This document shows, one piece after another, positions 1 to 35,755 of a stretch of 35,755 bases of DNA. Source of the DNA: Gemmatimonadota bacterium (lineage in GTDB: Bacteria > Gemmatimonadota > Gemmatimonadetes > Longimicrobiales > Gaopeijiaceae); the NCBI GenBank assembly GCA_022826005.1, contig JAJDVT010000042.1, positions 1-35,755 of the forward strand, read 5' to 3'. The notes below the pieces were generated by a model, which ran no database searches, was not told where the DNA came from, and saw only the letters and a program-made list of their open reading frames with translations. Every line of letters starts with the position of its first letter. The stretch's first letter is position 1. The translations under genes and the position numbers were made by a program.

Positions 1-2090
1 ATCCTATGTGCTCGACGTGCTGGACGCCCGCAGACGGCTGGAGGAGGCCAAGAAGGCAGCCTGACTCTCGGGGGTACCATCCCCCAAGGCCGGGGACGTG
101 TCACAGCGTCTCCGGCCTCTCTTATGCCCGCTTCCGAGGCAATCTTCGTTCGCAACGAAGCACTCCAGCCGGAAACTTCCCGAAGCTGCAAGGTGACATC
201 CACCTCATGGCGCCGATCCCAGTGCGGCATGTACTCCCCGCCACCCTGGTCACGGAACGCTACCCTCGCCCATTGGTACGAAGCCCAGCCCCGGAGTAGC
301 CCCTTGTGCCGTTGAATGGACACGTCCCACCCAAGGGCGTGGCCGTCGTGGAACTCAAGAGCGGACAAATCGCGTGAGGAATCCGGCCTCCAGCGAGGGT
401 TGTCGCCGAATTGCCTTACCCAGAAGCCCGCGGATCCCGTCCATGTTTCTCCGGGCCGAGCGTCGACAGCCACACTGATCCCGTCGGCTGCGGAGGCCGG
501 CAACCCTGCTGTACGAAGTGACCACATCGGAGGTCCTGGAACGATGTAGCGGTCGTCCCGCACCGCGGATAGGAACTGATAGGCCCGATCGAGACTTGCG
601 CTCAGCGCGACCGCACCAATGTGCAGGCGGCCGGACAACCGTGGCTCCAGAAAAGCCCGGGAGCCAGTACCCTCGGCTCCAATGCGAAAGCCGGGAGCGA
701 GTCGAAGGCGGCCGATCCAGCCCTCGATCTCCGCAAACAGCGAACCGTGACGGTAGGAATCAGAAACCTGCGACTCAATGTATGCGCCGGGGCCACTCGC
801 AAGAAGACTCACCGGGCCGGCTTCGGCCCTGCCGCCAACGCGCACTCCGATGCGCTCCCCACGGATGGCGAGCTGTCCCCGTACACCCCGTGCACCAATA
901 CGGTTTCTGGTATACGGCCGTGATCCTTCATTGCCGACGGATACCGTGGCATCGTAGTTGCTGAAGTACACGGTCAGGTCGCTGTTCGTCCGGTTGTTGG
1001 GAACCCAGGACCATGTGAGGGAAGAGACGAGATTACCCCACTCCGAATCGAGCGATTCGCCCAGGTGATCGAGCTCCAATGCAAAGTGATCCTGGGAAGC
1101 CAGCAATGACCACCCCAAACGATGTTCTTCACCGAGGTAGCTCCACGTTCCCAGGTTGAGGTCGTGAAACGAGTACGGCATGGCTATGCCGGTGACATCG
1201 GTCGTCGCACGTCGGCCGGCTATCAGCCAGCTTCCATCGCTCCACGGAACCGGGCCCCGGGCGGCGAAGCGCAACCCAAGCATGCTCAACCCGCCACTGA
1301 CTCCAAGACCCGACCCGCTTCGCGTTCGATGCTGTGCAGACAACACCCCGGAAAGTGACCCGCCGTATCGGGCGGGAATCGAGCCCTTGAAGAACTCCAC
1401 GGACCCGATGGCATCCGGGTTGAACAAGCCGAACATCCCGAACATGTGATGCGGGCCAAAAACAGGCGCGCCGTCCAGGAATACGGCCAGTTGGTCGAAA
1501 TCACCCCCGCGCAGGAAGATCTCTGATCCGAAATCGCTGGTGCTCGTGACGCCGGAAAACGACTCCAGGCTACGGAAGACATCCGCCTCGGCTATGGCCG
1601 GTACCGCCTTCACCTCCGCCTGCGTGACACCAATCGCTCCAACGACGACTTCTCTTTCAAAGATCTGCCGCGCCAATTCCAGAGAACTCGCCGCTGCCTG
1701 CTCCGAACGCACGGTCAGGGCTGCCAGGGTGACAGGGGAGCGCCTGAGGACCAGGGTCGCCATCGACCCTTCGCTCGGAACCGCAACAACCGTGTCCAGG
1801 GAATGGTATCCGATGCGAGTGGCCATCACTCGAACCGAATCCACGGTGGTCCTCGGCAACGTGGCCACTCCGGAACGATTCGTCAGCGCATTGATCCGAA
1901 GATCCGGAAGGGAAAGGGCCACGCCGGTGAGGGGTTCTCCCGACACATGATCCACGGTGCGTACGCTCCACTGTGAAGCGGCAGATTCCTGCGCACTCAG
2001 CGGCGGGCACCACGAAGCCCATAGCGAAGCTACCAGGGCGACGTGCAGTGTCGAACCATGGCGGCAGGTCCTGGCCAATCCGTTTCCCAT
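1..2090 (-). CDS. TonB-dependent receptor, 3' end apparently lost
   Basis: The frame opens with ATG at 2090, preceded by GGGAG at good spacing, and stays open to the window edge (696 codons). Residues 1-40 form a signal peptide ending near LSAQES. A carboxypeptidase-regulatory-like beta domain follows (VSGEPLTGV, then MATRIGYHSLDT). Next is a plug domain with RSLESFSGVTSTSDFGSE, FLRGGDFDQ, FLDGAPVF and GSIPARYGGSLSGVLS, then barrel strands containing LTWSWVPNNRTNSD and HWDRRHEVDV. Such receptors import scarce ligands such as metal chelates across the outer membrane. Receptor-like sequence stops near 130-145, before the last barrel strands, and the remaining frame is antisense to the + gene and its terminator. 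It may be a truncated, non-functional gene or an assembly junction. Confidence 0.75.
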   Translation of the reverse strand, partial: MGNGLARTCRHGSTLHVALVASLWASWCPPLSAQESAASQWSVRTVDHVSGEPLTGVALSLPDLRINALTNRSGVATLPRTTVDSVRVMATRIGYHSLDTVVAVPSEGSMATLVLRRSPVTLAALTVRSEQAAASSLELARQIFEREVVVGAIGVTQAEVKAVPAIAEADVFRSLESFSGVTSTSDFGSEIFLRGGDFDQLAVFLDGAPVFGPHHMFGMFGLFNPDAIGSVEFFKGSIPARYGGSLSGVLSAQHRTRSGSGLGVSGGLSMLGLRFAARGPVPWSDGSWLIAGRRATTDVTGIAMPYSFHDLNLGTWSYLGEEHRLGWSLLASQDHFALELDHLGESLDSEWGNLVSSLTWSWVPNNRTNSDLTVYFSNYDATVSVGNEGSRPYTRNRIGARGVRGQLAIRGERIGVRVGGRAEAGPVSLLASGPGAYIESQVSDSYRHGSLFAEIEGWIGRLRLAPGFRIGAEGTGSRAFLEPRLSGRLHIGAVALSASLDRAYQFLSAVRDDRYIVPGPPMWSLRTAGLPASAADGISVAVDARPGETWTGSAGFWVRQFGDNPRWRPDSSRDLSALEFHDGHALGWDVSIQRHKGLLRGWASYQWARVAFRDQGGGEYMPHWDRRHEVDVTLQLREVSGWSASLRTKIASEAGIREAGDAVTRPRPWGMVPPRVRLPSWPPPAVCGRPARRAHR
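2..64 (+). CDS. C-terminal end of an unidentified protein (partial)
   Basis: Only the last 20 codons lie in the window, ending in TGA at 62-64. They encode a charged helical tail containing LDVLDARRRLEEAKKAA. A tail with a VLDARRRLEEA-type helix occurs at the end of TolC-like outer membrane efflux proteins, but the stretch is too short to assign. A strong hairpin follows 22 bp after the stop (87-118), as expected for a terminated gene. The same DNA is also open on the minus strand as the apparent tail of the TonB receptor, but that translation does not look like a receptor, so I favour the plus-strand gene. Confidence 0.45.
   Translation, partial: SYVLDVLDARRRLEEAKKAA
87..118 (+). terminator. 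Hairpin terminator after the first + gene
   Basis: AGGCCGGGGACG (87-98) pairs with CGTCTCCGGCCT (107-118) in a 12-bp stem with one G-T wobble and an 8-nt loop, followed by the weak pyrimidine tract CTCTT. It sits just after the stop at 64 and probably ends that transcript. Confidence 0.6.
144..160. repeat. Short perfect inverted repeat at the end of receptor homology
   Basis: CTTCGTT (144-150) and AACGAAG (154-160) flank three bases. It lies where receptor-like translation ends and the + gene's terminator begins. Confidence 0.5.
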
Positions 2091-2348
2091 CGGAGCTCCC
2101 GGGTGACTTCGTGGGCGAGGTGACAAAAGATAACCGGCCCACGAGCAGCAGGGCCTACACCTGACCACCACATCGGCACCGGATTCCATAGCTCCACGTC
2201 AATTGGATTTCCGCGTCGCCCCATGGGTCAAGAGGGAACCCAACTCCCGCTTCATCGGAGAACACGTCGGCAGGAGACACTGACCCTCGCACCCGGCTTG
2301 GCGCACCCTTGGGGTCGTGTGGGTTTTATTACGGTGTCCGGCGGGGCG

Positions 2349-3464
2349 TTAGCTGCCCGGGACCCCCGCCAGTATTCCATCGCACGGCTCCCCGCTGACC
2401 CGGCGAATCGGGTTAATGGTCACCTTTGGTGCCGAGTTGGGGCGCACGCTTCTGTGAATGCTGCCGTCCGGTTGAACGGTTTCCTCGTAGTAGAGGTGGT
2501 AGACCACCACACTGTCCGAGCGGATGCTGACGGGCCTCTTCAGGAGCCGTTGCTTCGTGCGGATGAGCGCGTAACAGCCGGTCTTGGGGTTGATGACGGC
2601 GCCGTGCGTGAGGGCGCCGGCGCCGAGCAGGACGAGGTTGCCGTGTCCGTCGAAGGAGACCTGCGCGCGCCGCGACCAGTGTTGGCACGAGCCTCCGCGT
2701 TGGATGACCCGCTGGCCGTTCCGAATCTCCCTTATGCTGCACCCCCCCTCCTTTGCGTCCTCCGGGGGAATCGTCAGGTTGCTTACCGTTCCGTCGCGTT
2801 GGTAGACGGTGAGTGTTCCCGGTTCATTGTCCATGGCCGTGAACACGTAGGCCGCATCTTCGGAACAGGCGATGCGGGTGTCGCTCATCAACGCCAGGCC
2901 GGTGGCGACGGCTTCTTCGCGCGGTCCAGTGATTGCGGACCCTCCCTGCGCCGTCGCAACGGGTCCGATGTTTTGATCCTGATACTCGGGTCCACGTCGC
3001 ACCACGCCGCCCTGTGTGGGCACCGCGGGCTGGCCACCAAAACCGCACACCCCTCTGGTTGCCGGTCGAACCGGTGTCCAGGTGTCAATGCGGGTTCCCA
3101 ACGAGTCGAACTCAAGGACTCTCAGGTAGCCGGATATGTAGAGTCCCCCGTTGGGCGCAAGCGCCAGTCCCGTCTTGCCGTTGCTCAGTTCGCCCGGGCC
3201 ATCGCCCGTCGGGGCGAAGACGGTTCGTATCCATTCTCCCGTCAAGAGGGAGAATACCATGAATCCGTCCGGTTCCTCCCGGTCGTCGCCGTACAAAAGG
3301 CCACGAGTCCAGTCCACGGCCACCCGGCCGGCGTACAGTGACCTGTACTCGTCGTCGATGATGGTGCGACCGGCTTCCAAGTCGATCTCGACGATTTCCT
3401 GTGCGCTCACGGAAACCGTGAGAACGGCCGGTGTCAGAGCCCCGAGGAGCGATAGCCTGGGCAT
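2349..3464 (-). CDS. Secreted beta-propeller-like protein of unknown role
   Basis: The 371-residue product has a signal peptide (about 1-21, ending SVSAQ). The body looks like repeated propeller strands: GRVAVDWTRGLLYGDD, GLALAPNGGLYISGYLRVLEFDSLG, and VSFDGHGNLVLLGAGAL. This pattern resembles 6-bladed/NHL-type proteins that are common in secretome-rich environmental bacteria. No catalytic motif is visible. ATG at 3464 is preceded by a GGAAGGAAGG run. It starts 27 bp after the small secreted protein ends at 3492, so the two are probably co-transcribed downstream of the sigma gene at 4736-5224. Confidence 0.7.
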   Translation of the reverse strand: MPRLSLLGALTPAVLTVSVSAQEIVEIDLEAGRTIIDDEYRSLYAGRVAVDWTRGLLYGDDREEPDGFMVFSLLTGEWIRTVFAPTGDGPGELSNGKTGLALAPNGGLYISGYLRVLEFDSLGTRIDTWTPVRPATRGVCGFGGQPAVPTQGGVVRRGPEYQDQNIGPVATAQGGSAITGPREEAVATGLALMSDTRIACSEDAAYVFTAMDNEPGTLTVYQRDGTVSNLTIPPEDAKEGGCSIREIRNGQRVIQRGGSCQHWSRRAQVSFDGHGNLVLLGAGALTHGAVINPKTGCYALIRTKQRLLKRPVSIRSDSVVVYHLYYEETVQPDGSIHRSVRPNSAPKVTINPIRRVSGEPCDGILAGVPGS

Positions 3465-3491
3465 GGTGTTCGCCTTCCTTCCGATACGGCT

Positions 3492-3830
3492 TTAGACCGT
3501 AATGAGGTTAGTGACGTGACGCACCTCACCACAGTCACCGTACTCGCACGTAAGAACCAAGTCAACGGAGATTCCCTCGTCGTCGATGTCGATTTCGACG
3601 GAGTTACCGGCGCCGTCCAGCTCGCACTTCTCCGTGACTGTGATGATGTCACCGTCTTCGTCTTCCCACTGGTCGATGATGACAGTGTGATCCTCCGCGC
3701 ACGCATCCTGCATGGCGCTGGGGTCGGTGCACTCCTTCGCGGGAGGCGCCGTGTCTGCCGTGGCGACGACCGGCGGTGCGAGGGCCACCATGAAGACGGC
3801 GGCGACAGCGATGGCGATGAACTTCTTCAT
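3492..3830 (-). CDS. Small acidic exported protein with five cysteines
   Basis: The start is fixed by a strong AGGAGGA site 5 bp before the ATG at 3830; the longer open frame upstream has no such support. The 112-residue product has a signal peptide (MKKFIAIAV... ending near VVATADT). The mature part is short and acidic, with cysteines in KEC, DAC, EKC, LTC and GDC contexts and an Asp/Glu-rich centre (WEDEDGD, IDIDDEG) that could bind a cation. I recognise no family. It lies between two other exported proteins in the run that follows the sigma gene at 4736-5224. Confidence 0.75.
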   Translation of the reverse strand: MKKFIAIAVAAVFMVALAPPVVATADTAPPAKECTDPSAMQDACAEDHTVIIDQWEDEDGDIITVTEKCELDGAGNSVEIDIDDEGISVDLVLTCEYGDCGEVRHVTNLITV

Positions 3831-3906
3831 CTGACTTCCTCCTGTTAGAGAGGGGGTGTGAGTGTGGCGCACCATTCGGCACGCCGTCGGGACAATTCCG
3901 GGATGG

Positions 3907-4626
3907 TCAGAGGACCGGCGGATCGATGCCGTCGCCGTCGAAGAAACGGGGGCCAGCCTCCGTGACGTCGGTCTCCTCGGCGTTGGTGAAGTAGTTGATG
4001 ACCCGGTGGATGTTGTGAGCCCACACGTAGCCGGGCACGAACTCCGGGTAGAAGTCGATATCGGGACGGTAGATCGCCGTTTCGCACTTCGTTGTCTTGT
4101 ACGATTTCGACCACTGGCGCTCCCCGGTGACCGGCGGCGGACCCTCGATGGGCCAATCGCGCCCATGCACGACCCACAGGTCGTTGCCGAGTATTGCCCC
4201 ACCGCTCGACGACGTGAACGGGCGTACCGTGAACAGGCCGCGCGACCCGGGGAACAGCGGCGGCCGTTCGATGAACGTGATCGCAGATCCGATCAGCTGG
4301 GGGTTCTTAGAGCATCTGCCTGAAGAGCTTGCCATGGCGCCCTGGATGTCGTACTCGGCGATGTGGCGCTCGAACTTGGCGACGAGTTCCTGGACGTGGC
4401 GTCGGCGCTGCTCGGCCGTCCGGCCGGTCATGGTGCCGGCGAAGTCAAGCAGTGCCGGGTCGGCGAGTTCGCGCTTCAAGTCCGCGACCACCATGCGATA
4501 GGCGTCGATCCCGGTGTACGCCTCGTCCGGAACGGATTGCGGTTCAGGTTCGGCCGGCACGGTCACCATTTCCGTGCAGCCTGCGAGGATGGTGATGGCG
4601 AGCACTGCGAGTGTTCTTCTCATCAT
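3907..4626 (-). CDS. Lipoprotein of unknown function
   Basis: The 239-residue product begins MMRRTLAVLAITILAGCTE, a lipoprotein signal with lipobox LAGC, so it is probably membrane-anchored. Either of the two adjacent ATGs (4626 or 4623) could be the start; GAAGGGA lies upstream. The N-terminal third is helical and charged. The C-terminal half is richer in aromatics (NDLWVVHGRDWP, FVPGYVWAHNIHRVINYF). I see no recognisable domain. It lies 109 bp downstream of the sigma gene and 76 bp upstream of the small acidic exported protein, all on the minus strand. Confidence 0.7.
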   Translation of the reverse strand: MMRRTLAVLAITILAGCTEMVTVPAEPEPQSVPDEAYTGIDAYRMVVADLKRELADPALLDFAGTMTGRTAEQRRRHVQELVAKFERHIAEYDIQGAMASSSGRCSKNPQLIGSAITFIERPPLFPGSRGLFTVRPFTSSSGGAILGNDLWVVHGRDWPIEGPPPVTGERQWSKSYKTTKCETAIYRPDIDFYPEFVPGYVWAHNIHRVINYFTNAEETDVTEAGPRFFDGDGIDPPVL

Positions 4627-4735
4627 TCTGTTCCCTTCGGGGTTTGACTCGGGCGACGACTCCTTCGCCGCCTCAACCCTGTAGTGTCGCGAGCGTTCGG
4701 TTCCGTTTCTCCGTGATGCCCTCGGCAGCCGCCAC

Positions 4736-5224
4736 TCATGCTTCGCACGCAGCCCTTAGCGCCTGAATCGCCCGGAATCTGCTGGACCGTACGGCTTCTG
4801 CAGTCACCTCCATCGCCTTGGCGATTTCCAGGTCGGGCATCTCGTCCACCACCATGTGCCGCAACGTCCGCCGCTGCGGGGCGGGCAGATGCTCGATCGC
4901 GCTGAGCACCGAGTCGATGCGGGGATCACGGGGCGGGGGGTCGTCAGCCGGGAGGGTGTGGACGTGCGGGAAAGCCTGGAGTATCGCTGCGCGGCGTTCT
5001 CGCTTCCTCAGGTGATTCCGGCCCACGTTCTTGACGTACCCCAGCAGCAGTCCCTTCGGAGAGGACACCTCCCCGACCTCCTCCAGCTTCCGAAGGATCG
5101 CCAGCAGCGCCGACTGCCTGATGTCCTCCGCAGTCGTCGAAGGACCCGCGTACCTTGCCGCCACCGCCAGCATCGCTCTGTCGTGCTCTTTGGCCCAGCG
5201 CTCCAATTGACCCCTGTCGGCCAT
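4736..5224 (-). CDS. ECF-type RNA polymerase sigma factor (first)
   Basis: The 162-residue protein has sigma-70 region 2 near residues 15-70 (AEDIRQSALLAILRKL, then YVKNVGRNHLRKRERR) and region 4 near 110-158 (HLPAPQRRTLRHMVVDEMPDLEIAKAMEVTAEAVRSSR split across a helix-turn-helix). There is no large extension, as in ECF factors. The frame is open back to 5323, but I chose ATG at 5224 for two reasons. GGAG lies upstream of it, and a promoter matching three others in the cluster sits at 5272-5304, inside the longer frame. The longer version would add a false membrane segment. The promoter suggests auto- or cross-regulation with the sigma factor at 6427-7020. Confidence 0.85.
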   Translation of the reverse strand: MADRGQLERWAKEHDRAMLAVAARYAGPSTTAEDIRQSALLAILRKLEEVGEVSSPKGLLLGYVKNVGRNHLRKRERRAAILQAFPHVHTLPADDPPPRDPRIDSVLSAIEHLPAPQRRTLRHMVVDEMPDLEIAKAMEVTAEAVRSSRFRAIQALRAACEA

Positions 5225-5271
5225 CCCGTTCGCTCCATGGTCATTCGTGGGCGGAATTGCCCACGTGATGA

Positions 5272-5304
5272 CACAGACAGTTGCCAGAGCCAAAGCGTGC
5301 AAAA
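5272..5304 (-). promoter_or_regulatory. ECF-type promoter P3, before the first sigma gene
   Basis: Read on the minus strand: TTTTGCACG, then 17 bp after TGCACG, then GTCTGTG. The -35-like and -10-like boxes lie about 48 bp before the ATG at 5224. The spacing is identical to the elements at 5993, 8117 and 8451, and the GCANCT just before the -10 box is also shared. Confidence 0.75.
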
Positions 5305-5338
5305 CCATTCTCACGCGACCCATGGCAAGGAGTGGTTC

Positions 5339-5920
5339 CTACGCCCCGGGAGCCCGTCCGCCACCGCTCCGAATCGCCCCAACCACCTCAGCCAACTTGC
5401 TGCCGTGACCTTCGCCGACGACGACGCCCTCTCCGTCGACGGCGATCACCCACGGCACGCGCCCCGCAACCATCTGCACCGTTTCGTCGTCGAGGCCGTC
5501 GGGCGTCCCTACCGGGACAAGCCACCCCATTTCGCGGGCGAACGCCGCCGCCGCACCGGGAGGTCCGGGGGCGATGGCGAGAATCCGCAGGTCTCCGCTG
5601 TCCATCGTGGAAAGCCACTCCGTCCATCCCGGCGCGATCCGTCTCGTATGAGGGCATTCCGGATCGAAGACGAGCAGCAGCGTGCGGCGTCCATCGCCCA
5701 GCCGGACCGCTGCGCCGTCAACAAGGCGGAACGACAGCATCGAGACATCGTCGCCGCCGGTGAGGAAGTCCGGCGCCGGGCCGAGGGCACGGGCCCTCGC
5801 GGCGAGCACCACGACTTGCGCGATGGCGAGGATGGCGAGGCCGAGAACCATCGCGAGATGGCGTGGCCGCGTTCCGCCCGGGCGGCCGCTGGCAGGTTTC
5901 AGGGGAAGTAGTGGGGACAT
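5339..5920 (-). CDS. Membrane-anchored thioredoxin-fold protein with a CPHT site
   Basis: The 193-residue product has a cytoplasmic basic N-terminus, one membrane helix (about 23-45, AMVLGLAILAIAQVVVLAA) and an extracytoplasmic redoxin-like domain. The active-site region reads LLLVFDPECPHTRRIAPGW, followed by a typical beta-alpha pattern and the late VPWVIAVDGEG strand with a cis-Pro-like VP. In TlpA/ResA proteins the motif is CxxC; here the second cysteine is Thr, so it cannot act as an ordinary dithiol reductant. It may use a one-cysteine mechanism or act as a thiol sensor. ATG at 5920 follows AGGAGGG and lies 73 bp after promoter P4; the longer frame to 5995 would overlap the promoter. Confidence 0.75.
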   Translation of the reverse strand: MSPLLPLKPASGRPGGTRPRHLAMVLGLAILAIAQVVVLAARARALGPAPDFLTGGDDVSMLSFRLVDGAAVRLGDGRRTLLLVFDPECPHTRRIAPGWTEWLSTMDSGDLRILAIAPGPPGAAAAFAREMGWLVPVGTPDGLDDETVQMVAGRVPWVIAVDGEGVVVGEGHGSKLAEVVGAIRSGGGRAPGA

Positions 5921-5992
5921 CTGTTGAACCCTCCTGTTCCGTGGTGGTGGCGACCGTTCTGGTCGCCAGTGTGGGTTGTAGCCATCACCACA

Positions 5993-6025
5993 CACAGACA
6001 GGTGCCGGTCAACAAACGTGCAATC
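5993..6025 (-). promoter_or_regulatory. ECF-type promoter P4, before the thioredoxin-like gene
   Basis: Minus strand: ATTGCACG, then 17 bp after TGCACG, then GTCTGTG, with CACCT directly before the -10-like box. It matches P1-P3 and lies 73 bp before the ATG at 5920. Confidence 0.7.
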
Positions 6026-6049
6026 GGATGTTCGGGGGCCGGTTCCGGA

Positions 6050-6430
6050 TTACCGGGGGCGGCCCCTGTTCCACAGGTAGGCCGCTACCACCCCACCACC
6101 CACGACCGAAGCCACTGCGCGAAGGAGCAGCGGCGCCGTTTCCGCTTCCGTCATGCGGCTGGCGAGGAATGCGAACAGCGCCAACCCGACAAGGAATCCG
6201 GCAAGGGCGATTTCCCAGCCGGCAGGAGGTCGCTCCAGCTTCCGCTTCCGGGGTTCCAGCCGGGAAATAGCCGCGTCGATCAGGCCATGCCGCGTTTCGC
6301 CGGGGGGGCTCATTGCCGATCGGGTTCCCTCGACTATTGCGTCATGTAGACGGTCGCCGACCGGCTCTTCCACCTGATCCGGCCCGCCACCCCCCGCGTC
6401 CGCCGATTCCGTCGTGGCTGGACTCTTCAT
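6050..6430 (-). CDS. Small membrane protein, probable anti-sigma factor
   Basis: The 126-residue product has a soluble N-terminal half (about 1-70, with the basic stretch LEPRKRKLERPPAG) and two membrane helices (about 72-90 and 102-119) ending in a basic tail. Its ATG overlaps the sigma gene stop in ATGA at 6427-6430, so the two are translationally coupled. A one- or two-helix membrane protein coupled directly to an ECF sigma gene is the usual layout for an anti-sigma factor, so that role is inferred from context. No zinc anti-sigma HxxxCxxC motif is present. Confidence 0.65.
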   Translation of the reverse strand: MKSPATTESADAGGGGPDQVEEPVGDRLHDAIVEGTRSAMSPPGETRHGLIDAAISRLEPRKRKLERPPAGWEIALAGFLVGLALFAFLASRMTEAETAPLLLRAVASVVGGGVVAAYLWNRGRPR

Positions 6431-7020
6431 TCCCGATAATCCTTCATCATGATGCTTAACCTCTTCCTTGCGTGTCGAAGATTGGACCGAACCGTCTCAG
6501 GCCGCACCCCCTGAATCCTCGCTACCTCCGCGGTACGGTACCCCTCGAGGTGGACCAGGAGGAACGTGTCTCCCTGCCTCTTCGGCAGGCGTGCCAGGCA
6601 GTGCCGGAGCCGAGCCAGGAATTCGGTCCGCTCGAGGTTCTCGGATGGATCGTCATGGTCATGCACGCCGTTCAACGACACCACTTCGGAGATGTACCTG
6701 GTCTCGTCCTTCCGTCGTGTCTTCCTTTCCGCTGCCCAGTTGGAGCAAACGCTGCTCGCCACCTTGTTGATCCAGCCGCGTAGCGAGCCGCGCCCGGTGA
6801 ACTGCATTCTCCGCTCCCACATGCGGATGCAGATCCGCTGGAACAGGTCATCCCGGTCGCTTTGATCCAAGGCATACGAAGCGGCCACGCTCTCGATCAG
6901 GGGACTGAAGTGCGCCAGCACTTTTCTCAGGCTGTCGAGATCGCCGCTCTGGAAGGCTTCAAAGTCGAGTTCGGCGTCGGCGTCGAAACTGTCGCGGGGG
7001 CCTTCGGAGCTGTCACTCAT
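6427..7020 (-). CDS. ECF-type RNA polymerase sigma factor (second)
   Basis: The 197-residue product contains region 2 (DLDSLRKVLAHFSPLIESVA, then DRDDLFQRICIRMWERR) at about residues 27-75 and region 4 (CLARLPKRQGDTFLLVHLEGYRTAEVARIQGVRP and ETVRSNLRHARKRL) near 135-190, with a short acidic linker. It should direct RNA polymerase to a small set of promoters. The start at 7020 overlaps the preceding gene's stop (ATGA) and gives a normal-length factor; the frame is open further upstream without support. It sits third in an operon led by the cysteine-rich protein and driven by P1, so it probably activates its own expression. Confidence 0.88.
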   Translation of the reverse strand: MSDSSEGPRDSFDADAELDFEAFQSGDLDSLRKVLAHFSPLIESVAASYALDQSDRDDLFQRICIRMWERRMQFTGRGSLRGWINKVASSVCSNWAAERKTRRKDETRYISEVVSLNGVHDHDDPSENLERTEFLARLRHCLARLPKRQGDTFLLVHLEGYRTAEVARIQGVRPETVRSNLRHARKRLSIMMKDYRE

Positions 7021-7820
7021 ACATAGCGCTTGCGCGCGATGCCGAATAGCACTGAAGCCAGCAGGAGTGGAACCACCAGCGGTATCCAGGCGGCGACCAC
7101 TCCCGACCGCATCGTGCCGTCTCGCAGGAAAGGCTCGACCGGTCCGGCGATCATCACAGCGCCGAAATAGGCCACGCCACCCAGCACGCCCAGCGCCAGC
7201 AGGACGTTCCTTCGTGGACCGCGCCCGAAGTTCTCGGTGAGCTGAGCGGCAAGCACCCCCATCATCGTGTTGATCAGGCCGAACACGGCCATGGCGATGG
7301 GCCGGTGGAGGTACCACCTGAGTATGTTGGGTGGAGCTTGGGACCGGTCGTCAACCCGCAGACTGTATTCCGACGGCGGATTGTCCTCCACAGCGCGGAG
7401 ATTCCGAAGGATGTTTGGTGGAGTTGCGGCCCCGAATGTTCGTCGCTCTACGGTCCCGTCGCCCAGCGTATCCCAATACCGGCTCTCCAGTTCAGGTGCG
7501 CCCCATGCAGCGAGATAGTAGGAAGCCGCGCCGACCGCGAGTCCGAAGGCGACGGCGGTCGGAAGGAGGCGTCGCGAGTATCCCATCACCTGCGCAAGCT
7601 TCACACCGCCCGCAAAAAGCAGGAACGGCAGGATGAAACCCAGATCGTTGGCAACCGACCAAATCCACCAGGAGACGACCTCGAACTGTCCAGCTGAAGG
7701 CCATTGGAACAACAGGAGCGTCTTGACCCCTAGCAGCAACGCACACCAAGGCAGCATGGATCCGAGGCCCGCCGTCATGCAAGCCAGGAGAGTTGGACGC
7801 TTAGCCGCTACCGTCCGCAT
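7017..7820 (-). CDS. Multi-pass membrane protein, LptF/LptG-like C-terminal half
   Basis: The 267-residue product has about six membrane helices: two at the N-terminus, one near 85-105, a soluble loop (about 110-165) and three at the C-terminus. The last part (AMAVFGLINTMMGVLAAQL, a GRGPRRN loop, then VVAAWIPLVVPLLLASVLFG) resembles the C-terminal helices of LptF/LptG lipopolysaccharide-export permeases. The large periplasmic jellyroll of those proteins is missing, so true LPS transport is doubtful. It overlaps the cysteine-rich gene by 20 bp and the sigma gene by 4 bp, so all are co-translated. A role in sensing or an envelope function under the sigma factor is plausible. Confidence 0.65.
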   Translation of the reverse strand: MRTVAAKRPTLLACMTAGLGSMLPWCALLLGVKTLLLFQWPSAGQFEVVSWWIWSVANDLGFILPFLLFAGGVKLAQVMGYSRRLLPTAVAFGLAVGAASYYLAAWGAPELESRYWDTLGDGTVERRTFGAATPPNILRNLRAVEDNPPSEYSLRVDDRSQAPPNILRWYLHRPIAMAVFGLINTMMGVLAAQLTENFGRGPRRNVLLALGVLGGVAYFGAVMIAGPVEPFLRDGTMRSGVVAAWIPLVVPLLLASVLFGIARKRYV

Positions 7821-8037
7821 TCCAAGGTGTCAGGATCGAAGTTTCCAGATTCGGGTCTCGGCACTGCGCGTCCTTGGTACAGTACTGGCCTATCCAGCAA
7901 CACTTCCAGCAGCAGAACGCTTCTTTCCCCTCGCCCCGACAGCAGTCCATGATTCCGCTTCCCGGGACCGGGGTCGCAGCGTGGGCGCTTCCCAGCGCGA
8001 GGTTGATCAAGATGAGTACCATGGCGAATTTGCGCAA
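7801..8037 (-). CDS. Tiny secreted cysteine-rich protein
   Basis: The 78-residue product has a clear signal peptide (about 1-21, LALGSAHA) and a mature part of under 60 residues. This carries eight cysteines, in three CC pairs plus two singles (DCCRG, AFCCWKCCWIG, QYCTKDAQC). AGGAG lies 8 bp before the ATG at 8037. Paired cysteines spaced this way suggest a disulfide-knotted or metal-binding peptide; I know no matching family. It is the first gene of the sigma operon, 80 bp downstream of promoter P1, and overlaps the next gene by 20 bp. It could be the effector of the regulon, a redox sensor ligand or a toxin-like peptide. Confidence 0.72.
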   Translation of the reverse strand: MRKFAMVLILINLALGSAHAATPVPGSGIMDCCRGEGKEAFCCWKCCWIGQYCTKDAQCRDPNLETSILTPWNADGSG

Positions 8038-8116
8038 CGTCTTTTCTCCTGTTGCCTGGGGCTCACCCGAGTTCCGGGACTGTCGCCCGTTTCTGAAGGA
8101 TGCTTCTCTGAGGACG

Positions 8117-8149
8117 TATAGACAGCTGCCGGTGGCAAACCGTGCAAAA
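8117..8149 (-). promoter_or_regulatory. ECF-type promoter P1, before the Cys-rich/sigma operon
   Basis: Minus strand: TTTTGCACG, then 17 bp after TGCACG, then GTCTATA, about 80 bp before the ATG at 8037. Matches P2, P3 and P4 in both boxes and exact spacing. Confidence 0.75.
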
Positions 8150-8157
8150 CCGTCCGG

Positions 8158-8397
8158 TCAGTCGTCGGTCGCAGCGGGCCGTCCCGGCCCGTCCGTGCCC
8201 ACCTCCGCGGGCTTCTCTTCAGCCTCCGCTTCGAACAGCCTGAGGAGCGCCTCTTCCCGGAACGTCGCGTGCTCCAGATGTCCCTCGACGAAGTAGCTGC
8301 AGTGCACCTCCCCGTCTTCGGTTTCCTCAACCGTCATCCACGGGCCACCACTCCTGAGCATCACGATGTCTCCAGCGCAGGTGTACTCGCTCTCCAT
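8158..8397 (-). CDS. YodC-like (DUF2158) small protein
   Basis: The 79-residue product contains GDIVMLRSGGPWMTVE, then VHCSYFVEGHLEHATFREEALLRL. This is the pattern of the small YodC/DUF2158 family: a beta-barrel-like core, VxCxYF in place of the usual CxWF, and F..E.L at the end. The family's function is unknown. An acidic tail follows, ending near PAATDD. I chose ATG at 8397, which has GGGAGA upstream and lies 54 bp after promoter P2; the longer frame to 8532 would run through that promoter. It is the most upstream member of the cluster sharing the ECF-type promoter. Confidence 0.75.
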   Translation of the reverse strand: MESEYTCAGDIVMLRSGGPWMTVEETEDGEVHCSYFVEGHLEHATFREEALLRLFEAEAEEKPAEVGTDGPGRPAATDD

Positions 8398-8450
8398 CTC
8401 GCTCGGTCTCCCTTCCGTCGTTGCCGGACGCAATTGTGGCTCTTCACAGA

Positions 8451-8483
8451 CATAGACAGCTGCGACGGGAAAACCGTGCAAAA
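8451..8483 (-). promoter_or_regulatory. ECF-type promoter P2, before the YodC-like gene
   Basis: Minus strand: TTTTGCACGG, then GTCTATG, with 17 bp between TGCACG and GTCTAT, 54 bp before the ATG at 8397. The first dozen bases are identical to P1. Confidence 0.75.
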
Positions 8484-8506
8484 GTACCTGCCGGCCCCAC
8501 CCCCTC

Positions 8507-11500
8507 CTACGACACCCGTCCCCCCTCCCCACCCCGCACCACTGCCCCCATCCCCAGCCCCCTCAGCACCTCGTTCACCTCCGCCAGCTCTTCGCCCCAC
8601 ACTCCGTCCAGCTCGGCGAGCAGCCCCTCCAGCGTCCCCACCATGATCCCGAACACCTCGTACATCCCGCTCGTCGGCCGCCCATCCCCCCGCTCCGACA
8701 TCGACAGCAGGTTCGCCAGCCGGTTGTTCACCTTGATGGGGAAGTTGAGCGGGTCCTGGTTGGACCGGTTCCGCACCTGGTAGATCTCGCCCTCGATCTC
8801 GTCCAGCGCCGACCGCAACCGGTCCGCCGCCGCGCTCAGCCGTTCGTCATCCACCGCCTCCAGCCGCTCCGCCAGCTCCGTCTTCACCCGCTGGATCTCG
8901 ATCACCGCGCGGTTCGCCTCGTTCACCCTGGCGCGGATCTCCATCCCGAACTCGTACTGGGCGACCAGGTCCTCGTCCGTCACGTCGGTGATCCACGGGT
9001 TGCGGCGCACCTCCAGCTCGACGCTCGTGGAGACGACGCCCAGGTCCAGCCGCGCGCGGTACATCCCCGGGGGGACCGTCGGCGACATCGTCCGCACCCC
9101 CCAGAGGATCATCCCGGGGAAGGTGGCGGCCGGATCGGTCCGCAGGTCCCACCGTAAGCGATTCCAGCCGGCCTCCACCGGCAGATCCGGACCCGACCAG
9201 CGGTCCCGCGCCTCGCCCTCCGCCGCCACGGTGAAGGTCCGCAGCACGTTCCCGTCCGCATCCTCGATCTCCAGCTTCGGGTCCGACACCGCTTCGCTGG
9301 CGACCGCCTCCGCCATGAAGTCCCCCAGCCACCACGTCAGCACCGCCCCATTCGCGGACCGGTACGCAGGGGCCGGTTCGAATATCGCCAGGTCCCTATC
9401 CAGCATCCCCGGCTGGTACTCCCTGAGCGGCCCCACGTTGTCCAGCACCCAGAACCCCCGCCCGTGACTCGCCATCGCCAGCTCGTCATGCTCAGGGATC
9501 ACGTCCGTCACCGGCATGTCCGGCAGCCCCGGGTTCAGCTCCTGCCACCAGCCGCCGTCGTCGAACGTCACGTACACGCCGTGGTTCGTCCCCGCGTACA
9601 GCAGCCCCTCCCGGTTCGGATCCTCGCGCACCGAGTTCACGTACGCGTCGTCGCGGATACCGTTCACGATCCTGGTCCACGTCGCGCCGTAGTCGTCCGT
9701 CTTCCAGATGTGCGGCCGGAAGTCGTCGAGCAGCGGCAGGCGCGCGGACACGTACGCCTTGCCCTCGTCGAACGCCGACGCGTCGATCAGGCTGACGCGC
9801 CCGAAGTCCGGCATGTCCGGCGGCGTCACGTTGGTCCAGCTCGCGCCGCCGTCGCGCGTGACGTGCACGAGCCCGTCGTCCGACCCCGTCCAGATCACGT
9901 CGATGTCGACCTTGCCGGGGCCGACCGCGAAGATCGTCGCGTACACCTCCGGCCCGTTCATGTCGCCGGTGATCGGGCCGCCGGAATGGCCCAGCGTCAT
10001 GGGGTCCGCGCGGGTGAGGTCGTCGCTCAGCCGCTCCCAGGTGTTGCCGCCGTCGGTGGTCCGCCAGAGCCGGTTCGACGACGTGTACAGCACATTCGGA
10101 TCGATGGGCGAAAAGATGATCGGAAAGGTCCATTGCCAGCGCTCGACCATGTCGATGGCCGGCTCGCCGGAGTAGAACCACGGATAGGGATTGACCTCGC
10201 GCGAGGTGCCCAGGCGCCGGTTGTACCGGTCCAGGTAGCGACCGTTGTTGGTGCCCGAGAAGAAGACGTCGAGGTCCTTCGGGTCGGGCGCGATGTAGCC
10301 CGGCTCGCCGCCGCCTGCCCGGTAGTGCACGTCCATCGAGCCGCGGGTGATGGCCGGGGCGCGTGCGCCGGCGGGCACTCCGCCGTGGGCGCCGGCATCG
10401 GCCGCGTCGTCCCGCCCGCCCGCCATCGCCGACGCGAACCGCCCGGCGTTCCAGTCGGACGGCAGGCAGAGAGTGCTGTTGTCCTGCTGCGACCCGCAGA
10501 TGTGCCACGGGATGTGCGCCGTCGTGACGCCGTGGTAGAACTGCGCGGTGGAAAACTCCTGGTCGGTCCACTCGCTGCCGGTGGTGAAGCTGACCGCGCC
10601 GCCGCCGTCGTTGGCGACCACCACGTGCGCGGGGTCCTCGGGGTCGATCCAGAAGTCGTGGAAGTCGCCGTGGGTGCCGTTGTTGATGACCTGGTAGGTC
10701 GCGCCGCCGTCGGTCGAGCGGAAGAAGGACGTGTTCTGCACGTACACCACGTCCTCGTCGTGATGGTCGGCGTACACGTGCGTGTAGTAGAACGCGCGCT
10801 GCCGGATCCGCCGCTCGTCGTTGATGAGCTCCCAGCTGTCGCCCCCGTCGTCGCTGCGGAAGAGGCCGCCGTCGTCGTGCTCGAAGAGGGCGTAGACGCG
10901 GCCCGAGTTCGCGCTCGAGACCGCCAGCCCGATCCGCCCCACCACGCCCTCCGCCGGCATGCCGGGGTTGCGGGTGATCTCGGTCCACGTGTCCCCGCTG
11001 TCGACCGATTTGAACATGCCGCTGCCCGGCCCGCCTGACGACATCGTGTACTCCTTGCGGAACGCCTCCCACAGCGCCGCGTAGATCACGTCCGGGTTGT
11101 TGCGATCGAGCACGATGTCGATCGCCCCGGTGCGCGCGTCGCGGAAGAGGATGCGCTCCCAGGTGTTGCCCCCGTCGGTCGACTTGAAGACGCCCCGCTC
11201 TTCGCTCGGCACCCCGTACTTCCCGAACGACGCGACGTAGACGATGTCGGGGTTCGTGGGGTGGATGCGGATCTTGGAGATGCCGTGGGATTCGCGGAAG
11301 CCGATGTGCTCCCAGGTCGCGCCCGCGTCGCGGCTCCGGTAGACGCCATCGCCCGGCAGGATGTTGCCGCGGATGCAGGTCTCGCCGGTGCCGATGAAGA
11401 CGAGGTCGGGGTCCGTTTCGGCCACCGCGACCGCGCCGATCGACGACGAGCTGATCTGGAAGTCGGTGACGGGGAACCAGTCCTCGCCGCCGTTGGCAGT

Positions 11501-11812
11501 CTTCCAGAGGCCGCCGCCGGTCGCGCCGAAGTAGGCCTCCTGCGGGCGGCCCTTGACACCGGAGACCGCGATCGAGCGCCCGCCCCGGTCGGGGCCGAGG
11601 TTGCGCCAGGAGTAGCCGGCCAGGAAGGCGGAGTCGAGGACGATTTGCTGGGCGGCGAGGGGCTTGGGGGCGCCGAGCACGTGGGCGACGGCTGGCGGGA
11701 GCGGGCCGCCAACCGCCGGGAAGCCGCCAACAACCCAAAAGCCGGCCACGAGGGCCACGCCGAGTGCAATTCGCCGGACGAGATTCGGGCCCTGAACTGA
11801 AGTGGTTGTCAC
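8507..11812 (-). CDS. Secreted VPS10/sortilin-like BNR-repeat propeller protein
   Basis: The 1101-residue product has an N-terminal export signal (about 1-54, ending LAAQQ). A long beta-propeller region follows with many Asp-box/BNR motifs: LWKTANGGEDW, RSRDAGATWE, KSTDGGNTWE, KSVDSGDTWTE, RSDDGGDSWE, RTTDGGNTWE, VTRDGGASWTN and KTDDYGATWT. From about residue 780 there is an Ig-like part (LEIEDADGNVLRTF, then AGWNRLRWDLRTD, as in FlgD-like domains), then a helical C-terminus. Such proteins are abundant in Bacteroidota and Gemmatimonadota and are often annotated as glycosyl hydrolases, but catalysis is unproven. GTG at 11812 has AGGA upstream. It is divergent from the ABC binding protein. Confidence 0.88.
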   Translation of the reverse strand: MTTTSVQGPNLVRRIALGVALVAGFWVVGGFPAVGGPLPPAVAHVLGAPKPLAAQQIVLDSAFLAGYSWRNLGPDRGGRSIAVSGVKGRPQEAYFGATGGGLWKTANGGEDWFPVTDFQISSSSIGAVAVAETDPDLVFIGTGETCIRGNILPGDGVYRSRDAGATWEHIGFRESHGISKIRIHPTNPDIVYVASFGKYGVPSEERGVFKSTDGGNTWERILFRDARTGAIDIVLDRNNPDVIYAALWEAFRKEYTMSSGGPGSGMFKSVDSGDTWTEITRNPGMPAEGVVGRIGLAVSSANSGRVYALFEHDDGGLFRSDDGGDSWELINDERRIRQRAFYYTHVYADHHDEDVVYVQNTSFFRSTDGGATYQVINNGTHGDFHDFWIDPEDPAHVVVANDGGGAVSFTTGSEWTDQEFSTAQFYHGVTTAHIPWHICGSQQDNSTLCLPSDWNAGRFASAMAGGRDDAADAGAHGGVPAGARAPAITRGSMDVHYRAGGGEPGYIAPDPKDLDVFFSGTNNGRYLDRYNRRLGTSREVNPYPWFYSGEPAIDMVERWQWTFPIIFSPIDPNVLYTSSNRLWRTTDGGNTWERLSDDLTRADPMTLGHSGGPITGDMNGPEVYATIFAVGPGKVDIDVIWTGSDDGLVHVTRDGGASWTNVTPPDMPDFGRVSLIDASAFDEGKAYVSARLPLLDDFRPHIWKTDDYGATWTRIVNGIRDDAYVNSVREDPNREGLLYAGTNHGVYVTFDDGGWWQELNPGLPDMPVTDVIPEHDELAMASHGRGFWVLDNVGPLREYQPGMLDRDLAIFEPAPAYRSANGAVLTWWLGDFMAEAVASEAVSDPKLEIEDADGNVLRTFTVAAEGEARDRWSGPDLPVEAGWNRLRWDLRTDPAATFPGMILWGVRTMSPTVPPGMYRARLDLGVVSTSVELEVRRNPWITDVTDEDLVAQYEFGMEIRARVNEANRAVIEIQRVKTELAERLEAVDDERLSAAADRLRSALDEIEGEIYQVRNRSNQDPLNFPIKVNNRLANLLSMSERGDGRPTSGMYEVFGIMVGTLEGLLAELDGVWGEELAEVNEVLRGLGMGAVVRGGEGGRVS

Positions 11813-12071
11813 GGTAGCGGATCCTGTGCGTGGGTGGGCGGAGCAAGCGAGGTCAAGCTACCGGCGGCGCGGTGGGCGGGACAAGCGACAATCGCATTGC
11901 TGCACCGTTTGCGTTGATTCTCCAAGCTCCGGTCGGGCAGATTGGAGACAAGGCGGTCCTGCGGGAGGGCACGGAAGAGCCGCACGGGTAGAGCCGAAGC
12001 AGCGTTGCCGCTATTCTCCACCGATGGATACCCTCACGTCCGCGTGACCGAACCATGAAGGAGCCGTCCCC

Positions 12072-13322
12072 ATGCGCAAGCACATCAACCGGTCCGGCGC
12101 CGCCCTGATCGCCGTCCTAGCAACCACCGGATGCACCGAAACCACCACGCCACCGCCGCCCGAACCCGACGCCATCATACTCGACGCGGACGACGCCATC
12201 CGGATCCGCATGCTGCTCTCGGTCACGGTCGCGCCGTCACTGGGAGCAGTGTCCCGGGCAGGGGCCGAGTTGGCCGCCGAGGACATGGGGCCCATCCACG
12301 GGCGCGGGGTGGAGCTGGGCGATCCCGTCGACACGAGCTGTTCGCCGGAGGGTGGTCGCGCGGGTGCGATGGGGATCCTCGGCGACACGAAGGTGGCGGG
12401 CATCATCGGCACCAACTGCTCGGCCGCGGCCGTGGCGGCGGCGCCGGTCGTCAGCGACGAGGGCCTGGTCATGATTTCGCCGAGCAACACGTCGCCGCGG
12501 CTCACCTCGGATCTGGCCGGCAATTCGAACGCCGACCATCAACCCGGCTACTTTCGGACGGCGTCCAACGATCTCCACCAGGCGCGCGCTCTCTCCGACT
12601 TCGTGTACAACCAGCTGGAACTGCGGAGCGTAGTCACTGTTCACGACGGCGACCCGTACACCTCCGCCCTCGTGGAGGCGTTCGCCGATGCGTTCTCGGC
12701 GCTGGGGGGCACCGTACCGTCCCAGGCCGAAATCGCAAAGGGCCAAACCGACATGACGGACGTGCTCGCGGACTTCGCCGCCACCGACCCGGAGGCCATC
12801 TTCTTCCCGCTCTTCGTAACGGAGGGATCGGCTTTTGCCGCCCAGGCCCAGGCCTTCGACGGCCTGGAAGGGACGACCCTGATTTCCGCGGCCGCACTGC
12901 TGGTCGGCCAATTCCTCGCGACACCGCAATCCGAAGGGATCTACTTCGCGGGACCGGAAGCCGACTTCCGATCCAACGTCAACGAGGTGACCGGCCGCAG
13001 CGGCGAGCAGGTTCTCGCTGCCTACGACGCCCGGCACGGCGGCTTCCCCCTGTCCCCCTACTGGGCGCACGCCTACGACGCCACCACCATCCTCCTCTCG
13101 GCGATCGAAGCCGTCGCCGTGGAGGAGGGCGACATGCTGCACATCGACCGGACGGCACTCCGCGCGCAGGTGAGGGCAACCTCCATGAGCGGCCTGATCG
13201 GCACGGTCGCCTGCGACCGGTTCGGCGACTGCGGCACCGGCCGGATGAACATCTACCACCACACGGACAGGAACATCACCGACGTCTCCAGGCTGCCGGT
13301 CGTCTACGTGTACAGTCCTTGA
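12072..13322 (+). CDS. ABC transporter substrate-binding lipoprotein, branched-chain amino acid type
   Basis: The 416-residue product starts at an ATG with AGGAG upstream and carries a lipoprotein signal (ATTGC, Cys at about 21). The rest has the type I periplasmic binding fold of LivJ-like proteins: LGAVSRAGAELAAEDM, a SPEGGRAGAMGILGDTKVAGIIGTNCSA lobe, VISDEG-like VVSDEGLVMISPSNTSP, then YFRTASNDLHQARALSDFVYN, and a C-terminal YDARHGGFPLSPYWAHAYDAT. These bind amino acids or related small molecules for an ABC importer. No permease or ATPase genes adjoin it, so it may be an orphan binding protein or a receptor-like sensor. Confidence 0.85.
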   Translation: MRKHINRSGAALIAVLATTGCTETTTPPPPEPDAIILDADDAIRIRMLLSVTVAPSLGAVSRAGAELAAEDMGPIHGRGVELGDPVDTSCSPEGGRAGAMGILGDTKVAGIIGTNCSAAAVAAAPVVSDEGLVMISPSNTSPRLTSDLAGNSNADHQPGYFRTASNDLHQARALSDFVYNQLELRSVVTVHDGDPYTSALVEAFADAFSALGGTVPSQAEIAKGQTDMTDVLADFAATDPEAIFFPLFVTEGSAFAAQAQAFDGLEGTTLISAAALLVGQFLATPQSEGIYFAGPEADFRSNVNEVTGRSGEQVLAAYDARHGGFPLSPYWAHAYDATTILLSAIEAVAVEEGDMLHIDRTALRAQVRATSMSGLIGTVACDRFGDCGTGRMNIYHHTDRNITDVSRLPVVYVYSP

Positions 13323-13385
13323 CCAAGGGCCAGACAAAGGGACACTCGTCCGGTGAGGCCACCGAGCGGGTGGGCAACCCCTGCC

Positions 13386-13449
13386 GAGGCCGCAGTCAGG
13401 CGAGGCCGCCTCAAGGCGAGGCCGCTTTCGGGCGAGGCTGGTCGCTTGA
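13386..13449. repeat. 16-bp tandem repeat, 3-4 degenerate units
   Basis: Units start at 13386, 13402, 13418 and 13434. Each begins GAGGC (the first three GAGGCCGC) and most end in GGC. A weaker relative lies at 13354. They sit in the 294-bp gap after the ABC binding gene, outside any supported gene. Confidence 0.6.
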
Positions 13450-13479
13450 GGTCTCCCCGGCCAGCGTCCTGGGAATTTG

Positions 13480-13606
13480 CCGATCGGGAAAATTACTCAC
13501 CGTTTTCGTCGTTTTTTTCCCGATCGGGAAGATTCCTGCCCAGTATTCTGCACAATTCTACCGATCGGGAAAAGACCCGGCACGGTGCGGTAACACACCT
13601 ATCGGG
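13480..13606. repeat. Array of CGATCGGG palindromes about 40 bp apart
   Basis: CGATCGGGAA begins at 13481, 13521 and 13562, with a partial CTATCGGG at 13599, so spacings are 40, 41 and 37 bp. The second is a perfect 14-bp palindrome, TTCCCGATCGGGAA (13517-13530); the others keep the CCGATCGG core. CGATCGGGAAAA at 13481 can also pair with TTTTCCCGATCG at 13515. The stretch is AT-richer than its surroundings and lies between two convergent genes. It may be an operator array, a small-RNA locus or a degenerate intergenic repeat. Confidence 0.6.
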
Positions 13607-13616
13607 CCGCACCCCG

Positions 13617-14474
13617 TCAGTACGCCGCCTGCAGCCGCACTACCCCGCCGATCCTCATCCGGACGGTTCCGGCCCCGGGCACCTGGTTGGTTCCCTCCAG
13701 CTCCCGGTAGATCTCCGAGCGCTTCGGCAGGTTCTTTTCGGGATCCCAGAGGACGAATCCCGTGGCCGTGCCGGAGAGTCTCTGGTCGGACAGCGCATCC
13801 CCCACGCCCTCGACCAACTGCATCGAGATCTGCCCCTCCACCGCGATGTTCAACAGCGTAACGCCGTCGACCACGGATTCGCCCGTGAGGGTGTAGGTGT
13901 AGGCAGTGCGAGTTGCCGATTCCGACGTTTCATCCTGAACGGACCAGCTCACCGTATCCACCCACACGCCGCCCTGGCCCACCGGGTATCCGGGAAGCCG
14001 CGGGAAGATGTCGAAGGCGATCCCGGGGAAGGGAGTCAGGTCGGCCACCGCGCTGTCGAGGGCCGGCATCGCCCCGACTTCCACATGGCCCTGGCGCCCC
14101 ACCGTCAGTGCGAGCGGACCGGTCAGGTCGTTGGCGTCCGCTTGCCGGGTTCCCGCGAGCGAGCTGCTCGAGCTCACATCGAAGCCCACCACGGTGCCGA
14201 ACACCCCGACGCCCTGGGGATCAGGCGCGAACAACATGTTCATCGTCAGGAAAGTCGTCGTCGTTGTCTCGAAGTCGGTCCCGGCCATGTTCACCCCGAC
14301 CACCAGGGAATCTTCGATGAGGAACAGCGCGGTCGGGGGTGACGGGACCCGGTAGGCAAGGCTGGTCGTGGGGCCGGTGCCGACATTGGGGGCGGCAGCG
14401 GGGGTGGCGGCTGGTCCGCCGGCGCAGGCTGTGATCAGCGAGGCGCTGGTTGCGGCTGTCAGAAAGTTCTTCAT
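13617..14474 (-). CDS. Exported lipoprotein, paralogue A of a four-member family
   Basis: The 285-residue product has a lipobox (SLITAC, Cys 17). The mature part shares an ordered skeleton with the proteins at 14471, 15337 and 28509: LAYRVPSPPTALFLIEDS near the start; a hydrophobic domain of repeated beta strands; GGVWVDTVSWSV; YTYTLTGESVVDGVTLLNIAVEGQ; and GTATGFVLWDPEKNLPKRSE near the end. The family is not one I can name. Its ATG overlaps the previous stop (ATGA at 14471-14474), so it is translationally coupled as the last gene of the ETF-QO/CDGSH operon. It is the most divergent of the three neighbours at its C-terminus. Confidence 0.75.
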   Translation of the reverse strand: MKNFLTAATSASLITACAGGPAATPAAAPNVGTGPTTSLAYRVPSPPTALFLIEDSLVVGVNMAGTDFETTTTTFLTMNMLFAPDPQGVGVFGTVVGFDVSSSSSLAGTRQADANDLTGPLALTVGRQGHVEVGAMPALDSAVADLTPFPGIAFDIFPRLPGYPVGQGGVWVDTVSWSVQDETSESATRTAYTYTLTGESVVDGVTLLNIAVEGQISMQLVEGVGDALSDQRLSGTATGFVLWDPEKNLPKRSEIYRELEGTNQVPGAGTVRMRIGGVVRLQAAY

Positions 14475-15340
14475 GGGCTCCTCTCCAGTCGGATCTGCGA
14501 AGACGCGGTCATGGCCATGTCCATGAGCCCCGCTCCGATTCCGGACGACACTGACTCGGCGGTCAGGTTGGTTTGCGCGTAGGCCGTCAGTCCGCGTTCG
14601 GTGTCCCAGAGGATCAGCCCCGTCACGGAGGTCTTCATGGTCTGTGTCATACCGACGCCCACGTCCATCGAGATTCCGGCAGTGATCTCGCTAGTGAAGG
14701 CAATGTGCAGCATTTCCCGGCCATCCACCACGGTGTCTCCCAACAGCGTGTAGGACGTGACCGCCGTGTTGGACCCGCCCATCGATTCCGATTCCACGGA
14801 GGTTTCCACCGAGTCTGCCCAGGTGTCCCCCGCCTCCAGGGCGCGACCCGGCAGCGGCGGATAGAGGACGCGGGCAACGCCGGCAAGGGGGGGCTTGGCC
14901 GACGCCTGCCCTATGTCCATCGGGCCATTGGGAAGCGATGCGAAGCCTGGTATCGCCACCCCCGGCAACAGGACGACGCGCAGCTCACCGCGACTGCCGA
15001 CCAGGAACTCGACAGCCCCGTCCATGAGACCGTCCATGGTCATCTCTCCGGTGAACCCGGAGGACATTCTGCCTTTCGAGTTCTCAACCACCCCCAGCAG
15101 GCGAATGCCATGCCCGTCCTGCTCGATGTCCAGCTTCATGGTCATCGAGGTGCTCGCCGACAATCCCAGACTCTTGCCCATCCGGATGCTCATGCTGTCG
15201 GAATAGTGATAGACGGCGTTGGGGGGCGACGGCACTCCATACACGAGCGGGCTCTGCGCGGCAAGGCGCTCGCAGGGCGCTGCGCTGGCCGCGGTTGCCA
15301 GGACGGCCAGCCCGATTCTGTCCTTCATCACCGCCCTCAC
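14471..15340 (-). CDS. Exported protein, paralogue B of a four-member family
   Basis: The 289-residue product has a signal peptide ending near LAAQS (no lipobox cysteine in the usual place) and the shared skeleton: VYGVPSPPNAVYHYSDS, GDTWADSVETSVE, YTLLGDTVVDGREMLHIAFTSEI, and TGLILWDTERGLTAYAQ. It is rich in Met and Ser around residues 55-75. The first codon (GTG, 15340) overlaps the preceding stop in GTGA; an ATG four codons later is an alternative start. The tight overlaps on both sides argue that A, B and C are made together, perhaps as parts of one envelope assembly. No enzyme motif is visible. Confidence 0.75.
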   Translation of the reverse strand: MRAVMKDRIGLAVLATAASAAPCERLAAQSPLVYGVPSPPNAVYHYSDSMSIRMGKSLGLSASTSMTMKLDIEQDGHGIRLLGVVENSKGRMSSGFTGEMTMDGLMDGAVEFLVGSRGELRVVLLPGVAIPGFASLPNGPMDIGQASAKPPLAGVARVLYPPLPGRALEAGDTWADSVETSVESESMGGSNTAVTSYTLLGDTVVDGREMLHIAFTSEITAGISMDVGVGMTQTMKTSVTGLILWDTERGLTAYAQTNLTAESVSSGIGAGLMDMAMTASSQIRLERSP

Positions 15341-16254
15341 CTCTCCAGCCGGACCCGCGAGGATCCGGAAATCGTCACTTGACCGGACGGCATGGGGGGC
15401 GGCAACTGCACCGATCCGCTGCCGCTGCGTTGGCTCTCGGCGTAGGCGACCAGGCCCCGGTCGATGTCCCAGAGGACCAAGCCCGTGGTCGAGAACTCGG
15501 TGGCCGTGATCATCGACATTCCCATCATCTCCATGGTGACCTCGGCGGCGGTTTCGCTCGCGACCGTAATGTGCAGCATCGCACGTCCGTCGATCACGGT
15601 GTCTCCGGCCAGGGTGTAGGTGACGGTTGTCGTGCTCGTCGACTCCGTCCCCTCGGCGTCGACATCCTGCGAGACCGTGTCCACCCAGGTGTCGCCCGGA
15701 CCCACAACCTCGTCCGGCAGCGGCGGGAAGAGTTCCTGGCCAAGGCCGCCCGCCTCCGACAAGGACATCAGGCCCGTGCCGAAGCCCCCCAGGTCCGGCA
15801 TTTCGGAGAACTCGGGAGCCGAGATGACCTCCTGTTCGCCGGTCCGGCTCAGCAACACCACGTACTCCCCGCTCAGAATCGACTCGTCCACGCGCTCGGT
15901 GCCGATCATCTCGTTCGAAACAGCCACGTCCAGATCCTCGACGGTGCCGATGACGCGGACGCCCCCCGGATCCGCCGCGAATTCGAGGGCCAGCGTCATC
16001 GTCGACTGCACCCCGAAGTCCATGGTCATGCCGGTCATGGTCGTACCGGTCACGATGGAGTCGACGACGTGGTACGTGGCGCTCGGCGGCGACGGCACGT
16101 CGTATGCGAGCGGGCCGGTTGGGAATGGGCTGCCGGGGCCCGCGCAGGCGGCGGCGGTGATGGCCGCGACGGCCGCGGCTGTGGCTGCAATGTCGGCGCG
16201 TGCCGGAGCGACCGCGCCGGCCGTGGTTCCCGGGGTCCTGTCATTCGCTATCAA
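15337..16254 (-). CDS. Exported lipoprotein, paralogue C of a four-member family
   Basis: About 305 residues from a TTG at 16254. I prefer this start because AGGAG lies 7 bp upstream, inside the end of the CDGSH gene; a GTG at 16281 is possible but has no ribosome site. A hydrophobic export segment leads to a lipobox-like AAAC. The mature part shows the family skeleton: LAYDVPSPPSATYHVVDS, GDTWVDTVSQDV, YTLAGDTVIDGRAMLHITVASE, and TGLVLWDIDRGLVAYAE. The overlap with the CDGSH gene implies coupled translation. Confidence 0.75.
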   Translation of the reverse strand: MIANDRTPGTTAGAVAPARADIAATAAAVAAITAAACAGPGSPFPTGPLAYDVPSPPSATYHVVDSIVTGTTMTGMTMDFGVQSTMTLALEFAADPGGVRVIGTVEDLDVAVSNEMIGTERVDESILSGEYVVLLSRTGEQEVISAPEFSEMPDLGGFGTGLMSLSEAGGLGQELFPPLPDEVVGPGDTWVDTVSQDVDAEGTESTSTTTVTYTLAGDTVIDGRAMLHITVASETAAEVTMEMMGMSMITATEFSTTGLVLWDIDRGLVAYAESQRSGSGSVQLPPPMPSGQVTISGSSRVRLER

Positions 16255-16681
16255 ATTCAATCTCCTTGTGGGTTCCGTCACAGAACGGCTTCGTTGACGA
16301 CGCCCCGCAGCGGCACAGCGCGCCCTTCGTCCCCTCCGACCGGCCGCCGTCCGACGCCACGACCGCCAACGGCCCGCGAACCAGCAGCGGCCCGTTCGTC
16401 GCGCAGACGATCAGGACGGGTTCCGGGCTGTCAGCGGCGGCGCCGACCTCCGTATCGTCTCCCGTCCGCCCCGGCACCAGCCGCCCGCCCAGGATCACGC
16501 CCGGATCGTCGAACCCGACCCGGCGGTGCGACCCGTCGCAGAACGGCTTGTTGCCCGAGTGGCCGCAGCGGCACAGTGCCACGTCGTCGGTGTCGGCGAC
16601 GATCTCGCCGTCAACCTCGACCCGGATCCGGCCGGTCAGGCACAGGGGGCCGCTCGGAGGCACTTCCGCTACGTTGCTCAT
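16241..16681 (-). CDS. Double-CDGSH iron-sulfur protein
   Basis: The 146-residue product carries two CDGSH sites, CRCGHSGNKPFCDGSH (about residues 48-63) and CRCGASSTKPFCDGTH (about 123-138). Each matches the CxC...CxxxH binding pattern for a redox-active, pH-sensitive [2Fe-2S] cluster with three Cys and one His ligand. The first is preceded by GPLCLTGRIRVEVDGE, usual for this bacterial subfamily; the second by VLIVCATNGPLLVRGPL. AAGGAG precedes the ATG at 16681. It lies 20 bp after the ETF-quinone oxidoreductase gene, so a role in electron transfer or Fe-S handling with it is plausible. Confidence 0.9.
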   Translation of the reverse strand: MSNVAEVPPSGPLCLTGRIRVEVDGEIVADTDDVALCRCGHSGNKPFCDGSHRRVGFDDPGVILGGRLVPGRTGDDTEVGAAADSPEPVLIVCATNGPLLVRGPLAVVASDGGRSEGTKGALCRCGASSTKPFCDGTHKEIEFDSE

Positions 16682-16701
16682 GGTCGACTCCTTCGCTCGC
16701 G

Positions 16702-18366
16702 TCACATCCGCCGGTAGCGGGGGCCGCTGCCGCCTTCCCGCGGCGACCACCTCGGCCCGAGCACGTCGGTCGCCTTGCAGTCCACGCAGTTGGGCGCGTT
16801 CACGCGCAGGCGGCCCCCGTCGCGCTCGTACACCCCGGCCGGGCACAGGTGAACGTACATCTCCGCGACCTCTTCCGACACATCCTCGCCCACGGCCAGG
16901 TGCGAAGGGATGTCGTCGCGGGTCTGGTTCCCGCTCTTGAAGACTGCGTCGACCTTGGAGACCGCGAGGGGCGCACCGGCCGGCTCCACTTCCTCCGCCA
17001 GCCATTTCGGCTCCGCCGCATCCGTTTCCGTCGCAATCCTTCCGCCCGGCACGCGCCCGCCCGTCACCGTCGCCAGACTCGCCTTCACTCCGCCTCGGAG
17101 GAACCCGCTCTTGAACGCCAGGCGCATGTTGCGGTTGCGTTTCAGGTCGCTGGCCACGTACGAGCGGTCCACCGCCTCGGTGTAGGACGCGAGCGCCGCC
17201 TCCGAGATGTCGTCCGCCCTGAGCGCCCGGTAGATCGTGCGCGCGGCGAGGATCCCGGAGTGCATCGCGTAGTGGATCCCCTTGAGCGACGCCACGTCCA
17301 CATAGCCGGCCGCGTCGCCGACGATGCAGATCCCGCCCCCGTGGCGGCGCGCGGGCAGGGAGTGGTACCCGCCCTCCGGGATCGTCTTGGCACCCCATTC
17401 GAGCATCTCGCCGCCCGCCAGCATGCCGCGGAAGAGCGGATGGTGCTTCACCCGCTGCAGCAGCCCGTGCACGTCGAGCCGCGCGTCCCGGTAGTCGAGG
17501 CTGACGACTATTCCCAGCGCCACCAGGTCGTCCGCGAGCGGGTACGCGAAGGTGCCGCCGAAGCCGTCCTTCATCAGCGGCCAGCCCATCGTGTGGATGA
17601 TCCGGTCCAGCGGCCGCTTCACCTCCCACAGCTCCTTGACGCCCAGCGAGTGGATCTGCGGGTTGGCCGACCCGATCCGCTGCCAGTCCAGGTAGGCCTG
17701 GGTGAGGGTGCCGCGCGTCCCCTCCGAAAGCACGGTCACGCGTGCGGTTACGTCGACCGGCGGCATGTAGTTCGGCCCGCCCGGCTCGCCGTCGCGGTTG
17801 AGGCCTCGGGGCGTGGTCCGCACGCCGATCACGTCGTCGCCGTCCACGAGGAGGGCGTCGGCCGGGAAGCCCGGGAGGATCATCACGCCCGCCTCTTCGG
17901 CGCGCTCGCCCAGCCATCGCACGATCTCGCAGATCGAGGCGATGTGGTTGCCGTGGTTGCGCATCGTCGGCGGCGCGGGGATGCGGAGCGCGCTTCGCCC
18001 GGTCAGCAGGTAGACCGCCTCACGGCCCACCGGGCGCCGGAATGGGAATTCGGAAACCTCCATCCCGGGAAACAGCTCCCGGAACGCGCGCGGATTGACC
18101 ACCGCGCCCGACAGATTGTGGTCCCCCAGCCCTTCCGCCTTCTCCAGCACGCCGATCTCGACCTCGCCGACGCCGTCGCCCGCCTCGTTTCCCTCGGCCA
18201 CCAGCCGCGCAAGCTCGATCGCCCCGGCCAGCCCGGCCGGCCCCCCACCCACGAACACCACGTCGAGCGGCACCGCCTCGGCGTCCGGCGGCTCGTGCAG
18301 GATGAGTCTGTCCATCGGCAGCGCGGGCTGGTGCCGCGCTGGGCGTATGCGTGTACCTGTTTTCAT
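16702..18366 (-). CDS. Electron-transfer flavoprotein-ubiquinone oxidoreductase
   Basis: The 554-residue product is of usual length. It has an N-terminal FAD Rossmann motif (VFVGGGPAGLAGAIELARL, about 38-56), then LEKAEGLGDHNLSGAVV, the FAD-binding GDAAGYVDVASLKGIHYAM, and a C-terminal Fe-S region. ETF-QO passes electrons from fatty-acid and amino-acid dehydrogenases, via ETF, to membrane quinone. The cluster region has Cys 508 and the pair C527-x-x-C530, but the fourth expected cysteine appears as Thr 533 (CVDCKATD rather than CxxCxxC). ATG at 18366 is 18 bp from a divergent start at 18385; ATG at 18315 is an alternative. The ETF subunits are not in the window. Confidence 0.88.
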   Translation of the reverse strand: MKTGTRIRPARHQPALPMDRLILHEPPDAEAVPLDVVFVGGGPAGLAGAIELARLVAEGNEAGDGVGEVEIGVLEKAEGLGDHNLSGAVVNPRAFRELFPGMEVSEFPFRRPVGREAVYLLTGRSALRIPAPPTMRNHGNHIASICEIVRWLGERAEEAGVMILPGFPADALLVDGDDVIGVRTTPRGLNRDGEPGGPNYMPPVDVTARVTVLSEGTRGTLTQAYLDWQRIGSANPQIHSLGVKELWEVKRPLDRIIHTMGWPLMKDGFGGTFAYPLADDLVALGIVVSLDYRDARLDVHGLLQRVKHHPLFRGMLAGGEMLEWGAKTIPEGGYHSLPARRHGGGICIVGDAAGYVDVASLKGIHYAMHSGILAARTIYRALRADDISEAALASYTEAVDRSYVASDLKRNRNMRLAFKSGFLRGGVKASLATVTGGRVPGGRIATETDAAEPKWLAEEVEPAGAPLAVSKVDAVFKSGNQTRDDIPSHLAVGEDVSEEVAEMYVHLCPAGVYERDGGRLRVNAPNCVDCKATDVLGPRWSPREGGSGPRYRRM

Positions 18367-18384
18367 CGGTGTTAACTTACCCCC

Positions 18385-19896
18385 ATGAGCCCGCCCGCAC
18401 CCACCGCCCGGCCCGCCCGCTCGCGACCCGCTACCCTCGGCGCCCTCAAGGCCTCCGGCTACCGCTCGCGTCCGGTCAAGGACGAGATGCGCGAGAACCT
18501 GATCGCAAGGCTGGAGTCCGGCGAGACGTTCTTCCCCGGTATCCGGGGGTACGACGACTCGGTCATTCCACAGCTGGTGAACGCCGTCCTGGCCCGCCAC
18601 GACTTCATCCTTCTGGGGCTGAGGGGGCAGGCGAAGAGCCGAATTCTGCGGCAACTCGTGGGACTGCTCGATGCTCGAATGCCCGTGATCGCGGGGAGCG
18701 AGGTGAACGACGACCCCCTCGCTCCGATCTCGAAGTACGGCCGCCAGATGATCGCGGAGCACGGAGACGACACCCCGATCGAGTGGCTGGGACGCGAACA
18801 GCGCTACCTGGAGAAGCTGGCGACGCCGGACGTGACGATCGCGGACATCATCGGCGACCTCGACCCGATCAAGGCGGCGCGCGGCGGACACATCCTCTCC
18901 GACGAGCTCACCATCCACTACGGCATGCTGCCCCGCGCGAACCGCGGCATCTTCGCGATGAACGAGCTGCCGGACCTGTCGCCGCGGATCCAGGTGGGGC
19001 TCTTCAACATCCTCGAAGAGGGGGATGTGCAGATCAAGGGCTACCCGATCCGCCTGCGCCTCGACCTGCTGATCGCCTTCACGGCGAACCCGGAGGACTA
19101 CACCGCGCGCGGCAAGATCATCACGCCGCTGAAGGACCGGATCTCGGCCGAGGTGCGCACCCACTACCCGCCGAACGTGCATGTGGGGATGGCGATCACC
19201 GAGCAGGAGGCGTGGACGCAGCGCAACGGCCGCCCGCTGGAGATCCCGAAGTTCGTGCGCGAGGTGGTCGAGCGGATGGCCTTCCTGGCGCGGATGGAGA
19301 AGCGCGTGGACCAGCGCAGCGGGGTCAGCCAGCGGATGCCGATCGCCGTGATGGAGACCCTGGTGTCGAGCGCCGAGCAGCGCGCGATCCGGCAGAACGA
19401 GAGCGTGGTGGTGCCCCGCATCGGTGATGTCTACGCGTCTCTCCCCGCCATCACCGGCAAGATGGAGCTGGAGTACGAGGGCGAGCTGCAGGGGGCCGGA
19501 CGGATCGCGCGGGAGCTGATCTCGCTGGCGTCCGGGATCACGCTGGACAACTACCGCGAGATGCTGCGCGGCGACGAGGAGCCCCCCGCCGGGCTGGACG
19601 ACTTCGAGGACGACGATGAACTCGAAGAGGACGATTCCGACGTCGAGTCGATCATCGCCTACTTCGAGGGCGGCGGCATCATGCAGGTCTCGGAGGACGC
19701 CGCGGCGTCGGCGTGCGTGACCGGCTTCGGCCAGATCCCGGGGCTGCTGGAGCTCGCCGCGGAGCTCGGCCTGGCGCCCGCGGGGGCATCCGACGGACTC
19801 AGGGCCGCCGCCTGCGAGCTGATCCTCGAAGGGCTGGTCTGCGACCGCAAGATCGGCCGCACCCGCAGCGGAGGGTACACCCGGTCGGGGAAGTGA
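18385..19896 (+). CDS. MoxR/Mg-chelatase-like AAA ATPase
   Basis: The 503-residue protein has a P-loop variant GLRGQAKS (78-85), followed by PVIAGSEVNDDP and the strongly conserved region HILSDELTIHYGMLPRANRGIFAMNELPDL. Next comes IQVGLFNILEEGDVQIKGYPIRL, as in ChlI/MoxR ATPases. A very acidic stretch lies near 405-430 (DDFEDDDELEEDDSD), and a helical C-terminus ends it. Members of this group work with VWA proteins to remodel or insert metals into partners. The VWA gene starts 105 bp downstream. TTAACTT lies about 12 bp before the ATG with no ribosome site, so a leaderless transcript is possible. Confidence 0.85.
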   Translation: MSPPAPTARPARSRPATLGALKASGYRSRPVKDEMRENLIARLESGETFFPGIRGYDDSVIPQLVNAVLARHDFILLGLRGQAKSRILRQLVGLLDARMPVIAGSEVNDDPLAPISKYGRQMIAEHGDDTPIEWLGREQRYLEKLATPDVTIADIIGDLDPIKAARGGHILSDELTIHYGMLPRANRGIFAMNELPDLSPRIQVGLFNILEEGDVQIKGYPIRLRLDLLIAFTANPEDYTARGKIITPLKDRISAEVRTHYPPNVHVGMAITEQEAWTQRNGRPLEIPKFVREVVERMAFLARMEKRVDQRSGVSQRMPIAVMETLVSSAEQRAIRQNESVVVPRIGDVYASLPAITGKMELEYEGELQGAGRIARELISLASGITLDNYREMLRGDEEPPAGLDDFEDDDELEEDDSDVESIIAYFEGGGIMQVSEDAAASACVTGFGQIPGLLELAAELGLAPAGASDGLRAAACELILEGLVCDRKIGRTRSGGYTRSGK

Positions 19897-20001
19897 GGGT
19901 GCGGACGGCAGCGGGAGGCCTGCGCCGCCAGGATCAACCAGGAGCGCCTCGCGGAAGGCCTCCCTCATGGCGTTCCACCCGAGCCGCGGATAGTCTTCAA
20001 C

Positions 20002-21294
20002 ATGCGCTTCACCACCTACACCAAGTACCAGAAGGGCTGGCTCGACCTGCTCAATCTGGCGAGTCTCGTCGAGGCGCTCTCGGACTTCCTGATGGACGGC
20101 GGCTTCGCCGGGGGACCGCACTTCCACCCCTACTGGGGCTGGTCCGGAGTGAAGGATACGTCGTCCATTGACGCGTTGAAACAGGCGCTGCTCGGCGCGC
20201 TCCTCGACAGCGGCCAGCTGACCTCCGAGATGGTCAGGGAACTGCGGGGCGAGGGCACCGGCAATCCGGAGGTCCAGCAGGAGATCGCCGAGCTGCTCGA
20301 CGAGATCATCCGCAAGATGGTCGAGGAGGGCTACATCACGCTGGACAGCCAGCCTGCCGGGGCGAGCGGCGGGCCCTTGGGCGAGTTCACCGGGGGCGGG
20401 CACGTCGACGACGCCCGCGAGGCGGCGAACCAGGTCCACTTCGATCTGACCCGGCAGGGACTCGACTTCCTGGGCTACCGGGCGCTCCGGAACCTGCTGG
20501 GATCGCTCGGCCGCTCCAGCATCGGTTCGCATGAGACCCGCGAGCAGGCCACCGGGGTGGAGGCGGATGCCGGCAGCAAGTCCTACGAGTTCGGCGACAC
20601 CCTCAACCTCGACATCCCCGAGACGCTGAAGAATGCAATCGCCCGGGACGGCCTCCAGGTCCCCATCGACCTCGACTACCGGGACCTGATGGTCCACCAG
20701 ACCGACTACCGCTCGTCGTGCGCGACGGTGCTCATGCTCGACATCTCCCACTCGATGGTCCTCTACGGGGAGGACCGGTTCTCGCCGGCCAAGAGGGTGG
20801 CGCTGGCGCTCTCGCACCTCATCCGCACCGAGTTCCCCGGCGATTCGCTGCGCGTCGTGACCTTCGGGGACCGCGCCGAGGAGATCCCGCTGGCCCGGCT
20901 GGCGAAGGCGCAGGTCGGCCCCTTCCACACGAACACCGCCGAAGGGCTGGAGGTTGCCCGCCGGATCCTGAAGGCGCAGAAGAAGGACATGCGCCAGATC
21001 ATCATGATCACCGACGGGAAGCCGAGCGCGATCACGCTGCCCAATGGCCGGATCTACAAGAACTCGGGCGGGCTCGACCGCCGGATCCTGCGCGCGACCT
21101 GCCGCGAGGCCTCGGCGTGCCGCCGCGCGGGCATCCCCATCAACACCTTCATGCTGGCGAACGACGCCTACCTGGTCCGCTTCGTGCGGCAGATCACGAA
21201 GATCGCCCGGGGCAAGGCCTACTTCACGTCGACGATGACCCTCGGCCAGTACATCATGCTGGACTTCCTGCAGCGGCAGCGGCGCGCGGCCTGA
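20002..21294 (+). CDS. VWA-domain protein, partner of the AAA ATPase
   Basis: The 430-residue product has a helical N-terminal half (about 1-215) and a C-terminal von Willebrand A domain with the metal-site motif DISHS (247-251) after VLMLD, a downstream TNTAEGL threonine site, and IIMITDGKPS. These residues form a MIDAS that binds a divalent metal and partner proteins. With the AAA ATPase it forms a MoxR-VWA pair, which usually activates or metallates a target protein; no target is evident here. No strong ribosome site is visible before the ATG. Confidence 0.87.
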   Translation: MRFTTYTKYQKGWLDLLNLASLVEALSDFLMDGGFAGGPHFHPYWGWSGVKDTSSIDALKQALLGALLDSGQLTSEMVRELRGEGTGNPEVQQEIAELLDEIIRKMVEEGYITLDSQPAGASGGPLGEFTGGGHVDDAREAANQVHFDLTRQGLDFLGYRALRNLLGSLGRSSIGSHETREQATGVEADAGSKSYEFGDTLNLDIPETLKNAIARDGLQVPIDLDYRDLMVHQTDYRSSCATVLMLDISHSMVLYGEDRFSPAKRVALALSHLIRTEFPGDSLRVVTFGDRAEEIPLARLAKAQVGPFHTNTAEGLEVARRILKAQKKDMRQIIMITDGKPSAITLPNGRIYKNSGGLDRRILRATCREASACRRAGIPINTFMLANDAYLVRFVRQITKIARGKAYFTSTMTLGQYIMLDFLQRQRRAA

Positions 21295-21341
21295 GTCCGG
21301 CGGCCAGCCCCCGCTCGGCGCTCCCGGCCAGGCTCGCCAGC

Positions 21342-22667
21342 CTACGCCACGCCCTCGAACGCCTCCGGATTCACCGCCGCGGCCCGCTCCGCCCGCAGCT
21401 CCTCCATCACGCCCCCCTGCGCGCGCTGCAGAAGGAACAGCCCTTCAAGCGTCAGCCCGAAGACGGCCAGCCCGACGCCGAGCACCGCTCCGCCGACCGC
21501 CATGTCCTGCACGACCAGAGCCGCCACGACGATGCCGACCACCCGCAACAGAGCCCCCGTCCCGACCACCACCGGCCGGCCCGAGCGGACGAAGAGGCCC
21601 TGATAGTACTGCCGGATCCCGTAGAGCAGCGGGTAGGCGGCAGCGATCGGCAGGGCCGGGCCCGCCACCCCGAGCAGCCCCTCCTCGAGGGCGAAGAGGA
21701 AGCGGAGGATCGGCTCGCGGAGCACCGGGATCGAGACCAGAAGGAGCAGCCCCACCATCGCGAAGGCGACCAGCGCGCCCCAGCCCCGCACCCGCCGGTG
21801 CGTCTCGGAGCACCTGACCAGCGCGATGCTGGCGTGCTGGAGCTGCCCGACCGGCGCGGCGATGAACCAGGCCACGGCCTCGACGACGGCAAAGGCGGCG
21901 ATCGCCCGGTCCGGGTCCGCCGTGCGCGCGAGTACCGCCGTGATGATCAGCGGGGTCGCCCACCACAGCAACACGTTGAGCATGAGCGGTGCCGAGAAGC
22001 GGGCGACGTTCTCGCTGTCGACCTCGCAGTCGTCCTGTTCGAGTTGCAGCCCCGGGGTGCGCGCCCACATCACGACGGCCGTCTCGACGATCATCCCTGC
22101 GGTGAAGGCCGCCGCGCCGAGCCACGCGCCGCCCCCCGTTGCGAGCAGGCTGAAGGCCACGACGGCCAGGATTGCCGTCCGCCCGCCGGTGGCCCCCGCA
22201 ATGGGGACGGTGCGGTGCCCCGCCACGAGCCGCCCCTGGTGGGCCGCCCGCACCGCAGTCAGGAAGGGGACCGGCCAGAGCCACTGCATCGCCTGCACGG
22301 ATTCGCTCAGCACCTCCGCGCTGACCCCGACGAGCCGCGCAAAGACGATGTCGCCGGCCCCCGTGTACGCGATCAGCGCCCCGACCAGCGAGAGCAGCGC
22401 CCCGGTGAGGTACGCGAAGCGCGTGACCGGCGAGAAGGAGCCGGCGGCCAGAAGGCGGGCGGCCGCCACCTGCTGCACGACCAGCAGGGGTGCATAGAGG
22501 ACGCCGCAGACCGCGAACGCCGCCTGGTAGCCCGCGAGCGCCGTCACCGGATCGACCGAGCGGGCCAGCGCGGCCGCCAGAATCGGATTGGTGGCGGTGA
22601 GAAGGAGGCTGGTGGCCGCGAGCGGTGTATAGAAACGGGCGAACCCGCCCGCCGTGATATCTTGCAT
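21342..22667 (-). CDS. Multi-pass flippase-like (MATE/MOP or ANKH-like) membrane protein
   Basis: The 441-residue protein has about twelve membrane helices in two related halves: FYTPLAATSLLLTATNPILAAALAR in the first and FSAPLMLNVLLWWATPLIITAVLAR in the second. A loop carrying LEQDDCEVDSEN lies between them. This pseudo-symmetric layout is that of the MOP exporter superfamily (lipid-linked sugar flippases, MATE) or of bacterial ANKH-like proteins; I cannot tell which. I start at ATG 22667, which has GGGGAGAGAGG upstream, rather than at 22697. Substrate unknown. Confidence 0.7.
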   Translation of the reverse strand: MQDITAGGFARFYTPLAATSLLLTATNPILAAALARSVDPVTALAGYQAAFAVCGVLYAPLLVVQQVAAARLLAAGSFSPVTRFAYLTGALLSLVGALIAYTGAGDIVFARLVGVSAEVLSESVQAMQWLWPVPFLTAVRAAHQGRLVAGHRTVPIAGATGGRTAILAVVAFSLLATGGGAWLGAAAFTAGMIVETAVVMWARTPGLQLEQDDCEVDSENVARFSAPLMLNVLLWWATPLIITAVLARTADPDRAIAAFAVVEAVAWFIAAPVGQLQHASIALVRCSETHRRVRGWGALVAFAMVGLLLLVSIPVLREPILRFLFALEEGLLGVAGPALPIAAAYPLLYGIRQYYQGLFVRSGRPVVVGTGALLRVVGIVVAALVVQDMAVGGAVLGVGLAVFGLTLEGLFLLQRAQGGVMEELRAERAAAVNPEAFEGVA

Positions 22668-22754
22668 GTGCCAACCTCTCTCCCCAGGGGATTCCATACT
22701 ACACGGTCGACACCTCTGCCGATACCCCGTTCTCCGGCTGCCGCGCGGGCTCCA

Positions 22755-23012
22755 TCAGAGGCGTGTGACGTCGATCGACTCGTCGATGAGCATGATCGGA
22801 ATCCCGTCCCGGACCGGGTACAGGATCCGCCCGTCTTCGCGCAACAGCCCTTCGCTGACCGCGTCGCCGACCTGTTCCCCGCCCCGCGTGACCGCACTGC
22901 CCGCCGCGACCGCCGCGTTGAGGCGCTCCAGCACCTCGGCGCCCGCCATCGCCACGGGTTGCCTGGTCTCGGGGCAGACCAGAATATCGAGGAGTTGCGG
23001 ATCGATGGTCAC
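22755..23012 (-). CDS. Trm112-like small protein
   Basis: The 85-residue product begins IDPQLLDILVCPETRQPV and ends VRDGIPIMLIDESIDV, the pattern of the Trm112/UPF0434 family, which in eukaryotes and archaea activates methyltransferases. The usual CPxC zinc-binding pair is reduced to CPET, so zinc binding through this site is doubtful. Length is somewhat above the usual 60-70 residues because of an insert near residues 35-50. It lies 87 bp upstream of the flippase-like gene on the same strand. Confidence 0.82.
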   Translation of the reverse strand: MTIDPQLLDILVCPETRQPVAMAGAEVLERLNAAVAAGSAVTRGGEQVGDAVSEGLLREDGRILYPVRDGIPIMLIDESIDVTRL

Positions 23013-23086
23013 GGGTGGTCCTCGTGGCTTGGGGGCTTGGCGGCAGTTCGGGTTGACGAGACAAAACTAATTCAGCGAGCGAGACC

Positions 23087-23626
23087 ATGAACAGAATCCG
23101 GACCCTGGACAGGATGAAAGCGTTGGCCGGCCTGGCGGTGTGTCTCACCGCCGCATGCGGCTCGGGGAACGGGGCCCCGGCGACAGGTGGCGAGCGGACG
23201 GAACCCGCCGGCCAGACCCAGCTACGGCGGGCCCCGTCACTGCCGCCGCCCGGGATGGCGTGGGTGATCTTCGGGACCGACACGGTCCGCGCGGAAGTCG
23301 CCAGCACCCCCGCGGCACGCGAGAAGGGGCTGATGGACCGGGGTTCGGTACCGGACGGCACCGGCATGCTCTTCGTCTTCCCCAGCAGCGAGGTGCGGTC
23401 TTTCTGGATGAAGGACACCCACGTCGCGCTCGACATCGCGTTCTTCGGGACCTCAAACGAGGTGATCTCGATCAGGCAGATGGAGCCGTTGGACGAGTCG
23501 CTCACCGAGTCCGGCGGGCCCACGTCGCTGGCGCTGGAGGTCCGGCAGGGATGGTTCGCCGAACAGGAGATCGAGGTGGGCGTGGTTGCGGAAATCGTCT
23601 TCGGGCCCGGTCTGCAGATCAGCTGA
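23087..23626 (+). CDS. DUF192 domain lipoprotein
   Basis: The 179-residue product has a lipoprotein signal (LTAAC, Cys about 24) and, from about residue 58, the DUF192 domain: VEVASTPAAREKGLMDR-like start (here VRAEVASTPAAREKGLMDR), MLFVFPSSEVRSFWMKDTHVALDIAFF, and a final VEIVF-like strand. This small beta fold occurs in many bacteria and archaea; its function is unknown. It is divergent from the Trm112-like gene (74 bp) and convergent with the PLP enzyme gene. Confidence 0.88.
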   Translation: MNRIRTLDRMKALAGLAVCLTAACGSGNGAPATGGERTEPAGQTQLRRAPSLPPPGMAWVIFGTDTVRAEVASTPAAREKGLMDRGSVPDGTGMLFVFPSSEVRSFWMKDTHVALDIAFFGTSNEVISIRQMEPLDESLTESGGPTSLALEVRQGWFAEQEIEVGVVAEIVFGPGLQIS

Positions 23627-23660
23627 GCCCGCGCTGGCGTTGCCCGGGCCAGGATGGGGC

Positions 23661-23679
23661 CACGACGCGTGAGGTCGTG
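23661..23679. terminator. Short hairpin between convergent genes
   Basis: CACGAC (23661-23666) pairs with GTCGTG (23674-23679) around a 7-nt loop, in the 61-bp gap between the convergent DUF192 and aminotransferase genes. No T-run follows, so only a weak call. Confidence 0.3.
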
Positions 23680-23687
23680 TCGCTCGC

Positions 23688-24875
23688 CTATGGCCGACCC
23701 CGACCGGCTCCTCCGAGCGCATCCTCGAAGGCCGCGACGAGGGCGTGGACGTCTCCGCGGGTGTTGTAGACGTTGGGCGACACGCGCACACTCGCTCCCC
23801 GAAACGACACGCCCACGCGGTGGCGGGCCAGGGCGGTCCTGAGACGGTCCACGTCCGCCCCGCGGGGCAGGCCGAGACCGAAGAGGTGCGGACTGCGCCA
23901 GCGGGAGTTCTCCACGCGCACGCCCAGGTCGCGGAGGCGGGCGAACGCGCCGTCCATCAGGGCGGTGCAGTAGGCGGACACCCGCTCCGGGCGCCACTCC
24001 AGTACCAGGTCCAGCGATGCGGAGAGCGCCGGGATGAGGGCGAAGTTGCTGCGCTGGCCTACGTCGAAGCGCAGCGCGCCCGGCTGGTATTCGTCCACGT
24101 AGTCGACCAGGCCGGCGAAGTTCTCGGAGCCACGGCGGGCGATCCAGGTCTCCTCGAGCGGGACTCCGCCAAGGTAACGGTCGCCGAACCAGGCGAGCGA
24201 CAGGGAGTAGGGGCCGAGCAGCCACTTGTACCCGGCCACGATCAGTGCGTCGGGATCGAGCCTGGCGACGTCGAGCGGCGCGGCCCCGACCGTCTGCGTC
24301 CCGTCGAGGACCAGCGCGGCGCCGACTTCGCGAGTGCGCGCGCGGACGGCCTCGAGGTCGAAGCGGGTGCCGTCCGTCCAGTGCACGGTTCCCATCGCCA
24401 CCGCGACGGTGCCGGCGTCGATCCGGTCGAGGATGCGGTCGGTCCAGCCCTCGCCGCGGGGCGCCTCGCCCGGAGGCGCCGCCACGCGCAGCTCGCCACC
24501 CTGATCGGCGACCAGGCGCCGCCACGGGTACACGTTCCCGGGGAACTGTTCGTGCACGACAACGATGTTGCTCCCCAGCCCGGCGAACGTGTTGCGCGCA
24601 ATCGTGGACACCGCGTACGACACCGAGGGCACGGTCGCGATCCGGTTCGGCTCGGCCGCCCCGATGAGGCGCGCGAACCGCTCGCGCACCCCGTCGACCG
24701 GCGCGAAGAAGTCCTCCGGAGTAACCGCCTGCGGGAAGCGCTTGGCGCGGAGACCTTCGATCCCGGCCCGCTCGGCCACCCGCGGGAGCGGCCCCATGTA
24801 GGCGCAGTTCAGGTAGTGGAAGTCGTCCGGGAGGGAAAAGTGGTGGCGCTGGCCGGGGAGCGGGCCGGGGCTCAC
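23688..24875 (-). CDS. Class V aminotransferase / cysteine desulfurase-like PLP enzyme
   Basis: The 395-residue product (from GTG at 24875, overlapping the preceding stop in GTGA) has the class V fold: YLNCAYMGPLP at the start, a LDGTQTVGAAPLD strand with the PLP-binding Asp (about 191), and AGYKWLLGPY with the Schiff-base Lys (about 217). The C-terminus contains RVENSRWRSPHLFGL and GVSFRGASVRVSPNVYNT. The substrate cannot be told from sequence; related enzymes act on kynurenine, isopenicillin-like or sulfur-containing amino acids. It closes an operon with a TAXI-TRAP importer, so it may process the imported compound. An upstream GTG at 24905 is an alternative start. Confidence 0.85.
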   Translation of the reverse strand: MSPGPLPGQRHHFSLPDDFHYLNCAYMGPLPRVAERAGIEGLRAKRFPQAVTPEDFFAPVDGVRERFARLIGAAEPNRIATVPSVSYAVSTIARNTFAGLGSNIVVVHEQFPGNVYPWRRLVADQGGELRVAAPPGEAPRGEGWTDRILDRIDAGTVAVAMGTVHWTDGTRFDLEAVRARTREVGAALVLDGTQTVGAAPLDVARLDPDALIVAGYKWLLGPYSLSLAWFGDRYLGGVPLEETWIARRGSENFAGLVDYVDEYQPGALRFDVGQRSNFALIPALSASLDLVLEWRPERVSAYCTALMDGAFARLRDLGVRVENSRWRSPHLFGLGLPRGADVDRLRTALARHRVGVSFRGASVRVSPNVYNTRGDVHALVAAFEDALGGAGRGRP

Positions 24876-25903
24876 GAGCCGCCCGGCAGGTTGGCCTCGA
24901 CCCACGCCTGCGTGACGTCGTGCAGTGTGATAGGCGCGTCGCGCAGCGCCTCCATGTGGATCTGATGCACCATCTCGTGCACCTGCGCGAGTTCGGCCCG
25001 CTCATCCGTCAGGAGCCGCAACACCCCCGCGACCACCTCGTCCGGGAGCTCGGCCATCGCCACCACCCAGTTCATGACCCCGGCCGTGTGCAGCGGCTCG
25101 TCGGCGCCCGGGTAGATCCCGGCCGGGATCTCGCCGTGGACGTAGTAGGGGTATTTCTCGCGCAGGGCGTCTACCCTGGCCGGCTCCATGGCGATGAGGC
25201 GCGCGCCCCCGGTGGTGGTCGCTTCCAGCACCGCCGCGGCCGGGTATCCCACCGAGATGATCGCCGCGTCGATGGCGCCGTCCTTCAGCGCCGTGGCCGA
25301 CTCGGGGAAGGTGAGGTAGCGGGGCGTGATATCGTCGTAGGTCAGCCCGTACGCCTCCAGGATCTGCCGGGACATCTGCTCGGTGCCGCTCCCCGGCGGA
25401 CCCACCGACACGATCCCCCCGGCGAGGTCCGCCAGCGAGATGGCGGTGGAGCCGCGCTTCACCACGATGTGCGTCATGTTCGGGTAGAGCGGGGCCAGAA
25501 TCCTCAGATCCGCCACCGGTTCAGGGTAGTCCTGACCGCCCGAAAACGCTTCGAAGACGGTGTTGCCCGTGGCAAACGCCAGGTCCGTCTGCCGCCCGCG
25601 CAGCCGGTTGACGTTCTCGACCGACCCTCCGCTCACCTCGGCCGTGTACTGGCGCGCCGGGTCGGATACGGAGAGGCGCGCGGCCATCGCCCCGCCGAGG
25701 GGGTAGTAGATGCCGCCGGTGCTGGCGGTCCCGAGGCTGAGAAACTGGCGGGAGCCGGCGTCGGAGCAGGCGGTGGAGACGGCCAGTGTGGCGAGGGCCA
25801 GTGTGGCGAGCGAAAGCACGCGGGTGCGCGGTGGCGCGCCGAGTGCCCCGTAGAGAGGGGCGCCGGTCTGGCGATGGCGATGGAATCGGTTGCCGAGGGT
25901 CAT
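24872..25903 (-). CDS. TAXI family TRAP transporter substrate-binding lipoprotein
   Basis: The 343-residue product has a long N-terminus and a lipobox-like cysteine (STAC, about residue 46), then the TAXI signature LGTASTGGIYYPLGGAMA (about 57-74). Further typical features are LAFATGNTVFEAF, VSVGPPGSGTEQMSRQILEAYG and AAIISVGYPAAAV. TAXI proteins bind a carboxylate substrate outside the membrane and hand it to a fused TRAP permease. It overlaps the permease stop in ATGA (25900-25903). The N-terminal 40 residues have no clear counterpart and the true start may be internal. Confidence 0.88.
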   Translation of the reverse strand: MTLGNRFHRHRQTGAPLYGALGAPPRTRVLSLATLALATLAVSTACSDAGSRQFLSLGTASTGGIYYPLGGAMAARLSVSDPARQYTAEVSGGSVENVNRLRGRQTDLAFATGNTVFEAFSGGQDYPEPVADLRILAPLYPNMTHIVVKRGSTAISLADLAGGIVSVGPPGSGTEQMSRQILEAYGLTYDDITPRYLTFPESATALKDGAIDAAIISVGYPAAAVLEATTTGGARLIAMEPARVDALREKYPYYVHGEIPAGIYPGADEPLHTAGVMNWVVAMAELPDEVVAGVLRLLTDERAELAQVHEMVHQIHMEALRDAPITLHDVTQAWVEANLPGGS

Positions 25904-27780
25904 GTGTTATCACGTGGCGAAGGTGTGTTATCACGGCTCACGCCGAGGAAGGCGGCTCCGAGCAGCAGCGCGAGGCCGATCCCGTCCCATATGAGGCCTG
26001 GGGCGATCAGGGCGATCGCCGCACCCAGGAGCACGATCCTGCGCCAGAGCGCGAGCGGGCCGGTCACGTGGCCGATCACGGCGCCCGCGAGAGCCACCAC
26101 CCCGATGAGCGCGGTCAGCGTCGTGGTCGCAATTTCGGCCGGCGATCCCGCAAGGATCAAGGGGGGCGCGTAGATGAACATGAACGGCACCAGGAACCCC
26201 GCCGACGCGAGGCCCATCGCGGTCCAGGCCGTCTTCAGGGGGGGCGAGTCAGCGATCCCGGCCGCGGCGTAGGCGGCAAGCGACACCGGTGGCGTGACGT
26301 TCGAGATGCACCCGAAGTAGAAGATGAAGAGGTGCGCGCCGAGGAGCGGAACACCGAGTTCGACGAGGGCGGGGGCGCCGAGCGCCGCCAGCACCACGTA
26401 GGCGGCGGTGGTGGGGAGTCCCATGCCGAGGATGATGGAACCGATAGCGGTGAGGATCAGGGCGATCATCAGGTTCCCCTGCGACACGACCACGATCAGC
26501 TCCGACATCCTCAGCCCGATCCCGGTCAGCGACGCCACCCCCACGACGATCCCCGCGGCGGCGCAGGCCGCGGCGACCTGCACCGCGCCGGAGCCCGCCT
26601 TCTTCAGCGCGCGGCCGACCTTGCCCCCGTCCGGCCGCGTCCCCGGCACCGCGTATGCCGCCAACAGCGACACCACGACCCCCCAGAACGCGGCCCGCAT
26701 CGGCGAGCGCCCCAGCGCCAGCATCACCACGATGATGATGACCGGGAGGAGAAGGTGGATGCGCGACAGCACCGCCTCGTCCCGCGTGTCGGCCGACCCC
26801 CTCAGCCCCACCTTGGTCGCGCGGAAGTGGATGGCCCAGAGCAGCGCCGCGTAGTAGAGGACGGCGGGGATCGCGGCCGCCAGCGCGACGCGCGCGTAGG
26901 GGATGTTCGTCCAGGTCGCGAGGATGAACGCGCCCGCGCCCATCACGGGCGGCATGAGCTGGCCGCCGGTGCTCGCCGCCGCCTCGATCGCGCCCGCGAA
27001 GAAGGGGCGGAAGCCGGAGCGGCGCATCAGCGGGATGGTGAAGGTGCCGGTCGTGACCACGTTGGCGACCGCGCTGCCGGAGAGCGATCCCATGAACGCG
27101 CTCGCCACCGCGGCGGTCTTGGCGGGGCCGCCGCGGGTGCGTCCCGCCACGCGGTCCGCGAGCCCGATCAGCAGCGCGCCGCCCCCGGCGACGTCCAGAA
27201 AGGCGCCGAAGAGGACGAAGAGGAAGACGAAGTCCGCCGAGACGCCGAGCGGGACGCCCCAGATCCCCTCGGTGGAGAGGAAGAGCTGCTCGATGAGGCG
27301 CCCGGGGTTGTAGCCCCGGTGCGCCAGGATGCCGGGCAGCCACGGGCCCAGCAGCGCGTACGCGAGCGCCCCTGTCGCGACCACGACGAGTCCCCACCCG
27401 GTCGCCCGTTTCGCGAGGAGGAGGACCATCGCGACCACCACCGCGCCCGCCCCCAGGTCCAGCGCGGTGGGGCTCCCCGAGCGCGACACCAGCGCCTCGT
27501 GCTGTGAGACCAGGTAGAGCGCGCAGAAGACCAGGGCCGCGCCGAGGGCGGCGTTGAGGGCCCAGCCGCGCCAGGATCGGGGGAGGGTTCGCACCCCGAC
27601 GCCGAGGAAGGCGAGCGTCCCCATGAGGGCCAGGTGGACGGGGCGCTGCACCAGGGCCGTGAAGGGTGCGAACCCCGCGCCGTAGAGGTGGAAGACGGCG
27701 GCGGCCGCGGCGACGGCGAGGACCGCGTGGCCGCGCCGGTGGGCGGACCCCGCTCCGTGCTCCGGCGCCGGCGTCGTCAC
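25900..27780 (-). CDS. TRAP transporter fused 4TM/12TM permease (TAXI type)
   Basis: The 626-residue product has more than a dozen membrane helices. An N-terminal four-helix small-subunit part (about 20-180) is fused to the large subunit, marked by FDVAGGGALLIGLADRV-like FLDVAGGGALLIGLADRVAGRTRGGPAKTAAVASAFMGSLSGSAVANVVTTG (split across a loop) and GMGLPTTAAYVVLAALGAPAL. Fusion of DctQ and DctM parts is usual for TAXI systems. It imports substrate using the sodium or proton gradient. The start is GTG at 27780; it overlaps the TAXI gene and lies 25 bp after the Yip1-like gene. Confidence 0.9.
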   Translation of the reverse strand: MTTPAPEHGAGSAHRRGHAVLAVAAAAAVFHLYGAGFAPFTALVQRPVHLALMGTLAFLGVGVRTLPRSWRGWALNAALGAALVFCALYLVSQHEALVSRSGSPTALDLGAGAVVVAMVLLLAKRATGWGLVVVATGALAYALLGPWLPGILAHRGYNPGRLIEQLFLSTEGIWGVPLGVSADFVFLFVLFGAFLDVAGGGALLIGLADRVAGRTRGGPAKTAAVASAFMGSLSGSAVANVVTTGTFTIPLMRRSGFRPFFAGAIEAAASTGGQLMPPVMGAGAFILATWTNIPYARVALAAAIPAVLYYAALLWAIHFRATKVGLRGSADTRDEAVLSRIHLLLPVIIIVVMLALGRSPMRAAFWGVVVSLLAAYAVPGTRPDGGKVGRALKKAGSGAVQVAAACAAAGIVVGVASLTGIGLRMSELIVVVSQGNLMIALILTAIGSIILGMGLPTTAAYVVLAALGAPALVELGVPLLGAHLFIFYFGCISNVTPPVSLAAYAAAGIADSPPLKTAWTAMGLASAGFLVPFMFIYAPPLILAGSPAEIATTTLTALIGVVALAGAVIGHVTGPLALWRRIVLLGAAIALIAPGLIWDGIGLALLLGAAFLGVSRDNTPSPRDNT

Positions 27781-27805
27781 TCGGCTGTCCGTGACTCCGC
27801 GTCAG

Positions 27806-28504
27806 CTAGAATGAGGGAGAAAACGCGGTCGCGCACCCCGCGCAAGCGAGCCCGAGAATCACCTGAATCACCAACATGATCGCCACCGTCGAGCCCGCGC
27901 TGCGTTGGGGGTCGAGCGCGGCCAGCCCTATTCCCGCGGCGACGCCCATCCAGAGATAGAAGAGTTGCAACTGGGTGAGGAAAGCGAACAGGAAGCCGTC
28001 GGACAGGAACGGGAAAAAGGTCCCGATGGAAAGTGTGGTCTCGAAACTCGCGGTGCGGATCCAGAGCGGCAGGTGCACCGCCGATCCTGCCAGGCCCACG
28101 ATGCCGACGTGGGAGATGACCGAGAGATGCTGCTTGAAGCGCGCATTGTCGCCGCGCATGAAGACCAGGATCACGTAGGTGACCACGCTGATCACCAATG
28201 GAATGACCAGGAAGGCCAGCAGCGTTCCGATGGGGGCCGCGATCCGGGCACCGGCCGCGGCATCGTCCAGGTCCGCCCCGCTGAGCCCGCCGGCGGCCAT
28301 TTGCGCTTCCCACACCTCTGGAGGAACCAAAGTGAACACCGCCCCCATCCCGGCCGCAACGAACAGCGTCATCGGGAACCAGGCGGGGTTCTTCCCAAGC
28401 GCTTCGAACAGCCGGCCCGGCTGCACGAAGACCATCCACAGGCGGTTCAGGAAGTTGGGTCGCGGGGGCGGCGCCTCTTCGGGTTGCGCGGTGTAGTCGT
28501 CCAT
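27806..28504 (-). CDS. Yip1 family membrane protein
   Basis: The 232-residue product has a cytoplasmic proline-rich N-terminus followed by NRLWMVFVQPGRLFEALGKNPAW, the entry motif of the Yip1 family, and about five membrane helices (about 42-62, 95-115, 130-150, 165-190, 200-222). Bacterial Yip1 proteins are of unknown function. The gene starts 4 bp after the stop of the exported paralogue at 28509 and is followed by the TRAP permease, so it is part of the same operon. Confidence 0.8.
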   Translation of the reverse strand: MDDYTAQPEEAPPPRPNFLNRLWMVFVQPGRLFEALGKNPAWFPMTLFVAAGMGAVFTLVPPEVWEAQMAAGGLSGADLDDAAAGARIAAPIGTLLAFLVIPLVISVVTYVILVFMRGDNARFKQHLSVISHVGIVGLAGSAVHLPLWIRTASFETTLSIGTFFPFLSDGFLFAFLTQLQLFYLWMGVAAGIGLAALDPQRSAGSTVAIMLVIQVILGLACAGCATAFSPSF

Positions 28505-28508
28505 CGTC

Positions 28509-29318
28509 TCAATTCTCCAGCGTCAGTCGGGTTGTTGCGGTCATCTCGAGGCCGCCCGCTGTACCGTCGGGCGCGGTCGCGCTGCCCTCGGTCCTGCGGG
28601 TAATCACCGAAGATGCCATCAGGCCCCTTTCGATGTCCCACAGGTAGTGCCCCGTTTCCGTCCCGGTGAGTGTCATGGTCATGTCAAGACTGGGCATCGA
28701 CATCGTGGTCTCGCCAGATACCGCGACCCTGAGGTGGGGCCGGCCATCGTGGGTGACCTCGCCCTCCAGGGTGTAGGTGTAGACGATCACCCTCTCCCCT
28801 CCGTCCCCGACTGAGACGTTCACTGTGTCGACCCACGTGTCGCCGGTGCTGGCGCTTCCGCCAGGGAGGCGCGGGAACACAACCTCGTGCGGATCCACGA
28901 GCATGGGCAGTTCAGAGCCCGCTCGCCGCGGCGCCGTCATGACATCGGCCAGTCCCCCTGGTGCCAGCACAACCTCGAAGCTGCTCGTCAAACCAGCCAT
29001 TTCCCGGGACATGCTCGTCATCGTGCCCATGGGGTCGCGCAACCGCGCCTCGAAAGCACCCAGTTCGGCGGTCACTCGCACGCCCTGCCCGTCGGCGGCA
29101 AAGGTCAGCGAATAGTTGAAGCTGCTCCCTGACCGAAGCTCCAATGGGCCCATGGGGCTCCCCAAGATCACCATCTTCGTGCTGTCAACGATCTGATAGG
29201 TCGCCGTAGCCCGGGACGGGAGGCCGTAGGACAACTGCTGGCCGCGGACGGCCGAAGAGGGCAACAGGGCGGACGCCGCGAGCGCCGCAGTCAGGGCTGA
29301 CGGGGCAAATCGGTACAT
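28509..29318 (-). CDS. Exported protein, paralogue D of a four-member family
   Basis: The 269-residue product has a signal peptide ending near SAVRGQQ and the skeleton shared with paralogues A-C: LSYGLPSRATATYQIVDS, GDTWVDTVNVSV, YTYTLEGEVTHDGRPHLRVAVSGE, and TGHYLWDIERGLMASS. Here the motif is VPSPP-like but reads LPSRA. ATG at 29318 follows GGAG at 7 bp; the open frame further upstream has no such site. It opens the operon leading into Yip1, TRAP permease, TAXI protein and PLP enzyme, about 13 kb from its relatives. Confidence 0.75.
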   Translation of the reverse strand: MYRFAPSALTAALAASALLPSSAVRGQQLSYGLPSRATATYQIVDSTKMVILGSPMGPLELRSGSSFNYSLTFAADGQGVRVTAELGAFEARLRDPMGTMTSMSREMAGLTSSFEVVLAPGGLADVMTAPRRAGSELPMLVDPHEVVFPRLPGGSASTGDTWVDTVNVSVGDGGERVIVYTYTLEGEVTHDGRPHLRVAVSGETTMSMPSLDMTMTLTGTETGHYLWDIERGLMASSVITRRTEGSATAPDGTAGGLEMTATTRLTLEN

Positions 29319-29579
29319 GATCGACTCCAGGTCGGGGGTCGACGCGGGGGCCGCAGGGCGCCATCCGCATCCGGTCGACCGCGCGGCGAACCTACCCCGT
29401 ACGGGTCCCCCGGGCAAGACCGACTGACAGCAGGAGCCGGTGCAAGTCGCCGAGCCACCCGGGCGCCCGGCCGGTTGCGGTCTTCCGGCCCCGCCAGGCC
29501 GCGCTGGCCGAGCCACCATGAAGCCGTTATCCTATTCGGCCCTTGAGCACCGAAGCAGGACCGACTCCCCCGAGGCAAG

Positions 29580-30146
29580 ATGAGCTACCGTACCAACCCT
29601 GACAGGATCCTTGAAAATATCGACCGCGCACGCAGCCGGGATATCGAGCGCGCGCTGTCGCTTAATGACCGCCAGGCCCGCGGGAGGGAGCTCGACACTG
29701 AGGTTCCCGAAGGAGACGCGACGACGCCCGAGCGCCTGCGCCGGATCTTCGGGCTGGTCGACGCCGGATACCGCCGGGCGGCGCAGGGCACGGAGATGAT
29801 CCCGCTCGCGAACCGCTTCCGCGCGATCGGCGACATCTCGCACCACTGGGCGCGCGGCGACGTGAGCGTTTCCGTCCACTACCACGACTCCGAGCGCCGG
29901 GACGACGTGGGGGTCGTGCCCTTCGAGATCACCCCCCGCGACCTCGAGGAGGCAAAGAAGACGACCCGCACCAGCCGCCCGGATGTGAATGCGATGAAGG
30001 TGCTCCGGCTGCGGCTCCGCGACGGCGTTCTGGCGGCCTACCGGAAGGTCGAGCCCCGTCTGCGCGACGCGCTCAAGGAGCGGGCCGATCTGGGCCACCT
30101 GGAGGCGGAGATCACGCTGGACCTGCGTCCGCAGGCGAACGAATAG
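29580..30146 (+). CDS. Protein of unknown function
   Basis: The 188-residue product is rich in Arg, Asp and Glu. The first half is mostly helical (LRRIFGLVDAGYRRAAQG), a short central beta part contains DVSVSVHYHDSERRDDVGVVPFEI, and a helical end contains VEPRLRDALKERADL. There is no signal peptide, membrane segment or known motif. GAGG precedes the ATG at 29580 and the frame has good codon bias. It lies 75 bp upstream of the secretion ATPase on the same strand and diverges from paralogue D. Confidence 0.6.
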   Translation: MSYRTNPDRILENIDRARSRDIERALSLNDRQARGRELDTEVPEGDATTPERLRRIFGLVDAGYRRAAQGTEMIPLANRFRAIGDISHHWARGDVSVSVHYHDSERRDDVGVVPFEITPRDLEEAKKTTRTSRPDVNAMKVLRLRLRDGVLAAYRKVEPRLRDALKERADLGHLEAEITLDLRPQANE

Positions 30147-30221
30147 GGGGCGTTGCCGGTTTCCCGGCAGCGCGCCCATCCAGCCATGTAATCGCCCCTC
30201 GCCAGCCGCCACCTTGGTCGC

Positions 30222-31994
30222 ATGACGGCGACAGGGGACGAACTGCTCGGAAAGCTCCTCGTAGACGGGGGAGCGCTGACTGCTTCGGCGCTCGCGAGTG
30301 CGCGCGAGGAGCAGCGGCGGTCGGGGCGCGGCCTGGGGGAGATCCTGCTGCGCAAGGGGCTCGTCGACGAAGTCGAGGTGGCGAGGGCGCTGGCGACACA
30401 GCTGGGGCTCGCCTACCTGGCACCCCCTCTGGCGCCCGATCCGAAGGCGCTGAAGAAGGTCGAGCCGGGGCTGGCGCGGGCCAAGGGGGTCCTGCCGCTG
30501 GCGCTCAAGGGGCGGCAGTTGACGGTCGCCATGGCCAATCCCCTCGACACCGAGGTGATCGACGAACTGCGCTTTCGCTCCGGGTGTCATGTGGAGGTGG
30601 TGGTGGCGCCGCCCTCGGCGGTGGCCCAGAGGGTGCGCGACGTGTATGGCGGGGAACTCCCGGAACTCCTCGACCGCCTCGGCTCCCTGGCCGCCCCGGA
30701 GGGAAGGGGGGGGCTGCGCGTCCTTGAACAGGAGGCCAGCGCCGGGCCCATCGTCAGGATCGTCGACCACCTGATCTCGACGGCAATCGACAGTCGCGCA
30801 AGCGACATCCACATCGAGACACTCGGGGCCGGTTCGCGGGTCCGGCTGCGCGTCGACGGCCTGCTGGCCACGGCCACCGAGCTGCCGCCGGGCACCCACG
30901 GCGCGGCGATATCGCGCGTGAAGATCATGGCCGGGCTCGACATCTCGGTGCGCCGAAGGCCTCAGGACGGGGGGTTCACCGTCCGGCGCGGGAACGCGGA
31001 GCTGACCGTCAGGGTGTCCACCATCCCCACGCATCTGGGTGAAAAGGCCGTACTGCGCCTCCTCGACCCCGGTGACGCGCCGGCCGACCTGTCCTCGCTC
31101 GGGCTGTCCTCGAGCGATCTCGCCCGCCTGCGCCAGGTCCTCGCGCGGCGGCAGGGCGCGCTCCTCGCGGCGGGCCCGACCGGTTGCGGCAAGACGACGA
31201 CGCTCTCAGCCGCGGTGGCGGAGCTGTCCGGCGCGAAGATCAACATCGTCACCCTGGAGGACCCCATCGAGTACCGGTTTCCGGGCGTCGCGCAGATGGA
31301 GATCGACAACAAGGCGGGGGTCGACTTCCCGTCCGGACTGCGCGCGATCCTGCGGCAGGATCCGGATGTGATCCTGGTCGGGGAGATTCGTGACCGGGAG
31401 ACGGCGGAGATCGCGATGTCGGCGGCGGTGACCGGCCACCTCGTGCTGACGACGATTCACACCGTCGACGCGCCGAGCGCCGTCGTGCGCCTCCTGGAAA
31501 TGGGGGTGCCGAGCTTCCTCGTGGCGGGAGGGCTGGCCGGGGTGGTGGCGCAGCGCCTGGTGCGCAGGCTGTGCTCGCGGTGCGGGGGTCGCGGCAGCGG
31601 CGAGTGCACCGTCTGCACCAACGGCTACCGGGGACGCAGCGGCGTCTTCGAGGTCTTGACGGTCGACGACGACCTGCGAACGGCCATCAACGCGGGCGCG
31701 TCCCTGACCTCGCTTCGCACCCTTGCGCGCCGCGGGGGCATGGGCTCGATGGCCCGCGACGCGATGCGCCAGGTCGCCCAGGGTGTGACCACGCCTCACG
31801 AGTCCGGCCAGATCATTGCGCTGACCCGTGGGGCCGCACCGAACTGCGAGAGCTGTCAGGCGCCGCTGCCGCCGGGGGCCGCCGGATGCCCCATGTGCGG
31901 GCGCCCGCGCGTCCACGTCTGCGCCTGCGGCGATCCGCTCGACAAGCGGTGGAGGTATTGCCCGGCGTGCCTGCGGGCCGCCACCGGGAGATAG
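30222..31994 (+). CDS. PilB/GspE-like secretion ATPase with C-terminal double zinc ribbon
   Basis: The 590-residue product has a MshEN/GspE N-terminal domain (1-150; LVDGGALTASALASAREEQRRSGRGLGEIL). An ATPase domain follows: Walker A GPTGCGKTT (318-326), Asp box TLEDPIEYRFPG, Walker B-like ILVGEIRD (384-391), His box TIHTVDA, and a tetracysteine C451-x2-C454 with C462-x2-C465. It energises pilus or type II secretion assembly. After residue 540 comes an extra tail with eight cysteines in two ribbon-like sets: C542, C545, C556, C559 and C567, C569, C580, C583. No other pilus or secretion gene adjoins it. Confidence 0.88.
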   Translation: MTATGDELLGKLLVDGGALTASALASAREEQRRSGRGLGEILLRKGLVDEVEVARALATQLGLAYLAPPLAPDPKALKKVEPGLARAKGVLPLALKGRQLTVAMANPLDTEVIDELRFRSGCHVEVVVAPPSAVAQRVRDVYGGELPELLDRLGSLAAPEGRGGLRVLEQEASAGPIVRIVDHLISTAIDSRASDIHIETLGAGSRVRLRVDGLLATATELPPGTHGAAISRVKIMAGLDISVRRRPQDGGFTVRRGNAELTVRVSTIPTHLGEKAVLRLLDPGDAPADLSSLGLSSSDLARLRQVLARRQGALLAAGPTGCGKTTTLSAAVAELSGAKINIVTLEDPIEYRFPGVAQMEIDNKAGVDFPSGLRAILRQDPDVILVGEIRDRETAEIAMSAAVTGHLVLTTIHTVDAPSAVVRLLEMGVPSFLVAGGLAGVVAQRLVRRLCSRCGGRGSGECTVCTNGYRGRSGVFEVLTVDDDLRTAINAGASLTSLRTLARRGGMGSMARDAMRQVAQGVTTPHESGQIIALTRGAAPNCESCQAPLPPGAAGCPMCGRPRVHVCACGDPLDKRWRYCPACLRAATGR

Positions 31995-32029
31995 AGGCGC
32001 GCGCCGGGGTCACCGCGGCCGGACGGCAG

Positions 32030-32054
32030 CGGGGCCGGCCGCCACCGGGCCCCG
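32030..32054. terminator. GC hairpin between convergent genes
   Basis: CGGGGCC (32030-32036) pairs with GGCCCCG (32048-32054) across an 11-nt loop, between the convergent secretion ATPase and MenC-like genes. There is no T-run. Confidence 0.3.
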
Positions 32055-32059
32055 GCGCT

Positions 32060-33169
32060 CTACGCTTCGAAGACCTCCATACGCGTCGTCAACGCCTCGA
32101 TCCGGTCGATGCGCGGCTGCACCCCGATCCCGTGTCCGTCCGGGACCGGCATCATGCCGTCCACCATCTCGAATTCGGGACGGACTATGTCCTCCTCCCA
32201 GTAGCGGCTGGAGTTCGAGATGTCCCCCGGGATGGTGAAGCCCGGGAGGGTCGCCAGCGCGACGTTGTGGGCCCGCCCGATACCGGACTCCAGCATGCCG
32301 CCGCACCAGACCGGCCAGCCGGCGTCGCGGCACGCGTCGTGTATGGCGACGGAAGCGCGCAGACCGCCGACCCGGCCCGGTTTGATGTTCACGATCCGCC
32401 CCGCCCGGAGGCGCAGCGCAAGCCTGGCGTCCCCCGGCGAGCGGATGGACTCGTCGAGACAGACGGGCGTGTCGATCCGGCTCTGCAGCAGCGCGTGATC
32501 GAGCAGGTCTTCGTGATGAAGCGGCTGCTCGATCATCATCAGCCCGAGGTCGTCCAATTCGCGCAGACGCGGCAGGTCATCTTCAAGCGCGTACGCCGAA
32601 TTGGCGTCGGCCATCAGCGGCGCATCGGGGAATCGGTCCCTCACGGCCCTCAGCATTTCAACATCGCGGCCCGGCTTGATCTTCAACTTGATCTTGCGGT
32701 ACCCCTCGGCAAGGTATCCCGCCACCCTGGCCAGCAGGTCCCCGTCACTCTTTTGCAGCCCGATGGACACGCCCACCGGAACCGCATTCACCCGACCGCC
32801 CAGAAGCTCCCGCAACGATACGCCCCGGCGCCTGGCCTCAAGGTCCCATCCCGCCATCTCGATGGCCGCGCGGGCCATGGGGTGACCGCGCAGCCACGGA
32901 GCCGGGCGCAGATTCCGCCCGTCCCCGAATTCACTGCCCACCAGCTCCGGGAGGAGCCACCGGGTCAGGACATGCCAGGCCGTCTCCGTCGTTTCGTATG
33001 AATAGCCGGGCGTTTCGCCCGCGACGCACTCCGACCAGCCCGCAGCGCCGTCCGCTTCCAAGGTGAGCAGGACGGCACGGCGTGCCTGTGTGCCTCCGCT
33101 GCTGATTTCGAAGAATTCCTTCAGCCGCAGGGGCACTTCGCGCAGAACTGCCCGGGTGATTTGCGCCAT
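32060..33169 (-). CDS. menC: MenC-type enolase superfamily enzyme (o-succinylbenzoate synthase / N-acylamino acid racemase)
   Basis: The 369-residue product (from ATG 33169) carries all muconate-lactonizing-subgroup active-site residues: KLKIK (K161 and K163), ADAN (D188), IEQPL (E214), CLDES (D239) and NIKPG (K263). The acid-base lysines are K163 and K263, and the metal-binding residues D188, E214 and D239. Enzymes of this type dehydrate SHCHC to o-succinylbenzoate in menaquinone synthesis, racemise N-succinyl amino acids, or do both. No other men gene is in the window, and an M20 amidohydrolase lies one gene away, which makes the racemase activity possible. A TTG at 33184 is a less likely start. 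Confidence 0.85.
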   Translation of the reverse strand: MAQITRAVLREVPLRLKEFFEISSGGTQARRAVLLTLEADGAAGWSECVAGETPGYSYETTETAWHVLTRWLLPELVGSEFGDGRNLRPAPWLRGHPMARAAIEMAGWDLEARRRGVSLRELLGGRVNAVPVGVSIGLQKSDGDLLARVAGYLAEGYRKIKLKIKPGRDVEMLRAVRDRFPDAPLMADANSAYALEDDLPRLRELDDLGLMMIEQPLHHEDLLDHALLQSRIDTPVCLDESIRSPGDARLALRLRAGRIVNIKPGRVGGLRASVAIHDACRDAGWPVWCGGMLESGIGRAHNVALATLPGFTIPGDISNSSRYWEEDIVRPEFEMVDGMMPVPDGHGIGVQPRIDRIEALTTRMEVFEA

Positions 33170-33236
33170 CGGCTTGTGCGCCAACCACTGCCGCCGACAC
33201 CGCCTTGGGCCACGTGCCGGCTCTGTTGGACCTGGC

Positions 33237-33749
33237 CTAGTCTGACGCTTCCCCGGCGCTCCCGCCGCCGGCCGCCTGGGCCTTCGCCTCGTCGCGCCGG
33301 CGCACGGAGTGCAGGCCAGTCAGCAGGGATGTCGAGGACTTCGACTGGACGCCGCCTACCACCAGTGCATCCCGGATCTGGGGCACAGTGTACTTGTGAC
33401 CGAATTCCGCAATGAACTTGCGATACGCGGCGGTGGGGCCCATGCCCTTGTAGTGATCGCTGCTGACCGGGGGATGCCCGGCGCCCGCGCTTCTGCGCGG
33501 CTTTCTGAGCCTCTTCGTCTTCCCGGGCTTTCTGGCTTTCCTGGGCTTCCTGGGCTTCCGGGGCTTGCTGACCTTGGGGGCCGCCGCTGGACGCGGAGCG
33601 GCCGGCGCTTCCACTGCTCCGAAGGCCAGCAGTGCCTTCAGGCTTTCGACGGTGTTGCGCAACGCCTGGCGGCGCTCCTCGTGCGACGCCAGCTCGGCCT
33701 CCGCGTGCCTGAGGGCGGCCTCGTAGCTGTTTCTCGTTGCGTCAGTCAT
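33237..33749 (-). CDS. Histone-H1-like basic protein with helical ends
   Basis: The 170-residue product has three parts. Residues 1-45 form an amphipathic, coiled-coil-like helix (AALRHAEAELASHEERRQALRNTV). Residues 60-90 are a Lys/Arg/Pro-rich linker of repeated KPRKPRK units. Residues 98-155 form a compact winged-helix-like domain (GPTAAYRKFIAEFGHKYTVPQIRDALVVGGV). The linker resembles H1-like and AlgP-like bacterial DNA-binding tails, suggesting binding to DNA, but this is inference. GGAGAGGG precedes the ATG at 33749. It lies between the MenC-like and M20 genes, all on the minus strand. Confidence 0.75.
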   Translation of the reverse strand: MTDATRNSYEAALRHAEAELASHEERRQALRNTVESLKALLAFGAVEAPAAPRPAAAPKVSKPRKPRKPRKARKPGKTKRLRKPRRSAGAGHPPVSSDHYKGMGPTAAYRKFIAEFGHKYTVPQIRDALVVGGVQSKSSTSLLTGLHSVRRRDEAKAQAAGGGSAGEASD

Positions 33750-33896
33750 GAATCACTTCCCTCTCCCTGGCTGCAAATGCGGTGAACGTTCGCTGCCGAG
33801 TCTCTGCACCCGGCATCCGGTACGAATAATAGAAGGATGGATGCACAAAGACAAGCTTGATGCATCATTGGCCCGGTGTTGTCCCGAAGCAACCGC

Positions 33897-35045
33897 TCAA
33901 AGTGTCTCGAAGAGCGCGGCCATCAGCGCGATTCGCCGCGGCAGGTCATCCAGGAGGATGTATTCGTCGAGTGTATGCGCCCCGTCGCCATCCGGGCCGA
34001 GGCCGTCCAGAGCGGGGCAACCGATGGCAGCCACGATATTTGCATCGCTTGCTCCGCCCGATTCCCCCGCGCCGATAGCGAAGCCCAGCGCGGCGGCGAT
34101 GGAACGGGCCGAATGGTACAGCCGGGCGGACTCCGCGGTCTCCTCCAGGGCCCAACGGTTTATGCCGCCCACGAGAGACAAGCTACAACGCTCGTCGAAG
34201 GGGCGCATGTCAAGCAGCGCCGCATTGACTCGCTCCGCCTCCGGCTTTGTCCAGAAGCGCACGTCGATGGTGCAGTGTGCAGACTCGGCAACAACATTCT
34301 CCCGCGTGCCGCCCGCGATGACGCCCACGTTTATGGTTGTGCCGGCTTTCCCGCTGGCCAGTTCGCAGACCCTTGTGATCTGTTTCACAAGCTCGTGGAC
34401 GGCGCTTGCACCGCGTTCCGGTTCGATGCCCGAGTGTGCCGGCTTGCCCCTGACCCGCAGTTCGTACGCGGCGACCCCCTTGCGGCGGCACTTCGCCGCC
34501 CCGCCCGGTACCGACGGCTCTACCACCAGGGCCGCGCGCGACCGCCGCGCCTCGTTCTCAATCAACGCCCGGGAGTCCGGGGAGCCGCGTTCCTCGTCGC
34601 ATGTTATCACAAAGGACAGATCGGATGCCGGGCCGCCGCCCTTTTCAGCCATGAGGCGCAGTGCAGTCATCGAGGTCGTCAGGCCCCCCTTCATGTCGTA
34701 GGTGCCGGGTCCGTATATCCTTCCGTCACGGATCGCAAAAGGCAGCCGGTCGAGTGTGCCGACATTGTGCACGGTGTCCATGTGGCCGAGCACAAGGATG
34801 GGATTGTGACCGCTGCCTGACGTGCCGGCGAAACGCCCGACCAGGTGAACGCCGAGTCCGGGCGCCTGAAAGCGTTCGACCCTGCCGCCCGCCTCGGTGA
34901 TCTGACGCTCCAGCACCCCGGCGACCCTGAGGTTTGCGGCTTCGTCGCCGGTGGGCGATTCGATCTCCACGAGAGTGCGCAGCAGGTCGACGCAGTCGGC
35001 GGTGCGGGCCTGCGCCTCTGCAAGGGTCACAGGGAGGCGGTTCAT
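33897..35045 (-). CDS. M20 family metallopeptidase (carboxypeptidase G2-like)
   Basis: The 382-residue product has the M20 motifs GHMDTV (H88, D90), TYDMKGG (metal Asp 117) and CDEERGS (E151 catalytic, E152 metal), and a late GGASDAN. The central dimerisation part contains GKPAHSGIEPERGASA. Such enzymes cleave C-terminal glutamate or N-acyl groups using two zincs. Its ATG overlaps the stop of the upstream Fe-S gene in ATGA (35042-35045), so the two are coupled. No signal peptide is seen, so it is probably cytoplasmic. The nearby N-acylamino acid racemase-like gene is a possible partner. Confidence 0.9.
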   Translation of the reverse strand: MNRLPVTLAEAQARTADCVDLLRTLVEIESPTGDEAANLRVAGVLERQITEAGGRVERFQAPGLGVHLVGRFAGTSGSGHNPILVLGHMDTVHNVGTLDRLPFAIRDGRIYGPGTYDMKGGLTTSMTALRLMAEKGGGPASDLSFVITCDEERGSPDSRALIENEARRSRAALVVEPSVPGGAAKCRRKGVAAYELRVRGKPAHSGIEPERGASAVHELVKQITRVCELASGKAGTTINVGVIAGGTRENVVAESAHCTIDVRFWTKPEAERVNAALLDMRPFDERCSLSLVGGINRWALEETAESARLYHSARSIAAALGFAIGAGESGGASDANIVAAIGCPALDGLGPDGDGAHTLDEYILLDDLPRRIALMAALFETL

Positions 35046-35755
35046 GACAGGGTCCGGGGTGCCGCGTCGTGGAGGCCGCGCCTCCGGTAGCTCTCGTCGA
35101 GGAGTTCGACGAGGTGAAGGACGGGGGTGTCGCGCCCCTGCATGCGCAGCCCCGCCCCGATCTGCATCATGCACCCCGGATTGGCGGTGACCAGCGCGTC
35201 GGCGCCGGTATCGATGACGCTCTGCACCTTGTCGCCGCCGATCCGCCCTCCCAGGTCGCGGTGGGTGAGTCCGTAGATGCCGGCCCCGCCGCAGCATTCG
35301 CCCGCCCCGCGGAGCGGGACGACCTCAAGCCCCGGCACGGCTTGCAACACCTGCCCGGGGGGGCCGGATATGCCCTGAGCGTGCAGAAGGTGGCAGGGCG
35401 GGTCGTAGGTAACCTTGAGTTGAACCTCTCCGCCCTCGCGGGGTCCATTCGCGGCCAGCAGCTCCGATACATCCTTTACCCGCGCGGCCACCGACGCCGC
35501 CCGCTGCTCCATTGTCCCGTCCCCGGAGAACAGGCTGGCGTATGCAGACATCGCGGCCCCGCAACCGGACGCGTTCATGACGATGAAATCGGCCTCCGCG
35601 GCCCCGAATGCCTCGATGTTGCGGCGGGCGAGCGCCCGGGCCGCGTCCAGGTCACCGGCGTGCGAGTGGAGGGCGCCGCAGCACCCCTGGCCGGGGACGC
35701 GAACGACATCGTAGCCGTTGGCGCGCAGTACCCGCTCCGTGGCCGCGTTGACTCG
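35042..35755 (-). CDS. Glycolate oxidase iron-sulfur subunit (GlcF-like), partial
   Basis: The 5' end lies beyond the window; 237 residues are visible, continuing in frame to the last base. They contain two cysteine-rich CCG repeats: VPGQGCCGALHSHAGD with MNASGCGAAM, then YDPPCHLLHAQG with GAGECCGGAGIYGL and NPGCMMQI. These are typical of the C-terminal half of GlcF/heterodisulfide-reductase-D-like Fe-S proteins, which pass electrons from 2-hydroxyacid oxidation. The N-terminal 4Fe-4S part and the flavoprotein partner should lie outside the window. It is coupled to the M20 gene. Confidence 0.87.
   Translation of the reverse strand, partial: RVNAATERVLRANGYDVVRVPGQGCCGALHSHAGDLDAARALARRNIEAFGAAEADFIVMNASGCGAAMSAYASLFSGDGTMEQRAASVAARVKDVSELLAANGPREGGEVQLKVTYDPPCHLLHAQGISGPPGQVLQAVPGLEVVPLRGAGECCGGAGIYGLTHRDLGGRIGGDKVQSVIDTGADALVTANPGCMMQIGAGLRMQGRDTPVLHLVELLDESYRRRGLHDAAPRTLS

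Follow-up and report, generated by a model that had tools for sequence, protein, structure and literature searches.

A conserved double zinc-ribbon tail on an unlinked PilB/GspE-class ATPase, a candidate type IVa pilus extension motor in Gemmatimonadota genomes without pilB

The window analyzed here, i.e., the whole stretch of 35,755 nucleotides from a Gemmatimonadota contig, encodes a PilB/GspE-class ATPase that carries a double zinc ribbon behind its ATPase domain. The ATPase, its parts and the gene upstream of it are as follows:

29580..30146, + strand: upstream gene, 188 aa, co-directional with the ATPase gene, of no known family; a conserved neighbor
30222..31994, + strand: zinc-ribbon-tailed PilB/GspE-class ATPase, 590 aa (open reading frame with T2SSE, MshEN and DZR matches)
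30246..30401, + strand: N-terminal MshEN two-motif segment, residues 9–60 (NF053729, 46.6 bits, cut-off 38)
30426..30659, + strand: MshEN domain (Pfam stretch), residues 69–146 (PF05157, E = 3.7e-18)
30732..31802, + strand: T2SSE ATPase domain, residues 171–527 (PF00437, E = 8.5e-110)
31572..31616, + strand: contracted tetracysteine of the ATPase, C451xxC454-x7-C462xxC465 (cysteine positions, alignment)
31845..31970, + strand: double zinc ribbon, residues 542–583 (PF12773, invariant cysteines, purifying selection)

The protein belongs to the PilB/GspE class: its T2SSE domain retained all four catalytic boxes in a motif test, namely Walker A (from residue 318), the Asp box (344), Walker B (384) and the His box (404), and its best fold matches among solved structures were PilB/PilF and GspE, at 34–42% identity. 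It scored below the cut-offs of the models for individual members of the class, with 447.7 bits against 675.65 for the PilB equivalog TIGR02538, 446.7 bits against 630.25 for GspE (TIGR02533), and 376.9 bits against 850 for TfpB (NF053534). The AF2 model had a mean pLDDT of 78.8, with moderate values of about 59–74 in the tail. Judging from its family membership, the ATPase would assemble into a hexameric ring.

A reading made from the DNA sequence alone (hereafter, the sequence-only reading) had described about 50 extra residues with eight cysteines in CxxC/CxC pairs behind the ATPase domains, and the cysteine count bears this out. Eight of the 14 cysteines in the protein lie within its last 54 residues (537–590; 31830–31994 of the window, including the stop codon), with P = 1.6e-7 for at least eight cysteines in 54 residues at the rate found outside this stretch (6 of 536). 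They form the pairs C542xxC545, C556xxC559, C567xC569 and C580xxC583. When the whole protein was scanned, the double zinc ribbon model (DZR, PF12773; cut-off 27.3) covered residues 542–583 with 24.0 bits, under the cut-off, while the C-terminal 114 residues scanned alone scored 28.2 bits, over it. On the strength of the latter scan and the four cysteine pairs, we assign the tail to DZR, with predicted binding of two zincs. The ATPase thus combines a C-terminal double zinc ribbon with the tetracysteine C451/C454/C462/C465, as proposed. Searching the PDB with the tail sequence by itself gave one chance-level match (E = 8.5).

The eight-cysteine tail was found in all 29 family loci (L003–L031), in 20 of the 21 closest named loci, in six out of six more distant loci (L053–L057, L059) and, by eye, also in L144, L170 and L171. 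In the one exception, L051, a frameshift splits the ATPase gene and the tail lies in the second frame, an arrangement shared by L151 (genome G116). An alignment of 22 sequences, which takes in three Acidobacteriota, one Nitrospirota and two more distant Gemmatimonadota, showed no variation in W577 or in any of the twelve cysteines, four belonging to the tetracysteine and eight to the tail. The tail has evolved under purifying selection, with dN/dS of 0.055–0.297 in eight out of eight comparisons. Homologs lacking the tail would have pointed to local read-through of the frame; since it is present throughout the family loci, has been kept by purifying selection and turns up in other phyla, a read-through or annotation artifact is refuted with near certainty, and the zinc-ribbon ATPase is a real, conserved feature. 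The suspicion that such a ribbon is not standard for the class also proved sound: none of 53 generic PilB-like relatives (L058, L060–L111) carries the tail, and a literature search, mainly of open-access excerpts, found no zinc ribbon described on PilB or GspE among the papers listed.

The ATPase tetracysteine had been taken as normal. All four of its cysteines are in place, but the loop between the two pairs is contracted to seven residues and falls outside the spacing CXXCX21-40CXXC published for PilB/GspE (PMC5061722; papers are cited here and below from excerpts). Loops of 4–7 residues were found in the family zinc-ribbon proteins measured, plus one of 19, and loops of 27–32 in zinc-ribbon ATPases outside the family (L053–L057, L059, L168–L171). 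Four tail-less relatives (L062, L067, L078, L087) have a loop of 13 residues, so the x21-40 rule is not absolute. In a quick tree, a branch with support 98 sets the short-loop zinc-ribbon group apart (L134 bears the short-loop label there, its own loop length not being measured), so contraction of the old zinc hairpin is a trait of this lineage that comes on top of the tail.

By a hand count that required the match to extend to query residue 584 or beyond, 47 of the 58 family genomes carry the tailed ATPase. Across 150 genomes drawn from the phylum, tail-reaching matches occurred, among the matches listed, in its own family and in G180, from another family of the same order; matches ending at the tetracysteine could hide further tailed copies. 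A draw of 119 genomes from the Acidobacteriota group yielded, again among the matches listed, stop-free full-tail matches in G185, G216, G295, G194 and G257, with G273, G298 and a second G194 match, all running through stop codons, left uncounted. Outside its own phylum, the tail was found in Acidobacteriota and in one Nitrospirota genome. Its origin needs three changes on the free tree; a single-clade constraint was not rejected (p-AU 0.361), so that one origin is as acceptable as several, and a tree holding Gemmatimonadota and Acidobacteriota together scored higher than the free tree (p-AU 0.757).

The statement that no pilus or secretion genes surround the ATPase holds for the locus. No pilus or secretion families appeared among the other window ORFs scanned with Pfam, and 11 pilus-cluster protein queries matched no neighbor of the ATPase in the window and 27 related loci, their only two matches being the second half of the split L051 ATPase; these queries could miss distant versions in other phyla, and the unclustered ORFs are partly identified. 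Neighbors of the ATPase that are conserved in many of the 21 closest named loci include the upstream 188-aa gene and, downstream, menC, among others. None of the 58 family genomes lacks the 188-aa gene, 55 having a single match and three having two; of the 47 genomes with both genes, 38 (hand count) have it on the contig of the ATPase, within a few kb. The AF2 model of its product (mean pLDDT 76.4) matched no PDB entry at E ≤ 0.001. We considered this gene as an obligate partner of the ATPase and rejected the idea, because it is also present in the 11 genomes lacking the ATPase and is therefore no specific partner; its position is synteny, not proof of partnership. The minus strand of the window further encodes a large Sortilin-Vps10/BNR-type protein (8510-11857) and a CDGSH iron-sulphur protein (16241-17917).

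What the view of the locus missed is that the genome does encode a pilus machine at other sites, though without PilB, its usual extension motor. Away from the ATPase, this genome encodes the secretin PilQ, PilO, PilN, PilM, a GspH-like protein and an N-methylated pilin, together with a ComEA-like protein, PilT, PilC and a prepilin peptidase (PilD). Type IV pili are generally assumed to require a dedicated extension ATPase. Two proteins of the genome exceed the PF00437 cut-off, the zinc-ribbon ATPase (369 bits) and PilT (158 bits), and in this genome and six PilB-less relatives the zinc-ribbon ATPase is the sole PF00437 match above 360 bits, the others reaching at most 169. PilB-bearing relatives have the gene order SprA-like (named by eye), comEA, pilB, pilT, pilC, and in eight genomes (G000, G053, G025, G022, G026, G008, G011, G045) pilT comes immediately after comEA; one of these, G025, consists of a single contig. 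The zinc-ribbon ATPase is retained in every one of the eight. G020 has an operon PilB that passes TIGR02538 (723.6 bits against 675.65); the zinc-ribbon ATPase gene does not lie beside pilT and pilC, the position expected of a pilB. On a 30-genome tree built without PilT and PilC, the state of pilB requires at least three changes, also when starred branches only are considered; since pilB occupies one and the same position in the other genomes, we read these changes as losses.

Across the family, PF00482 (PilC) exceeded its cut-off in 43 of the 58 genomes, 42 of them with the zinc-ribbon ATPase and one (G033) without. The 15 genomes without PF00482 comprise five with the ATPase (G002, G005, G038, G044, G057) and ten without, so that PF00482 was found in 42 of 47 genomes with the ATPase versus 1 of 11 without it (Fisher p = 5.7e-7, ignoring kinship). 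G038 and G044, at 76% and 75% completeness, contain PilB pieces, so their missing PF00482 may be a gap in the MAGs. Hand counts gave PilM at E < 1e-15 in 38 and operon-type PilB, defined as a match of at least 190 residues at 54% identity or more to the G020 PilB, in 35 of the 58 genomes. Seven genomes (G000, G025, G053, G022, G026, G011, G045) have PilM and PilC without PilB, and each of them carries the ATPase; in G008, PilC and PilT are accompanied by weak PilM matches only. The ATPase also persists with open frames in three genomes with no PF00482, operon PilB or PilM below 1e-15, namely G057 (97% complete), G005 (94%) and G002 (88%). In G050 (99% complete), which has neither PilM nor PilB at these thresholds and is counted among the 42 on a weak 36-bit PF00482 match, the ATPase is broken into two pieces at contig ends, its middle missing; an early-flagged stop in this gene was absent on re-examination, and we make no pseudogene claim for it. 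The prepilin peptidase is kept by G005, G057 and G050.

The absence of pilB is linked with changes in PilC and PilT. For the rate analysis, we looked at 35 of the 58 family genomes and used 34, having dropped G033 with its different system; the other 23 were without PilC, had an interrupted operon or lay outside the retrieved set. PilC aligns from residue 1–3 onward in all 26 PilB-bearing genomes and from residue 41–61 onward in all eight PilB-less ones, in which the PilC N-domain of about 57 residues is unrecognizable (L126 11603-12634, L127, L128, L138–L141, L200). In these eight, the gap between the end of the PilT alignment and the start of the PilC alignment is only 35–128 bases, and no N-domain was seen in the frame upstream of PilC. 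The median distance to the PilB-bearing set was 0.468–0.719 in PilB-less versus 0.177–0.288 in PilB-bearing genomes for PilT, and 0.419–0.860 versus 0.166–0.274 for PilC, with no overlap in either case. The ranges overlapped for the controls (ComEA, the ATPase and the 188-aa gene), whose medians were slightly higher in PilB-less genomes (p = 0.022–0.044, ignoring kinship). Columns conserved in PilB-bearing genomes and lost in PilB-less ones numbered 21 of 211 in PilT and 17 of 224 in PilC, as compared to 0 of 169 in the ATPase, 0 of 30 in ComEA and 0 of 38 in the 188-aa protein, and the PilB-loss signature of the ATPase is limited to one K/R column. PilT and PilC nevertheless stay under purifying selection in the PilB-less set: within the genus and to G026, dN/dS was 0.15–0.28 for both, 0.17 for the pilin and 0.15 for PilQ, and the close pair G000/G053 gave 0.15 for PilT and PilC, like the single PilB-bearing pair compared (0.14–0.16). 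PilM and PilN were looser (0.34 and 0.46, G000 vs. G025).

Our best explanation, which we put forward tentatively and as close to an even call, is that this protein is an unlinked PilB/GspE-class motor with zinc ribbons that drives type IVa pilus extension in trans and replaces the lost PilB. Encoded away from the pilus genes, it would act, powered by ATP, on PilC, PilM, PilN, PilO, PilQ and the pilins. In its own genome and in other PilB-less family members it would most likely be the extension motor in PilB's place, and in PilB-keeping relatives it would serve as a second motor, like TfpB in Acinetobacter baylyi. In favor of this reading are the intact catalytic boxes, the pilus genes elsewhere in the genome, the presence of the ATPase in all seven PilB-less genomes with PilM and PilC, its co-occurrence with PF00482, the linked changes in PilC and PilT under continued purifying selection, and the TfpB precedent. 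The putatively zinc-binding ribbons and the contracted tetracysteine hairpin would probably form a docking or oligomer-stabilizing module on the C-terminal face of the ring. Docking to a partner through the ribbons, as the sequence-only reading suggested, is plausible; our analysis identified no docking partner of the ATPase.

A more far-reaching claim, that the ATPase is the sole type IVa extension motor in at least three family lineages in which pilB was cleanly deleted, the PilC N-domain shed and PilT and PilC remodelled, is possible and in our judgement rather doubtful. If it is true, the PilC N-domain would belong functionally to PilB. In PulF, a relative of PilC, residues 2–54 form a separate N-domain that is dispensable but needed for full efficiency, the partner of which its authors name as an open point (PMC10790770); the same paper cites a Neisseria pilG N-domain mutant rescued by the removal of PilT. 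PilB has been reported to bind the N-terminal cytoplasmic domain of PilC (PMC5595344, PMC5424180), which, from these excerpts, we take to be Cyto1 and not the short N-domain. The joint loss of pilB and the PilC N-domain is a testable lead on the partner of that domain.

Several observations count against an extension motor. The ATPase occurs in G057, G005, G002 and G050 without a convincing PilC, no neighboring pilus gene was found in the loci searched, and the ATPase shows no PilB-loss signature beyond the K/R column. Recent pilus loss or MAG gaps could lie behind the four genomes, and so could a pilus-independent role.

A serious rival, which we consider unlikely, holds that PilB-less pili run on PilT alone as a two-way motor, the ATPase being unrelated and serving, e.g., another envelope assembly. 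The acceleration of PilT, with its lost columns and a divergence far beyond that of the controls, fits this rival as well, and zinc-ribbon ATPases in genomes without detectable PilC agree with it. There are also precedents, as CpaF is a single bifunctional motor of Tad pili (PMC12019362, PMC11300603) and extension of the MSHA pilus is also promoted by PilT (PMC9815625). An unrelated ATPase is harder to reconcile with its retention in seven out of seven PilB-less genomes with PilM and PilC, and with the tendency toward joint loss, ten of the 11 genomes without the ATPase having no PF00482 match.

We regard as improbable a pilus-independent MshE-type motor with zinc ribbons binding nucleic acid or another cytoplasmic partner. 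Zinc ribbons often serve as interaction or nucleic-acid modules, and the ATPase has an MshEN domain, for which both PF05157 and NF053729 pass. The motifs within it speak against this role. The Arg of the RLG motif is missing from both MshEN halves, with L and G instead, and both motifs also fail the relaxed form of the published c-di-GMP-binding pattern, [RKPN]hGxxhh..., which begins with Arg or alternatively K, P or N (PMC5013675); control of the ATPase by c-di-GMP is weakened because both arginines are gone. No GGDEF match was found among the window neighbors scanned with Pfam, and no partner was identified. In favor of this rival, in Acidobacteriota a GGDEF (diguanylate cyclase) gene (6910-7926, minus strand) lies divergent from the zinc-ribbon ATPase of L055 and L057 holds a gene of the same cluster. 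The Nitrospirota zinc-ribbon ATPase (L056:7038-10289) has, by eye, several tandem MshEN-type repeats at its N-terminus.

That the PilB-less pilus is a static or decaying remnant in need of no extension motor would account for the loss of pilB and the PilC N-domain, the divergent PilT and PilC and the looser PilM and PilN, but is very improbable given the low dN/dS of PilT, PilC, pilin and PilQ and the resemblance of the G000/G053 values to those of the PilB-bearing pair.

Among known systems, the proposed in-trans extension motor resembles PilB (TIGR02538; PDB 5tsh, 5oiu) in its T2SSE core, catalytic boxes, four tetracysteine residues and MshEN-type N-terminus, with about 40% identity to the solved PilB/PilF cores; unlike PilB, it falls under the PilB cut-off, is unlinked to pilus genes, and has a loop of seven residues and the extra double zinc ribbon. 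With GspE/EpsE of type II secretion it shares the PilB/GspE-class core and a zinc tetracysteine (PMC5061722), whereas it scores under the GspE cut-off, has the additional tail and has no type II operon that was found beside it. MshE-type c-di-GMP-binding ATPases share MshEN by Pfam and NF053729 and differ by the Arg that the present protein lacks in both RLG motifs. A functional precedent is TfpB of A. baylyi, an unlinked, phylogenetically distinct PilB homolog and second extension motor, which one species has without PilB (PMC8213720); the ATPase is likewise an unlinked PilB-type protein found in PilB-less genomes, but lies far below the TfpB cut-off, and the excerpt of PMC8213720 describes no zinc-ribbon tail on TfpB. 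In the literature excerpts examined, TfpB was the only unlinked alternative extension motor found described. The missing pilB is of greater interest than the tail alone. A conserved zinc-ribbon motor remaining where PilB vanished would show how a pilus motor can be exchanged.

The family also contains other ATPases of this class. Paralogs with a C-terminal receiver-like part (response-regulator, by eye) are encoded at L133:8059-10389 and L137:7947-10085, and G057, in which no PilC was found, has one receiver-tailed paralog beside a GGDEF-like gene (by eye). G033, the genome with PilC and no zinc-ribbon ATPase (L201 C34, L202 C20), encodes a different, distant PilB/PilC-like pair and a diverged T2SSE frame near its copy of the 188-aa gene.
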